Source: Candidatus Hecatella orcuttiae
GTDB lineage: Archaea > Thermoproteota > Bathyarchaeia > Hecatellales > Hecatellaceae
Reading direction: 5' to 3'
Length of the DNA: 64,000 bases
NCBI GenBank assembly: GCA_002011035.2
Contig: MTLY02000003.1
Coordinates: forward strand, 613,194-677,193
The notes below the pieces were generated by a model. That model worked only from the letters and a program-made list of their open reading frames with translations. It did no database searches and had not been told where the DNA came from. Positions 1 to 64,000 of the stretch are shown piece by piece. Each line of letters starts with the position of its first letter. Position 1 is the first letter of the stretch. The position numbers were made by a program, and so were the translations under genes.

Positions 1-243
1 GTAGAGGGCGGCGATGCCTCGAAGCTGCGTTTCCTGCCTTAGGCGGTGGAGGCTTTCGAAGATGGGCAGCACGGCCGCCTCGGTTTTACCCATCCCCGTG
101 GGGGCGATGAGGAGGACGTTCTCACCTTGGAGGATAGGCTGGAAAGCCAGCTGCTGGATGAGGGTAGGTTTCTCTATTCCCAGCTTTTCCAAGGCCTTGA
201 GGAGAGGCTGGGAAAGCTGCTGAAAGAAATTCACCCTAGACAT
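1..243 (-). CDS. Lhr-like DEAD/H helicase, N-terminal 81 codons only (runs off the window)
   Basis: Read on the reverse strand, an ATG at 243 opens a frame that stays open to base 1, so the C-terminal remainder lies outside the window. The fragment carries a Q-motif-like stretch (KPTLIQQLAFQPIL) and Walker A (APTGMGKTEAA, about residues 47-57). An in-frame TAG 12 bases upstream, followed by GGGGCGG, fixes the ATG as the start. The layout closely matches the N-terminus of the Lhr helicase at 19821 (GENVLLIAPTATGKTEAA), so this is probably a second Lhr-family superfamily 2 helicase. Subfamily cannot be judged from 81 residues. Confidence 0.8.
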   Translation of the reverse strand, partial: MSRVNFFQQLSQPLLKALEKLGIEKPTLIQQLAFQPILQGENVLLIAPTGMGKTEAAVLPIFESLHRLRQETQLRGIAALY

Positions 244-275
244 CCGCCCCTAGGATGGCATGGAGCCAACGAGGT

Positions 276-662
276 TTAACCAGCGGTTGCTTTCAACTCT
301 AAGAACACTTCACCCTTCCATCTGCGAAGGCTTCTCAGGAAGTCGAATATGTGGTATTTCCTCCGGTAGGCGCTTTGAACCATCCGAATGGTCGCTTCGT
401 CTTCAACCAATTCGGCTTGGGCTGAGAATTTTAAGCTGTCTACCTCCGCTTGGACTTGAGGGTGGACTCTCACGTTTTTGTACCATTGAGTTTCTCGGGT
501 GGTACGGAGGAAAAGCCGGCTGTCTAGGCAGATAAACCATACTCTTACAGGTCTGGGCAGGCCTGTTTTTCTCCCTTTCGTTATCAAGCGGAGGGTGAAT
601 TTGGATCCAGCCCGCTTCAGTCTTTTCCAGATGTCTGAACTTGAAGGCTCCAATCTTAACAT
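276..662 (-). CDS. Deazaflavin/PNPOx-fold small oxidoreductase-like protein
   Basis: This 128-residue protein contains a segment (LRLITKGRKTGLPRPVRVWF) typical of the F420-dependent nitroreductase / pyridoxamine-oxidase-like split-barrel group. The family usually binds flavin, F420 or related cofactors; the substrate is unknown here. The start ATG at 662 has GGGAGG seven bases upstream. A TATA-like element (TATATAGG on the plus strand, 681-688) lies about 22 bases ahead, so the transcript should be nearly leaderless. That TATA element is bracketed by an inverted repeat, listed separately. Family assignment is by motif only. Confidence 0.65.
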   Translation of the reverse strand: MLRLEPSSSDIWKRLKRAGSKFTLRLITKGRKTGLPRPVRVWFICLDSRLFLRTTRETQWYKNVRVHPQVQAEVDSLKFSAQAELVEDEATIRMVQSAYRRKYHIFDFLRSLRRWKGEVFLELKATAG

Positions 663-672
663 CCTACAGCCT

Positions 673-696
673 CCCAGCCATATATAGGTAGCTGGG
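673..696. promoter_or_regulatory. Inverted repeat bracketing the TATA box of the 276-662 gene
   Basis: Perfect 6-base arms CCCAGC (673-678) and GCTGGG (691-696) flank a 12-base centre that contains the TATA-like element of the reverse-strand gene starting at 662. A protein bound here would block the core promoter, so an operator is plausible. The regulator is not identified. Confidence 0.4.
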
Positions 697-712
697 CTGC
701 CTCTAATCTGGT

Positions 713-979
713 TTAAGGATTCTCCCTCAAAAAACGTCGAAGATATTGGGAGTAAATTTTCAGGTCAGTTTGCTTCAACGTGTCTCTCTGACCTTTACAC
801 TCCCTTTCCAACGCCTCTATCAACTGGGTGAAAGTTTTTACCTTGGAAAGGAGGTCGTTCAAAAGCCCTCGAAGCCATTCCAAATTTTGAAGGTAGGGAG
901 TTACCTCGCACAGGGCTTCTAAGGCCCTTTGGCTTAGGGAGGTTTTTTGGCCTGACATCATCGCCTTCATCCACTTCAT
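713..979 (-). CDS. Small helical protein of unknown function
   Basis: An 88-residue, strongly helical, Leu- and Lys-rich frame with no signal peptide and no motif that I recognise. The case for it being real is its ATG at 979-977, which overlaps the TGA stop (978-976) of a short upstream membrane-protein frame in the classic ATGA arrangement. That implies translational coupling, with the two products perhaps working as a membrane anchor and a cytoplasmic partner. Without the coupling evidence it would be a weak call. Confidence 0.5.
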   Translation of the reverse strand: MKWMKAMMSGQKTSLSQRALEALCEVTPYLQNLEWLRGLLNDLLSKVKTFTQLIEALERECKGQRDTLKQTDLKIYSQYLRRFLRENP

Positions 980-1089
980 CGAGCTACTTCGTAACTTCCG
1001 AAAAGTCTTAAGAAGATTAAAGCCAGAGCTATGAGGGAGAGAATGAAGACTACAGTTTTAACGATATCGTAGGTTTGGAAGGCTGACAA
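976..1089 (-). CDS. 37-residue single-pass membrane microprotein
   Basis: A TTG at 1089-1087 opens a 37-codon frame: a short polar N-terminus (LSAFQTYDIVK) followed by about 20 hydrophobic residues (TVVFILSLIALALIFLRLF) and a short basic tail. GGAGG on the coding strand (plus-strand 1100-1104) lies about 10 bases before the TTG. Its stop overlaps the ATG of the 713-979 gene by four bases. The SD, membrane segment and ATGA coupling make a real small gene likely; its function is unknown. Confidence 0.55.
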   Translation of the reverse strand: MSAFQTYDIVKTVVFILSLIALALIFLRLFGSYEVAR

Positions 1090-1240
1090 GCCCTCTTCTC
1101 CTCCAAAAAAGGGTGAAGCTTTTCGTTAAAAATTTTCTGATCCCCAGAAAACCAAGAGTAAACGGCAAATAGGCTTCTTCAGATGTAAAATTACCTTAAC
1201 CTTTATCCGTTTCCACCCTATTTATGGATCGTAGAAAACC

Positions 1241-3139
1241 ATGAATTGGCTCGGCATTCTTTGCGTGGTTCTGCTGGTAGGCGGGTTAGCTTCCACCGCC
1301 CCCTCTCCCTCAGCCTCCGATCTGAAATACTATGCCACCGGCACCATATCCCTGGATAAAGAAGTTTACAGTCCCGAGGACGGAGCAATCTTAACCGTCA
1401 CAGTCGTGGACGCTGACAGAAACCTTGACTCAGGCGCCGTCGACGGCTTCACAGGCACCGAAGCCCCAGGGGTTATCATCCAAGTTACTAGGGACGACGT
1501 CCCCCTCGCCGCCTACGACCCGCCTGTAGCCATTACCATGGCTGAAACCGGGAAAAACACCAACACTTTCCAAGGGAGACATACTCTCTCCTCGGAGGTG
1601 GAGGATGGAGACGTCATCGTTGTGATGTACTTGGACTCGGAGGATGTTTCCGGAGACCCTCGAACCATAACCGCCTACGCCTCGGTGAGAGCCCACACCG
1701 GGGAGCTGGTTTTGGATAAAGCCGAATACCGGATGGGTGAAAGTGTGAAGGTAACGGTCACAGACATCGACTTGGACCTAGACCCGCAGGTCAAAGACAC
1801 CATCGCTGCGGGGACCGTGGGAGCTGAAGGCGTGGTGGATGTTCGGACATCTACAGACCGCACCGGCATGACCATCAGCCTCACCGAGACCGCTGTGGAC
1901 TCCGGGGTTTTTGAAGGAAGCTTCACGCTGGGAACGTTCACCGCCGGTTCCACCATCAAAGCGTCCAAGCATGACACCATAACCGTGAGGTATAACGACG
2001 CCCATGATGCTTCAGGCAGGTCGGTGGACATCATCGTTAACGCCCAAGTCTTCGCCTCCACAGGCGCCATTCAGCTTGACAAAGACCGCTATTCCGTCAA
2101 CGCCCAAGTCACGGTTACGATAACCGACCCCGATGAGAACGAGAATGTCGATGCTGTGGACTGGATACCCAACACCGCCCTAAACATCAGGACCACCAGC
2201 ATAAGCTGGCCTCTCAACCCAACCAACGACATCGACGAAACCGGGGTGGACACAGGCGTTTTCGAATACGTCTTCACCCTTAACCAACCTGTGGGAGGCG
2301 CCATCCTGACGGCAAGGGACGGAGACAGCTTGGTTGTCACCTACATCGACCCGGTTGATGCTGAAGGTCGGCAGGATGTGGCCGTTACGGCGGTAGCGGA
2401 GATAGGCCACACCACCGGGACAGTGACCTTTGACAAGTCCTCCTACGAGTTCACCGACGTGGCGAAGATCACGGTGGAAGACCCTGACATGAACACAAAC
2501 GCCGGGCTCAGGGAATCCTTCGAAATCGCCGTGTTCTCTGACACAGATCTGGCTGGAATAGCTTTAACCGTCACAGAAACCGGGGTTAACACAGGCGTTT
2601 TCGAGGGGGCTTTCACTTTCACCACGAGAGCGTCTGAAAGCGGCCGGCTGAGTGTTACAGAAGGCGACATCATCACCGCCAAGTATGTGGATGAGACCCC
2701 CAAACCTGAGGATGTGGCGGGATATCAACCTGAAACCTATCCTATTCCACCCATTGTCATAAAGGCCACGGCAAGTCTGGGCGAACCAAGGCCAGCTCTC
2801 CCCATCCTGACTTCCTCTCCTGAGCTGCAAGACGCCCAAGGCAACCCCCTTGTAAAGGGGGCGGTGGGGGTTCAAGTTCTCTTGGTGACGGAGATTTCCA
2901 ACCTAGCCTCCACCACCCAGTCGATGCTTTACATCGTTCAAATTAAGGATTCGGTTGGCGCTGTGGTGTACCTAAGCTTCATCAGCGGCAATGTGCCGGG
3001 GAAAGGAAGCTTAACCCTTGGAATTGCTTGGACTCCGGAGGAGGCGGGAAGCTACACCGTGGAAGTCTTCGCTTGGAAAAGTTGGAGCGACCCTACTCCC
3101 TTGGCGGAAACCAAAAGCGTTGAAATCACCGTGGAATAG
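1241..3139 (+). CDS. Secreted S-layer-like surface protein with four tandem beta-sandwich repeats
   Basis: The 632-residue product starts with a signal peptide (hydrophobic residues 3-18, likely cleaved near the Ala-Ser-Thr-Ala-Pro stretch). About four repeats of roughly 120 residues follow, beginning near residues 33, 153, 273 and 392. Each opens with TGxxxxDKxxY followed by VTVxDxDxN and later carries an ETGxxTGVFEG-type signature. The last ~110 residues form a different domain resembling CARDB-like modules (GSYTVEVFAW). There is no C-terminal membrane anchor. The repeat pattern resembles archaeal S-layer and cell-surface proteins; conserved Asp/Asn residues suggest calcium binding, which is inference. 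The gene is monocistronic and ends at a hairpin with a T-run. Confidence 0.75.
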   Translation: MNWLGILCVVLLVGGLASTAPSPSASDLKYYATGTISLDKEVYSPEDGAILTVTVVDADRNLDSGAVDGFTGTEAPGVIIQVTRDDVPLAAYDPPVAITMAETGKNTNTFQGRHTLSSEVEDGDVIVVMYLDSEDVSGDPRTITAYASVRAHTGELVLDKAEYRMGESVKVTVTDIDLDLDPQVKDTIAAGTVGAEGVVDVRTSTDRTGMTISLTETAVDSGVFEGSFTLGTFTAGSTIKASKHDTITVRYNDAHDASGRSVDIIVNAQVFASTGAIQLDKDRYSVNAQVTVTITDPDENENVDAVDWIPNTALNIRTTSISWPLNPTNDIDETGVDTGVFEYVFTLNQPVGGAILTARDGDSLVVTYIDPVDAEGRQDVAVTAVAEIGHTTGTVTFDKSSYEFTDVAKITVEDPDMNTNAGLRESFEIAVFSDTDLAGIALTVTETGVNTGVFEGAFTFTTRASESGRLSVTEGDIITAKYVDETPKPEDVAGYQPETYPIPPIVIKATASLGEPRPALPILTSSPELQDAQGNPLVKGAVGVQVLLVTEISNLASTTQSMLYIVQIKDSVGAVVYLSFISGNVPGKGSLTLGIAWTPEEAGSYTVEVFAWKSWSDPTPLAETKSVEITVE

Positions 3140-3145
3140 CCCCCT

Positions 3146-3175
3146 CGGAGGCTAAATTCCTCCGTGTAATTTTTA
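3146..3175 (+). terminator. Hairpin plus T-tract after the surface-protein gene
   Basis: CGGAGG (3146-3151) and CCTCCG (3159-3164) form a perfect 6-bp stem with a 7-base loop, followed by a T-rich tract (TTTTT). It lies seven bases after the stop at 3139. The T-tract also merges into the TATA element of the next gene. Confidence 0.5.
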
Positions 3176-3182
3176 TATAATA
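3168..3182 (+). promoter_or_regulatory. TATA box of the radical SAM gene
   Basis: TTTTATATAATA is a strong archaeal TATA-like element. Transcription would start near 3200, which leaves a leader of about 40 bases before the ATG at 3242 and places the upstream TTG at 3197 at or before the transcript start. Confidence 0.5.
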
Positions 3183-3241
3183 AAAAACTTCTTTAATTGA
3201 CTTTATTAGGCGATGAGAGTTCCTTTTATGGGGTTGAAAGT

Positions 3242-4813
3242 ATGAGCCGCGGATATAAGATAGTTTTGACCTCGGGGAGAACTCTCATGAGCGAATACCA
3301 TGGAAACATCTTCCTAGGCTTCGGAGCGTGTATGTCAAAGGGACTAATCCCCGACGAAGTCTACTTCACCTACCTTTGCCCGCCTGTGGAGTCCAATGAA
3401 GACGGCTCAGCCAAATACGCCCAGCTGGGAACCCGGAAAATAGAGGCAGCTCTCTACGATTACGGTTTTAAACCCGAGGAAGTCATCGTGGCTCATCCTG
3501 ACCACTTGGAGAAAGCCATAGGGCCTGAAACCAGGGTAGTAGGCCTCACGGAGCATGACCCCCTAGGCTACGGGCCTCCCACCTCCACCTTCACCCAAAT
3601 CCTAGGCGGAGAAGCCTACAACGTCCACAAGTTTAAGGAGATAGTCAATCACCCTCTCATCCAACAGCACCGGCCCAAGATAATCCTAGGCGGAGGAGGC
3701 GCATGGCAGCTTCTAGACGAAAAACTCCGCAAAGCCTATGGAATCGACTGCGTCGTGGTAGGAGAAGGAGAAAAAGTAGCAGGACCCCTTTTCGAAATGG
3801 CTGTCAAAGGCGAAGCTCTTCCCCCCGTCGTCCGAGGGGATGTGGCTTCGGTTGAGGAAATTCCCCTCATCAGCGGCCCCACCATCTGCGGCGTGGTGGA
3901 GGTTGCTCGAGGCTGTGGAAGAGGCTGCGACTTCTGCGTCCCCGACATGCTCAGATACCGGATTTTCCCCTTGGAGTACATTCTCAAAGAGGTGGAGGTC
4001 AACGTCAAGGCGGGAAGAAAGCCCATCCTCCACGCTGAGGATGTCCTCCGCTACGGAGCTAAACACCTAGAGGTTAACGAGGAAGCTGTCATTCAGCTTT
4101 TCAGCCGGGTGAGACAGCATCCGGGAGTCGGCGGCGTGGGCATCAGCCACTTCTGCCTCTCCTCAGCGGCCAGTGCTCCGGGGGTCATCGAGAAGGTGGC
4201 TGAAATCCTTCGGCTGGGGGAGGCGGACGGTCAGCTTTGGCTCAGCGGGCAGACTGGAATTGAAACAGGAAGCCCTGAGCTGGCTAAGAAGCATATGCGA
4301 GGTAAGGCTAAGCCCTTCAAGGCGGAGGAGTGGCCGGAGGTGGTGGTCAAAGCCTTCGAAGTGCTCTCCGATAACAACTGGGTTCCCTGCGCAACCCTGC
4401 TCATCGGGCTGCCGGGCTCCACGGAGAAGGACTCGGAGCTTACCCTGAAGCTGGTGGAGAGGCTGAGGGACTACAAAAGCATCATCGTCCCTATGTTCAC
4501 TGTGTACAACGACACCACCCGCGGGTACTTCACCTACGACCAGATGACCAGAGTCGACGGGGAGCTTTTCCTAGCCTGCTGGGAGCACGACGCCCGTTGG
4601 GCGAACATGCTGACGGAGGAATACCTCCGCACCATCGACCCGGATCTGGCGGGGGGTGTTAAATCCGTGGTCTCCTACACGGTTTCAGCCATAAACAACC
4701 TCATTCGTAGATGCCGAGATGAGTATGACTGCAACATCGTCAAGATGGTTCAGGACTTGAAACCTAAGGGCGGGGAGGAACCCCCGCTTCCTCAAATAGA
4801 TTTATGGATTTAG
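3242..4813 (+). CDS. B12-binding-type radical SAM protein
   Basis: The 523-residue protein has an N-terminal cobalamin-binding-like Rossmann region (about residues 60-200, including IILGGGGAWQLL and VVGEGE). The radical SAM core follows, with its CxxxCxxC cluster motif CGRGCDFC near residue 225. A later ETGSPELAKKHMRGK stretch is typical of this MiaB/B12-type superfamily. Such proteins are methyltransferases or other modifying enzymes on unknown substrates. An in-frame TTG at 3197 would add 15 residues, but the TATA box at about 3170-3180 favours the ATG at 3242. It stands alone, so context gives no substrate. Confidence 0.75.
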   Translation: MSRGYKIVLTSGRTLMSEYHGNIFLGFGACMSKGLIPDEVYFTYLCPPVESNEDGSAKYAQLGTRKIEAALYDYGFKPEEVIVAHPDHLEKAIGPETRVVGLTEHDPLGYGPPTSTFTQILGGEAYNVHKFKEIVNHPLIQQHRPKIILGGGGAWQLLDEKLRKAYGIDCVVVGEGEKVAGPLFEMAVKGEALPPVVRGDVASVEEIPLISGPTICGVVEVARGCGRGCDFCVPDMLRYRIFPLEYILKEVEVNVKAGRKPILHAEDVLRYGAKHLEVNEEAVIQLFSRVRQHPGVGGVGISHFCLSSAASAPGVIEKVAEILRLGEADGQLWLSGQTGIETGSPELAKKHMRGKAKPFKAEEWPEVVVKAFEVLSDNNWVPCATLLIGLPGSTEKDSELTLKLVERLRDYKSIIVPMFTVYNDTTRGYFTYDQMTRVDGELFLACWEHDARWANMLTEEYLRTIDPDLAGGVKSVVSYTVSAINNLIRRCRDEYDCNIVKMVQDLKPKGGEEPPLPQIDLWI

Positions 4814-4893
4814 AGAAAACCGTCGCATCTAACCGTTCCCACAAACTTCGCTGGAACAGTAGCATCCATGAGGTTTTCCTGTCTGAAGGGCTT

Positions 4894-5223
4894 TTAGGTT
4901 TCCATTTGGACTATGGGTATTTGAAGTTTTTTCAACGGCCCTGAATAAGTCTTCACAGTAGACAGTCTTGCCTCCATCTCCATTTCTCGTTTTCCTTCTT
5001 CTTCGATTTTCCTAACTTTCTCTAGGACCTCTTCTTCTCCCGCCTCCATTCTTTTGAGAAATTCTGGGAACTCTTCTATCAGCATCTTAACCAGCTTATG
5101 AGCGGGTCCGATGTGGTCTCTGCACAGGTCCCAGCGATACCCTTCAAAAGAGAAAGAGATAGCTTGACCTAAGGGAAGCACCTTCTTGCATACGTCGCAC
5201 CTTATTTCCTCCATCATTTCCAC
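4894..5223 (-). CDS. Small zinc-finger protein
   Basis: The 109-residue protein has a CxxC knuckle near the N-terminus (IRCDVCKKVLP) and a second pair (LCRDH) about 20 residues later, suggesting a single zinc site. A charged helical tail rich in Glu and Lys follows (about residues 45-90). The most likely start is GTG at 5223, because GGAGG sits seven bases upstream. That SD is supplied by the second copy of a 23-base tandem duplication; ATGs at 5217 and 5214 are alternatives. Function is unknown. Confidence 0.6.
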   Translation of the reverse strand: MEMMEEIRCDVCKKVLPLGQAISFSFEGYRWDLCRDHIGPAHKLVKMLIEEFPEFLKRMEAGEEEVLEKVRKIEEEGKREMEMEARLSTVKTYSGPLKKLQIPIVQMET

Positions 5224-5243
5224 CTTATTTCCTCCATCATTTC
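5198..5243. repeat. 23-bp exact tandem duplication over the start of the zinc-finger gene
   Basis: Two identical 23-base units (5198-5220 and 5221-5243) plus a partial third. Each unit holds, on the reverse strand, an ATG, a GGAGG and a GTG. One copy encodes the first residues and the other provides the ribosome binding site. Because 23 is not a multiple of three, an upstream ATG is out of frame. Confidence 0.85.
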
Positions 5244-5316
5244 CACCTTAATTTTAACCAGTTATTTGGTTGGCCTAAAGATTTAGGATGTCTATAATTC
5301 CGAAGCGAGGCTATAA

Positions 5317-5330
5317 AAATTTTTATATCC
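5317..5330 (+). promoter_or_regulatory. TATA region of the ATPase operon
   Basis: AATTTTTATATCC lies about 60 bases before the TTG start of atpA and predicts a transcript start near 5350. Confidence 0.45.
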
Positions 5331-5382
5331 TAGCCGCCTACAAGAAAATGCTTCCTCATAATTCATCCGAGAGGCGTAAAGC

Positions 5383-7167
5383 TTGAACGGTGTGGGAAAA
5401 ATCATCCGAATCTCAGGACCTGTAGTCATCGCCAAGGACATGCACGGCGCTCAGATGTATGAGCTGGTAAAGGTGGGGGAGGAGAAACTTTTCGGCGAGA
5501 CCATCGGCATCGAAAGCGACAAGGCTACCATCCAAGTCTACGAGGAGACCAGCGGCATGAGACCCGGGGAAACGGTGGAAAGAACAGGTAAGCCCCTGTC
5601 GGTGGAGCTGGGACCCGGGATTGTGGGCCAGATCTACGACGGGATTCAGCGTCCCCTAACAAGCATCCAAGAGCTTGTAGGGCCCTTCTTCCAGAGAGGA
5701 GTCACCATACCCGCCATCGACAGGAAGAAAAAATGGGAATTCACCCCCGCAGATGTCAAGGTTGGAGACAGAGTGGCGGAGGGCGACGTCCTCGGAACAG
5801 TGCCTGAAACCCCCCTAGTAACCCATAAGGTCATGGTTCCTCCGGGCCTCCGTGGCCGGGTGAAAAGCCTTGCCAAGGAAGGCGCCTACACGGTGGAGGA
5901 GGACATCGCAACCTTGGAGACGGAGGAAGGCCTCGTGGGCCTTCAGATGGCCCAGTTTTGGCCTGTCCGGAGGGCTCGGCCCTATAAGACTAAGCTTCCT
6001 TCGACGACGCCTTTGCTCACAGGGCAGAGGATCATAGATACCTTTTTCCCCATGGCCAAGGGTGGTCAGGGGTCGATTCCCGGAGGCTTCGGCACGGGGA
6101 AGACGGTGATGCTCCACCAGCTGGCCCAGTGGGCTGACTCTAACATCATCGTCTACGTGGGCTGCGGGGAGAGGGGAAACGAGATGGCTGAGGTGTTGGA
6201 GAGATTTCCCAAGCTGGAAGACCCCCGCACAGGAAAGCCTCTCATGACGAGGACGATTCTCATCGCCAACACCTCCAACATGCCCATAGCCGCCCGAGAA
6301 GCCAGCATCTACACGGGGATCACCATCGGAGAATATTTCAGGGACATGGGCTACGATGTAGCCCTCATGGCTGACTCCACCTCCCGGTGGGCAGAGGCTT
6401 TAAGGGAAATCTCAGGGCGCTTGGAGGAAATGCCGGGTGAAGAAGGCTATCCCGCCTATTTGGCCTCAAGGCTTTCAGAATTTTATGAAAGAGCTGGAAG
6501 AGTCCAAGTGTTAGGCTCCACTCCTAGGATCGGCTCCATCAGCGTGGTGGGTGCGGTTTCGCCCCCCGGCGCCGACTTCTCCGAGCCTGTGACTCAGAAC
6601 ACCCTGAGGATCATCAAAGTCTTCTGGGGTTTGGACAAAGCTTTGGCGGAGCGGAGGCACTTTCCAGCCATCAACTGGCTTACCAGCTACTCCCTCTACT
6701 ACGACAGCCTAGAAGAATGGTATTCCAAAAAATTAGGCCTCGACTGGTCTTCTCTGAGGGGAGAAGCTCTCAGCCTCCTCCAGCAAGAAGAGGAGCTTCA
6801 GGAAATCGTCCGCTTGGTGGGCCCTGACGCTCTGTCGGAAAGTCAGCGTGTGATCTTGGAGGGAGCTAAGATGATCAGGGAGGACTTTCTCATGCAGAGT
6901 GCCTACCACCCCATTGACAGTTACTGCTCCATTGAAAAATGCTACTACATGTTGAAGGTGATCCTTAAGTTTTATGAGAGGATGAAAGCCGCCGCGGAGC
7001 GGGGCGTTCTCATCAAGGAGATACTGGCTCTCCCCGTGGTGGAAGAGATAGCTCGGCTGAAACTGGTTCCAGTGGATCAGGCGGAGAAGGTCTGCAAGGA
7101 GACGGAGGCCAAAATGGTGGAGCAGTTTGAAAATCTCTACGCTTCAGGTGGGAGGGGGACAGCCTGA
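5383..7167 (+). CDS. atpA: A-type ATP synthase/ATPase catalytic subunit A
   Basis: The 594-residue protein has the full family length, with the P-loop GGFGTGKT near residues 233-240 and conserved [16 protein letters not shown] and [18 protein letters not shown] segments. It is the ATP-hydrolysing or -synthesising subunit of the membrane-attached A1 headpiece. Translation starts at TTG (5383), preceded by a weak GAGAGGCG motif. It overlaps atpB by one base (TGATG). The usual archaeal neighbours for subunits E, C and F upstream and D downstream are absent here, so only the A and B subunits are encoded at this site. Confidence 0.96.
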
Positions 7168-8576
7168 TGAGCAAAGCTCTTCTCACCGGAAAAGAATACG
7201 CAACCTTGACGGAGATCAGCGGCCCTCTCCTCTTCATCGAAAGAACCAGCGGCATAGCCTTCGGTGAAGTGGTCAAAGTCAGAACCCCGGACGGAGAGGA
7301 GCGGTCCGGGCAAGTTTTGGAAGTAGGAGAAGACATGGCAGTGGTTCAGGTTTTCGAAGGAACCTCCGGGTTGGATGTCTCCAAAACCACGGTTAGGTTT
7401 ACAGGGGAAACTCTCCGCTTCCCCGTCTCCGTTGACATCTTAGGCCGGATTTTCGACGGAAGCGGGAAGCCTGTGGATGGGGGTCCGGAAATAATCCCCG
7501 AAGACGAGCTGGACATTCACGGAGCTGCCATAAACCCCTACTCTAGGGCGTTTCCTTCCGAGTTTATTCAGACAGGGGTCTCCTCCATCGACGGCATGAA
7601 CACTCTTGTCCGAGGGCAGAAGCTGCCTCTGTTCTCAGGGTCAGGGCTTCCCCACAACTTGGTCGCCGCTCAGATAGCCCGGCAGGCTAAGGTTTTGGGG
7701 AAAGAGGAAGAGTTCGCCGTGGTTTTCGCCGCCATGGGCATCACCTCCGACGAGGCTAGGTTTTTCAAGGAGGACTTTGAAAAGCGGGGAGCCATCGACA
7801 AGGTGGTCATGTTCTTCAACCTAGCCGACGACCCGGCTATCGAGCGGCTGATCACGCCTAGGCTGGCTCTGACAGCCTCCGAGTATCTGGCCTTCCAGAA
7901 CGACATGCACATCTTGGTCATCCTCACCGACATGACCAACTACGCGGAGGCTTTGAGGGAGATCTCCGCAGCCCGGGAGGAAGTGCCGGGGAGAAGAGGC
8001 TACCCTGGCTACATGTACACGGACTTGGCTACTATCTACGAAAGGGCGGGAAGGATCCACGGCAAGAAAGGGACCATAACCCAAATGCCCATTCTCACCA
8101 TGCCCCACGACGACATAACCCACCCCGTGCCGGACCTGACAGGCTACATCACCGAGGGCCAAATATACTTGGAAAGAGCCCTCTACATGAAGGGCATCTA
8201 CCCGCCCATCAACGTTCTCCCCTCGCTGTCCCGGCTGATGAACGAGGGCATAGGGCGGGGAAAAACCCGGGAAGACCACCGGCAGGTGGCCGATCAGCTT
8301 TACTACGCCTACGCGGAAGGCCGTAGCCTCAGGGAGTTGGTGGCGGTGATAGGGGAGGAGGCGCTGACGGAAAGGGACCGACGCTACCTCCAGTTCGCCG
8401 ACCGCTACGAGCGGGAGTTCGTCAACCAAGGTGTCTACGAGAATAGGGATATCGAGAAGACCTTGGACATAGGCTGGGATCTGCTGGCCGCCTTGCCTGA
8501 GGGAGAGCTCAAACGTATCGACCCTCAGAACATCAAGAAATACCATCCCAAGTATCGCGGAAAAGTTGAAGCTTAG
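7167..8576 (+). CDS. atpB: A-type ATP synthase/ATPase regulatory subunit B
   Basis: This 469-residue protein is homologous to A subunits but lacks a functional P-loop (SGSGLPHN near residue 157). It keeps family signatures such as [18 protein letters not shown] and [12 protein letters not shown]. It alternates with the A subunit in the A3B3 hexamer. Its ATG overlaps the atpA stop by one base. It is followed by a T-run and a GINS gene rather than atpD. Confidence 0.96.
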
Positions 8577-8597
8577 CCTCCTCAAGCTTCAACCTGT

Positions 8598-8613
8598 TTT
8601 CCACAATTTTTTT
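8598..8613 (+). terminator. T-run after atpB
   Basis: A TTTT stretch followed closely by seven consecutive T residues (8607-8613), about 30 bases after the atpB stop, fits an archaeal oligo-T terminator. No strong hairpin precedes it. Confidence 0.4.
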
Positions 8614-8635
8614 ACGACAAGACTGATATTCTTCT

Positions 8636-8661
8636 GCCTCCCTTTATGGTAAGGGGGAGGC
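8636..8661 (+). promoter_or_regulatory. Hairpin that can hide the GINS ribosome binding site
   Basis: GCCTCCCTTTA and TAAGGGGGAGGC form a near-perfect stem with a 3-base loop. The 3' arm carries the GGGGGAGG Shine-Dalgarno motif used by the TTG at 8671. If transcribed, the fold would sequester the SD, suggesting translational control of the replication genes; the role is inferred. Confidence 0.4.
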
Positions 8662-8670
8662 TCTCTCAGC

Positions 8671-9213
8671 TTGGATCTGTTTGAGGCTTCAGATGAGAAG
8701 TTCGGCCAGAAACCTGTGAGAATGGTCGCCCTTAAACCTGTTCCCAGAATATCCGTGGCTCAGATGGAGCTGGGCCCCTGGGAGGCTGGGGAGAGGTTTG
8801 AGATTTCCCGCTGGGTGGCGGAGGAGCTGGTTGAAAGCGGGGTTGCCCAGCTTGAGTCGGAGGCGGAAAAACTGAGCCTCTTAGACCTCCAAAAAGCTCA
8901 GATAGTGGAAACCATGCAAGCCTCCCGGCGGCTTTCAACCCTGCCCGAAAACTTTTATCCCAAGCTTCGGAGATTTTTGAAAACGTTGAAGGAAGCAGGC
9001 TCCGGTAACCCGGAGAAGAGGGCGGAGTTCGAGCAGGCTCTACGGTTGGGGATGGACATCCTCACCAGCAGGCTGAATAAGATCCTCCTCCTAGCTTCAG
9101 CTCCAGAACAGTCTGAAGCCGCTGTGAGAAACCTCACCTGGGAGGAGAGGTTCCTCTACGAGAGGCTTTACCGCACGGTTGAGGAGTGGAAAGCCTCCGC
9201 GTTGAAAGTTTAA
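8671..9213 (+). CDS. GINS replication complex subunit (Gins23-like domain order)
   Basis: The 180-residue protein begins with a small beta-rich B domain (LGPWEAGERFEISRWVAEEL, residues 34-53). The helical A domain follows, including the LPENFYPKLRRFL signature near residues 90-102. The B-then-A order is that of the Gins23 class. GINS links MCM to the replisome as part of the archaeal CMG-like helicase. The TTG start follows a strong SD at about 8653-8660. The mcm gene begins 12 bases downstream, a classic archaeal gins-mcm pairing. Confidence 0.85.
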   Translation: MDLFEASDEKFGQKPVRMVALKPVPRISVAQMELGPWEAGERFEISRWVAEELVESGVAQLESEAEKLSLLDLQKAQIVETMQASRRLSTLPENFYPKLRRFLKTLKEAGSGNPEKRAEFEQALRLGMDILTSRLNKILLLASAPEQSEAAVRNLTWEERFLYERLYRTVEEWKASALKV

Positions 9214-9225
9214 GGTCTGGTCCCT

Positions 9226-11259
9226 ATGGCTAGAGTGCTAGTAGACCCTTTGGAAAAGTTTCAGGAACTCTTCAAGAAGCCTGAATACCGGAAAATGATG
9301 AAGAAAATGGCGGTGGAGGAAAAACGCTCCCTCTACCTAGACTTCGTAGATCTCTCCCTCTTCAGCAAAGAACTGGCCTCCATGCTCGTTGAAAAGCCTG
9401 AAGAATGCCTTAAACAGGCTTCCTTAGCCCTCCAAGCTCAGATGAGGATTGAGGATGCACAATATTCTGAAACAGCGGGAAAGCTCTATGTGAGGGTTAA
9501 AGGCCTACCCCACAAGGTTCCCCTCCGGTCCATAGGCGCCAAGCACATTGAAAAAATGGCGTCCTTCGACGGCATCGTCGTCAGGTCAACGCCCATCAAG
9601 CCCCTGCTCATGGAGGCTATCTTCAAATGTAAATGCGGGGAGGAGATGACCATCCCCCAGCATGGGCCCTTCCTCCGGCAGCCCTCACGGTGCATGAACC
9701 CTTCATGCCGGAGAGAAAGCGGCTTTGAGCTTATCCCTGAAAAGTCCAAGTTCATGGACTTCCAAGAGTTGAGGGTTCAGGAGAGGCCTGAGGAGCTCCC
9801 CCCAGGCCAGCTTCCCCGCCATCTAGACGTTGTTTTGGAAGACGACGTGGTTGACTGCGCGAGGCCGGGAGACAGGGTTGTGGTAACAGGCATCGTCAGA
9901 GCCCGGCCTGAGGTTGTTCCCGGTAAGGGTCGGCTGAGGGCTTTCAACATCTTCGTGGACGCCAATTCCGTGGAAACCCTCGGGAAGGAGCTGGAAACCT
10001 TAGACCTCTCCTTGGAGGATGAGAAGAAAATTCTGGAACTCTCCAAGGATGCTTTCATCCACAAGAAGATCGTCGACTCCATCGCCCCCTCCATCTTCGG
10101 CTACGAAGACATCAAAGAGGCCATTATGTACCTCCTTTTCGGAGGCGTCCCCAAAGTGACACCTGAGGGGGTCACAATCCGGGGGGACGTACACATCCTC
10201 CTAGTGGGTGATCCGGGCACAGCCAAGTCCCAAATGCTCCGCTACGTGAGCAGGGTGTCCCCCCGAGGCCTTTACACCAGCGGAAGAGGAACTACAGCCG
10301 CAGGGTTAACGGCGGCGGTCCTCAGGGAAAAGGCAGGAGGAATGGTTCTCGAAGCAGGAGCCTTGGTTCTGGCTGACAAGGGCGTGGCGGCGGTGGACGA
10401 GATCGACAAGATGAGGGACGAGGATCGGGTGGCCATGCATGAAATGATGGAGCAGCAGACCGTCAGCGTGGCCAAGGGAGGCATCGTAGCCACCCTCAAC
10501 GCTAGGACTTCCATCATGGCCGCGGCCAACCCTAAGCTAGGAAGGTATGAGGACCGGCTTTCGGTGGCTGAAAACATCAACATACCCTTGGTCATTCTTT
10601 CAAGGTTCGACCTCATCTTCATCCAGCGAGACCTGCCGGACAAGGACTTGGACGACAGGCTGGCCGACCACATCCTCCGGTCTCACAGGGCTGGAGGCGC
10701 GGAGGCTTCCCCCATACCCCCCGAGCTTCTCAGGAAATACATAACCTACGCCAGGTCGAGGGTTACCCCCAAGCTGAGCCAGGAGGCCGCTGAGCATCTT
10801 AAGCAGTTTTACTTGAAGATGAGGGAACGCTCTGGAGGCGCGGAGGGCTCCCCCATAGCCATAACCCCCCGGCAGCTGGAGGCTTTGGTCAGAATTTCCG
10901 AGGCCAGAGCCAGAGCCGCGCTGAGGGAGGAGGTTACCGCTGTGGATGCTGAGGCGGCTATTCAGATAATGAAAAAATCCCTTCAGGCTGTGGGTGCCTT
11001 GGGTGCTGAGGCGGGGGACATTGACATCATCATGACCGGGCGGCCTGCCACGGTTCGGGAAGGCATCGCCAGCGTGCTGATGCTGGTGGGGGAGATGGAG
11101 AAGAAGTTTGAAGAAGTGGAGTTGGAGGAACTCTACCGGAGGCTGGAAGAGGAATACAACATAGAACGGAGGGCGGCTGAAGAGTACGTGAGAAAGATGA
11201 TCAGCCAAGGCCTCCTCTATTCTCCCCGAACCGGCTACGTCAAAAAAGCTCGAGGCTGA
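9226..11259 (+). CDS. mcm: Replicative helicase MCM
   Basis: The 677-residue protein has an N-terminal OB/zinc region (CKCGEEM...CMNPSC, about residues 135-165) and an AAA+ core. The core carries Walker A GDPGTAKSQ near residue 328, Walker B DEIDKM near 391 and the arginine finger LSRFDLIF near 460. A C-terminal winged helix covers about residues 600-677. It forms the hexameric replication-fork helicase. No intein is present. It is co-transcribed with the upstream GINS gene and lies 26 bases before hel308. Confidence 0.97.
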   Translation: MARVLVDPLEKFQELFKKPEYRKMMKKMAVEEKRSLYLDFVDLSLFSKELASMLVEKPEECLKQASLALQAQMRIEDAQYSETAGKLYVRVKGLPHKVPLRSIGAKHIEKMASFDGIVVRSTPIKPLLMEAIFKCKCGEEMTIPQHGPFLRQPSRCMNPSCRRESGFELIPEKSKFMDFQELRVQERPEELPPGQLPRHLDVVLEDDVVDCARPGDRVVVTGIVRARPEVVPGKGRLRAFNIFVDANSVETLGKELETLDLSLEDEKKILELSKDAFIHKKIVDSIAPSIFGYEDIKEAIMYLLFGGVPKVTPEGVTIRGDVHILLVGDPGTAKSQMLRYVSRVSPRGLYTSGRGTTAAGLTAAVLREKAGGMVLEAGALVLADKGVAAVDEIDKMRDEDRVAMHEMMEQQTVSVAKGGIVATLNARTSIMAAANPKLGRYEDRLSVAENINIPLVILSRFDLIFIQRDLPDKDLDDRLADHILRSHRAGGAEASPIPPELLRKYITYARSRVTPKLSQEAAEHLKQFYLKMRERSGGAEGSPIAITPRQLEALVRISEARARAALREEVTAVDAEAAIQIMKKSLQAVGALGAEAGDIDIIMTGRPATVREGIASVLMLVGEMEKKFEEVELEELYRRLEEEYNIERRAAEEYVRKMISQGLLYSPRTGYVKKARG

Positions 11260-11285
11260 AAAACCTCGGCTAAACTCGGTGTCAG

Positions 11286-13541
11286 GTGTTGCTGATCGAC
11301 GACTTAGACATTCCTCCAGAGGTTAAGGAGGTTCTGGCGAAAAGCGGCTACAGGGAGCTTTACCCTCCCCAGGAAATGGCCGTGAAAAAAGGCGCCTTGG
11401 AAGGGAGACGGCTCGTGCTGGCAAGCCCTACGGCTTCAGGCAAGACCCTCGTATCCGAGCTCTGCGCCCTCAAGCACATCATGGAAAGAGGCGGCAAAGT
11501 CCTCTATCTGACTCCCCTCAGAGCCTTGGCTGCTGAAAAATACGCTGACTTCCAGAAATACCGGAAACTGGAGAAGCGGGGTGGGGGAAAAATTCGCGTA
11601 GCCCTCTCCACGGGGGACTACGACAGCAGCGACCCTCACCTCGCCCGCTACGACCTCATCGTCACCACCAACGAGAAGGCGGACAGCCTTCTGAGGCACA
11701 GGGCTGAGTGGATGGGAAGCGTCTCCCTGCTGGTGGCCGACGAAGTTCACCTACTCCACGAACCCGACAGAGGGCCGACCCTCGAAGTCACGCTGACGAG
11801 GCTTAAGCAGCTGAGTCCTCAGCTTCAAATCCTAGCCCTCAGCGCCACCATCGAAAACGCGGAGGAAATAGCCGAATGGCTTGAGGCTGACTGCGTAGCC
11901 TTGGACTGGAGGCCTGTGCCCCTCAGGGAGGGAGTCCACCTCTACGACGAAGTCCAGTTTAAAGACGGAGGCTCCCGGAAGGTTTCAAGGCTGCATCCCA
12001 ACTCCGCGGTGAACCTCGCTCTTCAAACTGTGAAAGAAGGCGGACAGGCTCTCATCTTCGCCGAAGCCCGCAGGGTCGCGGTGAACCTCGCCCAGAAGGC
12101 TGTTCACCCTGTTAAGAAGCTGCTTTCCAAGAGCGAGCTACGGGTGTTGAAGAAAATCTCCGAGGAAATCCTAAGCGTGGGGGAGAGAACTCAGCTCAGC
12201 GAAACTCTGTCCAGCATGGTGGAGGGAGGCGTAGCGGTTCACCATGCTGGAATTCACGCTGCCCACCGGAAGATTGTGGAGGACAACTTCCGCCGGGGGC
12301 TGATAAAAATCGTAGCTGCCACCCCCACCTTGGCAGCAGGAGTCAACCTCCCAGCTCGGACGGTGGTCATCAACAGCTACATCCGCTACGAGCCCGGCCT
12401 AGGGCGGACGGACATCCCTGTGTTCGAGTACAAGCAGATGGCGGGGAGGGCGGGAAGACCTCTCTACGACAAGGAGGGGGAAGCCATCCTTCTGGCTTCC
12501 ACTCCCGACGAGCATGAGTTTCTGATGGAGTACTACGTCTGCTCCAAGCCTGAGCGGATTTGGTCTAAGCTGGCGGTGGAGAGGGTTCTCCGCTCCCATG
12601 TTCTCGCAACCATCGCCTCAGGTTTCGCCAAGACTGAGCAGGGTCTCTCCGAGTTTTTCAACCAAACCTTCTACGCTCACCAGTATGGGGAGAAGATAGT
12701 TCAAAGGCCTGTGGGAGCCGCCTTAAACTATCTGGCGGAAAATGAACTGGTCTGCTATGAAGCCCGCCGCTTGGAGGCTACGCCTTTCGGGAAGAGAACC
12801 TCGGAACTCTACATCGACCCTGTGACCGCCGTGGTTATGAAGCAGGCTTTCCTGCAGGAGGTTAAGCTGCCGACGGAAGTGGGGCTCCTTCATCTCATAG
12901 CCCACACACCGGATATTCTCCCACGGCTTTACCCCTACCGCCGGGAGATGGAGAGTTTAGAAAACTTCCTCCGGGAGCATGAGAGAGAACTTTTCTTCGA
13001 CCCTCCTTCCCCTCAGGAAGACTTTGTGGAGTACGAGGACTTCTTGGGGGAGCTTAAATGCGTCAAGGTTCTTCACTACTGGATACAGGAAGCCAGAGAA
13101 AACGATCTGCTGGAGTTTTTCAGGGTGGAGCCCGGGGACCTCTACAGGCTGGTGGAGCGGGCTGAATGGCTTCTCTACGCTGCGGAGGAACTGGCTAAAC
13201 TCTTCAAGCGGAAAGAACTTCTCCCCACCCTGTCCCAGCTGAGGCTCAGGGTTAAACACGGCGTTAAACCGGAGCTTCTCCCCTTGGTCGCCATCCCTGG
13301 TGTGGGGAGAATCAGAGCCAGAGCCCTCTACAACTCCGGCTTCAAGACGGTGGAAGACTTGAAACAGGCGTCTCTCCCCCAACTCACCTCGGTGCCCGGC
13401 ATCGGCTTGAAGCTGGCGGAGGGAATCAAAGCCCACGTGGGAGGGTTGATCAAGCGGAAGGAGCTGGAGGCAGCCAGAGAGGCGGGTGTCCAAGAATCCC
13501 TAGAGGCCTTTGCCTCAGATAAAAAAGGTGGGGAAAATTAG
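11286..13541 (+). CDS. hel308: Hel308-type superfamily 2 DNA helicase
   Basis: The 751-residue protein has motif I SPTASGKT near residue 47, the DEVH box near 152 and motif IVa-like TLAAGVNLPA. A winged-helix and ratchet region follow. The C-terminal helix-hairpin-helix segment (LVAIPGVGRIRARALYNSG, LTSVPGIGLKLAEGI) is characteristic of Hel308. The enzyme unwinds lagging strands at stalled forks. It starts at GTG 11286 or the adjacent TTG and follows gins and mcm, making a replication/repair operon. Confidence 0.93.
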   Translation: MLLIDDLDIPPEVKEVLAKSGYRELYPPQEMAVKKGALEGRRLVLASPTASGKTLVSELCALKHIMERGGKVLYLTPLRALAAEKYADFQKYRKLEKRGGGKIRVALSTGDYDSSDPHLARYDLIVTTNEKADSLLRHRAEWMGSVSLLVADEVHLLHEPDRGPTLEVTLTRLKQLSPQLQILALSATIENAEEIAEWLEADCVALDWRPVPLREGVHLYDEVQFKDGGSRKVSRLHPNSAVNLALQTVKEGGQALIFAEARRVAVNLAQKAVHPVKKLLSKSELRVLKKISEEILSVGERTQLSETLSSMVEGGVAVHHAGIHAAHRKIVEDNFRRGLIKIVAATPTLAAGVNLPARTVVINSYIRYEPGLGRTDIPVFEYKQMAGRAGRPLYDKEGEAILLASTPDEHEFLMEYYVCSKPERIWSKLAVERVLRSHVLATIASGFAKTEQGLSEFFNQTFYAHQYGEKIVQRPVGAALNYLAENELVCYEARRLEATPFGKRTSELYIDPVTAVVMKQAFLQEVKLPTEVGLLHLIAHTPDILPRLYPYRREMESLENFLREHERELFFDPPSPQEDFVEYEDFLGELKCVKVLHYWIQEARENDLLEFFRVEPGDLYRLVERAEWLLYAAEELAKLFKRKELLPTLSQLRLRVKHGVKPELLPLVAIPGVGRIRARALYNSGFKTVEDLKQASLPQLTSVPGIGLKLAEGIKAHVGGLIKRKELEAAREAGVQESLEAFASDKKGGEN

Positions 13542-13546
13542 GCTGA

Positions 13547-14920
13547 CTATTTCAGCCAAGGATAGAGTTCTTCCAGTTTTTTGATGCTCTGCTTTATCTT
13601 TTCCTCTGGGTAGGAGTAGTCCGGTAGCTTCCTTTCAAAGTAAGCGTCGTAGGCGGACATGTCGAAGTGGCCGTGGCCGCAGAGGTTGAAAGCTAAAACC
13701 TTCTCTTCACCCTTCCGCTTGCATTCTAAGGCCTCATCCACCACCGCCTTGATGGCGTAGGAGGGCTCGGGAGCTGGAATGATGCCCTCTGTCTTGGTGA
13801 ACAAAACAGCCGCCTGGAAGACTTCGTTTTGAAGATAAGCCTTAGCCTCCATGACCCCCTTGTGGACGAGCAGCGACAAGATGGGCGCGTCGCCGTGATA
13901 CCTCAGCCCTCCCGCATGAATGGGCTCGGGCACAAAGTCGTGGCCCAGAGTGTACATTTTGACGAGGGGTATCAGCCTAGCCGAATCACCGTGGTCGTAG
14001 CGGTAGGGGCCCTTCGTCAAGGTAGGGCAAGCAGCCGGCTCCACGGCCACAGCCCTCAGCTCTTTCTTTTCCCCATGCATCTTCTCGCGGAGGAAGGGGT
14101 AGGAGAAACCTGAGAAGCTGCTTCCCCCGCCCACGCAGCCGAACATGATGTCCGGGTACTCGTCTATCTGCTGAAACTGCTTCTGTAGCTCCAAGCCTAT
14201 GACCGTCTGGTGGAGGAGCACATGGTTCACCACGCTGCCCAAAGTATATTTCGTATCCTCATGGGTTACAGCGTCGTTGACGGCTTCACTGATGGAAATG
14301 CCTAAACTTCCCGGGCATTTAGGGTCCCGTTCTAGGATTTTTCTCCCCGCCTCAGTGCGGGTGCTGGGACTCGGGATAACCTCCGCATTCCACACCTGCA
14401 TCATCGTCTTCCGGTAAGGCTTCTGGTAGTAGCTGGCTTTAACCATGTAAACCGTGCACTTCAGATCGAACATGGCGCAGGCGAAGGCCAAGGCGCTGCC
14501 CCACTGGCCGGCTCCGGTTTCAGTAGTCAGCCTCCTGGTTCCCTCTTTCAAGTTGTAGTAGGCTTGAGCTATGGCGGTGTTGGGTTTATGGCTCCCCGGC
14601 GGGCTGACGCCTTCCCATTTGTAGTAGATTCTCGCAGGAGTGTTCAACGCTTTTTCCAGCCCGTAGGCGCGGTAGAGGGGTGTAGGCCTCCACATCCGGT
14701 ATATTTCCCTAACCTCCTCGGGAATGGGAATCCAGCGTTCGGAGCTGACCTCCTGCCTGATGAGCTCCTTGGCAAACACCGCCTCTAAGTCCTCGGGGCG
14801 CACAGGTTCTTTGGTCTGAGGGTTTATCAGCGGAGGCAATGGCTCTGGAAGGTCGGGAAGGATGTTATACCATTCTTTGGGGATTTCTTCCTCATCCAGC
14901 TGAATCTTTTTACGCGACAA
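13547..14920 (-). CDS. trpB2: Tryptophan synthase beta-like protein, TrpB2 type
   Basis: The 457-residue PLP protein is longer than TrpB1 (about 400), as expected for TrpB2. The PLP lysine lies in [13 protein letters not shown] near residue 111, [15 protein letters not shown] follows, and the phosphate-binding glycine loop [11 protein letters not shown] is intact. TrpB2 uses serine and indole, or phosphoserine as shown for some archaeal enzymes. No trpA or other trp gene is nearby, as is usual for TrpB2. The TTG start at 14920 has GGGTGAT upstream. Confidence 0.9.
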
Positions 14921-14981
14921 ACAATCACCCTTAAATCTTTTAGGGATGAAATTCCTTTAAAACCCCTGAACTATTTAAGTT

Positions 14982-15569
14982 TTGGGAAGGAGAGGAAAAA
15001 TCTTCAAGGTCATCTACATCACCGGCACCCCCGGGACGGGGAAAACCACGGTGGCGTCAGCGCTCGCAGCCTCAACCGGAAGCCGCCACGTGGACCTAGG
15101 TAAACTCTCCGTGGAAAAAGGACTAATCCTCCGCCGTGACCCCCTGAGGAAAACCGGCGTCGTAGACCTAGAAAAGCTAAGCCGCTTCCTCGGAAAACAC
15201 TTCCAATCGGAAAAAAGGAACCTGATTCTTCAAGCTCATTTCTCTGCGAAGCTTCCCCCCAAGCTGAAGCCAAAAAGCGTCTTGGTTCTCCGATGCGAAC
15301 CCGGTGAACTGGCCGAAAGGCTGAAGACCAAAGGCTTTCCAGCGGAGAAGATTTCAGAGAACATCTGGGCTGAAATTCTGGATTACTGCCTCCAAGAAGC
15401 TCTACACGTCTACGGCCCCTCCAGAATTCATGAAATCGACACCACTGGAAGAAAGGTGGAAGAGGTGGTGGCTGAAGCCTTGGCGGTTTTGGAAGAGCGG
15501 AAAAAGCCGCAAATCGGAGTCTGCCACTGGCTTCAGTCTCAAAAAATAGACCGAAAATTTGCCAGTTAA
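14982..15569 (+). CDS. Fap7/AK6-type adenylate kinase family NTPase
   Basis: The 195-residue frame has the P-loop TGTPGTGKTTVA (residues 14-25) and the layout of the archaeal Fap7/AK6 proteins, which act as nucleoside kinase/ATPases in small-subunit ribosome maturation. The start is uncertain. TTG at 14982 gives an N-terminal extension that overlaps an SD-like GGAAGGAGAGG. Homologues normally begin a few residues before the P-loop, where this frame has only ATC at 15000 and no ATG, GTG or TTG. TATA-like elements at 14955-14961 and 14972-14979 support transcript starts near 14985 or 15001 respectively. Confidence 0.75.
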   Translation: MGRRGKIFKVIYITGTPGTGKTTVASALAASTGSRHVDLGKLSVEKGLILRRDPLRKTGVVDLEKLSRFLGKHFQSEKRNLILQAHFSAKLPPKLKPKSVLVLRCEPGELAERLKTKGFPAEKISENIWAEILDYCLQEALHVYGPSRIHEIDTTGRKVEEVVAEALAVLEERKKPQIGVCHWLQSQKIDRKFAS

Positions 15570-15584
15570 AAAAGGCTGACATCG

Positions 15585-15809
15585 GTGGGAAAGACGAGAT
15601 ATCTGATTTTCCCTTGCGTTGCTTGCGGAAGACCTGCCATATGCAGGGAAGGCCAGAAAATCAAGGTTTGCCCCTTTTGCGGAGCGAAAACCAAGCTGGC
15701 TGGAGTCAGGTGCTTGGGCAGAGCTTCCTCTCCGCGGGAAGCGAAGGAACTCATTTCAAGGCTTAAGCTTCAAGCATCCCCCCGTAAGGGTGAAAGGCGG
15801 CGGGTATAG
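15585..15809 (+). CDS. DUF1922-like zinc-ribbon protein
   Basis: The 74-residue protein carries two CxxC knuckles (CVACGRP at residues 11-17 and CPFCGAK at 29-35), giving a compact zinc ribbon followed by a basic helical tail. This matches the small archaeal DUF1922 group, whose function is unknown. It starts at GTG 15585, 15 bases after the kinase stop, and is probably cotranscribed with it. Confidence 0.7.
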   Translation: MGKTRYLIFPCVACGRPAICREGQKIKVCPFCGAKTKLAGVRCLGRASSPREAKELISRLKLQASPRKGERRRV

Positions 15810-15924
15810 TAAAACTCGGAAAAAAAGACAGCGTCGTCAATTGTAGGGGGAAGGCTCCGTTAAACATGTATATAGCACAGCTATTATTTAATTGAAAGCA
15901 ACTCTGCGTTGAGGCGCAAACATC

Positions 15925-16344
15925 ATGTCCTCTTTAGGGGCGAAGAAATTCTTCGAAGAAATGGCTTCCCTCCTCCAAAAGCCCATCACCATCGTAACGA
16001 CCTCCGACAAACAGTACACAGGAAACCTAGTCGGCTTCGACCCCGCCAGCCTCAGCCTCTGCCTGTCCGATGTGAGGGATGAGGACGGGAAAGTCCTCCC
16101 CAAGCTCTTCATCTACGGGCAGACAGTGGCTCGGATGTTCATCACGGAAAAACCCTTCGACCTCAAACGGTTGGCTGAGAGGCTGGACAAGGTTTTCCCC
16201 AAACTGGTGAAACTCTACGAGGATGCGGGAACCATCGTCGTCATGGACAAAATCAGGCTAACCTCTGAAGGCGTGGTCGAAGGCTCAGGTCCCGCTGCGG
16301 AAAGAACCCGGAAAGTCTACGAAGAATTCATAAAAGGAGCCTGA
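15925..16344 (+). CDS. Sm-like archaeal protein with C-terminal extension (SmAP3-like)
   Basis: The first ~75 residues form an Sm fold: KPITIVTTSDKQYTGNLVGFD is Sm1 and LFIYGQTVARMFI resembles Sm2. About 60 extra residues follow, as in SmAP3-type proteins, instead of the ~75-residue length of SmAP1/2. Sm proteins form RNA-binding rings; the role of the extension is not established. A TATA-like element lies near 15881-15891. The stop abuts the ATG of the next gene without a gap. Confidence 0.8.
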   Translation: MSSLGAKKFFEEMASLLQKPITIVTTSDKQYTGNLVGFDPASLSLCLSDVRDEDGKVLPKLFIYGQTVARMFITEKPFDLKRLAERLDKVFPKLVKLYEDAGTIVVMDKIRLTSEGVVEGSGPAAERTRKVYEEFIKGA

Positions 16345-16806
16345 ATGGGCTGCGGGGAACCAACTCCAAGGAGCCTGAGCAGCTTGGAGGCTAAACACTC
16401 CTCTACAAGCGCCTTGGAAAAACTCGTCAAGGACTTTCTCCGGCAGAAAATCTTCGCCGTGGTAGGCGCCTCCAGAGAAGCTGAAAAATACGGCCATAAA
16501 ATCTACAAAAACCTCAAAGCCAAAGGCTACAAGGTCTACCCAGTTAATCCGAAAACCCGAGAAATCTCAGGAGACCCATGCTATCCGAGCTTAGCGGAGT
16601 TGCCTGAAAAACCTGATGTGGTGGACATCGTAGTGCCTCCTCCCGTAGCCTTCACCGTGGTGAAGGACTGTAAAGCCTTGGGCCTAGAGCGGATTTGGCT
16701 TCAACCAAGCTCGGAGTCGCAGGATGTCCTTCGCTATTGTGCGCAGGAAGGTTTGAAGTGCATCCATGGAGTCTGCATAATGGAGGAAAGCGATAAACTG
16801 GCGTAG
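16345..16806 (+). CDS. CoA-binding domain protein
   Basis: The 153-residue protein has a Rossmann nucleotide-binding motif (FAVVGASREAEKYGHKIY) and VYPVNPKTREISG, both hallmarks of the CoA_binding_2 family. It is a stand-alone version of the succinyl-CoA synthetase CoA-binding fold, without catalytic domains. The ATG follows directly on the sm-like gene stop, so the two are cotranslated. The first ~25 residues look disordered, so a start further in is possible. Confidence 0.82.
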   Translation: MGCGEPTPRSLSSLEAKHSSTSALEKLVKDFLRQKIFAVVGASREAEKYGHKIYKNLKAKGYKVYPVNPKTREISGDPCYPSLAELPEKPDVVDIVVPPPVAFTVVKDCKALGLERIWLQPSSESQDVLRYCAQEGLKCIHGVCIMEESDKLA

Positions 16807-16832
16807 CATGCACGCTGAGAGCAGGATGTCGC

Positions 16833-18326
16833 TCAGCTGTTTTCTTTTTCTTTGTTAAGCCACTCAGCCATGAGGGTGTTCATTCCGCTGAGGACGGCTT
16901 CCACGCTGGCCATGACGATGTCGCCTCGGGCGCCGCTGGCCGTCACCGTCCTGTCCCCTCTCCTGAGCTTTACGATGACCTCCACGACAGCGTCTGTTCC
17001 GCCGGTGATGGATTTGACATGGTATTCCTCCAAGGTTATGTCCGCTATGGAGGCGCCCAGTTTCTTGATGGCGTTGATGGCTGCGTCCACAGGGCCTATG
17101 CCTATGCCCGCTTCCACAACCTCCCTCCCGTCCACCTCCAGCTTCACCGAGGCTGTGGGAGTAACCTTATCGCCGGTTACAACGGTAAGCTCCTTCAGGA
17201 CGATGGTCCTCTTGGAGGGTAGTCCTAGCACAGCTTCGGCGATGGCTTGAAGGTCGCTGTCGGTGACGGTTTTACCTCTGTCCCCCAGCTTCTTGACTCT
17301 GAGAAAGATCTCGTTCAACTGCTCGGGGGTAGGCTTCAGCCCCAGCTCCCTCAAAAGAGCCTCGATGCCGGCTGAGCCCACATGCTTCCCTACGACCAGT
17401 CTTCTTTTCACCCCTACGACGTCGGGGGATAGAGGCTCGTAGGTGAGGGGGTGGGAAAGAATGGCGTGCACGTGGATGCCGGATTCGTGGGCGAAGGCAT
17501 TATCCCCCACCACCGCCTTGTTGGGTTGGACGTTGACCCCTGTCAGCCTTGAAACCAGCCTCGAAACCTCGTAGAGCTTGTTAAACGTGATCGAGCTGTC
17601 TAGGTTGAGGAGATACCGCGCTCCCACCACCACTTCTTCTAGCGCCGCGTTGCCGGCTCTCTCCCCTAGGCCGTTGACGGTCACATGGGCTTGGTCAGCG
17701 CCAGCTCGGAGGCCCTCCAGCGTGTTGGCCACCGCCATGCCGAAGTCGTCGTGGCAGTGGATGCTGAGGGGAACTTGGAACTTTTCCCTAAGCTGGGATA
17801 GAAGGTCAAAAGCCTTAGGGGGAGTTAAGACTCCTACAGTGTCGCAGAGGCATATCCTATCGGCTCCCGCGGAAATTCCCTGCGAGAAAAACCTCTTCAG
17901 GAAATCCACGTCGGTTCTGGACCCGTCCTCCGCTGAGAGCTCCACCACCAAGCCGTGGTCTTTGGCGTACTCCACCACCTCTTGGGATAGGCTTAAAATT
18001 TCCTCAGGCTCCTTTTTCAGCTTATATTTGAGGTGCAGCTGAGAGGTGGGCACCACTAGGTGGATGCTTTGAACTTCAGCTTTGAGCGCAGCGTCCACAT
18101 CCCCTTTGTTGGCGCGGACCATGCTGCAGAGTTCAGCCTTCAATCCCTCCTTGGCCATCAGCCTCAAAGCCTGAAGGTCGCCTTCTGAAACCCGGGCGAA
18201 TCCGCCTTCGATAACATTCACGCCCAATTCGTCGAGCATATGGGCTATTCTGAGTTTCTTTTCCGGTGTGAGGGAAACCCCCGGCATCTGTTCGCCGTCT
18301 CGGAGGGTTGTGTCAAAAATTTTTAT
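16833..18326 (-). CDS. LeuA-family synthase (isopropylmalate/citramalate/homocitrate synthase group) with a non-canonical start
   Basis: The TIM-barrel half carries [11 protein letters not shown] and the metal-binding [13 protein letters not shown]; the C-terminal LeuA allosteric dimer domain is also present. The family's essential [10 protein letters not shown] motif, with catalytic Arg and metal-binding Asp, lies upstream of the first ATG (18287), in frame, at about 18317-18288. Between the in-frame TAA upstream and 18287 there is no ATG, GTG or TTG. The best start is ATA at 18326 (reading M-K-I-F-D-T-T), one or two bases after the transcript start predicted from the TATA at 18351-18358. 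The sequence alone does not show which acceptor (2-oxoisovalerate, pyruvate or 2-oxoglutarate) is used. Confidence 0.85.
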
Positions 18327-18350
18327 TCGCTTAGGCTTCTCGGATTTGGG

Positions 18351-18358
18351 TTTAAATA
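18351..18358 (-). promoter_or_regulatory. TATA box of the LeuA-family gene
   Basis: TATTTAAA on the reverse strand, with centre at about 18354.5, predicts a transcript start at about 18328. That is within two bases of the proposed ATA start at 18326. Confidence 0.5.
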
Positions 18359-18511
18359 AAATTATCCCCCATTTTTTTCCCTCATGGTAGGCTTATAGCA
18401 GTGAAACCATCCTTTACTCTCCCAACTCGTATTTAAGCCTATTGCAAAAGGGATCCCGTCAGCCTACAGAAATACCGGCCTACGCGCTCTCCCCAGTGTT
18501 CGTTTCCTGCG

Positions 18512-19078
18512 CTATGCTTCCTCTTCGTAGTGGATGACGCCTTCCTCTTCCAGCTTGGCGCTGAGGATCTTCACAGCCTCATAGACCTCGTCTTCCTTCT
18601 TCGCTCCCGTGCAGACAAGTTTTCCGCTGGAGAAGAGGAGAATGACAACCTTGGGTTTGTCCATGCGGTAGATGAGGCCTGGGAACTGTTCAGGCTCATA
18701 CATGGTCCTGCTCAGGGAATAAGTAGCCTTTTCCAAGTCGATTCTCCCGCCGAGGCTGGCGGAGGCTACGATGTTCTGAATCTGAGTTTTAGGCTTCCCC
18801 ATGATAACGATGCCGTGGCTTTTCAGCTCCTTAACCACTTTCTCCACTGCCTTGATGGCGAGGCTTTCCGATTTAGCTCCGGTGCACACCATCTTCCCGG
18901 AGTTAAAAATCAGCGTGGCTGTCTTAGGCTTCTTCAGCCTGAAAACCAGCCCCGGAAACTGCTCCGGCCTGTACTCGGCGGTGGGGAAGAGTTTGGTGAT
19001 GGCGTCCAAGTCCACGCTGTGGTCGAGGATGGCGGAAGCCACCACGTTTTCTATGTTGATCACAGGTTTTTTCGGCAA
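18512..19078 (-). CDS. tbp: TATA-box binding protein
   Basis: The 188-residue protein consists of two TBP repeats (about residues 8-95 and 99-185). Each has the EQFPGLxxR and GKxVCTGAK signatures, so both DNA-binding halves are intact. It binds TATA promoters with TFB for RNA polymerase recruitment. The TTG start at 19078 is preceded by GGGTGA. A TATA element lies at about 19109-19117. An acidic C-terminal tail (HYEEEA) is typical of archaeal TBPs. Confidence 0.97.
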   Translation of the reverse strand: MPKKPVINIENVVASAILDHSVDLDAITKLFPTAEYRPEQFPGLVFRLKKPKTATLIFNSGKMVCTGAKSESLAIKAVEKVVKELKSHGIVIMGKPKTQIQNIVASASLGGRIDLEKATYSLSRTMYEPEQFPGLIYRMDKPKVVILLFSSGKLVCTGAKKEDEVYEAVKILSAKLEEEGVIHYEEEA

Positions 19079-19108
19079 ACCGGCTTTTCACCCAGCATTG
19101 TAACGTCT

Positions 19109-19117
19109 TTAAATATC
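19109..19117 (-). promoter_or_regulatory. TATA box of tbp
   Basis: GATATTTAAAG on the reverse strand lies about 35 bases before the tbp start codon, predicting a transcript start near 19088. Confidence 0.45.
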
Positions 19118-19146
19118 CAAAACCTAATTAGATATAAAAAGGTTGA

Positions 19147-19719
19147 TTAAGCTTCCCCCGCCTTTTTACTTCTCCCCTCCAGAATGGACCAGAATGCCAA
19201 GGCGATGAGGAGGGTGACGGTGAATACGATGCCGGGAGGAGAGCGGAGGAAGATCACAGCCAACCCCAAGGAGGGAATGTGGGCTATAACTTTCCCCACC
19301 ACTGCTTCCGGGTCTACCACCCCCCTGTCAGGGACCGCGTTGTGGTCTCCCTTAGTCTTGAACCCTAGGAAGACGCCTTCCTCACTGTATTCCAGCCCGA
19401 CGATCCTGTGGACGATGTACTTTCGGTCGTGGGAAGAGTAGTAGACGATGATGGGGGAATTGCCTCCCGCTTCAAACTCTTCCATCAACTCTGAGGGGGG
19501 AACCTCCTTCACGATGACTAGGTCTCCGTTTCTCAGCGTCGGAAGCATGCTTCTGCCTTCCACAACCATGACAGGGGTGGGGGTTCCCAAGGTTTGGATG
19601 AGGCCGAGCCATCCTCCTAGGAGCAACACAGCCGCCAATCCGACAATTAGGATGGGTTTGAAGTCGGCGGCTGGTTTTCTAGGCTTTGCGGAGGACTCTA
19701 AGGCCGTGTTCAATCCCAC
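19147..19719 (-). CDS. Signal peptidase I, archaeal/ER type
   Basis: The 190-residue membrane protein has a transmembrane segment at about residues 22-43 and the catalytic serine in GRSMLPT (Ser57). The general base is a histidine in YIVHRIVG (His104) rather than the bacterial lysine, and KGDHN supplies the conserved Asp near 125. A C-terminal membrane segment spans about 155-180. It removes signal peptides, such as that of the surface protein at 1241, at the outer face of the membrane. The start is GTG at 19719. Confidence 0.93.
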   Translation of the reverse strand: MGLNTALESSAKPRKPAADFKPILIVGLAAVLLLGGWLGLIQTLGTPTPVMVVEGRSMLPTLRNGDLVIVKEVPPSELMEEFEAGGNSPIIVYYSSHDRKYIVHRIVGLEYSEEGVFLGFKTKGDHNAVPDRGVVDPEAVVGKVIAHIPSLGLAVIFLRSPPGIVFTVTLLIALAFWSILEGRSKKAGEA

Positions 19720-19820
19720 GCTTTCTTAAATTCTTAAGTCAGCCTTTTATTTAACCCTATTAGGCTTCTTCCGAATAGTGTTTTTATGGAGGGCCTACCA
19801 TTTTTAGAGGGTCTCTGAAG

Positions 19821-22688
19821 ATGGGTGGGTTGGAAGGTTCTTTTTCCACTCTCCTGAAGCCTCTCCAAAGGGTCATCAAGGAGCGAGGGTTCTCCTCGCC
19901 CACGGAGCCCCAGGAGAAGGCCATACCCCTGATTCTGAAGGGTGAAAACGTTCTTCTCATCGCCCCTACCGCCACGGGTAAAACCGAGGCAGCCATCCTG
20001 CCCATCCTCCACAATTTTCTTCTCATGCCTGAAAGGCCTCAGGGAGTTAAAATCCTATACATAACCCCTCTGAGGGCCTTAAACAGGGACCTCATGGAGA
20101 GATTGGAGTGGTGGTGTAAGAAGCTCGACTTGACGGTGGGCGTGAGGCATGGGGACACGGACACGGGGGAGCGAAGCCATCAGGCGCGAAGTCCCCCGGA
20201 TATGCTTATAACAACCCCTGAGACTCTCCAAGCGATTCTCCCCGGAAAGGTCATGCGGAGGCATCTCAGCCGGGTTAGGTGGGTTATCGTCGACGAGGTG
20301 CATGAGCTGGCCTGCGACAAGCGGGGAAGCCAGCTTTCCCTCGGCTTGGAAAGGCTGAGAAGACTGGGCGCTGGGGACTTCCAGGTCATAGGGCTTTCTG
20401 CCACCATAGGCTCCCCGGAGAAGGTGGCCAAATTTCTGGTGGGAACCCGCCGGTCCTGCCAGATAGTCCGGGTTCCAGTGGCCAAGGACATTCGCCTTCA
20501 GATAGTCTCCGCCAAGCCCAGTCGGACGGATCATGTTACGGCGGCGAAGCTCTACACGCATCCCGAGGTGGCGGCGAGGCTGAGGGTTATCCGCGACCTC
20601 ATCGAAAAGCACAGCTCGGTTTTACTGTTCACCAACACGAGGGCCGTGGCAGAGGTTCTGGCCAGCCGGTTTAAGGTTTGGGATGTTGACTACCCTGTGA
20701 GCATTCACCACGGCAGCCTAGCTAAGCCTTCCCGCATCTGGGCTGAGCAGGGATTGAAGGGGGGTAAACTCAAAGGCTTGGTCTGCACCTCCTCCCTCGA
20801 GCTGGGAATCGACATAGGCCTCATCGACCTTGTCATCCAGTATAACTCCCCTCGGCAGGTTACCCGGCTGGTTCAGCGGGTTGGGAGAAGCGGACACCGT
20901 CGGGGAGGCACGGCCAAGGGGGTCATCATAACCATCGACTCCGACGACACCTTGGAGGCTTTGGTCATCGCCCGCCGAGCCCTGTCGGAGGAGCTGGAGC
21001 CTGTGGCCATGCCTGAGAAGCCCTATGATACTCTCGTCCAGCAACTGGCCGGGCTTCTCATCGAAAGGAAACGTTGGCATTACGCAGAAGTTTTGGAGCT
21101 TTGCAGGGAAGCTTACCCCTATCGGAAGCTCACCAGCCAAGACTTGGACAAGGTTCTAGGCTACATGCACTCCCGTTATCCCCGGCTGGCTTGGGTTTCC
21201 TCGGAGGACCAAAGCTTCCTCCGCCCTCAGAAAACCAAGCACCTCTACGAGTACTATTTCGGAAACCTTTCCATGATCCCCGACGAGAAACACTACTTGG
21301 TCATCGACCAGTCCTCCGACACGCCGGTGGGGATTCTGGACGAAGCCTTTGTGGCTGAGTACGGAGACCCGGGAACAAAGTTCATCGTCCGAGGCAGCGC
21401 TTGGAAGATCGTGTCCGTCTACGGGGACAAGATCTACGCCAAACCCGTGCAGGACCCTACTGGGGCTATCCCCAGCTGGGTGGGGGAGGAGATTCCCGTT
21501 CCCCTGGAGGTCGCCTTGGAAGTGGGAGCCATTCGGAGGTTTGTGGAGGAAAGTCTGAAGGCTTCGAAAACCCCCACCGAGGTGGTTCAGGCCCTAAGGG
21601 AAAGATATCCCGCAGACGCGGAGACCTTGGGGGACGCTGTTCGAGAAGTGGTGGAGCAGGTGGAAGGCGGCTACCCGGTGCCCACCGACAGGAGGGTAGT
21701 GGTGGAAGAATGGGGCGACTACCTCATCCTCCAATGCTGCTTCGGCTCCTTGGTCAATAAGACGCTGGCCCGCATCCTGGGGCATGTCCTCTCAGAGGAA
21801 ACAGGTGAGGCGGTGGGCATGCAGGAGGACCCCTACCGCCTGGTTTTGCAGGCCAAGGGCTCCGTGGATGGGCCGAGGCTGAAGGAGCTTCTCCTAAGCC
21901 TCACAGGACGGAACCCGGGTAAACTGGCCGTGGAGGCCGCTGTGAAGACCGGCCTCTTCAAAAGGAGGCTTATCCATGTGGCTAGGAAGTTCGGAGCCAT
22001 TTCCAAGTGGGCTGACTTCACTGAGCTCAGCCTCCGGCAGCTGGTCAAAAGCTTCGAGGGCACCGCTATCTTCGAGGAAGCCTTGAAGGACACTACCTCC
22101 ACGGACATGGACATCGACAATACTGTCCGGATCTTGGAAAAAATCCGGGAAGGCTCCATTGAAGTGGAGGTTGTTCGAGGGTTGAAGAAACCCACGCCCA
22201 TCGCCCGCATCGGAGTTCAGAGGATAAGCCGCAAAACCGACCTCATCCCTCCGGAGAAAATGCGAGGCATCCTCATTGAGTCCACCCGGGCGAGGCTGCT
22301 CAACGAAGCCGCGGTGCTGGTGTGCACCCAATGCTGGAACTATGTGAAGCTGGTGAGGATTAAAAGCCTCCCCCGCTCCCTCGCATGCCCTCACTGCGGC
22401 TCCACCCGAATAGGCCTCCTCAAAGAGCCTGAAAAAGAAGTCTTCAAGATCGCGGAGAAAAAAGGGAAAAACCTCCGAGGAAGGGAAGAGGGAATCCTTG
22501 AGGCTGCGCTAGAATCCGCAGACCTGATCTCCAAATTCGGCTTCCCCGCGGCAGTGGCCTTAGTAGGCCACGGCCTCGAAGCGGAGGACGCGAGGACTGT
22601 CTTGGAGGATGAAAGCCGCCTCACCGACCGTTTCTACGAGCTGGTGGCGGAGGCGGAGAAGAAGGCTTTGAGGAGAAAATTCTGGTAG
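19821..22688 (+). CDS. lhr: Lhr-family ATP-dependent helicase
   Basis: The 955-residue protein has motif I APTATGKT near residue 50, the DEVH box near 158, and SSLELGIDIG and QRVGRSGHR as motifs V and VI. A long Lhr-specific C-terminal part follows. It includes a zinc-binding CTQC...CPHC pair near residues 835-860. Lhr proteins unwind DNA and RNA:DNA hybrids in repair. The start ATG is at 19821, and TTTTTATGG about 35 bases upstream could be a TATA-like element. A second Lhr-like helicase begins at the left window edge. Confidence 0.93.
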   Translation: MGGLEGSFSTLLKPLQRVIKERGFSSPTEPQEKAIPLILKGENVLLIAPTATGKTEAAILPILHNFLLMPERPQGVKILYITPLRALNRDLMERLEWWCKKLDLTVGVRHGDTDTGERSHQARSPPDMLITTPETLQAILPGKVMRRHLSRVRWVIVDEVHELACDKRGSQLSLGLERLRRLGAGDFQVIGLSATIGSPEKVAKFLVGTRRSCQIVRVPVAKDIRLQIVSAKPSRTDHVTAAKLYTHPEVAARLRVIRDLIEKHSSVLLFTNTRAVAEVLASRFKVWDVDYPVSIHHGSLAKPSRIWAEQGLKGGKLKGLVCTSSLELGIDIGLIDLVIQYNSPRQVTRLVQRVGRSGHRRGGTAKGVIITIDSDDTLEALVIARRALSEELEPVAMPEKPYDTLVQQLAGLLIERKRWHYAEVLELCREAYPYRKLTSQDLDKVLGYMHSRYPRLAWVSSEDQSFLRPQKTKHLYEYYFGNLSMIPDEKHYLVIDQSSDTPVGILDEAFVAEYGDPGTKFIVRGSAWKIVSVYGDKIYAKPVQDPTGAIPSWVGEEIPVPLEVALEVGAIRRFVEESLKASKTPTEVVQALRERYPADAETLGDAVREVVEQVEGGYPVPTDRRVVVEEWGDYLILQCCFGSLVNKTLARILGHVLSEETGEAVGMQEDPYRLVLQAKGSVDGPRLKELLLSLTGRNPGKLAVEAAVKTGLFKRRLIHVARKFGAISKWADFTELSLRQLVKSFEGTAIFEEALKDTTSTDMDIDNTVRILEKIREGSIEVEVVRGLKKPTPIARIGVQRISRKTDLIPPEKMRGILIESTRARLLNEAAVLVCTQCWNYVKLVRIKSLPRSLACPHCGSTRIGLLKEPEKEVFKIAEKKGKNLRGREEGILEAALESADLISKFGFPAAVALVGHGLEAEDARTVLEDESRLTDRFYELVAEAEKKALRRKFW

Positions 22689-22714
22689 CCTAAAGGGCGT
22701 CGGAGGCTGGAAGG

Positions 22715-23344
22715 ATGAGGGGCCGTGGGGTTGTGGTGCTGGCTGGAGGAGGCAGCGTGAGGATGGGAGGCGTAAACAAAGCCTTCCTAAGCCTTCAAGG
22801 AAAACCTCTCCTCCGATGGGTGGTGGAAGGAGCCCTAGGGGCCGCGGGCAAGGTGGTGGTGGTCTTGAGCAAAAGCAGCCCTGAAGGCCCTTACCGGCGG
22901 ATTCTCCCCGCGACGGTGAGCCTAGGGCGGGATGCCGTGGAGGGCGGAGGCCCCATCGCCGGCTTAGCAGCTGGAATAAGAAGTCTAAAAGTTGAGTACG
23001 TGGCTGTGCTGCCCTGCGACGTGCCCTTCGTCAACCCCCAAGTTTTAGGGCTGCTCTTCCAAGAGGCGGAAGGGCGTGCCTCGGAGGCGGTGATCCCCCG
23101 GTGGCCCAACGGGTACAGGGAGCCCCTCCACGCTGTCTACCGTTCTCAGCCTACTCTCCCCGCGGCGGAGGAAGCCCTAGCGCAGGGGGAATACTCGATG
23201 CTGGATGTGGTGAAGAGACTGGAGCACGTCTACTATCTGCCTGTGGATCAGATCAGAAACTTTGACCCTCAGCTTCGAGGTTTCTTCAACATCAACACAC
23301 CTCAGGACTTGGAGAAAGCCGCCTGCCTTTTAAAGAAAGGCTAA
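22715..23344 (+). CDS. mobA: Molybdenum cofactor guanylyltransferase, MobA-like
   Basis: The 209-residue protein starts with the nucleotidyltransferase signature LAGGGSVRMGGVNKAF (residues 9-24) and has the PCDVPFV metal-binding motif near residues 107-113. MobA adds GMP to molybdopterin. It lies 26 bases after lhr and faces a cluster containing MocA-like, XdhC-like and MoeA genes on the opposite strand, which supports a Mo/W cofactor role. The related cytidylyltransferase-like protein at 23940 is a distant paralogue. Confidence 0.85.
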   Translation: MRGRGVVVLAGGGSVRMGGVNKAFLSLQGKPLLRWVVEGALGAAGKVVVVLSKSSPEGPYRRILPATVSLGRDAVEGGGPIAGLAAGIRSLKVEYVAVLPCDVPFVNPQVLGLLFQEAEGRASEAVIPRWPNGYREPLHAVYRSQPTLPAAEEALAQGEYSMLDVVKRLEHVYYLPVDQIRNFDPQLRGFFNINTPQDLEKAACLLKKG

Positions 23345-23380
23345 AAGTGCGACTGTTACAATATTCCAGGCTGCTGCCTG

Positions 23381-23866
23381 TCACGGTTTAGTTTCGGTGA
23401 CTGCTTCCACTTCAACGGACAGGCCTTTCAGGGATTTGCTTATCTCCACGGCGGTTAAAACGGCGCTGATGAGGATCAGCAGGACGCTGAACCCGAATAT
23501 GACTAGTATTACAACCTCCAGCCTTACGGACTCCAGCACGTTCACGAAGATCAGCAGAGAATCCACGATGGCTCCTATCAGCGAAAACTGCATCAGAAAC
23601 AGCGACCACTTGGAGAGCTTCGCCCTCTCGAAGAGCATTTCTATCTGCCTCTTCGCGTTGGCGATTTTCTTCTCCCTCGTTTCTTCTTGAAGCTGAGCTG
23701 AGGATACGGCGTCGATGTCGTGGAGGAGATGTCTTATCCTGTCGTGGATGCGCCCATACCGGTTGTAGAGGGATATGTTGATCAAACCCACCGCGGTGAT
23801 GAGCACAACAGGAGCCAAGGTGATCTGAATCAAGTCCAACCAGTTCAAGACCGCTTCCCCTCTCAT
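23381..23866 (-). CDS. DUF2721-like membrane protein
   Basis: The 161-residue protein has three predicted membrane segments: about residues 10-32, 86-108 and 117-140. A charged coiled region of about 50 residues lies between the first and second, including a conserved-looking NRYGRIHDRIRHL stretch. This layout matches DUF2721 proteins, which are of unknown function. It lies between mobA and the mocA-like gene but has no clear link to molybdenum. Confidence 0.7.
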   Translation of the reverse strand: MRGEAVLNWLDLIQITLAPVVLITAVGLINISLYNRYGRIHDRIRHLLHDIDAVSSAQLQEETREKKIANAKRQIEMLFERAKLSKWSLFLMQFSLIGAIVDSLLIFVNVLESVRLEVVILVIFGFSVLLILISAVLTAVEISKSLKGLSVEVEAVTETKP

Positions 23867-23939
23867 TGGATGAGGATAACAGAAAGCCAGCCGTCTCTAA
23901 ATACCTTTCCCAGACTAAAATCCTCCTACATCGCATCGG

Positions 23940-24578
23940 CTAGGCGGACTGTTCCTCTGTCTTCTCTCCCGCCGCATCAACGCCATGTCTTCTGAGGAGG
24001 GCTCTGGCTTTTTTCAGGTCGTCCACCGTGTCTACGTCCAAGAGCACTGTAGCTGTGTCTATCTCCACCTCTGCCACTTCTCCGCCATGTCTTTCCACCA
24101 CTTCTCTGGCTCCCTTATCGCCGGTGACGGTTTGCACCTCGCCGAAAAGGCTTCGGGCTATGAGAACCGGGTTACCTCTCTTCCCCTGGTAGGTAGGGAC
24201 AACAATAGGCGCTCCGGTCTGCCGGTAGGCTTCCATCAGCCTGTTGAGGACGGAAGCATCCACCAGAGGCTGGTCGGCTAGGATGAAGACCGCGGCCTCG
24301 CAAGCCCTGTCCACCGCTTTCAGCCCAGCTTTGAGAGAGCTACTCATCCCCCGGTCGAAGGCCTTGTTCACCACTACCTTCAACCTAGGGTCCGTGGGCA
24401 GCTTTTCAGCTACCTCCTCCGCTCGGAATCCCAAAACCACAACGACCTCCCCCACTTGGGAGGCTAGGACGTTTCCCACCGTCCACTCCACCATCGTCCG
24501 ACCTCCCAGCTCAGCCAGCTGTTTGAAAGCTCCCATCCGAACCGAGCGGCCTGCCGCTAGGACGATTGCCGAAATCAA
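23940..24578 (-). CDS. MocA-like molybdopterin nucleotidyltransferase
   Basis: The 212-residue protein has the N-terminal signature LAAGRSVRMGAFKQL and a LADQPLVD metal-binding motif, both characteristic of the MocA/YgfJ branch. That branch makes molybdopterin cytosine dinucleotide or matures molybdenum hydroxylases. It starts at TTG 24578. The adjacent XdhC-like gene supports service to a xanthine-dehydrogenase/CO-dehydrogenase-type enzyme encoded elsewhere. Confidence 0.85.
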   Translation of the reverse strand: MISAIVLAAGRSVRMGAFKQLAELGGRTMVEWTVGNVLASQVGEVVVVLGFRAEEVAEKLPTDPRLKVVVNKAFDRGMSSSLKAGLKAVDRACEAAVFILADQPLVDASVLNRLMEAYRQTGAPIVVPTYQGKRGNPVLIARSLFGEVQTVTGDKGAREVVERHGGEVAEVEIDTATVLLDVDTVDDLKKARALLRRHGVDAAGEKTEEQSA

Positions 24579-24658
24579 TACGGCTCTCCTACGCTGCGGA
24601 GCGAACGCTTCTTCTTCCCGTTTTCAAAGAGAGGGAGGGAGAACTCCAGCGAGGTGGG

Positions 24659-25486
24659 TCAGGCTTTTGGGGGCTGTTGGGAGGCGGCTTCCAGCCTCTT
24701 CAGCTTCAACGGCCTGCCTGTTCCCCCTCTTTGCACGTGGACTATCTCAGCCATGATGCTGAGGGCTATCTCCTCCACCGTCTTGGCGCCTATGTCCAAG
24801 CCTATGGGCGCGTGCACCCGGGCTAGGGCTGCCTCGTCAGCGACGCCTTCCTCTCGAAGCATCTTGAAGATGGTGTTCACCCTGTTAAGACTTCCCACGA
24901 GACCGATGTAAGCGGCTTGGGAGGGGAGAACCGCCCTCAAAGCCGGCTCGTCGTACTGATGCCGGGTTACCACGACCACGTAGGTTTGGGGGCCGACGGC
25001 CACTTGGGCTAGGCCTTCGTCCACGGGGGCTGCTATCACCCTGTCAGCTTCAGGGAACCTCTCCTTTCGAGCGAAGGGATCCACCACCACGACTTGAAAG
25101 CCTAGCATGCGGCCCAGCCTGTGAAGGGGTTCTGCGATGTGGCCGCTGCCGATGATGAGGAGGGTCGGCGTAGGCTGGATGACCTCTACCATCACGTCCA
25201 TGGTGCCTCCGCAGATCATACCTACGCCTCCGGCTTCTTCCTCGGTCAGTTTGAAGCTGGACAGCCGGCTTTTTCCATCCTTCAAGGCTTCTTGGGCTTC
25301 GGCTACCACGGCGTTTTCGATGCAGCCTCCTCCGATGGTGCCGAAGCGGCTTCCATCCTCCCGAATTATCATCTTGGCCCCGACCCCCTGAGGGGTGGAG
25401 CCCTCCGCCTTGACCACGGTGGCTACGGCTATTTTCTCCCCTCGGGAGGTGAGTTCAGCTATCTTCTGGTAGACTTCCACGGACAT
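24659..25486 (-). CDS. XdhC/CoxI family molybdenum-hydroxylase maturation protein
   Basis: The 275-residue protein contains the XdhC N-terminal motif (GSTPQGVGAKMII, FGTIGGGCIE). It also has a C-terminal Rossmann domain (LLIIGSGHIAEPLHRLG) ending with GLDIGAKTVEEIALSIMAEI, the family's usual C-terminal signature. XdhC inserts sulfurated molybdenum cofactor into hydroxylases. It sits 80 bases upstream of the mocA-like gene in the same direction and downstream of moeA. Confidence 0.92.
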   Translation of the reverse strand: MSVEVYQKIAELTSRGEKIAVATVVKAEGSTPQGVGAKMIIREDGSRFGTIGGGCIENAVVAEAQEALKDGKSRLSSFKLTEEEAGGVGMICGGTMDVMVEVIQPTPTLLIIGSGHIAEPLHRLGRMLGFQVVVVDPFARKERFPEADRVIAAPVDEGLAQVAVGPQTYVVVVTRHQYDEPALRAVLPSQAAYIGLVGSLNRVNTIFKMLREEGVADEAALARVHAPIGLDIGAKTVEEIALSIMAEIVHVQRGGTGRPLKLKRLEAASQQPPKA

Positions 25487-25546
25487 CGGGGAGACCCTTT
25501 AAAAATCATTCCGTCTTCAGGCTAAAAAAAGATTCCTTTTAGGCTG

Positions 25547-26812
25547 TCAAACTGCCTCCAAGCGGGCTAGGCCTGGGAGAAGATACACGTCCAACCATTC
25601 TCCTGCCTCCAAGGAGGTTTTGCTCCCTGAGACGAAGGCGTAGCCGTGGGAGGCCAGCACCGGGCTGATGAGAGAGGATTCCCCTCGAAGCGGCCGGGCG
25701 GCGAAGCCTGCCTCCTCCCTGGAAAGCTCCACGAAAAGCGCTCTCTTAAACTCGGTGGGCTTCCCCCAGTCAACCCGGCTGCTTAAACGAGCCTTGACAG
25801 TAGGCTTGTACTCGTCTATCTTGAGGCCCAGTTTGGCTAGGATGAGGGGGAGGAGCAGAAAGTGAAACCCGATGAGCGTCGACTGGATGAGCCCTGGCAG
25901 CAGGGCTACAGGTTTACCGTGGACCAGCCCCAAAGAGCTGACAGCGCCAGGTTTTACCTTCAAACCGTAGACGAGGATGCCCGGCTTCCCCAGCCGGTTG
26001 ACAGTTTCGACCACCAAGTCCGCTTCCCCCACCGACGAGCCTCCGATGGTCGCTGCCATGTCGTGGGAGGCCAAGGCCTCCTCCAGTCTTCTCCCGATCT
26101 CCTCTCCGTCGTCGGGGCATACGCCCAAGTAGCTGGGCGCTCCCCCTGCAGCCTCCACGAGCTTCTGGACGAGGATACTATGGCTGGCTGGGGTCTTGGA
26201 AGGATCTTCCTCTTCCAAGTCTCCCATGAGCTCGCTGCCCACCGAGAGAATGGCCACCTTGGGTTTCCGGTAGACTTTCACGGTTTTCATCCTGAACATA
26301 AAAAGCAAATCCAAGTCTTGCGCCAGCAGAATTCTCCCCCTCCTCAGGACGGTGGCTCCTCGAACCATGTCCTTCCCCGCTGCTGTGAGGTACTGTCCTT
26401 CTTCCACCTTCCCCCTGACAGCGATTTCGCCTCCTTCTGCGAACTCCACGACTTCCAAGGGAATGATGGCGTCAGCTCCCTGGGGAAGAAGAGCCCCTGT
26501 GGGTACTCGGTAGGCTTCCTTCAAGCCTAGGGGCGGAGGGCTGAGGTTTTTCAGGTCTATCCTCCCCGCAACCTTCAACATCACAGGCTTCTCCTTGGAG
26601 GCTTCCTTCACATCGCTGCTTCTCACCGCGTAGCCGTCGAAGAAGGCCCTGTGCTTGGGGGGGATGTCCTCAGGGGAAACCACGTCCTCCGCCAGCACCC
26701 GCCCGTAGGCGTCGGCTAGGGCTACCTCTTCCACCTCAGGCTTCAGGCTGGGGATGGCGGCTATTTTCTCCAAGGCTTCCTCGGTGGTGGCGTGGTTGAA
26801 ACGGCGCTTCAT
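25547..26812 (-). CDS. moeA: Molybdopterin molybdenumtransferase MoeA
   Basis: The 421-residue protein has the family's four-domain layout. The N-terminus carries AFFDGYAVRSSDV, the MoCF_biosynth domain carries SVGSELMGDL and GGSSVGEADL, and a C-terminal beta domain follows. It inserts molybdate or tungstate into adenylylated molybdopterin. It is first in the reverse-strand moeA-xdhC-mocA set. A DtxR-type regulator is divergently encoded next to it. Confidence 0.93.
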   Translation of the reverse strand: MKRRFNHATTEEALEKIAAIPSLKPEVEEVALADAYGRVLAEDVVSPEDIPPKHRAFFDGYAVRSSDVKEASKEKPVMLKVAGRIDLKNLSPPPLGLKEAYRVPTGALLPQGADAIIPLEVVEFAEGGEIAVRGKVEEGQYLTAAGKDMVRGATVLRRGRILLAQDLDLLFMFRMKTVKVYRKPKVAILSVGSELMGDLEEEDPSKTPASHSILVQKLVEAAGGAPSYLGVCPDDGEEIGRRLEEALASHDMAATIGGSSVGEADLVVETVNRLGKPGILVYGLKVKPGAVSSLGLVHGKPVALLPGLIQSTLIGFHFLLLPLILAKLGLKIDEYKPTVKARLSSRVDWGKPTEFKRALFVELSREEAGFAARPLRGESSLISPVLASHGYAFVSGSKTSLEAGEWLDVYLLPGLARLEAV

Positions 26813-26936
26813 GTCCTTCTGCCCTTGAGTTAAGTCGGTGGTTAGTCAAATTAAATCTTCCCTCTCTGGGGGCCGCTGGGGCTCAGCCATATTTTTATCT
26901 CAGTAATGCGTCCCTTTTTCAGGTCTGGTTTGGAGG

Positions 26937-27359
26937 TTGTCAGGGCAACAGCTTTCCGAGAGCATCGAAGACTACTTGGAGGCCCTCTGGATCTCCGAGG
27001 AAGAGGGCGCCAGCTTGGCGAAGATCAGCTGGATCGCCAGGCATTTGGATGTTTCCTCGCCCAGCGTCGTGGAGATGCTGAAGAAGCTGGAGAAGCAGGG
27101 CCTCGTCGTCTACGAGCCTAGGGACGGTGTTAGGCTGACGGAGACGGGTAAAAAGAAGGCTGAGCAGATCATCCGAAGCCACAGGCTGGCTGAGCTTCTC
27201 CTCACAGACATCCTCAAGATGAAGCTGGATATGAAAACAGCCTGCGGGCTTGAGCATCATCTCTCCGAAGACGTGGCCGACGCCGTGTGCACCTACCTCA
27301 ACCATCCCCGCCTCTGCCCTCATGGAAACAAAATCCCCAAAGGAAACTGCTGTCCCTAA
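26937..27359 (+). CDS. DtxR/MntR-family metal-dependent regulator
   Basis: The 140-residue protein begins with a winged helix (ESIEDYLEALWISEE, SSPSVVEMLKKLEKQGLV) typical of DtxR/MntR. The dimerisation domain includes LAELLLTDILKM and the metal-binding EHHLSEDVADAV, ending with a Cys-rich CPHGNKIPKGNCC. There is no SH3-like third domain. It starts at TTG 26937. Divergence from moeA hints at metal control of molybdenum cofactor genes, though iron or manganese homeostasis is the family norm. Confidence 0.85.
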   Translation: MSGQQLSESIEDYLEALWISEEEGASLAKISWIARHLDVSSPSVVEMLKKLEKQGLVVYEPRDGVRLTETGKKKAEQIIRSHRLAELLLTDILKMKLDMKTACGLEHHLSEDVADAVCTYLNHPRLCPHGNKIPKGNCCP

Positions 27360-27416
27360 GGTTTGGGAGCCCCGGTTTTTTGGCGTGGAGGAAGCAGCCT
27401 CTAAGGGAGCGAGCCG

Positions 27417-28508
27417 TTGGTTAGAGTTGCAGGTATAGACCCGGGAACTGGAAGCTACGACCTCTGCGGGCTGGCCGACGGAGAGCTCATCCTCGACGAA
27501 AGCATCCCCACCGAGGAAGTAGCCGGCAACCCGAGTCTGCTGCTGGAAGCCTTGAAGGCAGTGGAGCCGCTGGACTTGGTGGTAGGCCCCTCAGGCCACG
27601 GCCTCCCCCTCATCCCCCTTAACCAAGTGGGCCGCCGGGAATACGCCCTTCTAGCCCTCCTCAGGCGGGATGAATGGGGCCTCCGCCCTCACCTAGGGCT
27701 TCGGAAAGTTTTGCGGGAACTGCGGAAATCCCGGTTCAGGGTGATGCTCATCCCCGGGGTTAAACATCTTCCTACGGTTCCGGCTTTCAGAAAAGTTAAC
27801 AGGATCGACCTGGGAACCGCTGACAAGCTCTGCTGCGTTGCCTTGGCCATCGTCGACCAAGCCCGCCGGCTGGGCTGTGGCTACGCGGAGACCTCCTTCA
27901 TCCTCGTGGAGTTGGGCGGAGGTTTCAACGCCTACCTGGCTGTGGACGGGGGGAAAATTGTCGACGGCCTTGGGGGTACCTCCGGATGGCTGGGCTTTCT
28001 CTCCCCCGGCCACTTAGATGGGGAGCTGGCCTACCTCCTCGAGGGGTTTAGGAAAACCCTCCTAAGCCGGGGAGGCGCCGCGCACGTTGCCGGATTGAAG
28101 CAGCTCAGCCTCCAGGAATTCGCTGAGAAGCTGGCTTCGGGGGACGGTCGATGCCGCTTGGCTTGGGAAGCCTACTTGGAGGGTGTGGAGAAAGGAGTCT
28201 CGGTGATGAAGGTCTCCCTGCCAAGGCCGAGGGAAATTCTGCTCTCAGGCCGGGTGGTGAGGATGGACGCCCTGTGGAGGGATGTCCAACGCCGGCTGGC
28301 CTCGCGGGGAAAACTCAGAAAGCTTGGGGGGTTTGCCAAAAAAGCCAAGGAAGCCGCGCAGGGAGCCGCCCTCCTAGCCGACGGCTTGGCGGGAGGAACC
28401 CACAGGAGGCTGGTGGAGTGTTTGAAGCTCAGGGAGGCAGCGGGGACGGTTGTGGACCACATATACCTGGAAGGCTTCGACACGGTGAGGAGAAGCATCC
28501 TAGGTTAG
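27417..28508 (+). CDS. DUF1464 actin-like-fold protein
   Basis: The 363-residue protein has an N-terminal phosphate-binding strand (VAGIDPGTGSYDLCGL) and later glycine-rich loops (VELGGGFNAYLAVDGG, DGLGGTSGW), as in the ASKHA sugar-kinase/actin superfamily. These features fit archaeal DUF1464, which has no proven function. It starts at TTG 27417 after AAGGGAG. It converges on the DUF447 gene with a 4-base gap. Confidence 0.75.
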   Translation: MVRVAGIDPGTGSYDLCGLADGELILDESIPTEEVAGNPSLLLEALKAVEPLDLVVGPSGHGLPLIPLNQVGRREYALLALLRRDEWGLRPHLGLRKVLRELRKSRFRVMLIPGVKHLPTVPAFRKVNRIDLGTADKLCCVALAIVDQARRLGCGYAETSFILVELGGGFNAYLAVDGGKIVDGLGGTSGWLGFLSPGHLDGELAYLLEGFRKTLLSRGGAAHVAGLKQLSLQEFAEKLASGDGRCRLAWEAYLEGVEKGVSVMKVSLPRPREILLSGRVVRMDALWRDVQRRLASRGKLRKLGGFAKKAKEAAQGAALLADGLAGGTHRRLVECLKLREAAGTVVDHIYLEGFDTVRRSILG

Positions 28509-28512
28509 CAGC

Positions 28513-29166
28513 TTAAAGGCTCGCTCCGTGTCCTCGAAGGACTTCTACAAGCTCCTCCATGAGCTTCTCTTTATCGGTCTTGGGAGCGGTTCTCCCCACC
28601 AGCTGCCGGTAGTGGGCGATGAGGGCCAGCAGCCTTCCCGCTTTCGTCTTCTTTCCCGTCTTCAGAAGGAAGGCCACCCTGGTGGCGTGGATGATGCTTT
28701 CGATGAGGGCGAAGGTCGCCCGGCAGTAGGCTTTAGGGCCTGAGGTCAGAGTTCGAACTTTCTCCACTCTGCAAAAGACAGAGGCTCTCTCCCGGTTTTC
28801 TCCCTGAATGTCGACGACGGAGGCCTCCAAGTAGGCGTCAGAGTCCCTCAGCCGCGGGGCGTTCACCTTCTCCGCTTTCTCAAACCACTCCGGGGGGATG
28901 CTGATGCTGGGTTTTTCTCCTTTGAAGGCGGTGTGGAAGAAGATGCGGGGGTCGGCTGTCAGGTTGACGACGCAGTGGCGGCGGCTTCGGAGGTTTCTGA
29001 AGGTCTGGGTGTCGGTGAACGGTCTGATGACCAGTTTCCCCCCCTCATCCAAGGTGACGCCCATGGGCGCGGCGGCGGGCTGCCGGTTGGGGTTGTAGGT
29101 GGAAACCACCGTCTCCACAATGAGGCCGGGGGCGAAGCCCAGCCTCAGAAGCCGTTTTTCCATCAT
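28513..29166 (-). CDS. DUF447 flavin-reductase-fold protein
   Basis: The 217-residue protein starts like an FMN-binding split barrel (VETVVSTYNPNRQPAAAPMGVT) and has NLTADPRIFFHTAFKGE. A helical C-terminal section follows (GRLLALIAHYRQLVG). These are features of archaeal DUF447, a family often found near methanopterin genes. The neighbouring MptE-like gene fits that link. Its reaction is unknown. Confidence 0.75.
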   Translation of the reverse strand: MMEKRLLRLGFAPGLIVETVVSTYNPNRQPAAAPMGVTLDEGGKLVIRPFTDTQTFRNLRSRRHCVVNLTADPRIFFHTAFKGEKPSISIPPEWFEKAEKVNAPRLRDSDAYLEASVVDIQGENRERASVFCRVEKVRTLTSGPKAYCRATFALIESIIHATRVAFLLKTGKKTKAGRLLALIAHYRQLVGRTAPKTDKEKLMEELVEVLRGHGASL

Positions 29167-29224
29167 GGATTTACATGGGGGCCTGTGGAATTTAAAGCCC
29201 CCTCCGCCTAGGAGCCGCCAAAAC

Positions 29225-29318
29225 CTACCATCCCCCTGGGGGAATGCGTTTTCCGCTTTCCTGCGCTTCGGTTACAACGGTGAGATATGGTAGTATGTTT
29301 TCCCACCTTTTTTTTTTC
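29225..29318 (+). ncRNA. Possible small structured RNA ending in a T-run
   Basis: CTACCAT (29225-29231) pairs with ATGGTAG (29287-29293) around a GC-containing interior, and a run of about ten T residues follows near 29309-29318. It lies in the 237-base gap between divergent genes. It could be a small RNA, a leader or a promoter-region coincidence; no family is recognised. Confidence 0.2.
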
Positions 29319-29403
29319 AGCAGGTTTATTTCGGTTCGCAGGGATGTTCCCTTAAGGTTTCCTCCGGAGGCAGAAGCCCCGAAGCCTTGGGTGTCTCCGA
29401 CAC

Positions 29404-30156
29404 ATGGACTACCGCCGCTGGTATCCTCGGTATCGCCGCATAGCCCAAGCCCTGGGTCTAAGTGAAACCCACGACCAGCAGGCAACCGGCCTCCTCGCCA
29501 GCCTCATCCGGGGGAGAGCTCTACGCCCCGAGGCTGTGCGCCGGAGGATGGCAGGCCGGAGGGTGGTGGTGCTGGGGGCGGGGCCTTCTCTGAAACTCGA
29601 CTTGGAGAGGCTGCGGGAAGCCGGCCTTCACAGGAGTAGCTTCCTCGTTTCAGCGGACGGAGCGACCACGGCTCTGCTTGAAGCCGGCTTCACTCCTTCC
29701 TTGGTGGTCACCGACTTGGATGGGAGGCTGGAGGACATAGCGGAGGCTGGGAGGCACGGCGCCCTTTTGACGGTTCACGGCCACGGTGACAACATACCTG
29801 CTTTGAAGAGCTGGGTGCCTAGGATTGAAGGCCTCATCCTCGGAACCACCCAAGTTAAGCCGGAGGGGGAAGTCTACAACTTCGGAGGCTTCACCGACGG
29901 GGACCGAGGAGTCTTCCTAGCGGAGGAGATGGGCGCTAGGGAGATCATCCTAGCCGGCATGGACTTGGGAGAGCGGGTTGGAAGGTTTTCGAAGCCAAGC
30001 CTTGCCTCCGACGTGCCTGCCTCCCTGGTTAAAAGGTTGAAACTTCGAATAGCCAAGGAACTTCTGGAGTGGCTCTCCACCTGGGCTGAGGCTGAGCTTT
30101 GGAACTTCACCTCCGGGGGGGAGGACATCCGCGGGTTTCCTAGGCTGAAAAGCTAA
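29404..30156 (+). CDS. mptE: 6-hydroxymethylpterin diphosphokinase, MptE-like (DUF115)
   Basis: The 250-residue protein contains VVVLGAGPSLKLDLERLR (near residues 50-67), VSADGATTALLEAGFTP and VVTDLDG. These are the diagnostic motifs of the archaeal DUF115/MptE family. MptE pyrophosphorylates 6-hydroxymethyl-dihydropterin, a step toward tetrahydromethanopterin and folate-type cofactors. The adjacent DUF447 and DUF1464 genes fit a pterin or C1-cofactor neighbourhood. ATG 29404 is the start. Confidence 0.88.
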   Translation: MDYRRWYPRYRRIAQALGLSETHDQQATGLLASLIRGRALRPEAVRRRMAGRRVVVLGAGPSLKLDLERLREAGLHRSSFLVSADGATTALLEAGFTPSLVVTDLDGRLEDIAEAGRHGALLTVHGHGDNIPALKSWVPRIEGLILGTTQVKPEGEVYNFGGFTDGDRGVFLAEEMGAREIILAGMDLGERVGRFSKPSLASDVPASLVKRLKLRIAKELLEWLSTWAEAELWNFTSGGEDIRGFPRLKS

Positions 30157-30266
30157 AGCCCTCCCGGATGAGGCGGTGCTCCGGTGGCCCATAGTCTCAG
30201 CGGAATCCTCTTCTTCTAAGGTAACTGTTAAAGCTTGGGAGCCCCATAAAAATTAACGGTGAAACC

Positions 30267-30524
30267 ATGGAAGGAGAATGGCGTGAAGTAGGCCGGGTGG
30301 TTCATTATTATCCGAAGATCGGAGTGGCCGTCGTCGAGCTGACGGGGGAACTCCGCGTGGGGGACAGGATCGCCTTCAAAGGCAGCACCACCAACTTCGA
30401 GCAGCCTGTGGAATCCATGCAGATAGAGCACAAGGACGTGCAGACGGCCCAAGCAGGCCAGTCCATAGGGCTTAAGGTGAAAGAAAGAGTCAGAGAACGC
30501 GACCTCGTCTACAAGCTGGCTTAA
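30267..30524 (+). CDS. Small translation elongation factor-like beta-barrel protein
   Basis: The 85-residue protein matches the EF-Tu domain-2 fold alone (VGRVVHYYPKIGVAVVELT, LRVGDRIAFKG, IGLKVKERVRERDLVYK). There is no GTPase domain. Such stand-alone proteins are common in archaea and lack an assigned role. GTTAAAG near 30227 or TAAAAATT near 30243 may serve as TATA element. Confidence 0.75.
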   Translation: MEGEWREVGRVVHYYPKIGVAVVELTGELRVGDRIAFKGSTTNFEQPVESMQIEHKDVQTAQAGQSIGLKVKERVRERDLVYKLA

Positions 30525-30555
30525 CACCCTCCAGCCGGGGATTCCCAGCGCCTTT

Positions 30556-32943
30556 TCAGCCCTCGGGGAAGAGGGTTACCTGACCTTTCTTCTTCACCGC
30601 TCCAGCCTCTCCACCCTTCAACTGGTCTTCGGTGATGTTGAAAATTTGGAGAACCCTCAACGTAGCGGGAACTATCTGGTTGTCCACGTAGTAGTCCACG
30701 TCCAACCGGTCCGGTTCGGCTAGGAAGTAGGGAACCGCCCTCTGGTAGAGTTTCCCCTCCCCCCGGACGATGAGGTAGCCGACTTTGTCCCCGTAGGTCA
30801 ACTTCCAACCCTTCTCCCTGAGCTTTTTCGCCGCTTCCACGTGAGGAGCCCTCACCTGGTATTCCTCCAAAGGCTTGGTGATGGTCTTCCAGATGATGAG
30901 GTCCTCCACGTTGAAGACTCCCCGCTTGAAGTCGAAGATGCGGCTGCGCACATATTCCACCGCCTTCTCCGGAAGCTCCTCCTTCAAGAGGATTTCCACC
31001 ACTTTTTCCTGCACCTGCTTGGAGGCTTCACACCAGTCCCCCCGGGCTACCTCCAAACCCACGATGTCAACCCTCCCATCGGAGAGGAGCCCCGCGTACC
31101 TCTTCTTAGCCTCGGTGAACAGGACCCGCCGGTAGATGACGGAAGGCCTGATCTCCAAGCCGATTTCCCGGTTTACCCATTCCAGAAACTTCTTCACCTT
31201 GGCTTCCTCGTATTTCACGAAGACGCTGTCGGTGTCACCGTAGACGACCTCCAGCCCATGCTTCCTCGCCGCGGCGATGGTGTCTTGGATGGTCTTCCTC
31301 CCCAAGGCCGCTGTGGCTTCGGCTACTTGGCTCAGGAACCAGCGGGCGCCCCTCCAGCCGCAGTAGCCGTAGACAGCGTTGGTCACCACCTTGACGCTCT
31401 TCTGCCGGGCGTCCAGCAGCTTGTAGTTGAAGCTTCGGGGGTTCAACCCCTCCATCTTGCCGCGGATGTCCGCCCGGGCCTTCATCAGCTCCTCCAACAC
31501 CTGCTTGTAGAACCCCGGGGGCTCCCTTCGAAACCGGTGGCCCACCTCAGGGGTGACGTAGGCTCCCCCGGGAGGCTCGGGCTCTTCGGGGTCTAGGTAG
31601 GTGTCTGGGGAGAGGTTGTACTTGATCATCAGATTGGGGTACATGGCTGAGAAGTCGAACACTGCTATGTCCCTGTGAAGCCCGGGCTCCGGCTCCAGCA
31701 CGGCGCCTCCCTTGTAGGGGTAGTAGGGCTGCTCAACCCTCTTGGGAATCAGTTCTCCGAGGGTCAGGGCCTTCCGGGCCAGATACCAGTCTACTCTGAA
31801 CCCCACCGCCGCGGAGCCCACGTGGTCCGCGGGAAGCCCTATGAGGTTGGAGAGCTGGAAGGCGAAGGGAAGCATCGCCTCCGAAAGACCCATCACCAGC
31901 CGGGTGTTCTGGACGCAGGCCTCCACCAGTCCCCTCCTTTTCTCCCGGTCTTTCCAGAGTTTACTGATCTCCGTCTCCGGGAGGTGGGGGGCCTTTTCAG
32001 AGCCCTCTACGCCCAGAAACCTAGCCACATTCGCGAGGGTTTTGACCTTCACTTCCGGTATGTCTTGGGCGAAGTCTTGGAGGTCCACGTTCGCCCGGCC
32101 GACGACGGACACGTGGCCGTAGAGGCTGGTGTGAGGTTCTCCTCCTGTCCTGTCCAAAGCCAGCTTGACTCCGTGTTTCCCGCATCGGTGGAGCAGATAA
32201 GGGAAGTCCAGCCTGTTGGAGCCGTAGCCCACCAGCACGTCGGGGTCGTAGGCTTGAACATGCTGGACGAAGGATTTCAGGAGGGCTCCGTCGTCGAATT
32301 CCTCCACCTGAAAGGTTTTCACCGCTCCCTCACCGGTGAGGGTGGAAAGCACCAGCACAGGGTCTCTTTCAGGGTTGGGGGACCCTATCTCCGAGTGGTA
32401 CACTGCTGAAAAGGCCAAAACCCTAAGCTTCGGAATGTCCAGCCTCTCCAGCATCCGCGGCTGCGACTTGGCCGAGTAGGCGGCTTTCACCTTGACTCCA
32501 GGAGGAGGGGTGATCTTCTCCCCGTCCACGCTCAGCCAGCCGCAGGGCTTGAGGTCTCCGTGGAGAAGATACTGGGATGAAACCCTGAAGTCGTCGTGGA
32601 GAACGTCCTTCACCAAGGGGTTTTTGGCCAAGACCTTAGGGTATTTTTCTAACGCTTCCTGGCCTACGACCTCAACCCTCACAGCCTTAAGCTCTCTGCC
32701 GAAGTATTTTTTTCTCTCCACTTCCACGGCGACGAGGTCGGAGGCCTTGATGTTTTTCCTCGCCGCCTCGGCCACTTTCTCTGCGTCCTCCTCTCGATGG
32801 GGGAGAAGGTAGAAGGAGGGGTTGAAGCCTCTGTCCGCCACCAGAACCCGGTTTCCCGCTTCGTCCACCCCCCACATCCTCACTTCGGAGCCGCCGTCGA
32901 CTGTCTCGTGGTTTACGTCCAGCAGCCAAAAAGAAACCTTCAC
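30556..32943 (-). CDS. polB: Family B DNA polymerase with a degenerate exonuclease site
   Basis: The 795-residue polymerase has intact motif A (DFSAMYPN, 430-437), the YKGG motif (410-413), motif B (RQKSVKVVTNAVYG, 513-526) and motif C (YGDTDSVF, 568-575), so synthesis should work. The 3'-5' exonuclease motifs are altered. Exo I reads LAFSAVYHSE where DxE is expected, Exo II reads GYGSNRLDFPYL with the Asn lost but the Asp kept, and Exo III reads ACVQNTRL with Tyr to Cys and Asp to Asn. Four of five catalytic positions are gone. A PIP-box-like tail (GQVTLF) suggests PCNA binding. No intein or frameshift is seen. Confidence 0.93.
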   Translation of the reverse strand: MKVSFWLLDVNHETVDGGSEVRMWGVDEAGNRVLVADRGFNPSFYLLPHREEDAEKVAEAARKNIKASDLVAVEVERKKYFGRELKAVRVEVVGQEALEKYPKVLAKNPLVKDVLHDDFRVSSQYLLHGDLKPCGWLSVDGEKITPPPGVKVKAAYSAKSQPRMLERLDIPKLRVLAFSAVYHSEIGSPNPERDPVLVLSTLTGEGAVKTFQVEEFDDGALLKSFVQHVQAYDPDVLVGYGSNRLDFPYLLHRCGKHGVKLALDRTGGEPHTSLYGHVSVVGRANVDLQDFAQDIPEVKVKTLANVARFLGVEGSEKAPHLPETEISKLWKDREKRRGLVEACVQNTRLVMGLSEAMLPFAFQLSNLIGLPADHVGSAAVGFRVDWYLARKALTLGELIPKRVEQPYYPYKGGAVLEPEPGLHRDIAVFDFSAMYPNLMIKYNLSPDTYLDPEEPEPPGGAYVTPEVGHRFRREPPGFYKQVLEELMKARADIRGKMEGLNPRSFNYKLLDARQKSVKVVTNAVYGYCGWRGARWFLSQVAEATAALGRKTIQDTIAAARKHGLEVVYGDTDSVFVKYEEAKVKKFLEWVNREIGLEIRPSVIYRRVLFTEAKKRYAGLLSDGRVDIVGLEVARGDWCEASKQVQEKVVEILLKEELPEKAVEYVRSRIFDFKRGVFNVEDLIIWKTITKPLEEYQVRAPHVEAAKKLREKGWKLTYGDKVGYLIVRGEGKLYQRAVPYFLAEPDRLDVDYYVDNQIVPATLRVLQIFNITEDQLKGGEAGAVKKKGQVTLFPEG

Positions 32944-32981
32944 GCCTCAGCCACCCGGAGGGAAGAATGAGGCCTCGAGAA

Positions 32982-33461
32982 CTATAAGTTTTCTGTGGCG
33001 GAAGGTGGCTTGAGGCGCAGGGACATCACCAGGGCGTTTTCCCCGTCCTCGTAGTATTTTTGAAGGATTTTCCTAGGCTGGAAGCCTAGGGACTTGTAGA
33101 GGCGGATGGCAGCCTTGTTGCTTTCTCTAACCTCCAGCAAGACCTCGTCGACATCCTTGTTTTTGAGGGTTTTCACCAACTCCGCCATCAGCCTCCACGC
33201 TACCCCCCGCCGCCTGTAGTGGGGGTGAACGGCTACGGAGACCAGCCGGGCTGTGTGTCTTCTCTCGACGATGGACGACACGTAGCCTATTATCCTCCCT
33301 TCCCAAACAGCCACTAGGAAGCCTTCAGGGCTGAGGGTCATCAGGTTTTCTAGGAGACTCCTAGGGTAGGCGTCTTTAAAGGAGGCTTTCTCTATTTCCA
33401 CAATCCGCCCTATGTCCTCCGCCCGCACCGGCCTAACTTCGACGCTCGGCATGGCTTCCAC
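32982..33461 (-). CDS. rimI: GNAT acetyltransferase, RimI/archaeal N-terminal acetyltransferase type
   Basis: The 159-residue GNAT protein has VRPVRAEDIGRIVEIEKASF at the N-terminus and the acetyl-CoA loop SVAVHPHYRRRGVAWRLM. EVRESNKAAIRLYKSLGF follows, which is the classic RimI/Nat signature. It acetylates protein N-termini. It lies 38 bases upstream of polB on the same strand, so the two may be cotranscribed. It diverges from pelA. Confidence 0.88.
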   Translation of the reverse strand: MEAMPSVEVRPVRAEDIGRIVEIEKASFKDAYPRSLLENLMTLSPEGFLVAVWEGRIIGYVSSIVERRHTARLVSVAVHPHYRRRGVAWRLMAELVKTLKNKDVDEVLLEVRESNKAAIRLYKSLGFQPRKILQKYYEDGENALVMSLRLKPPSATENL

Positions 33462-33531
33462 GGGCCTTGAAAGGCAACGTACATATATGAAGGTCTGAAG
33501 CTTTTATTTCCTCTACCCTGAGGCAGCCTCC

Positions 33532-34614
33532 ATGAAGGTGCTCAGCTTCGACGCGAAGAAGGGAACAGCCGGCTTGGCCGTGGAGACGCTGGACGACCTT
33601 TGGCACCTCTACAACCTAATCTTCCAAGGGGACATCCTCTACGCCAAGACAAGCCGGGAGATCAAAGGAGCCAACGAAGGGGCGAGGCCCAGCTGCGGGC
33701 GGAGGGTATGGATGACCTTAGGCATCAGGGTGGCCGACGTAGCCTTTGACAGGAGCACTAACAGGCTGAGGGTGCGGGGTCAAATCTTGGAGGCGCCTGA
33801 GCGCTACCAAGGCCTCAAAGGAGCCTACCACACCATAACGCTTCTTCCCCACAGCCTCCTCAAACTCGTCAAAGAAAAATGGCCCCCCTACCAGCTTGAC
33901 CGCCTCAGAAAAGCCTCTCGCGCCGAAGGGCGGCCCTTCATCGTGGTGGCAGCCGACGACGAGGAAGCCTGCGTCGCCGTGGTCAGGCGGTTCGATGTGG
34001 ACGTGAAATTCGAGGTAGCCGCCCGGCTGCCGGGGAAGAGGGAGGCGGGCAGGAGAAGGGGTGCCCTTCAAAAATACTTCGAGGAAGTGTCCAGAGGCTT
34101 GGGTGAGGTTTGGAAGTCAATCCGGGGGCCCATAGCCGTCGTCGGCCCGGGTTTCATCAAGGAGGAGCTCGCTGCATATGTGAGGAAGCATCCAGCCCTC
34201 CGGCCTCCTCCTAGGATAAGCCTCTTCTTCGCCAGCACCGGCGGCTTGGCGGGGGTTAAGGAAGCCTTGAGAAGCGGGGTGCTCCTCAGGTTCTTCAAGG
34301 AAAGCCGCCTCCTCCAAGAGGCAAGCTTGGTGGAGAAGTTTCTAGCCCGCCTCTCCACCCAAGGGAAGACCGCTCTCTACGGGGTGGAAGACGTGGAGAA
34401 CGCAGCGCGCCGCGGGGCTGTGGAAGACCTGATGGTCGTTGACACCTACCTGCGAGGAGGCTCCGACGAGGAGCGGCTTCGCTTAGAGGAGGTCATGAGG
34501 GAGGTGGAGAGGAAAGGCGGAAAAGTCACCATCCTCAGCTCGGAGCATGAAGGCGGCGAAAAAATCCTCTCCTTCGGCGGCGTAGCCGCCTTGCTCAGGT
34601 ACCCGCTGTGGTAG
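33532..34614 (+). CDS. pelA: mRNA surveillance protein Pelota
   Basis: The 360-residue protein has the three-domain aPelota/Dom34 plan: an N-terminal Sm-like domain (GTAGLAVETLDDLWHLYNLI, RRVWMTLGIRVADVAFD), a central domain (FIVVAADDEEACVAVVRRF) and a C-terminal L7Ae-like domain (GKTALYGVEDVENAARRGAV). It rescues stalled ribosomes with aEF1A and ABCE1. There is no GGQ motif, as expected for Pelota. Confidence 0.93.
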   Translation: MKVLSFDAKKGTAGLAVETLDDLWHLYNLIFQGDILYAKTSREIKGANEGARPSCGRRVWMTLGIRVADVAFDRSTNRLRVRGQILEAPERYQGLKGAYHTITLLPHSLLKLVKEKWPPYQLDRLRKASRAEGRPFIVVAADDEEACVAVVRRFDVDVKFEVAARLPGKREAGRRRGALQKYFEEVSRGLGEVWKSIRGPIAVVGPGFIKEELAAYVRKHPALRPPPRISLFFASTGGLAGVKEALRSGVLLRFFKESRLLQEASLVEKFLARLSTQGKTALYGVEDVENAARRGAVEDLMVVDTYLRGGSDEERLRLEEVMREVERKGGKVTILSSEHEGGEKILSFGGVAALLRYPLW

Positions 34615-34673
34615 ATTTGAAGGTTGGAAGCTGGAAGGTAGCCCGCTGTGAAACGGCGTTAACCCTTTCTCAG

Positions 34674-34691
34674 TGTTATGCCATTATAACA
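34674..34691. promoter_or_regulatory. Palindrome upstream of cutA
   Basis: TGTTAT...ATAACA, 6-base arms around a short centre, lies 125 bases before cutA. TGTTATG recurs at 34788-34794 just ahead of the start codon. It might be a regulator site; nothing else is seen in this 202-base gap apart from a TATA-like TTAAAAG near 34767. Confidence 0.25.
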
Positions 34692-34816
34692 TGGAATTAT
34701 TCAGAGCAGCTTCAACCGTGCTGTCGGTGAGGGTTGTTGCGCTTTTTCCGCGGAGAGGGAGAGTCCTTAAAAGTTAGGAAGACGCTGTGTTATGAAAATT
34801 TCAGGGGAAGACCTCC

Positions 34817-35155
34817 ATGGAAGCCATCGTAGTCTACACCACCACCTCCAGCGTGAAGGAGGCTAGGAAGATCGCCCGCCACCTCCTCCGGAGAAAACTG
34901 GCAGCCTGCGTGTCTATCCTAGGCGGTGTGGAGTCGAATTTCTGGTGGAAGGGAAAACTGGACAGGGAAAAAGAATGCATCCTGATGGTTAAAACCCTGA
35001 AGAAACACTACCCCTCGGTGGAGAGGGAGATAAAAAAAATCCACTCCTACGAGCTCCCTGAAATCATCGCCTTCAAAGCATCAGCCGGGCTTCGGGATTA
35101 CCTAACGTGGATGGCCGAAGCCGTGGAGGCTGGGCCTCCAGAGGAAAAAGGATGA
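34817..35155 (+). CDS. cutA: CutA divalent-ion tolerance family protein
   Basis: The 112-residue protein contains YTTTSSVKEARKIARHLL, AACVSILGGVESNFWW and YELPEIIAF, the diagnostic signatures of the trimeric CutA1 family. Members are small stable trimers linked to metal tolerance, although the biochemical role is still debated. Its TGA overlaps the ATG of the downstream protease gene by four bases. Confidence 0.92.
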   Translation: MEAIVVYTTTSSVKEARKIARHLLRRKLAACVSILGGVESNFWWKGKLDREKECILMVKTLKKHYPSVEREIKKIHSYELPEIIAFKASAGLRDYLTWMAEAVEAGPPEEKG

Positions 35156-36285
35156 GCATGAACGCTGGGCTGACGGGGCAGGGAAACCTGCTGATTCTGC
35201 TTTTCCTCCTAGCTTGGCTTCTAATATACTCCTTGGGAAGCCGGTTTAGGCTGAGGGAACGCGGCTTAGACATCAAGCCCTTCATCCTCATCCTCAGGAC
35301 TAAAAAAGTCAACGGGCTTCTGGAACTCCTAGCCGGCAAGCTCAGACGCCCCCTGCCCGTGATGAGCAACATCTCCTTGGTCCTCGGGGTCGGCTTAACA
35401 GCCTTCGCCACCTACATTTTCGTGAAAAACCTTTACTCCTTCTTCTTCCGGGTGGAGGAAGCTTTCCCCATCTTCCCCGCGGTGCCGGTTCTGACCATCC
35501 GGGAAACCCTGCCCTACTTCCTCCTCTCCGCCGGCATCATCATCCTCGTCCACGAATTCGCCCACGGCGTGGTGGCGAGACATGAAAAAGTCGACGTCAA
35601 ATCCGCGGGCATAGTCCTCCTAGGCTTGATTCCCGGCGGTTTCGTGGAGCCTGACGAGGAAAGCTTCAAAAAAGCGGAGAGGGAGAAAAAGCTCAGGATC
35701 CTAGCCGCAGGCTCCTCAGCCAACCTAGTCTTCGGCCTGCTCATGATTCTCCTCATCGTCGCTCTCTTCCCCCCAGCCGGGGTCATGGTCAACCAGGTGG
35801 TGGAGGAAAGCCCCGCGGCGGAGGCAGGGCTTCAAGCCGGAGACATCATCAAATCCGTCAACGGTGTTCCCACTTCTCACCTGGAAGCTTTCCGGAGGGA
35901 GATGGAGAAGGTTTCAGTGGGCTCCACCGTGGTGCTGAGGGTTGAATTCCACAACGGCACCCAAGCCGACTTGGCCGTGGCCACCATGGGGGCGGAGGAC
36001 GATGAGACCCGGGCTATCGTAGGCATCTACCCCTCCAACTACGTGAGGTTCATGAACTACTACTGGGCTGTTTTCTGGGTCCAAGTCTGGTCCATCAACA
36101 TCGCCATCTTCAACATGCTTCCCATCTACCCGCTGGACGGAGACGGCTTCTTCTACCATCTTGCGGAAAAATACGTCGGGCAGAGAGCCCGGCTTCTCCG
36201 CGTCGGCCTCACCGGCTTCTACCTTCTCCTCCTCGGACTGAACATCACGCTGACATTTATGAGGTTCGGCTTCATATCCATATAA
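35152..36285 (+). CDS. Site-2-type membrane metalloprotease (M50) with PDZ domain
   Basis: The 377-residue membrane protein has the zinc-binding HEFAHG motif near residue 134 and the third ligand motif YPLDGDGF near residue 327. A PDZ domain lies between them (VEESPAAEAGLQAGDIIKSVNG, about 222-245). Several hydrophobic helices complete it. Such proteases cut transmembrane regulators. The ATG at 35152 overlaps the cutA stop (ATGA), which makes it a better start than the in-frame upstream ATG at 35107. Confidence 0.9.
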   Translation: MSMNAGLTGQGNLLILLFLLAWLLIYSLGSRFRLRERGLDIKPFILILRTKKVNGLLELLAGKLRRPLPVMSNISLVLGVGLTAFATYIFVKNLYSFFFRVEEAFPIFPAVPVLTIRETLPYFLLSAGIIILVHEFAHGVVARHEKVDVKSAGIVLLGLIPGGFVEPDEESFKKAEREKKLRILAAGSSANLVFGLLMILLIVALFPPAGVMVNQVVEESPAAEAGLQAGDIIKSVNGVPTSHLEAFRREMEKVSVGSTVVLRVEFHNGTQADLAVATMGAEDDETRAIVGIYPSNYVRFMNYYWAVFWVQVWSINIAIFNMLPIYPLDGDGFFYHLAEKYVGQRARLLRVGLTGFYLLLLGLNITLTFMRFGFISI

Positions 36286-36393
36286 AATCCTTTGCTTTGT
36301 TCACCCAAACCGGATGGCTGCCATCTTTCCCTCACCCACGAAGAATAAAGGACGTAGAATGATACTTGGAAGCTTCTGGCTGAAAGTAGGAAG

Positions 36394-36726
36394 TCAGATT
36401 CCGAGCGTTTTAAGCGTGGAAACGAATTTTTCGGGGTTTTTAACCGACATGACCACTTCTTTCCAGTAGCTTCCTCTTCTCCTGATCTCTACACTTCTCC
36501 CGTGGTGGATGGCGAAATATAGCTTCTTTCCAAAGGGATTCAGCCTGAGCCCCCAGCCCACATACCAAGGGATTCCCTCCAAGACCCTAACCTCTTCTAT
36601 GTCTGAAAGGGGAATCACATGCCTGTAAGGCCAGAAATAGGCCTCTACACCGTCTTCATAGATTCTGAAAGAGCTTGGAAAGAGCAGTCGATAGGATTTC
36701 TCCTCGTAGATCAACTTCCCCGTCAA
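36394..36726 (-). CDS. Bacterial-PH-like domain protein
   Basis: The 110-residue protein looks like a single PH-like beta-barrel: YRLLFPSSFRIYEDGVEAY, then HVIPLSDIEEVRVLEG, and a final helix VKNPEKFVSTLKTLG. This pattern occurs in small archaeal and bacterial PH-like proteins of unknown function. It starts at TTG 36726. No signal peptide or membrane helix is visible. Confidence 0.55.
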   Translation of the reverse strand: MTGKLIYEEKSYRLLFPSSFRIYEDGVEAYFWPYRHVIPLSDIEEVRVLEGIPWYVGWGLRLNPFGKKLYFAIHHGRSVEIRRRGSYWKEVVMSVKNPEKFVSTLKTLGI

Positions 36727-36916
36727 ACCATCCCACTTCCACGAGGCTCAAGAATGGTCGAGGCTTCGTAACTTCCCGTCGACCACCCTGTGTTTACTGA
36801 CCCACCATCCAATAGTTTTTCCTAAGACTGAACGGATAAAACTTTATTTCAGCGCCGGAGATGAGATATACGCGCCTTCAACATGAGTTTGCGAAGTTGA
36901 GTTCCCCCGGAGGAAG

Positions 36917-37861
36917 ATGCTTCTGTTCTGCAACAAGTGCGGGAGAAGCCCCCCTGTCTTTTTCCGCCCTTACTCAGGGGAGCGGCTGTGCAGGGGATGT
37001 TTCCTCCGCTCCGTGGAGAAGCAGGTCCGCCAGACCGTTTCCAAATACCGCATGTTCAGGGAGCAGGACAAGATAGCCGTCGCCCTGTCCGGGGGGAAGG
37101 ACAGCCTGGCCCTCCTTTACATTCTCCACCGGATTGAGAAAAACTTCCCCAAGGCCCGGCTCTTCGCCCTCACCGTCGACGAGGGCATCCCCCACTACCG
37201 GGAGGAAGCCGTGAAAAACGCCCGGAAGGCCTGCGAAGAATTGAACGTGGAACATGTGGTAGTGAGCTTCCGGGAGCTCTACGGCTTCACCCTCCAAACC
37301 CTAGCGGAAAAAATCAAAGACATCCGAGGGGAGATGACCCCCTGTTCCTACTGCGGAGTCCTCCGGCGGAGGGCTTTGAACAAGGTCGCCCGAGAAATGG
37401 GCGCCGACAAACTGGCCACAGCGCATACCTTGGACGATGAGGTTCAGACTATGCTGCTCAACCTAGTCCACGGCGACATCCGCCGGATTTCGAGGGTGGA
37501 AGCCGTCACCCCTGGGGCTGAGAAGCTGGTGCAGAGGGTGAAGCCTTTCAGCGAGGTTCCTGAGAACGAGGTCGCCCTCTACGCCTACCTGAAGGGCGTT
37601 GACTTCCAATCTTCCATCTGCCCCTATGCGCCCCAAGCCTTGAGGACGGAGGTCAGGGAGTTTGTAAACCGGCTGGAGGCTAGGCATCCTGGCTCCAAGT
37701 TTAAGCTCTACCGCTCCTTCGAGAAGCTTAAGCCCGCGGTGAAGGCGTCCTTCCCATCCCAGCTTTCTCAGTGCCAACTCTGCGGGGAGCCGGCTTCTCA
37801 GCCCCTCTGCGAACCCTGCCGCCTCCTAGAAAGCCTGAGGGCTAAGTTCCCGAAGCTTTAA
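36917..37861 (+). CDS. tRNA 2-thiolation protein of the TtuA/Ncs6 family
   Basis: The 314-residue protein has an N-terminal zinc finger (CNKC...CRGC, residues 5-28) and the PP-loop ATPase motif SGGKDS (58-63). Catalytic-site cysteines sit in CSYCGVLRRR, and a second CxxC pair closes the C-terminus (CQLC...CEPC). These features place it with TtuA/NcsA enzymes that thiolate tRNA uridines using a ubiquitin-like sulfur carrier. Whether the target is U34 or U54 cannot be told. GGAGG stands only three bases before the ATG. Confidence 0.88.
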   Translation: MLLFCNKCGRSPPVFFRPYSGERLCRGCFLRSVEKQVRQTVSKYRMFREQDKIAVALSGGKDSLALLYILHRIEKNFPKARLFALTVDEGIPHYREEAVKNARKACEELNVEHVVVSFRELYGFTLQTLAEKIKDIRGEMTPCSYCGVLRRRALNKVAREMGADKLATAHTLDDEVQTMLLNLVHGDIRRISRVEAVTPGAEKLVQRVKPFSEVPENEVALYAYLKGVDFQSSICPYAPQALRTEVREFVNRLEARHPGSKFKLYRSFEKLKPAVKASFPSQLSQCQLCGEPASQPLCEPCRLLESLRAKFPKL

Positions 37862-37917
37862 AAATCCAAAAAACAATCTTCCATGCACACGGGAAAACGT
37901 TGAACACGGTTTGAAAC

Positions 37918-39492
37918 ATGCAAGGGGAAAAGCCTCAGGGCAACGTAGAATACAAACTCAGGCTGGTGGACGTTTCCCCGGAAAGGCTGGATGAAATAGC
38001 CACCCAGCTGAAGTACCGGCTTGAAGAAGGCCTGGGGGAAGCCATCTACGAACTCGGAGTCATGGACGACGGGGAAGTCGTGGGGCTAAACGGCCGAGAC
38101 CTAGACGAAACCCTGCGAACACTGGAGAAGGCGGCTAGAAAAATCAACGCCAAACTCACCCTCATCCGCAAAGTCAGCGGGAAAATAGGTGAAGCCTGCG
38201 AGGTTCTGATTCGGAGGACCAAGGAAGCAGGCAGCTTCCCCATCTGGCTCTACATCCCCGTCCTGGGAAACGTGGACTCTGGGAAATCCAGCCTGGTAAG
38301 CGTTCTGACGACCGGGGAGCTGGACGACGGCAACGGAGGCGCCATGGTGAAGGTAGCCCGCTACCTCCACGAAATCAAGATGCGGAGAACCTCCTCGGTT
38401 TCCTCTCACCCCCTAGGCTTCGACGAGTCTGGGAACACGGTGAACTACTCTTCCGCCTCCCCCTTGGACGAGGCGGAGATTTTCCTCAACTCCAGCAAGA
38501 TCGTGGACTTTGTGGACTTGGGCGGGCATGAACGATATTTTAAGACTACCCTCCGCGGCATCATGGGCCACCAGCCTGACTACTGCCTCATCACCGTGGC
38601 TGCGAACACGGGGATCAAGCCCATGACGGTGGAGCATCTGAAGGTAGTGGTGGGCCTAAGGCTTCCCATGATCTTCGTGATAACCAAGGCGGATTTGGCT
38701 CCGCATCTTCTGGAGAAGACCCTGAGGGACATCCAAAGCCTTGTGAAGCTTCCCAAGGTCAACGCTGTGCCCTTCCCCATCAGAAACTTCGACGACGCCG
38801 TGGTGGCCTCCAAGGTCATGCCCTGCGGCCGAGTGGCCCCTATCTTCACCATCTCCAACGTCACAGGCCGAGGAATAGACCTCCTCCGGGTTTTCCTCAA
38901 CCTTCTCCCCCAGCGAACCCGGTGGGTGGAGCAGGCTAACAGGCAGTTTCTGATGTACGTGGACGAGGTTTTCAACGTGCGAGGCGTAGGCCCGGTGGTC
39001 TCCGGGTTGGTCATGCAGGGAGGCATCTCCGAAAACGACTACGCCCTCCTCGGACCCTTCAAGGACGGCAGCTTCAGAAACGTGAGGATAAAATCCATCC
39101 ACCTCAACAGAACCTTTGTAGACTGCGCGGTTGCGGGGAACGACGCCTGCCTAGCCTTAGCCGGGATCAGAGTGGAGGAACTCCGGAAGGGTATGGTTCT
39201 CCTCAGCGTTGAAGCTAAGCCCAAGGCGGTGACTGAGTTTGAGGGGGAAGTCTTCATTCTCCACCACCCCACCACCATCCGCCCGGGCTACCAAGCGGTG
39301 GTGCACCTTCACACCGTCCGCCAGGCTGCGGAGTTCGCTGAGATCCACGGCAAGGGCGTGCTGAGAACCGGGGACTGCGGCAGGGTTAGGTTCAGCTTCC
39401 TCTACAACCCTGAATACGTGGTGGAGGGGCAGAACTTCGTGTTCAGGGAAGCCAACGCCAAAGGCATAGGCGTCGTAAAAAAGATACTTTAA
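37918..39492 (+). CDS. GTPBP1-like translational GTPase
   Basis: The 524-residue protein has an N-terminal domain of about 100 residues and a GTPase core: G1 GNVDSGKSS near residue 118, G3 DLGGHERYFKT near 200 and G4 TKAD near 256. EF-Tu-like domains 2 and 3 follow (GPVVSGLVMQGGI). This is the layout of the GTPBP1/GTPBP2-like family found across archaea and eukaryotes, linked to mRNA decay and ribosome rescue in eukaryotes. The archaeal role is unproven. Confidence 0.85.
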   Translation: MQGEKPQGNVEYKLRLVDVSPERLDEIATQLKYRLEEGLGEAIYELGVMDDGEVVGLNGRDLDETLRTLEKAARKINAKLTLIRKVSGKIGEACEVLIRRTKEAGSFPIWLYIPVLGNVDSGKSSLVSVLTTGELDDGNGGAMVKVARYLHEIKMRRTSSVSSHPLGFDESGNTVNYSSASPLDEAEIFLNSSKIVDFVDLGGHERYFKTTLRGIMGHQPDYCLITVAANTGIKPMTVEHLKVVVGLRLPMIFVITKADLAPHLLEKTLRDIQSLVKLPKVNAVPFPIRNFDDAVVASKVMPCGRVAPIFTISNVTGRGIDLLRVFLNLLPQRTRWVEQANRQFLMYVDEVFNVRGVGPVVSGLVMQGGISENDYALLGPFKDGSFRNVRIKSIHLNRTFVDCAVAGNDACLALAGIRVEELRKGMVLLSVEAKPKAVTEFEGEVFILHHPTTIRPGYQAVVHLHTVRQAAEFAEIHGKGVLRTGDCGRVRFSFLYNPEYVVEGQNFVFREANAKGIGVVKKIL

Positions 39493-39517
39493 ACCGCCCG
39501 GATGCCGGCTGGCTTCT

Positions 39518-40618
39518 TCAGCCTCCGAAGCCCTGAGCTTCCCCCACGATGGGAATCTCCCACCCGCACCGGGGGCATCTCTTCTCCTTCGAAACCTTGT
39601 ACTTGCAGACGGTGAAGCCGAATCTCTCGATGAGCAGCTCCCCGCAGCCGGGGCAGTAGGTGTTCTCCCCCGGATGGCCTGGCACGTTGCCTAGGTACAC
39701 ATACCGGACGCCCGCCTTCTTAGCCGTGCGATAGGCTTTTTCCAACGTCTCCACCGGGGTCCTCGGCCTATCCGTCATTTTGTAGTCAGGGTGAAAACGG
39801 GTGAAATGGAGAGGCGTGTCAGGCCCTGCCTCCTTCAGATGCTGTTCTATCAGCTCCTCCAAGCAGTCTTCACTGTCGTTTAATCCGGGGATCACTAGGT
39901 TGACTACTTCCACGTGCATTCCCAGCCTCTTGGCTTTCCCCACGTTTCTCCAAACAACCTCCACATCGGCGCCGCAGTAACGTCGAACCGCTTCCCCGCC
40001 GCCTTTCACGTCGAATTTGATGGCGTCCATTCCCGCGGCCTTCAGCATCTCCAAGGCCTCTCCGGTCATGTAGCCGTTGGAGACATAGGTGTTATAAAGG
40101 CCTCTCTCTCGCGCCAGGGGGAAGACGTCGAGGCTGTATTCGAAGAGCAGGGTGGGTTCGTTGAAGGAAATCGAAGTACCCCGGCATCCTTCGCGAAGGG
40201 TCATTTTCACAAGGGTTTCAGGGGCGACGTAGCTGGCTCTAGCCGGGTTTGGGGGGTATTTGCTGATGTCGCTGTTTTGACACCAAGGGCAGGCGAAGTT
40301 GCAGCTCCATGTGCCGATGGTTAAAGCCGAAGTTCCCGGCCAGAAGTGGAAGAAGGGCTTCTTCTCGATGGGGTTGGCTGACAGGGAGGATATGTCCCCG
40401 TACACCAGCGTGTAAAGCTTCCCCGCCTTGTTCCTCCTAGTTTGGCAGAAGCCGTCTTCGCCGGGGGTGACGATGCATCTTCTCTCGCAAGTTCGACAGC
40501 GGACTTTGTTGTTTCCCACCTTGTCGTAGAGAACTGCCTCCCGCACGGTGGGGTAGAGAGGAGCCTGCTTCTTCATGGGCTTCAATAGTTTAGGCGGGAA
40601 ACTGGGCTTTAACTCCAT
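39518..40618 (-). CDS. AmmeMemoRadiSam-system radical SAM protein
   Basis: The 366-residue protein has the radical SAM motif CNFACPWC (Cys 106, 110, 113). An N-terminal cysteine cluster (CRTCERRCIVTPGEDGFC, residues 41-58) and a C-terminal zinc ribbon (CPGC...CPRC) flank it. This is the layout of the pyruvate-formate-lyase-activase-like member of the AmmeMemoRadiSam system. The Memo and AMMECR1 partners are not in this window. It diverges from the proteasome/exosome operon. Confidence 0.88.
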   Translation of the reverse strand: MELKPSFPPKLLKPMKKQAPLYPTVREAVLYDKVGNNKVRCRTCERRCIVTPGEDGFCQTRRNKAGKLYTLVYGDISSLSANPIEKKPFFHFWPGTSALTIGTWSCNFACPWCQNSDISKYPPNPARASYVAPETLVKMTLREGCRGTSISFNEPTLLFEYSLDVFPLARERGLYNTYVSNGYMTGEALEMLKAAGMDAIKFDVKGGGEAVRRYCGADVEVVWRNVGKAKRLGMHVEVVNLVIPGLNDSEDCLEELIEQHLKEAGPDTPLHFTRFHPDYKMTDRPRTPVETLEKAYRTAKKAGVRYVYLGNVPGHPGENTYCPGCGELLIERFGFTVCKYKVSKEKRCPRCGWEIPIVGEAQGFGG

Positions 40619-40674
40619 CGTCTGCTCCGAAGTCCCCGCAGGCTTGTGAGAGGGGGGAAAAGTTTTAATTTTGC

Positions 40675-40684
40675 AAGTATATTG
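40675..40684 (+). promoter_or_regulatory. TATA box of the proteasome/exosome operon
   Basis: AAGTATATTG, centred near 40680, predicts a transcript start at about 40706, some 34 bases before the psmA ATG. A separate TTAAAACTTTT on the reverse strand near 40666 could serve the divergent radical SAM gene. Confidence 0.45.
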
Positions 40685-40739
40685 ATTGAGAGAGAAGGAT
40701 AGGAAAAGATGGGAATTGAAATTTTGAGAGGTGTGTAGT

Positions 40740-41483
40740 ATGGGTTTTGTTCCTCCAAGTGCTTACGACCGAGCTATAACTGTCTTCTCCCCCGACGGCC
40801 GAATTTTCCAGGTGGAATACGCCTTTGAACCTGTTAGAAAGGGCACAACCGCCATTGGCATGGCTTGCAACGGCGGGGTTGTGCTGGCTGTGGAGGAGAG
40901 ACCTTTCTCCGTGCTTCAAGACGTCAACGTGCCTCAGAAGCTGTTTCAAATAGATGAGCATGTGGGTGCAGCTGTGGCCGGGCTGATGGGTGATGCGCGG
41001 ATAATGGTGGATCAGGCTCGCATCTACGCCCAGTCCAACAGGTTGATGTACGATGAGCCCATAGGCATCGAGGTCCTGGGGAAGCGGGCTGGAGATATAG
41101 CTCAACTCTACACGCAGCACGCTGGGGTCAGGCCTTTCGGGGCTTCCATCATCTTCGCCGGCATCGACAAAACCGGCAGCAGGGTTTTCCTCAGCGAGCC
41201 CAGCGGAGCCTACTGGGGCTTCAAAGCTGTGGCCATAGGCGCTGGGGCTGATGTGGTTAAGCCCATTCTGGAGAAGGAGTACCGGGAGGACATGAACTTG
41301 GATGAGGCGGCAGCCTTGGCTCTTTACTGTCTCTCCAAGGTGATGGAAGGTAAGCTTGAACCTTCCAAGATTAAGATGGCTTTTGTGGATAAAGAAACCA
41401 AGAAGTTCAGAATCCTCTCCTGGGAGGAGATTGAAAAATACGCCAAGAAGGCGAATTCTTTCAAGGCAGCGGATAGGGGATGA
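40740..41483 (+). CDS. psmA: 20S proteasome alpha subunit
   Basis: The 247-residue protein starts MGFVPPSAYDRAITVFSPDGR followed by the alpha-type signature GRIFQVEYAFEPVRKGTTAIG, so it forms the outer gate ring of the 20S core. ATG 40740 has GAGAGGTG upstream and fits homologues better than the in-frame GTG at 40731. It is first in the conserved psmA-SBDS-exosome operon, overlapping SBDS by four bases. The beta subunit is not nearby. Confidence 0.96.
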   Translation: MGFVPPSAYDRAITVFSPDGRIFQVEYAFEPVRKGTTAIGMACNGGVVLAVEERPFSVLQDVNVPQKLFQIDEHVGAAVAGLMGDARIMVDQARIYAQSNRLMYDEPIGIEVLGKRAGDIAQLYTQHAGVRPFGASIIFAGIDKTGSRVFLSEPSGAYWGFKAVAIGAGADVVKPILEKEYREDMNLDEAAALALYCLSKVMEGKLEPSKIKMAFVDKETKKFRILSWEEIEKYAKKANSFKAADRG

Positions 41484-42169
41484 GCCAAAAGTACACCGTG
41501 GCAAGGCTGGTTTTGGGCGGAGACAGGTTTGAAATAATGGTACACCCTGACAAGGCCATGGACTACAAGCTGGGTAAGCCGGTGAGCCTCTCGCAGATTC
41601 TCATAAGTGAAACGATCTTCAAAGACGTAAGCAAAGGGGAGCGGGCTTCCGAGGAAAAACTGAAAAAGGCTTTCGGCACCCTTGACTCCCAAGCCGTCTC
41701 CAAGGTCATCCTGGATAAGGGAGAGCTTCAGTTCACCGCCCAGCAGAGAAGACAGCTTATTGAAGATAAGAAACGGCAGATAGTAGCCTTCATCTGCAAA
41801 TACTGCGCCGATCCCAGAACAGGGCTGCCTCATCCCCCCCTCAGGGTGGAGCAGGCCATGGGTCAGGTCCGCGTGTCCATCGACCCCTTTCGAAGCACCG
41901 AGGAGCAGGCTAAGGAGCTCATCCAAGCCCTCCGCCCCGTGCTGCCGTTGAAGATGGAGATGGTCTCTGTGGAGGTTAAACTTCCGCCACGCTATGCCCC
42001 CGCAGCCTACGGGACTCTGAAATCCTTCGGCACCATCAAACAGGAACAGTGGACCTCCGACGGCTCGCTGGTGGCGGTGGTGGAGATGCCTGTAGGGCTT
42101 CACGGCCCCTTCTTGGAGAAGCTGGGAAACCTGACAAAGGGCTCCGTGGAGAGCAGGCTTTTGAAATAG
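41480..42169 (+). CDS. Ribosome maturation protein SBDS homologue
   Basis: The 229-residue protein shows the three SBDS domains: YTVARLVLGGDRFEIMVHPDKA at the N-terminus, the helical central part with HPPLRVEQAM, and a ferredoxin-like C-terminus (LPLKMEMVSVEVKLP). In eukaryotes SBDS releases eIF6 from the large subunit; archaeal forms likely act similarly. It is coupled to psmA by an ATGA overlap. Confidence 0.95.
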   Translation: MSQKYTVARLVLGGDRFEIMVHPDKAMDYKLGKPVSLSQILISETIFKDVSKGERASEEKLKKAFGTLDSQAVSKVILDKGELQFTAQQRRQLIEDKKRQIVAFICKYCADPRTGLPHPPLRVEQAMGQVRVSIDPFRSTEEQAKELIQALRPVLPLKMEMVSVEVKLPPRYAPAAYGTLKSFGTIKQEQWTSDGSLVAVVEMPVGLHGPFLEKLGNLTKGSVESRLLK

Positions 42170-42218
42170 TTTCGTTGAATGTTCGTGTTCCCTTTATGGT
42201 TTAAGAGAGGAGTTTGAA

Positions 42219-42929
42219 ATGGCTGTTCTGGTGGAAAAAAGACAGCTGGTCACGCCGGGAGAGCCTCTGGCTGAAGGGGATTTCATCGCCGGGGAGAACA
42301 GCTACCAGTCTGAGGGGAAGATTTACTCCCAAAAGCTGGGGCTGGCGGAAATAGATGGGAAAAAAATCTCCGTTGTGCCGTTGAAAGGCCCCTACATGCC
42401 GGCGGTGGGAGACTTGGTGGTGGGACAGGTGGTCGATGTGAGCATGGGCGGCTGGCATGTGGACATCAACGCCCCCTATACGGCTATCCTCCCGATTTCC
42501 GAAGTTAAGGGTAAACCCTTCGGCCCCCGGTTGGAGGCTCTCACCCGCATCTTCGGAATAGGCGAAATTCTCGTCTCTAAGGTCATCGCCTTCGACAGAA
42601 CCCGAGACCCGGTTATAACCATCCAAGGGCCCGGCTTGGGAAAAGTCCGCGACGGGGTGGTTGTGGGGCTGACTCCCACCAAGGTTCCTAGGCTTATTGG
42701 GAGAAAAGGTTCCATGATAAGCATGATAAAACGGGAAAGTGGCTGCGAAATCGTCGTCGGCCAGAATGGAAGAATCTACATCAGCGGCAGAAACCCGGAG
42801 AAGGTGGAACTTGTTATCAGAGCTGTCAGGATGGTGGAGGAGCAGGCTCACACCACGGGGCTGACAGACCGAATCAAAGCCTTCTTGGAAGCTGGAAAAG
42901 AGGTGAAGACGGATGAAAAGCAGCCGTAA
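42219..42929 (+). CDS. rrp4: Exosome RNA-binding cap subunit Rrp4
   Basis: The 236-residue protein has an N-terminal domain, an S1 domain ([20 protein letters not shown], about 62-81) and a KH domain with [11 protein letters not shown] near residues 163-173. Rrp4 caps the archaeal exosome and feeds RNA into the ring. GAGAGGAG precedes the ATG. The gene overlaps rrp41 by 17 bases. Confidence 0.96.
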
Positions 42930-43665
42930 GTTGATCGATGAGAACGGTTTAAGGGTGGATGGAAGACGGTGGGATGAGCTGAGGCCTGTCAAGATGGAAG
43001 TAGGCCTGCTGGCCAACGCCAATGGCTCCAGCTACATCCAGCAGGGGAAAAACAAGATCATGGTAGCCGTCTACGGGCCGAAGGAAGCTCACCCCAAGCA
43101 TCTGGGAAACCCGGACAGGGCTATCATCAGATGCCGGTTTCACATGGCTCCCTTCTCCACCGAGGAAAGGAAATCCCCAGCTCCCTCCCGCCGGGAGGTT
43201 GAGCTTTCCAAGATCATAAGAGAAGCCTTGGAGCCCGCTGTGTTCTCCGAGTATTACCCCCGAAGCATGATAGACGTGTTCATCGAAGTCCTGGAGTCGG
43301 ATGGGGGAAGCCGGTGCGCTGGGACCATGGCTGCATCTCTCGCCCTAGCCGACGCAGGCATCCCCCTCAGGGATTTGGTCGCTGCCTGCGCCGTGGGGAA
43401 AGTGGAGGGACAGATAGTCTTGGACTTGAACGATGTGGAGGATAAAGAGGGGGAAGCCGACATGCCTGTGGCTGTCATCCCAGCCCTAGGCAGAATTTCC
43501 CTCCTCCAGATGGATGGGCAGTTCACCGAGGAGGAGTTTGCGGAAGCCTTGGAGCTGGCTCAGAAAGGCTGCCGGAGTCTCTATGAAATCCAGAAGCAGG
43601 CTTTGAAGCAGAGGTACCTCCCGGAGAAGGAAGCCTTAGAGGCTGAGGAGAAAGGAGGGAAGTGA
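42913..43665 (+). CDS. rrp41: Exosome catalytic subunit Rrp41
   Basis: The 250-residue RNase PH-fold protein has [20 protein letters not shown] at the N-terminus and the catalytic-side motifs [17 protein letters not shown] and [14 protein letters not shown]. It holds the phosphorolytic active site of the hexameric ring. A GAGGTGA motif six bases before ATG 42913 fixes the start inside rrp4. Confidence 0.96.
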
Positions 43666-43668
43666 AGC

Positions 43669-44481
43669 ATGTCCATAACCTCTCAAGCCGAACCTCTGGC
43701 TAAGATTCGAAGCAAACAGATGATGGAGCTTCTCGCCTCAGGGAAGAGGATCGACGGGCGAGACCTTCTCGCCCAGAGGGAAATCACACTGGAAAGGGGA
43801 ATCATAGAGAAGGCGGAAGGCTCAGCCTCCGTCACCTTGGGAAACACCCGGGTGCTGGTGGGGGTTAAAATCGAGGCTGGGGAACCCTACCCTGACACGC
43901 CAAACCAAGGGGTCCTAACCGTCAACGCCGAGTTCGTCCCCTTGGCTCACGAGTTCTTCGAGCCCGGTCCTCCTAATGAGAACTCTATCGAGCTTGCTCG
44001 AATAGTGGACAGAGGCATCCGGGAGTCTAAGGCTGTGGACTTGGAGAAGCTGGTCCTCACCCCCGGCCGCCTTGTGTACGTGGTCTTCGTAGACATCTAC
44101 ATTCTCAACCACGACGGAAACTTGGTGGATGCCTCCGAGTACGCTGCTTTGGCTGCGCTTCAACAAGCCAAGCTGCCCAAGGTTGAAGTCGGGGAGGACG
44201 GTGAAGTCAAGAGGACGGGTGAATTCGAAAAACTGCCGGTGGTGGACACGCCTATATCCGTGACGGTGGCGGAGATAGACGGCAAACTTCTGGTCGACCC
44301 CAACTTGGAGGAGGAGAACATGGCGCAGGCTAAGGTAACCATGACGCTGACCAAAGATAACAAGCTTTGCGCTGTCCAGAAAAGCGGAGCCGGAACCTTC
44401 GCCTTCAACCAAATTCTTGAATGCTTCAAGATAGCCCGAGAAAAGTCTTCGGAGATTCGGAGAAAGTTTTTCGAGGAGTAG
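43669..44481 (+). CDS. rrp42: Exosome non-catalytic subunit Rrp42
   Basis: The 270-residue RNase PH-fold partner has SGKRIDGRDLLAQREITLERG and DTPNQGVLTVNAEFVPLA. It lacks the catalytic aspartates of Rrp41, as is normal for Rrp42, but is required for ring assembly. An AAAGGAGGG motif lies ten bases ahead of the ATG. rpl37ae starts eight bases after its stop. Confidence 0.96.
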   Translation: MSITSQAEPLAKIRSKQMMELLASGKRIDGRDLLAQREITLERGIIEKAEGSASVTLGNTRVLVGVKIEAGEPYPDTPNQGVLTVNAEFVPLAHEFFEPGPPNENSIELARIVDRGIRESKAVDLEKLVLTPGRLVYVVFVDIYILNHDGNLVDASEYAALAALQQAKLPKVEVGEDGEVKRTGEFEKLPVVDTPISVTVAEIDGKLLVDPNLEEENMAQAKVTMTLTKDNKLCAVQKSGAGTFAFNQILECFKIAREKSSEIRRKFFEE

Positions 44482-44489
44482 CTGAAACC

Positions 44490-44756
44490 ATGGGGCGAAC
44501 GAAAAAAGTAGGAATCGTCGGCAGGTTCGGAGCTCGAGGCGGCTCCAGCCTCAGGAAGGCTCGGGCTAAGATTGAAGAAGAAGCTAAAAGCATCTACGAG
44601 TGCCCCCAATGCCTCCGGAGGGCCGTGAAAAAGTTCAGCGTGGGAGTTTGGAAATGCTCTCGATGCGGCTTCACCTTTGCAGGCGGAGCCTATAAGCCCT
44701 CCACCAAGCTGGGGGAGACGGTGAAGAAAGAGAGAGACCGTCTTCTGAAACATTAG
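44490..44756 (+). CDS. rpl37ae: 50S ribosomal protein L37Ae
   Basis: The 88-residue protein has GIVGRFGARGGSSLRK at the N-terminus and a zinc ribbon CPQC...CSRC near residues 38-56. This is the archaeal/eukaryotic L37ae family. The ATG at 44490 matches homologues; the in-frame upstream ATG at 44421 lies within rrp42 and is rejected. In many archaea rpoP and a KEOPS subunit follow; here the operon stops. Confidence 0.95.
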   Translation: MGRTKKVGIVGRFGARGGSSLRKARAKIEEEAKSIYECPQCLRRAVKKFSVGVWKCSRCGFTFAGGAYKPSTKLGETVKKERDRLLKH

Positions 44757-44876
44757 CTGCGTTCTCAAAACACTCAGTCCAGCTTCTCCACCTGCGAGAA
44801 GAAGAGTGCGGCAGCTCAGCGGTCGAGCTAAATAGCTTCCCTGCATCCTTATCTTTCAGGAACCGGAGGATTATCC

Positions 44877-46232
44877 ATGCGTCCTGAGAGAAAACTTCCC
44901 GTCGCCCTCACCATAGCGGGAGTGGACAGCTGCGGAGGCGCAGGGGTAGCCGCTGACCTTAAAACCTTCTCCGCCCTAGGAGTCCACGGCGCCTGCGCAG
45001 TCACAGCCTTAACAGCCCAAAACACCCGAAGCGTCGCTGAAATTTCACCCGTGGAGCCTAGGTTTCTGGAAAAGCAGCTGGAAACCCTCCTGGCAGACCT
45101 GAAGGTCAACGCCTTCAAGACCGGCATGCTCCCCAGCCGGGAAACCGTGGAATGCGTCTCAGATTTCATGGAAGACGGCCGGCTGAAAAAGGCCGTGGTG
45201 GACCCTGTTTTCAAGGCGACCACCGGGAGACGGCTGTCGGCTGAGGACGCTGTGGAAGCCTACGCCCGAAGGCTTCTCCCCCAGGCAACGCTGGCCACTC
45301 CCAACCTCTGGGAGGCAGAAAAACTCTCAGGGGTCAGAATAAAAAGCCTCCGAGAGCTGAAGAAGGCGGCTAGAAAAATCTCCGACCTAGGGGTGAAAGG
45401 CGTCGTGATCAAGGGAGGCCACCTCCGAGGCGGCAAGGCCGTAGACCTCCTCTACTGGAAGGGAGAATTCGCAGTCTACCCCAAACCTCGGCTTCCCGTC
45501 TCCCTGCACGGGGGAGGCTGTGTTTTCTCAGCCGCCCTCACAGCCCTGCTGGCTAAGGGGCTGGAGCCCTGGAAGGCGGTAGAGGAGGTGGAGGCCTACA
45601 TTCATCCCCTTTTCCAGTTCGGCCTCCAGGTGGGAAGCGGCTTGAAGGTGGTGAACCCTCTGATTCCCCTCTACAACGAAGCTGAAAAAGCCGCTGTGGC
45701 GGGGAACGTGGATGAAGCCCGGTGGAGGATTGTGAAGGATAAGAGGTTTCACCCCTTCATCGCCCAGGTAGGCAGCCAAGTGGCCATGGCGCTGCCCTAT
45801 CCCACCTCCACAAACCATGTGGCCGCCGTGGAGGGAAGAATCCGGAGGGAGGGCGGTGAAATCAAAGCCTCAGGCCCCGTCAGATTCGGAGTCTCCACCC
45901 ACATGGCCCGGCTCATCCTAGCCGCCACTCAGTTGGGGTCCTCCAAGAGGGCGGCTTTGAACCTCCACTACCACAGAAGACTGCTTCAAGCCTTGAAGAA
46001 GGCGGGAATGAAAACGAGAAGCTTCAACCGGCGGAAGGAACCCGGCCCTGTGAAAAAGGTGGAAGGAAGCACGCTGCCCTGGGGCCTCCGGACGGCTGCT
46101 CTCCGGGCGGGGGAAGTGCCCGACGTCCTCTACGACTTGGGGGAGAAAGGCAGGGAGCCGATGATAAGGGTGCTGGGGGAGACAGCGGTGGAAGCAGTGG
46201 AGAAAGCGTCTAGGGCCTTAGAGTTTTTATGA
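44877..46232 (+). CDS. thiDN: Bifunctional HMP-phosphate kinase / thiamine phosphate synthase ThiD-ThiN
   Basis: The 451-residue fusion has a ThiD kinase domain (about 1-260: [36 protein letters not shown]) and a ThiN thiamine phosphate synthase domain (about 275-451: [33 protein letters not shown]). It makes thiamine phosphate from HMP-P and thiazole phosphate, as is typical in archaea without ThiE. The last 23 bases overlap the convergent precorrin-2 dehydrogenase gene. Confidence 0.92.
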
Positions 46233-46860
46233 CTTCTTCCGCCCGCTTTTTCGCCTCCCCGAGCCTCCGTCTTCTCAGCAGCTGTTTGACGGTTTTGTCT
46301 CTGATGATCCTGTAGAGCAAGCGGCGTTTGGAGTCCTCCCCTAAACTCATGCCTTTCAGCCGGGTTCTCACATGGTTTTGAAGTTTAACCTGCAAGAGGT
46401 CTTCCGGGGTTATAGTCTCTTCCACTCTTTTACGGAGAATCCTAGCCATGGCAGGGCTTTTCCCCCGAGTGGACACGGCTATCCTGAAGTCCCCCACCCT
46501 AGCCACCGCCGGGGTGATGAAATCGCTCACCGAAGGATTGTCCACCGCGCAGACGAGAACCCCGAGCTTTTTCGCCTCCCCCACCACAGCCTCGTTGAGG
46601 CAGCGGTCATCGCAGGCAGCGAACACAACGCTGGACTGAGCCATCACCCTGCGGAGTTTGGGGAGATTCTTTTCCACATCAAGCTCTACCAGTTTGACTC
46701 GCCCAGTTTCCCCCATTTTTTTAAGGCGGGGAGTGAAGTCTCTGCTGGCTATCACGACCTTCGCCCTTTCTTCCAGAGAATTTTCAGCCTTCCTTTCGCC
46801 GACTTTCCCGCCGCCTACTATGAGGACAGTTTTCCCGTCCAGCTTCAAGTCGATGAGCAC
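46210..46860 (-). CDS. Precorrin-2 dehydrogenase (siroheme synthase N-domain type)
   Basis: The 216-residue protein has a Rossmann motif (VLIVGGGKVGERKAENSL), the conserved AVDNPSVSDFITPAVARVGDF and VSTRGKSPAMA. These are signatures of the CysG-N/Met8p/SirC family that oxidises precorrin-2 to sirohydrochlorin. With cobA/sirA at 54892 it supplies siroheme for the ahb genes. Whether it also does chelation, as Met8p does, is unknown. GTG 46860 is the start. Confidence 0.9.
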   Translation of the reverse strand: MLIDLKLDGKTVLIVGGGKVGERKAENSLEERAKVVIASRDFTPRLKKMGETGRVKLVELDVEKNLPKLRRVMAQSSVVFAACDDRCLNEAVVGEAKKLGVLVCAVDNPSVSDFITPAVARVGDFRIAVSTRGKSPAMARILRKRVEETITPEDLLQVKLQNHVRTRLKGMSLGEDSKRRLLYRIIRDKTVKQLLRRRRLGEAKKRAEEVIKTLRP

Positions 46861-46903
46861 TTTCCCTTCCTCCCGCAGTTCAAAGCCTAGGATTCACTCA
46901 GCC

Positions 46904-48157
46904 TTAGTGGACGCCATCGTAGAGGCAGGAGGGGTCTTCAGCCTGCAAGTCGCCGTATTTCACGTAGGCCCTCACCCGGCAGCCTCCTCCGCAAAGCTCT
47001 TTGTAGGGGCATAGCCCGCATTTCCCCTTCAGGTTTTTTGTTTTACTTCGGAAGGCTGAAAGAACAGGGCTGTCGCTCTCATTCCAAAGCTGGCTGAAGC
47101 TTTTTTCCTTTACGTTTCCGATCCTCAACTCTCTCAGCTGGGCGAATTGGCAGGGATAGACGTCTCCCACAGCGTCCACGTTGGCAACTCTGTCCCCCGC
47201 GCTGCACGCGTCTCCCATAAACTGGAGAAGCCTAACGGCGCCTTCGTACTCCGGCGAGTTCTCCTCCCTCATTCTATTCAGCAAGTAGACAGCGTCTTGA
47301 GGGGCGTCCACCGACAGGATTTCCATGCGGCTGGGGCCAAGTTCCTTCGCTTTCCTGTATAAGACATCTAAAACCCAAGCTGTTTGGCTGCGTTCCAGTT
47401 CTCTGCGGGTGAAGTTCACCTTACCTCTGCCGCTGGGAACAAGCCAGTAGAGGCAGAACCTAGGCACCTCCAACCGAGCGGAGAGGTCGATGAGGGAGGG
47501 GAGTTCATGAAAATTAAACTGGGTAACGGTAACTCTCACCCCACACTTCAATCCCACCCTGATGCAGTTTCTCAGGGCTTGCACAGCCTTCTGGAAGCTT
47601 CCCGGCTGCCCCCTCATGGCGTCGTGGGTCTTCTCGCTCGCGCCGTCCAAGGAAATTCCAACATACTCGATTCCTAGGCTCTTTATTCTCTCCGCCGCCT
47701 TCTCCGTTATGAGGGTGCCGTTGGTGCTCAGCGCTGTCTTCAAGCCCCTCCGCCGGGCGTAGCTGGCGATTTCCCAGAAGTCCTCCCTAACCAAGGGTTC
47801 CCCTCCGCTGAACATGAGGAGAGGGACTGGAATCTGGGAAAGGTCATCTATGAAAGCTTTAGCCTCATCCAGCGACAACTCCCCCTGCCTCCGCGCCGAG
47901 GGCCCTGCGCTGAGGTAGCAGTGGCTGCAGGAGAGGTTGCATTCATTCGTCATGTTCCAGAAAACGAGAGGTCGCCGGGTTTCGGTGAAGGCCAGAAACT
48001 TGCTCGGCTGCAGGTGAGGCGGCTGTGTGCGATGCTTGATAACCTCGCTTACCACACCCTTTCCGTGCAGAAGCTCGGTGAAACGAATCAAGGCCTTCTC
48101 CTTCTTTCCTTTTTTTTCAGATGTTCTCCGTTTAGGCCTCCTCTTGTAGGTTTCCAT
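46904..48157 (-). CDS. ahbC: AhbC-like radical SAM enzyme (12,18-didecarboxysiroheme deacetylase)
   Basis: The 417-residue protein has the radical SAM motif CNLSCSHC (Cys 73, 77, 80) and a SPASM-type C-terminus with CGLCPYKELCGGGCRVRAY. The N-terminal RRPLVFWNMTNECNLSC resembles AhbC. It should remove acetate chains from didecarboxysiroheme to give Fe-coproporphyrin III. Assignment as AhbC rather than AhbD rests on this motif and on the other gene (49170) fitting AhbD better. An unusual basic N-terminal ~20 residues precedes the domain. Confidence 0.8.
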   Translation of the reverse strand: METYKRRPKRRTSEKKGKKEKALIRFTELLHGKGVVSEVIKHRTQPPHLQPSKFLAFTETRRPLVFWNMTNECNLSCSHCYLSAGPSARRQGELSLDEAKAFIDDLSQIPVPLLMFSGGEPLVREDFWEIASYARRRGLKTALSTNGTLITEKAAERIKSLGIEYVGISLDGASEKTHDAMRGQPGSFQKAVQALRNCIRVGLKCGVRVTVTQFNFHELPSLIDLSARLEVPRFCLYWLVPSGRGKVNFTRRELERSQTAWVLDVLYRKAKELGPSRMEILSVDAPQDAVYLLNRMREENSPEYEGAVRLLQFMGDACSAGDRVANVDAVGDVYPCQFAQLRELRIGNVKEKSFSQLWNESDSPVLSAFRSKTKNLKGKCGLCPYKELCGGGCRVRAYVKYGDLQAEDPSCLYDGVH

Positions 48158-48172
48158 TCAGCCAGCCGATAG

Positions 48173-48205
48173 CTAATATAGGAGTCGTTTTTCCTCCTAT
48201 TAAAG
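48173..48205. promoter_or_regulatory. Symmetric divergent promoter between ahbC and ahbA
   Basis: ATAGGAG (48178-48184) and CTCCTAT (48194-48200) form an inverted repeat centred 32 bases from the ahbC start and 30 bases from the ahbA start. Each arm contains a TATA-like element for one direction: CTAATATAGG for ahbA and TTTAATAGG on the reverse strand for ahbC. One factor could control both genes. Confidence 0.45.
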
Positions 48206-48218
48206 GAGAACCCTACGC

Positions 48219-48689
48219 ATGGTCACCCTCGACAAGACCGACAGGAAACTGCTTCAACTGGTGCAAGACGATTTTCCCTTGGTGGAGAAGCCTTGGGCTG
48301 AGGTTGCAGCCAAACTCGGTGTGGGAGAAGAGGAAGCGATCCGCCGTGTAAAACGCCTCCTTAGAGAGGGGGTGATATCTAGGATCGGTCCTATCATCGA
48401 CGCGAGGAAGGTGGGTTTGAAAGCTTCGACGCTAGTCGCTGTGAAGGTGGCTGAGGGTGAAGTTGAAAGAGTAGCTCGGATAATCAACGGCTTCAAGGAA
48501 GTTTCTCACAACTATGAAAGGGACAACGCCTACAACCTGTGGTTCACCGTGACAGCCCGTGATGAGGAGGAGCTGGAAAAGGTTCTTAAAAAGATAAAGA
48601 GGAAAACAGGGATTAGAGAAGATGATTTCCTAGAACTCCGCTCCCAACGTGTCTTCAAAATAGGTTTGAAGTTCAACTTCACGGAATAA
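48219..48689 (+). CDS. ahbA: Siroheme decarboxylase subunit AhbA (Lrp/AsnC-like)
   Basis: The 156-residue protein looks like an Lrp/AsnC regulator: DKTDRKLLQLVQDDFPLVE, an HTH region, then an RAM-like domain. HNYERDNAYNLWFTV is the signature of the AhbA half of the heterodimeric siroheme decarboxylase. The enzyme converts siroheme to 12,18-didecarboxysiroheme. It lies 20 bases before ahbB in the same direction and diverges from ahbC. Confidence 0.87.
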   Translation: MVTLDKTDRKLLQLVQDDFPLVEKPWAEVAAKLGVGEEEAIRRVKRLLREGVISRIGPIIDARKVGLKASTLVAVKVAEGEVERVARIINGFKEVSHNYERDNAYNLWFTVTARDEEELEKVLKKIKRKTGIREDDFLELRSQRVFKIGLKFNFTE

Positions 48690-48709
48690 GCCGATCTCGG
48701 GATGAAAAT

Positions 48710-49177
48710 ATGGACAGCATAGACCGGGAGATACTGTATCTGCTTCAAGAAGGTTTACCTCTATCCAGTGAACCCTTCGCCCTCATAGCCGAGAAACTGG
48801 GAATAACCCCCGGAGAAATCCTATCCCGGCTGAAGCTTCTGCGGGAAGAAGGTGTCATCCGAAGGTTCGGAGCTTCCCTCAGGCCGCCGAAGGTGGGAAT
48901 ATTGGCTAATGCCATGGTCGCTTGGAAGGTGCCCTCCGGCCGTGTGGAAGCCGTGGGAACGGCTCTCTCCCGCTTCCCAGAAGTAACCCACTGTTACGAA
49001 CGCCGGACGGTGCCGGGAAAATGGGACTACAACCTCTACACAGTTGTCCACGGCCCCAACCAAGAGACGGTGCGAAGACTGGTAGCCCGCATGGCGAAGA
49101 AGACGGGGATAAAAGACTTCATCATCCTCTTCAGCACAAAAGAGTTCAAGAGGGCGAGTGCGGGGAGGATCACCTGA
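48710..49177 (+). CDS. ahbB: Siroheme decarboxylase subunit AhbB (Lrp/AsnC-like)
   Basis: The 155-residue partner has DSIDREILYLLQEGLPLSSEP and the AhbB signature HCYERRTVPGKWDYNLYTVVHG in two segments around residues 88-108. The histidine and aromatic residues are those used by the family for substrate binding. It overlaps the convergent ahbD gene by eight bases. Confidence 0.87.
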   Translation: MDSIDREILYLLQEGLPLSSEPFALIAEKLGITPGEILSRLKLLREEGVIRRFGASLRPPKVGILANAMVAWKVPSGRVEAVGTALSRFPEVTHCYERRTVPGKWDYNLYTVVHGPNQETVRRLVARMAKKTGIKDFIILFSTKEFKRASAGRIT

Positions 49178-50249
49178 ATTTTTTCGGCTGGTAGACGCAC
49201 CAAGGCTCCTCGGCCAAGTAGTCTCCCTCCAGCCCTGTGGGCGCTCTCAAGCCTCCGCAGACGTCGGTGAAGTCGCGGGTTAACCCATAGGCGCGAGCCC
49301 GGCATCCCCCGCAGATGTCCCTGTAGTCGCAGACGCCGCATTTTCCCTTCAAATTGTCGAAGTTTCGAAGTTTCTTGAAGACCTCGGAGTGAAACCATAT
49401 GTCCTTAAAGCTTTCTCTCCTCACGTTGCCGGCTTCCACAGGCAGGTAGGGGCAGGGAGTGACTTCCCCCGTGGGGTAGATTCGGCAGTACCAGAGCCCG
49501 GCGATGCAGCCGCGCCCCCACCTCTTCAGCTCCAAGCCTTCCTGTTTGGCTATGCGCATAAACTGCGGCGCGCAGGTGGGTTTCACCTCAAAACTGTAGC
49601 CGCCTTTCTTCCCCAGGAGCTTCCTTATCATTTTCTCATACTCAACCGGCGAAAGGTCTTCCAGCTCTCTTCCCCTGCCCGTGGGGACGAGGAAGAAAAG
49701 ATGGAAGTCGCTGGCTCCCAGCTCTTGGGCCAGGTTTAAAATGTCTTCGATTTCCCCGTAGTTATCCTTGGTGACGGTGGTATTAACCTGCAGGTCGATT
49801 CCATGGCGGAGGCTGGCCTTTATCCCCCTGACAGCTGCCTCCCAAGAGCCTCGGAGGCCTCGGAACCTGTCATGCTTCTCAGGGTTTGCTGAGTCCAGGC
49901 TGACGGCTATCTTGGATATTCCTGCCTTCCTCAGCTTTTCCGCGATGATGTCGGTTATGAGAGTGCCGTTGGTGCCCATGACAACCTTTAGGCCCTTTTC
50001 CGTCCCCCAGCGGGCAAGCTGGAAGATGTCATCCCTCATCAAAGGCTCTCCGCCGCTGAGGATGAGGATGGGTTTGCCTACTTCAGCGATCTGCTCAATC
50101 AGCCTCCGTCCTTCCTCGGTGGTTAAGGCTCTGTCGTCCACCCGCTGCTGGGCGTCAATGTAGCAGTGGGCGCATCTCAGGTTGCATTTGAAGGTGGTGT
50201 TCCAAGATATGAGGCGGGGTGTGAAGTTGTAGACCATGGCTGAGAGCAT
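49170..50249 (-). CDS. ahbD: AhbD-like heme b synthase (radical SAM)
   Basis: The 359-residue protein has the radical SAM motif CNLRCAHC (Cys 22, 26, 29) after PRLISWNTTFK, FEVKPTCAPQFMRIA, and a C-terminal CGVCDYRDICGGCRARAY with EEPWCVYQP. These are AhbD features. It should decarboxylate the propionates of Fe-coproporphyrin III to vinyls, giving heme b. An ATG at 50237 (MVYNFTPRL) is an alternative start; a TTTTAAAG element near 50260 suits that leaderless option. Confidence 0.85.
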   Translation of the reverse strand: MLSAMVYNFTPRLISWNTTFKCNLRCAHCYIDAQQRVDDRALTTEEGRRLIEQIAEVGKPILILSGGEPLMRDDIFQLARWGTEKGLKVVMGTNGTLITDIIAEKLRKAGISKIAVSLDSANPEKHDRFRGLRGSWEAAVRGIKASLRHGIDLQVNTTVTKDNYGEIEDILNLAQELGASDFHLFFLVPTGRGRELEDLSPVEYEKMIRKLLGKKGGYSFEVKPTCAPQFMRIAKQEGLELKRWGRGCIAGLWYCRIYPTGEVTPCPYLPVEAGNVRRESFKDIWFHSEVFKKLRNFDNLKGKCGVCDYRDICGGCRARAYGLTRDFTDVCGGLRAPTGLEGDYLAEEPWCVYQPKKFR

Positions 50250-50441
50250 CCTTGAAAGTTTTAAAGCCTCTGAAGGTATGCCTTCCTTTAGCTTGTTTTT
50301 TTGGGTAACATGTAAAAAAGTTTTTGAGTAATAAGGCTTTTTCTACAGCTGATTTTTTGGAGAAAACTTATTAGAGAAACCGCCCATCTAAGTATCGCCG
50401 CAGCATTAAGGAAATCTTCTGTTAAGGATGGGTTCGGGGTT

Positions 50442-51764
50442 TTGAGGATCCTCAACCTCAAGGCTACATACAAGAGAGCGTCCATACCTTTGCTTGAGAA
50501 ACTCACTTTCCAAGATCCTCAAAAAGCCATAAAGAAAATACGGGATATCGAAAACGTGGCCGAAGCTGTAATCCTCCAAACCTGCAACCGGGTGGAGATC
50601 TTCACCGCAGCCCAAAACCCTGAAGCCGGAGAAGCCGTCGGCGAGTATTGGAGGAAAGAAGTCAACGTCGAGAAAGAGAAATTTTACAGCCTCATCGAAG
50701 CAGCTTATGACACTGAGGCTATAACCCACCTTTTCCGGCTGGCTTCAGGCCTTGAGTCCATGGTAATCGGGGAAGCTCAGATCCTCGGCCAGGTTAAAAA
50801 AGCCCTCCAAGAAGCGAAGAGAAACGACACCGTAGGCCCTCTGCTCGAAAAAGTTTTCACCAAGGCGATCAAGACGGGGGGTCGAGTTCGCCTTGAAACC
50901 AGCATAGGCCGAGGTGCTGTTTCCATAGGTTCGGTGGCCGTGAATTTAGCAGAAGAAGTTCTCAACGGCTTGGAAGGAAAGAGGTTTCTCATCCTAGGAG
51001 CTGGGGAAACCGGCACATTGGTGGGGAAAGCTCTCGCAGCCAGACGGCAGGCCGCGGTCATCGTGGCCAACCGAAGTTATCCCCGCGCCGTCAGATTGGC
51101 TCGGATGCTGGGCGGTCGAGCTGTGTCCTTCAGTCAGCTGGGGAAATTTCTGGCTGAAGCCGACGTGGTGGTGGTCGCCACCTCAGCGCCCCACCCAGTG
51201 TTAAGGCTGTCAGCAGTGGAGGAAGCTCTCAGGAGGAGAAGTAAGGCGGAGAACCCCCTGCTCATCATCGATCTTTCCCAGCCTAGGAACGTGGACGCCG
51301 AGATAGCCCGCCTTCCGGGGGTTCAACTCCACAACATCGATGACCTCCAAAAACTTGGGGAGGTAAATCTTAAAATGCGCGCCGCAGAGGTGGAAAAGGC
51401 TGAAAGGATTGTTGAGAGGGAGGTTAAAAATTTGGAGTCAGCTTTGAGGCGGGAAACCGTGGAGCCGGTGATCTCAGCCCTCTACAGCAAGGCTGAGGAA
51501 ATTCGGAGAAAAGAAGTGGAAAGAGCTCTCAGGATGCTGGGTGGAGGAGATGGGCGCTGGCGGAGGTTTCTCGAGGACCTGTCCCGTGAACTTGTTGAGC
51601 GGATTTTTCACTATCCTGTTCAAGCCTTGAGGAAGGCTGCTGAAAAAGACCAAGCTGCCTTCATCTCGGCGGTTCAGGAGCTCTTCAACCTAAAAGCCGG
51701 AGGGGAAACCCGTGGTCTTCCCAACGCTTCGCATGAGAAGGTTGCGAAGGACATCGAAGCTTAG
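50442..51764 (+). CDS. hemA: Glutamyl-tRNA reductase
   Basis: The 440-residue protein has the catalytic cysteine in QTCNRVE (Cys48), LASGLESMVIGEAQILGQ and an NADPH-binding FLILGAGETGTLVGKAL. It is the first committed enzyme of tetrapyrrole synthesis from glutamyl-tRNA. It starts at TTG 50442 and heads a compact operon. hemB starts inside it, 53 bases before its end. Confidence 0.96.
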   Translation: MRILNLKATYKRASIPLLEKLTFQDPQKAIKKIRDIENVAEAVILQTCNRVEIFTAAQNPEAGEAVGEYWRKEVNVEKEKFYSLIEAAYDTEAITHLFRLASGLESMVIGEAQILGQVKKALQEAKRNDTVGPLLEKVFTKAIKTGGRVRLETSIGRGAVSIGSVAVNLAEEVLNGLEGKRFLILGAGETGTLVGKALAARRQAAVIVANRSYPRAVRLARMLGGRAVSFSQLGKFLAEADVVVVATSAPHPVLRLSAVEEALRRRSKAENPLLIIDLSQPRNVDAEIARLPGVQLHNIDDLQKLGEVNLKMRAAEVEKAERIVEREVKNLESALRRETVEPVISALYSKAEEIRRKEVERALRMLGGGDGRWRRFLEDLSRELVERIFHYPVQALRKAAEKDQAAFISAVQELFNLKAGGETRGLPNASHEKVAKDIEA

Positions 51765-52689
51765 GCAGCTGGTAAGGGAGACGGTTCTGACTCCCAGCGA
51801 CCTAGTTTATCCCCTCTTCGTGGAAGAAGGCCTTGAGAAGGCTAGGCCCATCGAAAGTATGCCCGGCCAGTTTCAACTCCCCCTCAACAGGGTGGCGGAG
51901 GAAGCGGAGGAAGTTGCCTCCCTCGGAATCCCCGCCCTCATCCTCTTCGGAATCCCCAAAACCAAGGACGACTGGGGCTCCTCAGCCTACAGCCCCCAAG
52001 GCATCGTCCAGCAGGCGATAGGCGAGATAAAGAGGGCGATGGGCGACAGGCTTGTGGTGGTGACGGATGTCTGCCTCTGCCAGTACACAAGCCACGGGCA
52101 CTGCGGCATCCTCCAAGGGCAGGAGATGGTCAACGACGCCACCTTGGAGGTTTTGGAAAAAGTCGCCCTCAGCCACGCTCGCGCAGGAGCCGACGTGGTG
52201 GCTCCCTCAGCTATGGTGGACGGTCAAGTTCAAGCTATCCGAAAGGCCTTAGACCGGGAGGGCTTCGAAAACGTGGCCATCATGGCCTACTCCGCCAAGC
52301 AGGCGTCCAGCTTCTACGGCCCCTTTAGGGAAGCCGCCTACTCGGCTCCAGCTTTCGGTGACAGGAGAAGTTACCAGATGGACTACGCCAACTCCGACGA
52401 AGCCTTGAGGGAGGTGGAGCTGGACGTAAAGGAGGGAGCGGACATCGTCATGGTGAAGCCGGCTCTCCCTTGCTTAGATCTCATCCACCGGGTGAAGACC
52501 GCGTTCCGAATGCCCACCGCCGCCTACAGCGTCAGCGGAGAATACTCGATGATCAAGGCGGCGGCTGCGAGAGGCTGGGTGCATGAGAAGGCGGCGGTGC
52601 TTGAGGTTTTAACCGCCATCAAGAGAGCTGGAGCCGACATCATCCTCACCTACCACGCCAAGGAAGCGGCTGGGTGGCTGAAAGAATGA
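51712..52689 (+). CDS. hemB: Delta-aminolevulinic acid dehydratase
   Basis: The 325-residue protein has the zinc-type metal site cysteines in VTDVCLCQYTSHGHCG and the Schiff-base lysines in AYSAKQASSFYGPFR and DIVMVKPALPCLD. It makes porphobilinogen from two ALA. The GTG start at 51712 follows GGAGGGG and lies within the hemA tail. Its stop overlaps the hemL ATG by four bases. Confidence 0.97.
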   Translation: MVFPTLRMRRLRRTSKLRQLVRETVLTPSDLVYPLFVEEGLEKARPIESMPGQFQLPLNRVAEEAEEVASLGIPALILFGIPKTKDDWGSSAYSPQGIVQQAIGEIKRAMGDRLVVVTDVCLCQYTSHGHCGILQGQEMVNDATLEVLEKVALSHARAGADVVAPSAMVDGQVQAIRKALDREGFENVAIMAYSAKQASSFYGPFREAAYSAPAFGDRRSYQMDYANSDEALREVELDVKEGADIVMVKPALPCLDLIHRVKTAFRMPTAAYSVSGEYSMIKAAAARGWVHEKAAVLEVLTAIKRAGADIILTYHAKEAAGWLKE

Positions 52690-53963
52690 AGACGTCCAAA
52701 AGCTTCTACGAGAAAGCTAAGGGCCTCATGCCCGGAGGCGTCAACAGTCCTGTCAGGGCTTTTGAGCCCTACCCCTTCTTCACCGATCACGCTGAGGGGT
52801 CCAGGCTTTTCGATGTGGATGGGAACGCTTACATCGACTACTGCATGGCCTACGGACCCCTTCTGCTGGGACATGCTCCCTCGGAGATTGTGGAAGCCGT
52901 CCGCCGGCAGCTGGGGAAGGGGACGATGTACGGGACTCCCACTGAAGCCGAGGTGGAGCTGGCGGAGCTCCTAGTTGAGGTTGTTCCCTGCGTTGAAATG
53001 GTTAGGGTGGTGAACAGCGGAACCGAAGCCACCATGCACGCCCTCCGGGTTGCCCGAGGCTGCACTGGAAAGGATAAAATTGTGAAGTTTGAGGGCTGCT
53101 ACCACGGCGCCCACGACTACGTCCTCGTCCAAGCCGGCTCCGGGGCTACTGCCTTCGGAGCGCCCACATCCCTAGGGGTTCCGAAGGACTCCGCCAAGAA
53201 CACCTTGGTTGTGCCTTTCAATAACCTAGGCGCGTTGGAAGAGGTTGTGGAGAAAAACCAAGGGGAAATCGCCGCGGTCCTCATGGAGCCGGTGGTGGGG
53301 AACGCGGGGGTCATCCTTCCCAGAAACGGCTACCTTCAAGCGGTCAGAAGGCTGACGGAAAAGAACGGAATCATCCTCATCTTCGACGAGGTGATCACCG
53401 GGTTTAGGCTTGCCTTGGGAGGAGCTCAGGAATACTTCCAGATCACACCCGACATGGTGACCTTGGGGAAGATCATGGGGGGCGGTTTCCCCATGGCCGC
53501 CTTCGGAGGGAAAAAAGAGCTCATGCAGCTTGTCTCCCCGGTGGGGAAAGTCTACCAAGCCGGAACCCTCAGCGGCAACCCCATCTCCGTGGTGGCAGGG
53601 CTTACAATGTTGAATATTCTAAGAGAGAAGAAAACCCTCATCTACAGCCAACTGGAAAGGCAGGGCGACGCCCTCAGAAAAGGACTCTCCGACCTCGCCG
53701 AAGACCGAAAAGTGCCGGTGCAGGTGAACGGTTTGGCCTCCATGTTTCAGGTCTTCTTCACCCCCCAGCCTGTCTTCGACTACAAGGCGGCGCAGAGTTC
53801 GGATAAGGCTAAGTTTCAACGCTACCACAGAAAACTGATGGAGCGGGGAGTGTTCATTCCCCCCTCTCAGTTTGAAACATGTTTCCTCTCCACCGCGCAC
53901 AGCGAGGAGGATGTGGCTGAAACCTTGGAGGCGGCAGACGCGGCTTTTCAATCACTCCGGTAG
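52686..53963 (+). CDS. hemL: Glutamate-1-semialdehyde 2,1-aminomutase
   Basis: The 425-residue PLP protein has GLMPGGVNSPVRAF, VVNSGTEATMHALRVAR, EPVVGNAGVILP and the PLP lysine in TLGKIMGGGFPMAAFGG. It converts glutamate-1-semialdehyde to ALA. The ATG at 52686 overlaps the hemB stop (ATGA); the GTG at 52674 would add four residues and is less likely. hemC follows after nine bases. Confidence 0.96.
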   Translation: MKTSKSFYEKAKGLMPGGVNSPVRAFEPYPFFTDHAEGSRLFDVDGNAYIDYCMAYGPLLLGHAPSEIVEAVRRQLGKGTMYGTPTEAEVELAELLVEVVPCVEMVRVVNSGTEATMHALRVARGCTGKDKIVKFEGCYHGAHDYVLVQAGSGATAFGAPTSLGVPKDSAKNTLVVPFNNLGALEEVVEKNQGEIAAVLMEPVVGNAGVILPRNGYLQAVRRLTEKNGIILIFDEVITGFRLALGGAQEYFQITPDMVTLGKIMGGGFPMAAFGGKKELMQLVSPVGKVYQAGTLSGNPISVVAGLTMLNILREKKTLIYSQLERQGDALRKGLSDLAEDRKVPVQVNGLASMFQVFFTPQPVFDYKAAQSSDKAKFQRYHRKLMERGVFIPPSQFETCFLSTAHSEEDVAETLEAADAAFQSLR

Positions 53964-53972
53964 CGGGTTGCC

Positions 53973-54905
53973 ATGAAACTGATCGTGGGAACTAGGGGAA
54001 GCAAGCTGTCCCTCATCCAAACAGACTCTGTAGTGCAGAAGCTCACCGAGGCTCTCCCAGACTTGAAGGTTGAAACCAAGGTCATCAAGACGACTGGGGA
54101 CAAGTTTTCCCGCAGGCCTCTGCTAGCCATCAAGGAGAAGGGAATCTTCGAAAAAGAAATCGACATGGCCGTCCTCCGGGGTGAAGCTGACTTCGCCGTC
54201 CACAGCCTAAAGGACGTCCCCACCGAGCTGCCTCAAGGGCTGACCCTCGCCGCTGTTCCGGAGAGAGAGTCCCCCTACGATGTTCTTGTTTCCCGGGGAA
54301 ACCTAGGCTTGGAAAACCTACCCCCAGGCGCCGTGGTGGGCACGGGAAGCCCTAGGAGGTCAGCTCAACTCCACGCCCTCAGACCAGACCTCCAGGTGAA
54401 GCCTATCCGAGGCAATGTAGACACAAGGGTTAGAAAGGTGAAACAGGGACTCTTCGATGCGGTCATACTGGCGGAAGCCGGGTTGAGGAGGTTGAGCATG
54501 GGCTCTCTCGCAACCAAACGTCTGCCCCCGGACCGTTTCACCCCAGCGCCAGGGCAGGGCGCCTTGGCAGTGGTTTCAAGAGAAGACGACGGGGAGGTCT
54601 TAAAAATTCTAAGCCGCGTGGACCATTCTCCCTCTAGGGCGGAGGTCCTAGCTGAAAGAGTCTTTGTCAGGGAAATGGGCGGGGGATGTAAGGTTCCCCT
54701 CGGAGCCCTCGCTTGTGTGCAGGGACGTCGACTGCTCCTCCATGCGGCTGTATTTTCGCCTGATGGAAAGATATGCCTTCAGACTTGGGAGGTGGGAAGC
54801 GTGAAGTCGCCTGAAGAAGCCGGGGTGAAACTGGCTCGAAGGATGAGGAGGCAGGGAGCCGGGGAACTCATCCAACATTGGAGGGCCCTCTATGAAAAAA
54901 GGTAA
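53973..54905 (+). CDS. hemC: Porphobilinogen deaminase
   Basis: The 310-residue protein has VGTRGSKLSLIQT, GEADFAVHSLKDVPTELP, GNVDTRVRKV and the dipyrromethane-binding cysteine in GGGCKVPLGA near residue 238. It polymerises four porphobilinogens into hydroxymethylbilane. The end overlaps the start of cobA by 14 bases. Confidence 0.96.
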   Translation: MKLIVGTRGSKLSLIQTDSVVQKLTEALPDLKVETKVIKTTGDKFSRRPLLAIKEKGIFEKEIDMAVLRGEADFAVHSLKDVPTELPQGLTLAAVPERESPYDVLVSRGNLGLENLPPGAVVGTGSPRRSAQLHALRPDLQVKPIRGNVDTRVRKVKQGLFDAVILAEAGLRRLSMGSLATKRLPPDRFTPAPGQGALAVVSREDDGEVLKILSRVDHSPSRAEVLAERVFVREMGGGCKVPLGALACVQGRRLLLHAAVFSPDGKICLQTWEVGSVKSPEEAGVKLARRMRRQGAGELIQHWRALYEKR

Positions 54906-55641
54906 GGTCTTCCTCGTGGGAGCTGGACCCGGGGACCCGGAGCTCCTGACGCTTAAAGCTTTGAAGATCCTGAAAAAGGCAGACGTCGTCGTCTACGACC
55001 GGCTGATCGCCAGAGCGTCCCTTAAATTAGCCCCTAGAAAGGCTAAGAAGATCTACGTTGGCAAGGCTCACGGAAGCCACACCATACCCCAGGAAGCCAT
55101 CCACAAAATCCTAGTGGAGGAAGCCTCTGAGGGGAAAACCGTGGTCAGGCTGAAGGGGGGAGACCCCTTCCTCTTCGGCCGTGGAGGGGAGGAGGCTCAG
55201 GAGCTCCGCAGAGCCAAGATTCCCTTCGAAGTTGTGCCGGGGGTAACCTCAGCCCTAGCCGTGCCGGCCTACGCTGGAATTCCCCTCACCCACCGAAACT
55301 ACGCCTCCTCCGTGGCCATTGTCACCGGCCATGAGGACCCTAGGAAACGGGAAAGCTGGGTGAAATGGGATAAAATAGCCGCCTCCGTTGACACCATCGT
55401 GGTGCTCATGGGAGCCAAGAGGCTGGGTGAAATTGTCAAAAGCCTCCTAGAGGGAGGGCGAAGCCCGCAGACCCCTGTGGTCCTCATCGAGGAAGGCACC
55501 ACAAAACGGCAGAGAAAAACCCTGGGGACACTGGGAGACATCGTGAAGAAGGCCTCCCGGAGAAAGGTTAAGCCCCCCGCCGTCATCGTCGTCGGGGACA
55601 TAGTTCACCTGCACAAGGAGCTTTCTTGGTTTAAGCCGTGA
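54892..55641 (+). CDS. cobA: Uroporphyrinogen-III C-methyltransferase (SUMT)
   Basis: The 249-residue protein has VGAGPGDPELLTLKALKIL, VRLKGGDPFLFGRGGEEA and VPGVTSALAVPAYAGIPLTHR, the standard SUMT signatures. It uses two SAM to make precorrin-2, the branch point to siroheme, alternative heme and cobalamin. It is the single-domain form (also called SirA or UroM), so dehydrogenation needs the separate protein at 46210. Confidence 0.95.
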   Translation: MKKGKVFLVGAGPGDPELLTLKALKILKKADVVVYDRLIARASLKLAPRKAKKIYVGKAHGSHTIPQEAIHKILVEEASEGKTVVRLKGGDPFLFGRGGEEAQELRRAKIPFEVVPGVTSALAVPAYAGIPLTHRNYASSVAIVTGHEDPRKRESWVKWDKIAASVDTIVVLMGAKRLGEIVKSLLEGGRSPQTPVVLIEEGTTKRQRKTLGTLGDIVKKASRRKVKPPAVIVVGDIVHLHKELSWFKP

Positions 55642-55647
55642 ACTCCC

Positions 55648-56556
55648 ATGGCCCTTAGAGGTAAAACCATCGCCGTCACCAGGCCTGAGGAGCAGGCTCG
55701 CGGGATTTCCAAGCTAATCCGGAAGGAAGGGGGCTGCGTCTACCTAGCTCCCACGGTGGAGATAAAGCCGCCTAAGAGCCTAAGGCGGGCGGAGGCTCTC
55801 ATCAAGGCTCTTGTCCAACGCAAGATCGACTACCTCATATTCATGAGCGTCAACGGCGTCCGAGGCCTCTTCGGCATCTCCAAAATTCTGGGGCTGGAAA
55901 GGGAGTTGCGGAAGGCTCTAGGCCGAACTCAGATTGCGGCCATAGGTCCTAAGACCCGGAGCGAGCTGGAAAAGAGAGGCGTCCGGGTGAAGCTTGTTCC
56001 CGCCCCCTATAGCTCTGAAGGGCTCATCCAAGCCTTCAGAAACCTGAGCCTAAAAGGCAAGACTGTGGCGATAGCTCGAACGGAGGACGCCGACTCCTAC
56101 CTGCGGGAGGGGATGAAAGGCTTGGGAGCCAAGGTGGTGGAGGTTCCCGTCTACCGGTCGACGCTTCCCTCAGACAGGTCGAGGATGCTTCAGCTCGCCC
56201 GAGACCTCTCTGCGGCTAGGGTTGACGCTGTGACTTTCACCAGCTCCTCCACTGTCGAAAACCTCTTCAAGGTGGCTGCGAAAGCAGGTTTAGCTGGGAA
56301 GCTTAAAAAAGCCCTAGAGAGCTCGGTGACAGTCCTGGCCATTGGGTCGAAAACGCGGGAAACACTGCGGAAGCTTGGAGTTGCCTCGTCTCTGATGCCT
56401 GAGAAGTTCACCGCGGAAGCCATGTTGAAAGCTTACATCGACTTCTTGAAAGGGAGCTCACTTCCGCTCTTCCCTGCTTCAGGGAGGAGGCAGGTTTCCC
56501 CTTCCAGCAACCGTTTTAAAGGCTCTGTTCCTCCCCACCGTGAAAGGGAGGGGTAG
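55648..56556 (+). CDS. hemD: Uroporphyrinogen-III synthase
   Basis: The 302-residue protein has two Rossmann-like lobes: an N-terminal IAVTRPEEQARGISKLIRKEGG and a central KTVAIARTEDADSYLREGMK. Later VDAVTFTSSSTVENLF and LAIGSKTRETLRKLG are the usual HemD landmarks. It closes and flips ring D of hydroxymethylbilane. It extends about 50 residues past the typical length of ~250, with a basic, apparently unstructured tail. Confidence 0.9.
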   Translation: MALRGKTIAVTRPEEQARGISKLIRKEGGCVYLAPTVEIKPPKSLRRAEALIKALVQRKIDYLIFMSVNGVRGLFGISKILGLERELRKALGRTQIAAIGPKTRSELEKRGVRVKLVPAPYSSEGLIQAFRNLSLKGKTVAIARTEDADSYLREGMKGLGAKVVEVPVYRSTLPSDRSRMLQLARDLSAARVDAVTFTSSSTVENLFKVAAKAGLAGKLKKALESSVTVLAIGSKTRETLRKLGVASSLMPEKFTAEAMLKAYIDFLKGSSLPLFPASGRRQVSPSSNRFKGSVPPHREREG

Positions 56557-56558
56557 CC

Positions 56559-57650
56559 TTGGCTGAGGTCTACTTTTTCGACTACGGGAAAGGAACCAGC
56601 ATACTACCCGGCCTTGAAAAGCTTTTCTACTCCTCGGGAATGGCGGAGGTGGCCGCCCCCGGAGCTAGGGTTGCCGTAAAGGTTCACATGGGAGAGCGGG
56701 GAAACCTCACCTACCTCAGGCCCCCCATCGTCCGAAAGGTTGTGGAGCTGGTGAAGGCTGTGGGAGGCGTGCCCTTCGTCGCTGATACCACGGTGCTCTA
56801 CCCCCAGAAGCGCTTCACAGCCCGAGACTGCTTGGAGACCGCTGCCTACAACGGCTTCACCCCTGAAACCGTTGGCGCCCCTATTGTCATAGCCGACGGG
56901 GAAGACGGCTACCAAGGGGTCTCCGTTGAAGTTGAAAGAACAGTGGACGGATGCAGGCTGAGGGAGGTAAAGGTTGCCTCCGCCTTCCTCGAAGCCGACG
57001 CCATGATAGTCTTATCCCATGCTAAAGGCCACCTTCTCTCCGGCTTCGGAGGAGCCTTGAAAAACCTAGCCATGGGATGCACCACGAAGCATGGGAAAGC
57101 CGCCCAGCATGCCTCCCACGGCCTAGGGTTCGACGGGTCCAAATGCGACGGTTGCGGGAAATGTGTTGAAGCCTGCGTTTATGCAGCCCTCAGGCTGGAG
57201 GGAGGCAAGGCTGTTCGAGACCTTGAAAAATGTATGCACTGCTGCAACTGCCTCTTTGTGTGTGAGAAGAACGCCTTCTACTGGCCTGAAGGTTGCAGGG
57301 ATGTCTTCCAAGTGTACATAGCCCACGCTGCCTACGCGGTTGCGAAAGTCTTCAAGAAAGGCCGAATGGGCTTCCTCAACTTCGTGCAGGACGTTACTTC
57401 CCGCTGCGACTGCTGCACCACCGCGGAGAAGGCTGTCACCCAGGACGTAGGCATCCTTGCCTCCTCCGACCCTGTGGCCGTCGACAAAGCCTCCGTCGAC
57501 CTGATAGACCAAGCGCCTAAGCTGGCTCAGCTTCCCCACGACCCGCCGGACATCCTAGGAAAGATAAACGGAACCAACTCCCTCATCCAGCTGCGCACAG
57601 CTCAGAAACTGGGACTGGGAAGCCTAAAATACGAGTTGACGACGATTTAA
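56559..57650 (+). CDS. DUF362 protein with two [4Fe-4S] ferredoxin motifs
   Basis: The 363-residue protein has a DUF362 domain (VAVKVHMGERGNLTYLRPPIVR, SHAKGHLLSGFGGALKNLAMG). Two ferredoxin cluster motifs are inserted near residues 193-232 (CDGCGKCVEAC and CMHCCNCLFVC). It starts at TTG 56559, two bases after hemD, behind GGAGGGG, so it is part of the heme operon by position. Its biochemical role is unknown; an electron carrier for a radical SAM or oxidative step is an inference. Confidence 0.88.
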   Translation: MAEVYFFDYGKGTSILPGLEKLFYSSGMAEVAAPGARVAVKVHMGERGNLTYLRPPIVRKVVELVKAVGGVPFVADTTVLYPQKRFTARDCLETAAYNGFTPETVGAPIVIADGEDGYQGVSVEVERTVDGCRLREVKVASAFLEADAMIVLSHAKGHLLSGFGGALKNLAMGCTTKHGKAAQHASHGLGFDGSKCDGCGKCVEACVYAALRLEGGKAVRDLEKCMHCCNCLFVCEKNAFYWPEGCRDVFQVYIAHAAYAVAKVFKKGRMGFLNFVQDVTSRCDCCTTAEKAVTQDVGILASSDPVAVDKASVDLIDQAPKLAQLPHDPPDILGKINGTNSLIQLRTAQKLGLGSLKYELTTI

Positions 57651-57677
57651 ACAATCAAACCATACGCTGGGTGAGGG

Positions 57678-58097
57678 ATGATGAAGGTGAACAAGGCGGT
57701 TATGGATTTTTTCAACTTCCCCTGCGCCAAGGGCCGGCCTCCGGTTTGGGTGGCAACCGTCTGCAAGGGGGCTCCGCACGTGGTCCCCGTGTGCTTTGTG
57801 AAGCCGCTAGGGGATGACAGGCTGCTGATAGCAAATGTCTTCATATCCAAAACCGTGAAAAACTTAAAGGAGAACCCTCATGTGGCTGTGGGCGCGTCCA
57901 AGAAGGACGAAGGCTTCGACGGCTACCTCCTAAAGGGCGCCGCGGAAATAATTGAAGAAGGCCCTGTGTTCGAAGAGTTCCGCAGAAACGTGGAGGAACT
58001 GAGCGGAGGAAAGAGAAAACCCCGCTCAGCCATACTGGTCCGCATAGAAGAGGTTTACTCCCTCCAACCTAGGCTGGGGAAAAAGAAACTTCACTGA
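57678..58097 (+). CDS. Pyridoxamine-5'-phosphate-oxidase-like flavin-binding protein
   Basis: The 139-residue split-barrel protein has GRPPVWVATVCKGAPHVVPVCF and NVFISKTVKNLKENPHVAVG, a typical PNPOx-like FMN-binding fold. The family includes FMN-, heme- and F420-binding members. It lies 27 bases after the DUF362 gene and may be the last member of the heme operon. Its cofactor and substrate are unknown. Confidence 0.78.
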   Translation: MMKVNKAVMDFFNFPCAKGRPPVWVATVCKGAPHVVPVCFVKPLGDDRLLIANVFISKTVKNLKENPHVAVGASKKDEGFDGYLLKGAAEIIEEGPVFEEFRRNVEELSGGKRKPRSAILVRIEEVYSLQPRLGKKKLH

Positions 58098-58134
58098 AGG
58101 CTCCCTTCGTTTCAAAAGCCACGGAAGAGGAGTT

Positions 58135-59256
58135 TTAGCTCTTCAAAAATTCCACGACGTTCTCCTTTATTTCCCTAGAACTTAGGGGAACGTTTGGCAG
58201 CTCCACGTTGCCCGGCTTGGCCACGGCGTGGATGAAGTTAGGCCCCTCGCCCAACTCCTCTAAGACCCGGTGAAGCTGGTCTTTGGTGGCTACCTTATAG
58301 GTGTTTTTTATGCCGAACCCCCGGGCGACCAGCTCCAAGTCCGCGTAGCCGTTGGCCGCCGTGGGCTGGTTGCCTGTGGAGCCGTAGACTCCATTGTCGA
58401 AAACCAGTAGGGTGAGGTTTCGGGGGGCGGTCAGCGCGGTGGTGGCTAGGGTGCTGGGGTTCATCAGTATGCTGCCGTCTCCCTCCACCACGACGACTTC
58501 CTTCTGGGTGTTGAGGGCTATGCCTAACCCTACAGCCGAAGCCATCCCCATGCTGCCCAGCATGTAGAAGTTGGATTTCTGATGCTTCAGATGGTAGAGT
58601 TCCTTGCAAGGATAGCCCAAATTGCACACGACGGCTTTTCCCTCCAGATAGGGGACAGCTGCCTCCATGAGCTGAAACCTGGTGAAATGCGGGCGGATTC
58701 TCAGGACTTTGTGCTGTTGCTCTTCCAGTTCTTTTCTTTCCACGACGATGTTTTCCATTCCGCGCATGTTTTCACCCCAGAGTTTCGGGTTCAGCAAAAA
58801 GGCGTGGACGGTGTTTTCCTCGAAAACCTTTCCCAGAATGTCCTCCACCGCGGACAGCTCCCTAGGGTCCGCCAGCTCGGTGCGGCCTATCTCCAAGGCG
58901 TCCAGAAGTTTAGGGAGGTATTTTCCCATGGGAATCTGAGCCGCTATCCTTTCGTCGTAGACCCCCCTCCAGCTGACGAGGATGGGTAAGGGAAGCTGGT
59001 AAAACTTTGTCAGAGAACACAGAGCGTTGATGGTGTTTCCCACCCCGGAGCTTTGAATCAGCATCCCCGCCCTAGCGCCGGCTAGGGAGGCCCCTGCGCA
59101 GATGCCGACCCCCTCCTCCTCCCTGCTCAGGGGAACATGCCTGAAATGGCGGGGTATCTCGGCCAGAAGCCTCTGCACCCTTTCGCAGGGGAGGGAAACC
59201 ATGAGGTTGACTCCTTTCCTCTTGAAAGAATCGACGATGACGCGTTCAGGCTTCAT
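58135..59256 (-). CDS. comDE: Sulfopyruvate decarboxylase, fused alpha-beta (ComDE)
   Basis: The 373-residue TPP enzyme has a ComD-like half (about 1-165: RVIVDSFKRKGVNLMVSLPC, REEEGVGICAGASLAGAR) and a ComE-like half. The latter holds the TPP motif VVEGDGSILMNP with FDNGVYGSTGNQ. It decarboxylates sulfopyruvate to sulfoacetaldehyde in coenzyme M synthesis. Fused ComDE next to cysteate synthase is known from Methanosarcina. Phosphonopyruvate decarboxylase is the main alternative, but the neighbouring gene argues against it. Confidence 0.85.
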   Translation of the reverse strand: MKPERVIVDSFKRKGVNLMVSLPCERVQRLLAEIPRHFRHVPLSREEEGVGICAGASLAGARAGMLIQSSGVGNTINALCSLTKFYQLPLPILVSWRGVYDERIAAQIPMGKYLPKLLDALEIGRTELADPRELSAVEDILGKVFEENTVHAFLLNPKLWGENMRGMENIVVERKELEEQQHKVLRIRPHFTRFQLMEAAVPYLEGKAVVCNLGYPCKELYHLKHQKSNFYMLGSMGMASAVGLGIALNTQKEVVVVEGDGSILMNPSTLATTALTAPRNLTLLVFDNGVYGSTGNQPTAANGYADLELVARGFGIKNTYKVATKDQLHRVLEELGEGPNFIHAVAKPGNVELPNVPLSSREIKENVVEFLKS

Positions 59257-60488
59257 GATAGAACCTCCCTGAGTTCTTTTTCCGAGATGTCCTTGGAAAC
59301 TTTTATTCCGTCCACGGGGTATATGTCCACGTCTTCTTTAACCCTTTTCTCCCCGCCTCCTGAAACATTCAGTAAAACGGTGTCCTCCGCATCCACCTTC
59401 CCCACCTCAACCGCCTTGAACAAAGACGCCACGGCGACGGCGGCTGCTGGGACAATGTCCACGCCTTCCACTTCCTCGAAGAGTTCCCCTGCCTTCCGAG
59501 CTTCAGCGTTGGTCACCGCGTACATTTCCCCCCCGGTAGCCGTCAAGGCATCGTAGAGGCCCCCCTTCACACCGTAGAGGGGAGAGCGTTTAGAGAGCAC
59601 TTTAGCGTAGATCAGGTTCACCGCCTCCCCGGGAGGAAAGTCCTGGGGCAGAATTTCCCTCCGCCCAGCCTTCCAAGCCTCCACCATGGGGGCGAAGGGG
59701 CTGTTCTGAGACAGGTGCAGCCGCGGCAGCTCCCCGCCGAACCTTCCATCCTCCAGCAGCCTCAACGCTGCCTCCCAGGCGCCGATTCCCCCTGTGCCGC
59801 TGCTCACGGCTTGAAAATAATGCTCCGGCAGCCTACCTATCTCCCCCACAGCGTCCAGCAGCACCGTTCCCAGAGCGTCCCTCCGAGCGACGTTTCTGCC
59901 TCCCCCCTCGCAGGTGAAGCCTTCCATGGACCAAAGCTTCTTAGCCAAGGCATCCGCGTCGGAGTAGTCCCCCTCCACCACCAAGGTCTTAACCACAGGG
60001 GAAACCACCGGGCTCCAAACGTCGCCGACGCAGCTCCGCGGCACCACAGCGACCAAGGGGAAACCAGTCTGAGAGCCTATGTGCACGAACGCGCGGGCGG
60101 AATTGCCCGCGGAGGATACGACGATGTTTTTCACACCGCCCTCCAAGGCCCGCTGGATCACCACAGGAGCCTCCAACTCCTTGAAGGTGCACGTCTTAAT
60201 CTCCGCTCCCAGCTCAGGGCAGTACCCGCTGAAGGAAACATACAGGTTCCGGAGGCCGAGCTCCCGGGCTAGGCCCCGGCTTTTGTAGGTCACCGGCTTC
60301 CCATGGTAGTCTGTGGTTTTCTCCACAGGAAGCCATCCGTAGAAACGCCACAAGCCTGGAAGGCTGCGGAGAATCAGCCTTTTTTCCGGATAGTTACTTC
60401 TTAGGATTCCATCATGCTTAGGGCATGTGAGGGTGAAGCCGCTGCTGTATTCTGCACCGCATTCCGGACACCTCAGAGTATACTTCAT
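59253..60488 (-). CDS. Cysteate synthase (threonine synthase-like)
   Basis: The 411-residue PLP protein has an N-terminal zinc-ribbon-like part (LRCPECGAEYSSG) and LPGLWRFYGWLPV. The PLP lysine lies in TCTFKELEAPVVIQRAL, and the glycine loop is in AVSSGTGGIGAWEAALRLLE. These match archaeal cysteate synthase, which turns phosphoserine and sulfite into cysteate. ATG 60488 is preferred; a TTG at 60512 lies upstream of the transcript start predicted from GATTTAAATC at 60530-60539. It overlaps comDE by four bases (ATGA) and is upstream of it. Confidence 0.85.
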   Translation of the reverse strand: MKYTLRCPECGAEYSSGFTLTCPKHDGILRSNYPEKRLILRSLPGLWRFYGWLPVEKTTDYHGKPVTYKSRGLARELGLRNLYVSFSGYCPELGAEIKTCTFKELEAPVVIQRALEGGVKNIVVSSAGNSARAFVHIGSQTGFPLVAVVPRSCVGDVWSPVVSPVVKTLVVEGDYSDADALAKKLWSMEGFTCEGGGRNVARRDALGTVLLDAVGEIGRLPEHYFQAVSSGTGGIGAWEAALRLLEDGRFGGELPRLHLSQNSPFAPMVEAWKAGRREILPQDFPPGEAVNLIYAKVLSKRSPLYGVKGGLYDALTATGGEMYAVTNAEARKAGELFEEVEGVDIVPAAAVAVASLFKAVEVGKVDAEDTVLLNVSGGGEKRVKEDVDIYPVDGIKVSKDISEKELREVLS

Positions 60489-60529
60489 GGCTAGGCTGCC
60501 GGCTCCTCTCAAGCGGAATTGTTTCCCAA

Positions 60530-60557
60530 GATTTAAATCATCAGGAGAATTTAAGTC
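60530..60557. promoter_or_regulatory. Divergent TATA elements between the CoM pair and the binding-protein gene
   Basis: GATTTAAATC (60530-60539) suits the reverse-strand cysteate synthase gene. AATTTAAG (about 60548-60555) suits the forward gene, predicting a near-leaderless transcript at the TTG 60581. Confidence 0.4.
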
Positions 60558-60580
60558 CTATTCAAGCGGAGGGCGGTGTT

Positions 60581-61513
60581 TTGAGAAGAGGACAACTGAG
60601 GATCGGCCACCTTTCCACCTTCTACCACACCTCGTTCATTCTCATGGGCACAGGGTGGATTGAAGCAGAGATGAACGTGGACGTGGACTGGGAGCTGTTC
60701 GCCGCCGGCCCCGAGATAGTTCAAGCCTTCGCCGACGGCCGCGTAGACATCGGATACATAGGACTGCCCCCCGCCGTCATCGGAATCGACCGAGGCATCC
60801 CCATCAAATGCATTGCCGGAGGCCATGTGGAAGGCACAGTCTTGGTGGCTGATAAAAAATTCAAGTCCTTGGAGGAGCTGGGAAGCGTGAAGGCTGTCCT
60901 TCAACAGTTCGGAGGCGGGACCATCGCCTCCCCCCAGCGAGGGTCAATCCACGACGTGATCATCCGCCACCTCATCAGGGAAGAGGGCCTCGAGGAAGCA
61001 GGCATAGCTGTGAAGAATTTCGAATGGGCTGACCTCATCCCCGACGCCCTCTTGGACGGAGAAGTGCAGGCAGCTGTGGGAACCCCTGCCTTAGCGGTGG
61101 CGGTTTTCCGGGTCTGCGACGGTAAGATGGTCATCCCCCCAAGCAGGATGTGGCCCTACAACCCCAGCTACGGAATCCTCGCCAGCAAGGAGATGGTGGA
61201 AAACACCCCCAGCCTGCTGGAGGATTTCCTAAGGCTTCACGAAAAAGCCTCAAACCTGATAAGAGAGGAGCCGGAAAAAGCAGCCCGCATAGTTTCCCGC
61301 GTGGTAGGGCTGGTGGACGAGGACTTTGTGCTCCAAGTCTACAGGGTCTCCCCGAGATATTGCGCCAGTCTCCCCAGAGAATACATCGACTCCACCCTAG
61401 CTTTTCTCCCCGTGCTGAAAAAGCTGGGCTATATCTCCCGGATGCTGAGGGAGGAGGACATATTCAACCTAAGCTTCATCAGAAAGATTCACCCCCAAAC
61501 CCCCCACTACTAG
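60581..61513 (+). CDS. Substrate-binding (NMT1/SsuA-like) protein without a signal peptide
   Basis: The 310-residue protein matches periplasmic binding proteins for sulfonates, nitrate or thiamine precursors: LRIGHLSTFYHTSFILMGTGW, FADGRVDIGYIGLPPAVIG, PSYGILASKEMVENTPSLLE. Such proteins normally carry a lipoprotein or Sec signal; here the mature fold begins within the first ten residues, and no permease or ATPase gene is adjacent. Divergence from the cysteate synthase/comDE pair suggests a cytoplasmic role with a sulfonate or CoM intermediate, which is inference. Confidence 0.75.
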   Translation: MRRGQLRIGHLSTFYHTSFILMGTGWIEAEMNVDVDWELFAAGPEIVQAFADGRVDIGYIGLPPAVIGIDRGIPIKCIAGGHVEGTVLVADKKFKSLEELGSVKAVLQQFGGGTIASPQRGSIHDVIIRHLIREEGLEEAGIAVKNFEWADLIPDALLDGEVQAAVGTPALAVAVFRVCDGKMVIPPSRMWPYNPSYGILASKEMVENTPSLLEDFLRLHEKASNLIREEPEKAARIVSRVVGLVDEDFVLQVYRVSPRYCASLPREYIDSTLAFLPVLKKLGYISRMLREEDIFNLSFIRKIHPQTPHY

Positions 61514-61543
61514 CGGCATCCAACCCGCAGAGGGGTTCTTTTA

Positions 61544-61675
61544 AAGTCTTTAAGGACAACTATTCCTATGGGAATCATTAAGCAATTTAACCTTTCAGAA
61601 GGAGATAAACTTAATTGGGAAATTAGAGCTGAGGATGGGGAGCTTATAATAGTTGTAAAGCCATTAAGACGGTGA
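61544..61675 (+). pseudogene. Remnant of an AbrB/MazE-type antitoxin
   Basis: The frame continuing directly from the previous gene's stop codon encodes KSLRTTIPMGIIKQFNLSEG and then WEIRAEDGELIIVV before a stop at 61673-61675. That is the core of a swapped-hairpin AbrB antitoxin without a proper N-terminal start; the only ATG (61568) falls mid-domain. A second fragment at 61681-61719 (MDEFVYTAKIKE then stop) resembles the start of another AbrB protein. No toxin gene is seen. Confidence 0.55.
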
Positions 61676-61765
61676 AAAAGATGGATGAGTTCGTATATAC
61701 TGCCAAAATTAAAGAATAGCATGAACTTCGTATAATAAAAAAATTTAGGGTAGTTTAAAACTAAA

Positions 61766-61777
61766 AAGGAGGTGATC
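61766..61777 (+). promoter_or_regulatory. Perfect 12-base Shine-Dalgarno sequence
   Basis: AAGGAGGTGATC is fully complementary to the canonical 16S rRNA 3' tail. It sits three bases before ATG 61781, or about eight counted from the GGAGG core. No other gene in the window has a match this long, and it decides the tautomerase start. Confidence 0.8.
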
Positions 61778-61780
61778 GAG

Positions 61781-61996
61781 ATGCCGTTGATTCAAATGTA
61801 TTTTGGAAAGGGCGCTCTCACAGATGAGCAGAAGGCCGACTTGTCCAGAAAAATCACCGACTTGATCGTCAAGGAGGCAAAACAACCACAACATTACACG
61901 TGGGTCATAATCCATGAGGTCCCCGTGGAGAACTGGATGGTCGATCGTCTCACCTTACCAGAGCTTAAGGCCAAGCTCATGGCCGAAAAGGAGTAA
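61781..61996 (+). CDS. 4-oxalocrotonate tautomerase-family protein
   Basis: The 71-residue protein begins Met-Pro-Leu-Ile, so after Met removal it has the catalytic Pro1 of the tautomerase family. YFGKGALTDEQKADLSRKITD also fits. GTG 61772 would put residues before the proline and abolish that feature, so ATG 61781, with its perfect SD, is chosen. It lies 38 bases before the C_GCAxxG_C_C gene. Codon usage is more A/T-rich than in the main block, suggesting acquisition. Confidence 0.85.
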   Translation: MPLIQMYFGKGALTDEQKADLSRKITDLIVKEAKQPQHYTWVIIHEVPVENWMVDRLTLPELKAKLMAEKE

Positions 61997-62034
61997 CGAG
62001 TGCCCAAAAAGTAAGGTAATAGAAGGTGAGAAAA

Positions 62035-62550
62035 ATGTCTGAAGAAAAACAACCTGATGTGAAGGAATTGCAAGAAAAAGTGATGCGATATTTCTGCGAT
62101 AGACCCAGCAACTTCCCTACCGGGCGACCGTATAACTGCTGTGAAAGTGTTCTCTTAACTCTGCAAGAATATCTCGGTACAGATTCTGAGCTGATTCCGA
62201 AGATCGGTACGGCGATAGGTGCAGGGGTTAGCTTGAACGGGCTTCTTTGCGGTTCTATCTCAGGTGTGGCAATAGCTATTGGCATCAAATACGGGAGAAG
62301 TACTCCAGAGGAGAACCCGGAACCGGTATGGGCAATGATGAATGAATATGTGGCTGCCTTCAAAAAGAAGTTTGGCTATGTAAATTGCAGACAACTCACC
62401 GGTCTAAACTTAAAGACACCAGAGGGATTGAAAGAATACTTTACAAGGGTTCATGACTACGAATGCACTGAGAGATTAAAATTTGCAGTTGAGAAGGCTG
62501 TAGAGATCCTTAAAGGCAAGAGTAAAACATCGTCAGGGAACGTCGCCTAA
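62035..62550 (+). CDS. C_GCAxxG_C_C family redox-type protein
   Basis: The 171-residue protein has NCCESVLLTLQEYLG, then GTAIGAGVSLNGLLCGSISG and later NCRQLTGL and DYECTERL. That is the spaced-cysteine pattern of the C_GCAxxG_C_C family, thought to be redox or metal-binding proteins in anaerobes. ATG 62035 follows AAGGTGAG; a GTG at 62026 is an alternative. Its TAA stop (62548-62550) lies inside the GCCTAAC box of the attC-like structure downstream. Confidence 0.8.
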   Translation: MSEEKQPDVKELQEKVMRYFCDRPSNFPTGRPYNCCESVLLTLQEYLGTDSELIPKIGTAIGAGVSLNGLLCGSISGVAIAIGIKYGRSTPEENPEPVWAMMNEYVAAFKKKFGYVNCRQLTGLNLKTPEGLKEYFTRVHDYECTERLKFAVEKAVEILKGKSKTSSGNVA

Positions 62551-62634
62551 CAGAGCGTATCCGACTTCGGTGCTTCGCGCTTTCACCTAAATCCAGCAAA
62601 GCTGGACTTCAGATACGCTCGGAACGTTAAGTGA
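62543..62634 (+). other. attC-like structure (candidate integron cassette recombination site)
   Basis: GCCTAAC (62545-62551) fits the R'' consensus RYYYAAC, and GTTAAGT (62626-62632) fits the R' consensus GTTRRRY. The extended outer arms 62543-62551 and 62626-62634 pair at 8 of 9 positions. Inside, GAGCGTATC (62553-62561) and GATACGCTC (62612-62620) form a perfect 9-bp stem, separated from the outer arms by unequal spacers (1 and 5 bases). An inner hairpin TCCAGC/GCTGGA sits at 62592-62606. Orientation is right for the preceding gene. No integrase gene is in the window. Confidence 0.5.
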
Positions 62635-62735
62635 GACATTTTGTTCTATTTCAAGATCGATTTAGAGTTACCACTACGTCTGCAACACTACAAATGCAAC
62701 ACCCTAAGATTCAACAGAACCCGCGGAGGGAAAAG

Positions 62736-62746
62736 TTAATTATTTC
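62736..62746 (+). promoter_or_regulatory. TATA box of the tRNA-Lys gene
   Basis: GTTAATTATTT predicts a transcript start about 15 bases before the tRNA 5' end at 62780. Confidence 0.45.
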
Positions 62747-62788
62747 TCCCCTGATAGTAACCATGGGCCTGCCAGAACTGGGCCCGTA

Positions 62789-62810
62789 GGCTGCCAGCCG
62801 CAGCCGGGAG
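62789..62810 (+). other. tRNA-Lys intron 1 (22 bases, after position 9)
   Basis: A full bulge-helix-bulge can be drawn. The central helix is CCCG (62783-62786) with CGGG (62805-62808), the 5' bulge TA|G, the 3' bulge AG|G, the inner helix GCTG/CAGC and the outer helix GGG/CTC. Cutting the bulges joins U8-A9 directly to the D stem. Confidence 0.85.
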
Positions 62811-62840
62811 GCTCAGCTAGGATAGAGCACCGGGCTTTTA

Positions 62841-62860
62841 CGGGCCACCCGCCCAAAGCC
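62841..62860 (+). other. tRNA-Lys intron 2 (20 bases, canonical position 37/38)
   Basis: The central helix CTTT (62835-62838) pairs with AAAG (62855-62858). The 5' bulge is TA|C, the 3' bulge is CC|A, the inner helix is GGGC/GCCC and the outer helix is the anticodon stem. This is a textbook archaeal tRNA intron. Confidence 0.93.
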
Positions 62861-62866
62861 ACCCGG

Positions 62867-62900
62867 AAGAAGAAAGGCCAAGCCCGCCTCTTCTGGGGAA
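62867..62900 (+). other. tRNA-Lys intron 3 (34 bases, anticodon stem/variable loop junction)
   Basis: The inner helix AGAAGA (62868-62873) pairs with TCTTCT, with bulges GG|A and AA|G. The central helix CCC/GGG has only three pairs plus an A-G mismatch, so the motif is relaxed. Removal gives a standard 5-base variable loop GGGTC. The exact cut could shift by a base or two. Confidence 0.65.
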
Positions 62901-62933
62901 GGGTCTCGGGTTCGATTCCCGACGGGCCCGCCA

Positions 62934-63215
62934 TTTCACTGGTTTAACGAATTCTTAAGCATTTGTTTATCAGCTGTATGAATTGTTTCTAAGGAAATAG
63001 CAGCGTCGTTGGTTGAAGGCTTTGGGAGCTGGCTTAGGATTAAACACTGTTCTGCTTTGATTTCCAGATTCAGTCTTAATTCTCCACTTCACCCATCCTA
63101 GAAAAGACCCCTCTTCTGTTTCTGTTGTTCCCTTGTCTGAAATGTGTTAAAGCCGGTAGGAAACATGCAAAACTATTTAATCTATAAGCTTCAATAAGAT
63201 ACTGAGGGTATTTTT
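62934..63215. other. Intergenic stretch with little recognisable content
   Basis: A+T-richer sequence between the tRNA and the last gene. I see no convincing ORF, repeat or structured RNA. CTATTTAATC at about 63171-63180 is a good TATA element for the gene starting at 63216. Confidence 0.5.
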
Positions 63216-64000
63216 ATGTCGCAAAGCCTTATTTCTGATGCTCCGGGGATGAGAGACCTTGTTGGGACCTATGCGTGGGTTACGGGGAGGCACTCTGCGG
63301 CGCTCAGGAAGCTGGCTTCTAAGATTGTGAAATACTATGTTTCCTACGTGAAGGTTGAAGACGGAAAGGTGGTCAGCATCTCCCCTGAAAACGCTCACAC
63401 ACCCACCGTGGAGAACATGCTCTACCGTATACATGCAGGATGGTCCAAGGATCCTGAAGAAAAGGTTGGGCGGTTTGTGGACTCCAAGATTACCCTTGCA
63501 GAGCTACAAGAGATCAGGGAAGCGGCGGACGCAGCGTTACGCGTGATAGAGGAGAACAAGTGGCCAGCGGGAAACATGGCCCGCTGCCTCGAACCCTTCT
63601 TAGGTGTGATACGTGAACTCTTTGAGCTGATAAGAAAGAAAGACGTTACCTCGAATAAAGTCATCAAAAAGTATGAGGAGGCCGTGAGGAAGTTCCATAA
63701 GGAACTTGTCGAGACACCGTGGGACAAGCTCCCAAAAGCCGATCCCCCTACGATAAAAGAAACATTAGCAGATTTCGCCAAGATACTGGGGGAGGTGCAA
63801 AAAGGAGTAGAATTTTGGACCTTTTATTTGCCGGGTCTCCCCACAGACTTCGACAGGATCGCATCAACCTTCTATGTTTCAGTCAGGGAAATAGACGATG
63901 CCTTCCGCGGATACGAGGAGCTGGTCAGAAGTTGTAAAGAAAAGTCAGGCTTCATGAAAGGACCCCCACCTGACCTCACGCAAAGCGCAATGCAAGCCAT
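63216..64000 (+). CDS. Unrecognised helical protein, N-terminal 261 residues (runs off the window)
   Basis: ATG 63216 opens a frame with no stop to the window end. The visible part is soluble and mostly helical: DLVGTYAWVTGRHSAALRKL at the start, a TPTVENMLYRIHAGW segment, then Glu/Lys-rich helices. There is no signal peptide, membrane helix or motif that I recognise. A TATA element about 40 bases upstream and consistent codon structure support a real gene. It lies at the edge of the compositionally distinct region, so it may be part of an acquired element. Confidence 0.7.
   Translation, partial: MSQSLISDAPGMRDLVGTYAWVTGRHSAALRKLASKIVKYYVSYVKVEDGKVVSISPENAHTPTVENMLYRIHAGWSKDPEEKVGRFVDSKITLAELQEIREAADAALRVIEENKWPAGNMARCLEPFLGVIRELFELIRKKDVTSNKVIKKYEEAVRKFHKELVETPWDKLPKADPPTIKETLADFAKILGEVQKGVEFWTFYLPGLPTDFDRIASTFYVSVREIDDAFRGYEELVRSCKEKSGFMKGPPPDLTQSAMQA

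Follow-up and report, generated by a model that had tools for sequence, protein, structure and literature searches.

Canonical bacterial integrons (IntI1 or VchIntIA, with class 1 attC sites or VCRs) consist of a recombinase, an attI site and an array of one-gene cassettes, and their attC sites combine AAC...GTT boxes, a G|TT crossover, an asymmetric central spacer and a folded bottom strand, all of which recur in the system described here. Integron recombination is taken to have two joint hallmarks, the IntI-specific insert and the extrahelical base of attC. The extrahelical G base has been called absolutely conserved (PMC2727003). In archaeal metagenome-assembled genomes (MAGs), attC sites and cassette arrays were reported by Ghaly et al. 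2022, mostly with no detected IntI (CALIN); an IntI was accepted there only with the profile of the IntI-specific domain, which gave six, singleton attCs were excluded, and 539 archaeal attCs were counted (PMC9668308). The arrays found here differ from those in having a recognisable attI and recombinases without that domain, and such recombinases would escape the survey because an insert-specific profile was required. Within the literature covered, which was partial and may leave out integron work on Riemerella, no description of integron recombinases without the insert was found.

The DNA analysed here is a stretch of 64,000 nucleotides from Candidatus Hecatella orcuttiae (contig MTLY02000003.1), referred to as the window. 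The original prediction, made from sequence alone, was of an archaeal integron gene cassette, with a C_GCAxxG_C_C gene ending inside GCCTAAC, a GTTAAGT box downstream, and unequal spacers and a perfect 9-bp stem between them. All of these elements are present (Table 1). The boxes conform to RYYYAAC and GTTRRRY around an imperfect palindrome, GTTAAGT beginning 74 nt past the end of R'', and the stem reaches 11 bp, its nine perfect pairs being followed by a C/A mismatch and then a G-C pair. The C/A mismatch of the top strand corresponds to G.T on the bottom strand, and accordingly the fold is more stable there (-18.3 kcal/mol, z -2.5) than on the top strand (-14.1, z -1.0). This preferential folding and the asymmetric unpaired central spacer (1 versus 5 nt) are those of attC, in the orientation claimed for the gene. 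The 11 contiguous pairs of the window site contain no extrahelical base, and the same is true of most relatives. The crossover is placed at G|TT because of the rule linking R' to the next R'' in arrays, given below.

Table 1. Features of the attC site and its surroundings in the window (positions counted from the first letter of the window).
Feature	Position	Strand	Basis or remark
4-oxalocrotonate tautomerase family gene (PF01361)	61781..61996	+	upstream partner of the C_GCAxxG gene
C_GCAxxG_C_C family redox protein gene (PF09719)	62035..62550	+	attC follows directly
attC site	62545..62632	+	bottom strand is the folded strand; R1 61.6 bits, R2 63.5 bits, fold, covariation
R'' box GCCTAAC	62545..62551	+	contains the TAA stop codon (62548-62550) of the C_GCAxxG gene
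Unpaired central spacer, short side	A62552	+	1 nt
L'' stem arm, GAGCGTATCCG	62553..62563	+	partner 62610-62620; family-wide compensatory changes
Terminal structure	62564..62609	+	includes inner hairpin 62592-62606; homologous hairpin in the site family (helix 3)
Inner hairpin TCCAGC-AAA-GCTGGA	62592-62597/62601-62606	+	
L' stem arm, CAGATACGCTC	62610..62620	+	partner 62553-62563
Unpaired central spacer, long side, GGAAC	62621..62625	+	5 nt
R' box GTTAAGT	62626..62632	+	inferred crossover G|TT
Probable tRNA-Lys gene, two introns	62780..62933	+	sequence; Rfam tRNA 21.3 bits, sub-threshold; homologues

A DNA search of the 256 genomes of the window's class returned one similar hairpin, 74% identical, in a genome (G229) some contigs of which might be foreign; relative to the window its stem carries compensatory changes and its neighbouring genes are different. 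The contig holds four such hairpins (locus L039; a 1955-2032, b 2926-3010, c 3922-4009 and d 4430-4509), and the spacers of b and c (1 and 5 nt) are those of the window site. A covariance model, R1, was built from these four sites only. It scores the window site, on which it was not trained, at E 2.4e-18, a rough value because calibration was short, as the E-values of the covariance models are in general; the score is comparable to those of other array members, and a chance origin of the hairpin is excluded since an independent model gives it 61.6 bits. A low covariance-model score, or the same hairpin inherited vertically by close relatives of the gene, had been named as evidence that would speak against the site. 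The score lies far above chance, and the relatives of the C_GCAxxG gene do not carry the hairpin.

Sites matching R1 occur in 17 of the 256 genomes of the class, three of them from the window's own family. A second model, R2, made from 21 sites of the class with the window left out, also reaches, at E <= 1e-6, a second archaeal phylum, to which G258 (Thermoplasmatales archaeon HyVt-387) belongs, with sites in 46 of 389 genomes, and the Chloroflexota, the phylum of G259 (Dehalococcoides JdFR-56), with sites in 6 of 400; the genomes are species representatives, many of them fragmented MAGs, and arrays break assemblies. The structure is conserved by covariation: in alignment A5, both partners change in 13 of 25 pairs and pairing is kept in 92.8% of cells, against 22-45% with the partners slid, and among the 21 sites without the window the values are 15 of 23 pairs and 86.4%, again versus 22-45%. 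The sites often form arrays with one gene to each site, and are also often present as a single copy per genome, some with extra hairpins adjoining, and no conserved extrahelical base is found in the stem of the family. No match to R2 was obtained in a class 1 integron or in two phages with an IntI or IntI-like integrase. The window hairpin belongs to a widespread family of integron attC sites.

Within the window the site stands alone. An R1 scan gave no second match up to E 10, and a strict motif scan of the + strand, requiring R/GTT motifs and a stem of 8 or more perfect pairs, returned this site and one weaker site. The whole genome contains no further copy of the hairpin and no second site at the thresholds used, so that at least two attCs within 4 kb, as in a CALIN, are found neither in the window nor in the genome. 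Rfam has no family for the hairpin, its scan of site and window giving a sub-threshold tRNA only, and a blastn search of plasmids with the hairpin gave no match.

In the arrays of related genomes there is one ORF per site, on the same strand, with its stop typically ~10-90 bp before R''. An example is locus L177, where a site ending at 5712 is followed by an ORF (5755-6213), a site (6226-6316), an ORF (6345-7073), a site (7085-7176), an ORF (7227-9362) and a further site at 9379. Integron theory places the cut of a cassette at G|TT, and predicts that the R'' of a site should pair with the R' of the preceding site. Among 29 good consecutive site pairs, the four variable R'' bases match the previous R' perfectly in 18 and their own R' in 5 (permutation p ~1e-5), and the complementarity of cassette ends spans ~16 nt. 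The rule is seen in the related arrays and not in the window, which has one site only. Sites of the family are cassette boundaries in these arrays.

Tyrosine recombinases at the heads of arrays are of two types. Type A reads with the array (G586, G324, G814 and G410, with a remnant in G229), and type B is divergent from it (G258, G332, G608, G619 and G293, where G332 and G608, together with G491 and G544, are closely related and not independent). A recombinase adjoins an array in a minority of the site-bearing genomes, most of which are fragmented MAGs. From KGxKxR to HxLRHSFAT the array recombinases have 55-62 residues, versus 100 in the true IntI of G667 and in canonical integrons, and this gap in length is the missing IntI-specific insert; the best solved relative, VchIntI (2a3v), aligns via residues 10-181 and 245-319 only. 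Their TIGR02249 scores are 175-225 bits, below the cut-off of 265, and the XerA model NF040815 scores similarly, type B and most of type A also scoring high for it. Archaeal XerA proteins (5hxy, 4a8e) are similar in length and core, but the array recombinases form clades apart from the Xer of their hosts and stand at the head of cassette arrays with attI. In a tree, type A, type B and IntI fall into one cluster each, separate from the chromosomal Xer sequences of those genomes; type A adjoins IntI with moderate support (87/86) and is itself supported at 62/87, in an unrooted tree that includes several fragments. The array recombinases are therefore not IntI in the accepted sense. In the VchIntIA complex the IntI insert contacts the extrahelical base, and for this reason the joint absence of insert and base is suggestive; we infer that the two may be causally linked. 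Contigs of the class with TIGR02249 matches carried mostly ordinary Xer-type recombinases and were set aside.

Two variants of type A were noted. Locus L169 (G814:C4) contains two tandem copies, one shortened to 162 codons, with an attI-like sequence after each. At L165, L168 and L173 the N-terminus has an extra segment (..FSYNPDYI..IKTIKGYRWHPEEKCWSVP..) before the SAM-like domain, with no Pfam match.

The crossover of attI was predicted by taking the R'' of the first attC in reverse. In 9 of the 14 loci tested, an exact copy of this 7-mer lies no more than 170 bp from the recombinase; with mismatched combinations the same held for 10 of 176. The 7-mer is preceded by palindromic arms, as in GATATCCGAAATTACTTCGGATATAAACAA|GTTGCCC (G586), and type A loci often have a second palindrome ~40 bp further upstream; the long arms are unlike attI of canonical integrons. 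In G332 the recombinase and the site are on a contig of 1.44 Mb, and mis-binning is therefore no issue in this genome. From the cassette-end rule, the recombinases at array starts and the attI matches together, the related arrays are integron cassettes.

Stages of decay are seen in genomes of the window's class. G029 retains a type A frame of 213 codons and an attI, GGATATCCGAACAAGTTCGGATATGAATAA|GTTATGC, which the R'' of its first attC, GCATAAC, matches exactly; in G010 and G008, fragments of type B lie directly upstream of the attC, and in G229 the type A remnant is beside its attC. The window genome has neither an attI nor a recombinase of these types. Its four PF00589 genes include none of type A or type B, and the best TIGR02249 score, 17.8 bits, is noise, leaving no IntI with the IntI-specific domain. 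The search of the genome for an IntI-type recombinase, proposed with the original prediction, thus came back empty, and the statement that neither an integrase nor a second attC is visible extends to the whole genome at the thresholds used.

The tautomerase and C_GCAxxG genes lie in a stretch where GC is 0.42-0.46 (61.25-62.75 kb), versus 0.54-0.63 upstream, and AGGAGGTGAT precedes the tautomerase gene; both the A+T shift and this sequence had been pointed out before and are real. Relatives of the C_GCAxxG gene, 63-82% identical, are found in archaea and bacteria, including Acetothermia and Chloroflexota. The original prediction had proposed looking for either gene beside attC sites in other genomes. 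The pair was found without attC at three loci (L030, L032 and L035), whose hosts are HyVt-387 (82 and 81% identical), Bathyarchaeota B26-1 and a Thermoprotei MAG; HyVt-387 has 21 sites of the family elsewhere in its genome. The predicted 5' cassette boundary, GTTAGGCGACGTTCCC, was not found upstream of the pair in the window, and the sole upstream copy of the 7-mer G|TTAGGC, the complement of the site's own R'', is at 58237 in the interior of another gene, a chance occurrence. The pair has spread horizontally and is A+T shifted, but not demonstrably as the window cassette. That it was imported as a cassette is plausible but unproven, because the pair occurs elsewhere without attC, and it is not put forward as a typical cassette. 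What stands of the cassette reading is an attC in an archaeon, while the arrival of the gene pair as a cassette does not follow.

Other sequences near the site were also recorded. A short ORF at 61568-61675, MGIIKQFNLSEGDKLNWEIRAEDGELIIVVKPLRR, resembles a fragment of an AbrB/SpoVT-type antitoxin and lies upstream of the tautomerase gene, within the A+T-rich region. A C_GCAxxG gene 52-57% identical, with several stops, is present in another genome of the class (L007, 1501-1938; G009:C1). The probable tRNA-Lys gene beyond the site has the anticodon TTT and one of its introns in the D-arm region; it was missed by ARAGORN and scores below the Rfam gathering value. Its homologue in G003, the best tRNA match in the window's family, is without the first intron, has different genes upstream and is located at a contig end; it gave no readable empty site when one was sought through the tRNA gene. 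The tRNA gene is host sequence, outside any cassette.

Relatives were also met on plasmids. In Riemerella anatipestifer, a host from the Bacteroidota, an attC-like hairpin 3' of aph(3')-IVb has been described, the resistance gene having been acquired without homology, and no recombinase was named (PMC13148043). In contrast to a hairpin alone, a plasmid of Chryseobacterium sp. SNU WT5 (NZ_CP041688.1; L224, 4971-8393) has a type A-like recombinase, 42% identical to that of L168, followed by an attI, CATATAAACAA|GTTGGGA, and by a row of hairpin sites; the R'' boxes TCCCAAC, GTATAAC, AGGTAAC and TCCCAAC each complement the preceding GTT box, so that the cassette-end rule is also seen on a Bacteroidota plasmid. 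On pHH1107 (FJ012881.1; L225, 5043-7064), tet(X3) comes immediately after TnpF, which is 51% identical to a type A recombinase, and between the two are ATATACGCCATTTGGCGTATA and then CACTT|GTTATGT, resembling attI of the array loci; no clear attC was found behind tet(X3).

The reading that we favour, with a probability of about 0.85, is that the window hairpin is a lone attC of a predominantly archaeal integron lineage. Where the system is intact, a tyrosine recombinase that lacks the IntI-specific insert would recognise a double-stranded attI adjoining its gene, in which dif-like palindromic arms precede G|TT, and would also recognise the folded bottom strand of attC. It would insert or excise circular one-gene cassettes at G|TT, each beginning with the TT... 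of one site and ending with the R''...G of the following one, so that the two ends of a cassette would be complementary. The window genome would have lost the integrase and all other sites, one attC being left with its R'' overlapping the stop codon of the C_GCAxxG gene. Recombination of single-stranded attC, catalysis on attI and movement of cassettes as circles are predicted here from sequence patterns, and the window site is best read as a relic left by cassette capture or by the decay of an array, rather than as still active.

An ordinary cassette acquired from bacteria, whose canonical attC was mobilised by a classical IntI with the IntI-specific domain, would explain the RYYYAAC and GTTRRRY boxes and the bottom-strand fold, and it gains from the ability of IntI1 to use archaeal attCs (PMC9668308) and from the true IntI in one Chloroflexota genome with family sites. 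This is nonetheless unlikely, given that the array recombinases have no insert, that among the 67 site-bearing genomes searched an IntI above cut-off was found only in that genome (G667), where the family model found no site on the IntI contig (C225), and that the sites have no conserved extrahelical base and R2 recognises no class 1 attC. The integron idea of the original prediction is accordingly kept as to the type of site and revised as to the associated recombinases and the extrahelical base. Still less probable is the remnant of a mobile element based on Xer and dif, with dif-like targets of the chromosomal XerA and no cassette logic. Type B does score near archaeal XerA (NF040815) and the arms of attI are dif-like, but genomes with type B have a separate Xer that branches elsewhere, the attC hairpins are not dif sites, and the cassette ends are complementary.

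A palindromic repeat element (MITE or REP-like) inserting behind genes would account for sites that are short, structured, dispersed and often single in a genome, and for the extra hairpins adjoining some of them. For such an element the pairing of R'' with the previous R' and the prediction of attI would be meaningless, the arrays have one gene per unit in a single orientation, and the window genome has one copy; we regard this origin as highly improbable. The least credible of the alternatives is a hairpin of chance or vertical descent, for instance a transcription terminator. Its position directly past a gene stop, a top strand that folds no better than shuffles and the lack of an Rfam family would fit, but the score with the independent model, the compensatory changes and the absence of the hairpin from relatives of the gene do not.

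A lone attC of a mainly archaeal integron lineage is thus preferred for the window. The attC arrays beside recombinases without the insert appear to represent an integron lineage that would escape standard searches, because these recombinases do not have the part that is thought to define integron integrases. It is somewhat more probable than not, in our judgement, that a second integron lineage, with insert-less recombinases and attC sites without an extrahelical base, extends across archaeal phyla, Chloroflexota and Bacteroidota plasmids; it would explain many of the archaeal arrays described as integrase-less, would mean that integrons are far commoner among archaea than has been reported, and may show an origin of integrons from Xer-type recombinases. 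If true, a lineage that lacks insert and extrahelical base and keeps attI, attC, G|TT and arrays would separate what an integron needs from what IntI has added, and would offer a path from Xer-like recombinases to integrons that can be tested. Searches that require the IntI domain would then overlook many archaeal integrons and perhaps others on Bacteroidota plasmids; a relative of the recombinase adjoins tet(X3).

Follow-up and report, generated by a model that had tools for sequence, protein, structure and literature searches.

Pre-tRNAs with several introns have been described mainly from Thermoproteales, and reviews put the maximum at three introns per tRNA (PMC4033280, PMC8450103); examples with three introns are the tRNA-Glu(UUC) of Pyrobaculum calidifontis and the tRNA-Pro(UGG) of P. 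islandicum (PMC4390854). Translocatable tRNA introns occur in Thermoproteales (Fujishima et al. 2010, cited in PMC4033280). Two further precedents bear on our study: the split tRNA-Lys(CUU), with its junction at position 30/31, that is known from Staphylothermus and Nanoarchaeum (PMC3218864), and the remark of the tRNAscan-SE authors that neighbouring introns can require the removal of one before the motif of the other forms (PMC8450103). We found no description of tRNA introns in the lineage considered here, order Hecatellales of the class Bathyarchaeia, in the literature searched.

The tRNA-Lys(UUU) gene that we analysed is 154 nt long and is located at 62780-62933 (+) of the window, the whole stretch of 64,000 nucleotides under study (G000:C3:613194-677193, G000 being our label for the host genome). 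It belongs to the known kind of multi-intron archaeal pre-tRNAs. Like the genes from Thermoproteales, it carries three short bulge-helix-bulge (BHB) introns at canonical and non-canonical sites, in a genome with predicted (alpha-beta)2 endonuclease genes and many disrupted tRNAs. It departs from them in its bathyarchaeal lineage, its isotype, and the sites 9/10, 37/38 and 43/44; up to four introns occur in one tRNA among its relatives in the class. In all likelihood, we are dealing with a functional tRNA-Lys(UUU) encoded at a single locus, whose precursor would be freed of its three BHB introns by an (alpha-beta)2 EndA enzyme and whose exons would be joined by RtcB.

Read 5' to 3', with exons and introns alternating, the gene is GGGCCCGTA / ggctgccagccgcagccgggag / GCTCAGCTAGGATAGAGCACCGGGCTTTTA / cgggccacccgcccaaagcc / ACCCGG / aagaagaaaggccaagcccgcctcttctggggaa / GGGTCTCGGGTTCGATTCCCGACGGGCCCGCCA. 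Exon 1 (62780-62788, +) comprises the acceptor 5' strand GGGCCCG, U8 and A9, and is followed by the 22-nt intron 1 at 9/10 (62789-62810, +). Exon 2 (62811-62840, +) holds the D-arm, the 5' strand of the anticodon stem and CUUUUA up to position 37, where the 20-nt intron 2 (62841-62860, +) interrupts the gene at the canonical site 37/38. The short exon 3 (62861-62866, +) consists of A38 and CCCGG (39-43); the 34-nt intron 3 (62867-62900, +) lies at 43/44, and exon 4 (62901-62933, +) supplies the variable loop GGGUC, the T-arm, the acceptor 3' strand, G73 and an encoded CCA. Joined, the exons give 78 nt including this CCA, with every stem intact in a standard cloverleaf and a clear anticodon. 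As all exons follow in order within 154 nt, a split or permuted tRNA could be ruled out. Upstream, a box picked out by eye, GGGAAAAGTTAATTATTT (62728-62745, +), about 35-52 nt 5' of tRNA position 1, is likely the BRE/TATA promoter element; GAAA..TTTAAA boxes of similar appearance are found at about -30 to -50 of several other host tRNA genes. In the stretch that separates the tRNA from the gene upstream, an inverted repeat capable of forming a hairpin occupies 62560-62635 and is single-copy in the genome.

We assessed each intron border for 3-nt bulges and a central helix of 4 bp. Introns 1 and 2 had been regarded as complete BHB structures and intron 3 as relaxed; the former view is borne out, with central helices paired at four of four positions, and the latter in part. 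Intron 1 (G-GCUGC-CAGCC-GCAGC-CGGG-AG; BHB score 34, pairs 4/5/5) has the bulges U8 A9|G and AG|G10, a central helix of positions 4-7 (CCCG) with CGGG, the 5-bp intronic helix GCUGC/GCAGC, and a 5-bp outer helix in which positions -2, -1 and 1-3 pair with 11-15, -2 and -1 being leader bases. Intron 2 (C-GGGC-CACCC-GCCC-AAAG-CC; pairs 4/4/5) has the bulges U36 A37|C and CC|A38, a central helix of CUUU (32-35) with AAAG and the 4-bp intronic helix GGGC/GCCC; its outer helix is the 5-bp anticodon stem. Intron 3 (A-AGAAG...CUUCU-GGGG-AA) likewise shows two 3-nt bulges, G42 G43|A and AA|G44, and its central helix pairs at three of four positions, CCC (39-41) with GGG, the sole mismatched pair being A38-G; the intronic helix AGAAG/CUUCU extends to 6 bp. 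Its 3-bp outer helix is formed by the final GCC of intron 2 with G45 G46 U47, so that the pairs number 3/6/3 with intron 2 in place and 3/6/0 once it is removed, whereas the removal of intron 3 leaves the motif of intron 2 unchanged. The description of intron 3 as relaxed thus holds for the central mismatch and for a precursor that has lost intron 2; with intron 2 present, both bulges and helices of 6 and 3 bp are in place.

To parse the locus, we used a cloverleaf-plus-BHB parser whose only input is the start of the acceptor and the end of the T-arm. It nominates candidate introns wherever a BHB motif can form, excises them and rates the cloverleaf that results. Its best solution consists of introns at 62789-62810, 62841-62860 and 62867-62900, with a score of 106.5. 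When the interior was shuffled 200 times with its dinucleotides preserved, no shuffle scored above 85.0; a second parser with other weights gave 106 against a shuffle maximum of 84.5. ARAGORN identifies the spliced 78-mer as tRNA-Lys(ttt). On the unspliced precursor it reports no tRNA, and with introns allowed it wrongly calls a tRNA-Gly at the locus. Rfam at its cut-off misses the gene (21 bits in the search of its own genome), and by E-value it returns only T-arm fragments at the locus, through the tmRNA model. Some genomes with such genes will therefore probably appear to have incomplete tRNA sets. Folding energy alone is uninformative for the precursor: the RNAfold minimum contains neither the BHB motifs nor the cloverleaf, and the precursor has z = -2.0.

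The host assembly measures 1.75 Mb in 3 contigs and is 97% complete with 4% contamination; our survey of its tRNAs combined genome searches with stretches around tRNA candidates. Among the host tRNA matches resolved in this assembly, we found no other tRNA-Lys(UUU), contiguous or otherwise. This bears on the idea that the locus is a decayed or unused copy and that the working tRNA is encoded elsewhere, to which the completeness of 97% and a reading of the locus from sequence alone leave some room. A decayed copy would hardly be expected to yield a spliced tRNA that is intact in every stem and ends in CCA, to retain introns with paired motifs, or to share its intron positions with relatives whose intron sequences differ, and we consider this explanation very improbable.

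The borders of the exons are fixed by relatives that lack some or all of the introns. We surveyed 257 genomes of the class. The tRNA-Lys(UUU) genes of G055 and G020 are free of introns; that of G002 has the 9/10 intron only; that of G003, read by eye, has 37/38 and 43/44 introns and none at 9/10; and that of G048 has introns at 17/18, 37/38 and 43/44. Many further combinations occur in other relatives, with positions held in common while the intron sequences differ. The stretch from G002 matches QMYD01000094.1 exactly, a contig of Candidatus Hecatellales archaeon isolate B26_G17, and since G002 and the host are of the same family, the host can be placed in this bathyarchaeal lineage. It is here that a reading with fewer than three introns and a long variable arm kept, or with other borders, can be weighed. 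The second-best parse does retain a 13-nt variable region (100 vs 106), but the variable loop of tRNA-Lys is short, the loop GGGUC of the three-intron product equals that of the intron-free G055 gene and of the G002 product, and the 43/44 site is also occupied in G024, G048, G083-85, G028 and G078, and by eye in G003. Such a reading is, in our estimate, extremely unlikely. The three-intron parse scores best, and no alternative fold with fewer insertions and better pairing was found. The parser, the shuffles and the relatives with fewer or no introns thus confirm the position of the gene and the three introns of 22, 20 and 34 nt given in the original prediction, and the parse, the shuffle control and the relatives agree on two non-canonical sites, 9/10 and 43/44. 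The same prediction had called three-intron tRNAs rare and an intron at 9/10 unusual, and the claim of rarity is weakened by the survey: about six host tRNAs have three or more introns, and the 9/10 intron is present in the tRNA-Lys(UUU) of 7 of the 257 genomes, from families f1, f4, f11, f17 and f20. We claim no novelty for the 9/10 site itself.

Which enzyme might cut these introns is suggested by the exactly two PF01974 proteins that the host genome encodes, EndA alpha (L032:1231-1782) and EndA beta (L033:1477-2043, minus strand). EndA alpha resembles 3p1z and 2cv8, matches the EndA of A. pernix and Sulfolobus (3p1z, E 1e-46) and, compared with 3p1z, has the active-site Tyr, His and Lys all present, which we take to be the catalytic residues; in EndA beta, Pro replaces the active-site His of M. 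jannaschii EndA (1a79). The AKPK of EndA alpha aligns with EKPR of 3p1z, and the K44 and the positive residue at 46 that are kept in this way lie in a loop specific to crenarchaea that has been linked with broad specificity (PMC12397907). The host genome also carries an RtcB gene, and two EndA copies are present in most relatives. As judged from its sequences, the host gene set is that of an (alpha-beta)2 endonuclease system, in keeping with the endonuclease of broad specificity that had been anticipated for this genome.

These data lend themselves to a model for the maturation of the tRNA, which we infer to be expressed and spliced. The (alpha-beta)2 endonuclease of the host would cleave all three introns at their bulges, and RtcB would ligate the four exons. 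The motif of intron 1 draws on the acceptor strand, the D-arm and the end of the leader and thus competes with the mature fold, so that this intron would have to leave before the acceptor stem and the D-arm can form; its removal probably also precedes the trimming of the ends. Intron 3 would likely be removed ahead of intron 2, because its outer helix is complete only while intron 2 is still present.

The GCC on which this order depends has a telling distribution in the class. Genes for tRNA-Lys(UUU) with both 37/38 and 43/44 introns were recognised by pattern in G000, G003, G024, G048 and G083-85 and by the parser in G028 and G078. Across the 257 genomes, the 37/38 intron ends in GCC in all seven distinct sequences that possess a 43/44 intron, and in none of the 40 genomes that have a 37/38 but no 43/44 intron, where the endings are GAA, GAG, GAT, GAC, GTT and GTA (Fisher p = 1.6e-8, a value that treats the genes as independent, the seven lying in three families). 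Within the motif of the 37/38 intron itself, the CC sits in a bulge, and no evident constraint would keep it there. Since GCC can pair with G45-G46-U47 and thereby complete the 43/44 motif, the pattern suggests that the 43/44 intron is cut before the 37/38 intron; it is the pairing, and the pairing only, that suggests this order. We would accordingly propose the reverse of the case described in PMC8450103, namely that the neighbouring intron must still be present. The full proposition is that the introns are interdependent, the 37/38 intron lending its GCC strand to the outer helix of a 43/44 intron that is cut first, in a class whose tRNAs reach four introns and pass the described three; we would put its chances at slightly under even. 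Descent of the GCC ending from one ancestor, without any role in the 43/44 motif and with a free order of splicing, comes close to an even chance as well: the seven distinct genes fall into only three families (f1, f16 and f17), and the partner G45 G46 U47 hardly varies, leaving no covariation to be seen. The host tRNA-Lys(CUU) has both introns, yet its 37/38 intron ends in GAA. What simple descent does not readily explain is that GCC was kept in all seven genes while the rest of the 37/38 intron diverged, and that it is missing from the 40 genes that lack the 43/44 intron. The 43/44 introns of the host tRNA-Met and tRNA-Lys(CUU) have no such outer helix; if these introns are cut at all, the enzyme must manage in its absence.

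Four introns were found in the tRNA-Lys(UUU) of two relatives. In G078 (L153), introns of 22, 22, 19 and 23 nt lie at 9/10, 30/31, 37/38 and 43/44 (parse 110.5 vs a shuffle maximum of 81.5), and in G028 (L059) introns of 20, 23, 16 and 29 nt lie at 17/18, 30/31, 37/38 and 43/44 (104 vs 83.0); ARAGORN reads both spliced products as tRNA-Lys(ttt). For the host tRNA-Lys(CUU) (L028, minus strand, G000:C1:85094-85254), a parse by hand gives introns of 25, 19, 13 and 30 nt at 17/18, 30/31, 37/38 and 43/44, and a spliced product that ARAGORN identifies as tRNA-Lys(ctt). This last reading is less firm because the automatic parse differs: the best solution of the second parser (92.5) is not the textbook solution found by hand (cloverleaf 78). 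By these parses, members of the class exceed the three-intron maximum of the published reviews. A literature search found no relevant report of four-intron tRNAs; most subscription papers lay outside its reach, and priority is therefore not established. The 30/31 intron, which is present in several bathyarchaeal tRNA-Lys genes including the host tRNA-Lys(CUU), recalls the junction of the split tRNA-Lys(CUU), but the bathyarchaeal genes are single loci with introns in cis, and the window gene lacks an intron at 30/31.

Disruption is widespread among the host tRNAs. The parser assigns three introns each to tRNA-Phe(GAA) (L044), Trp(CCA) (L040), Ser(GCU) (L041) and Ser(UGA) (L045); two introns each are present in the tRNAs for Met, iMet, Val(GAC), Pro(GGG), Ala(GGC), Asn, Leu(UAA) and Arg(UCU), and those for Asp and Glu have a long insert in the D-arm. 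An alignment of the 43/44 introns of tRNA-Lys(UUU) (62867-62900) and tRNA-Met (L039) has 26 identical positions, 2 mismatches and 2 gaps of one base each, a score that none of 2000 shuffles reached, and this intron was probably copied between the two genes. That two host tRNAs share such a similar intron recalls the translocatable introns of Thermoproteales; unlike there, the host has one clear pair only, at the same position of the tRNA. A bathyarchaeal genome would thus combine many disrupted tRNAs, the genes for a matching enzyme of broad specificity and the duplication of an intron within the genome. How introns have been gained, lost and spread can be traced for a single tRNA through 257 genomes, and one particular order of splicing becomes testable. 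The four-intron relatives and the signature of intron dependence are most worth following.

Two minor observations concern other tRNA genes. A pattern scan of contigs returned mostly bacterial chance matches just upstream of ordinary tRNAs, the useful ones being a Hecatellales contig and Micrarchaeota. Micrarchaeota have tRNA-Arg-like genes (L087, L097, L114, L118) in which, by comparison of the sequences, an insert at about 9/10 is accompanied by further inserts; as in the window gene, the former lies between GGGCCCGTA and GCTCAGC, and its end, ..CGGGA or ..CGGGAA, is similar, but Micrarchaeota are distant and the other inserts differ. A published member of this group uses an epsilon2 endonuclease (PMC12397907). 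In the host genome, on the minus strand at L022, the first 8 bases of tRNA-Asn, GCCGCCGT, are repeated 35 nt before the start of the gene, perhaps as a tRNA fragment or by chance.
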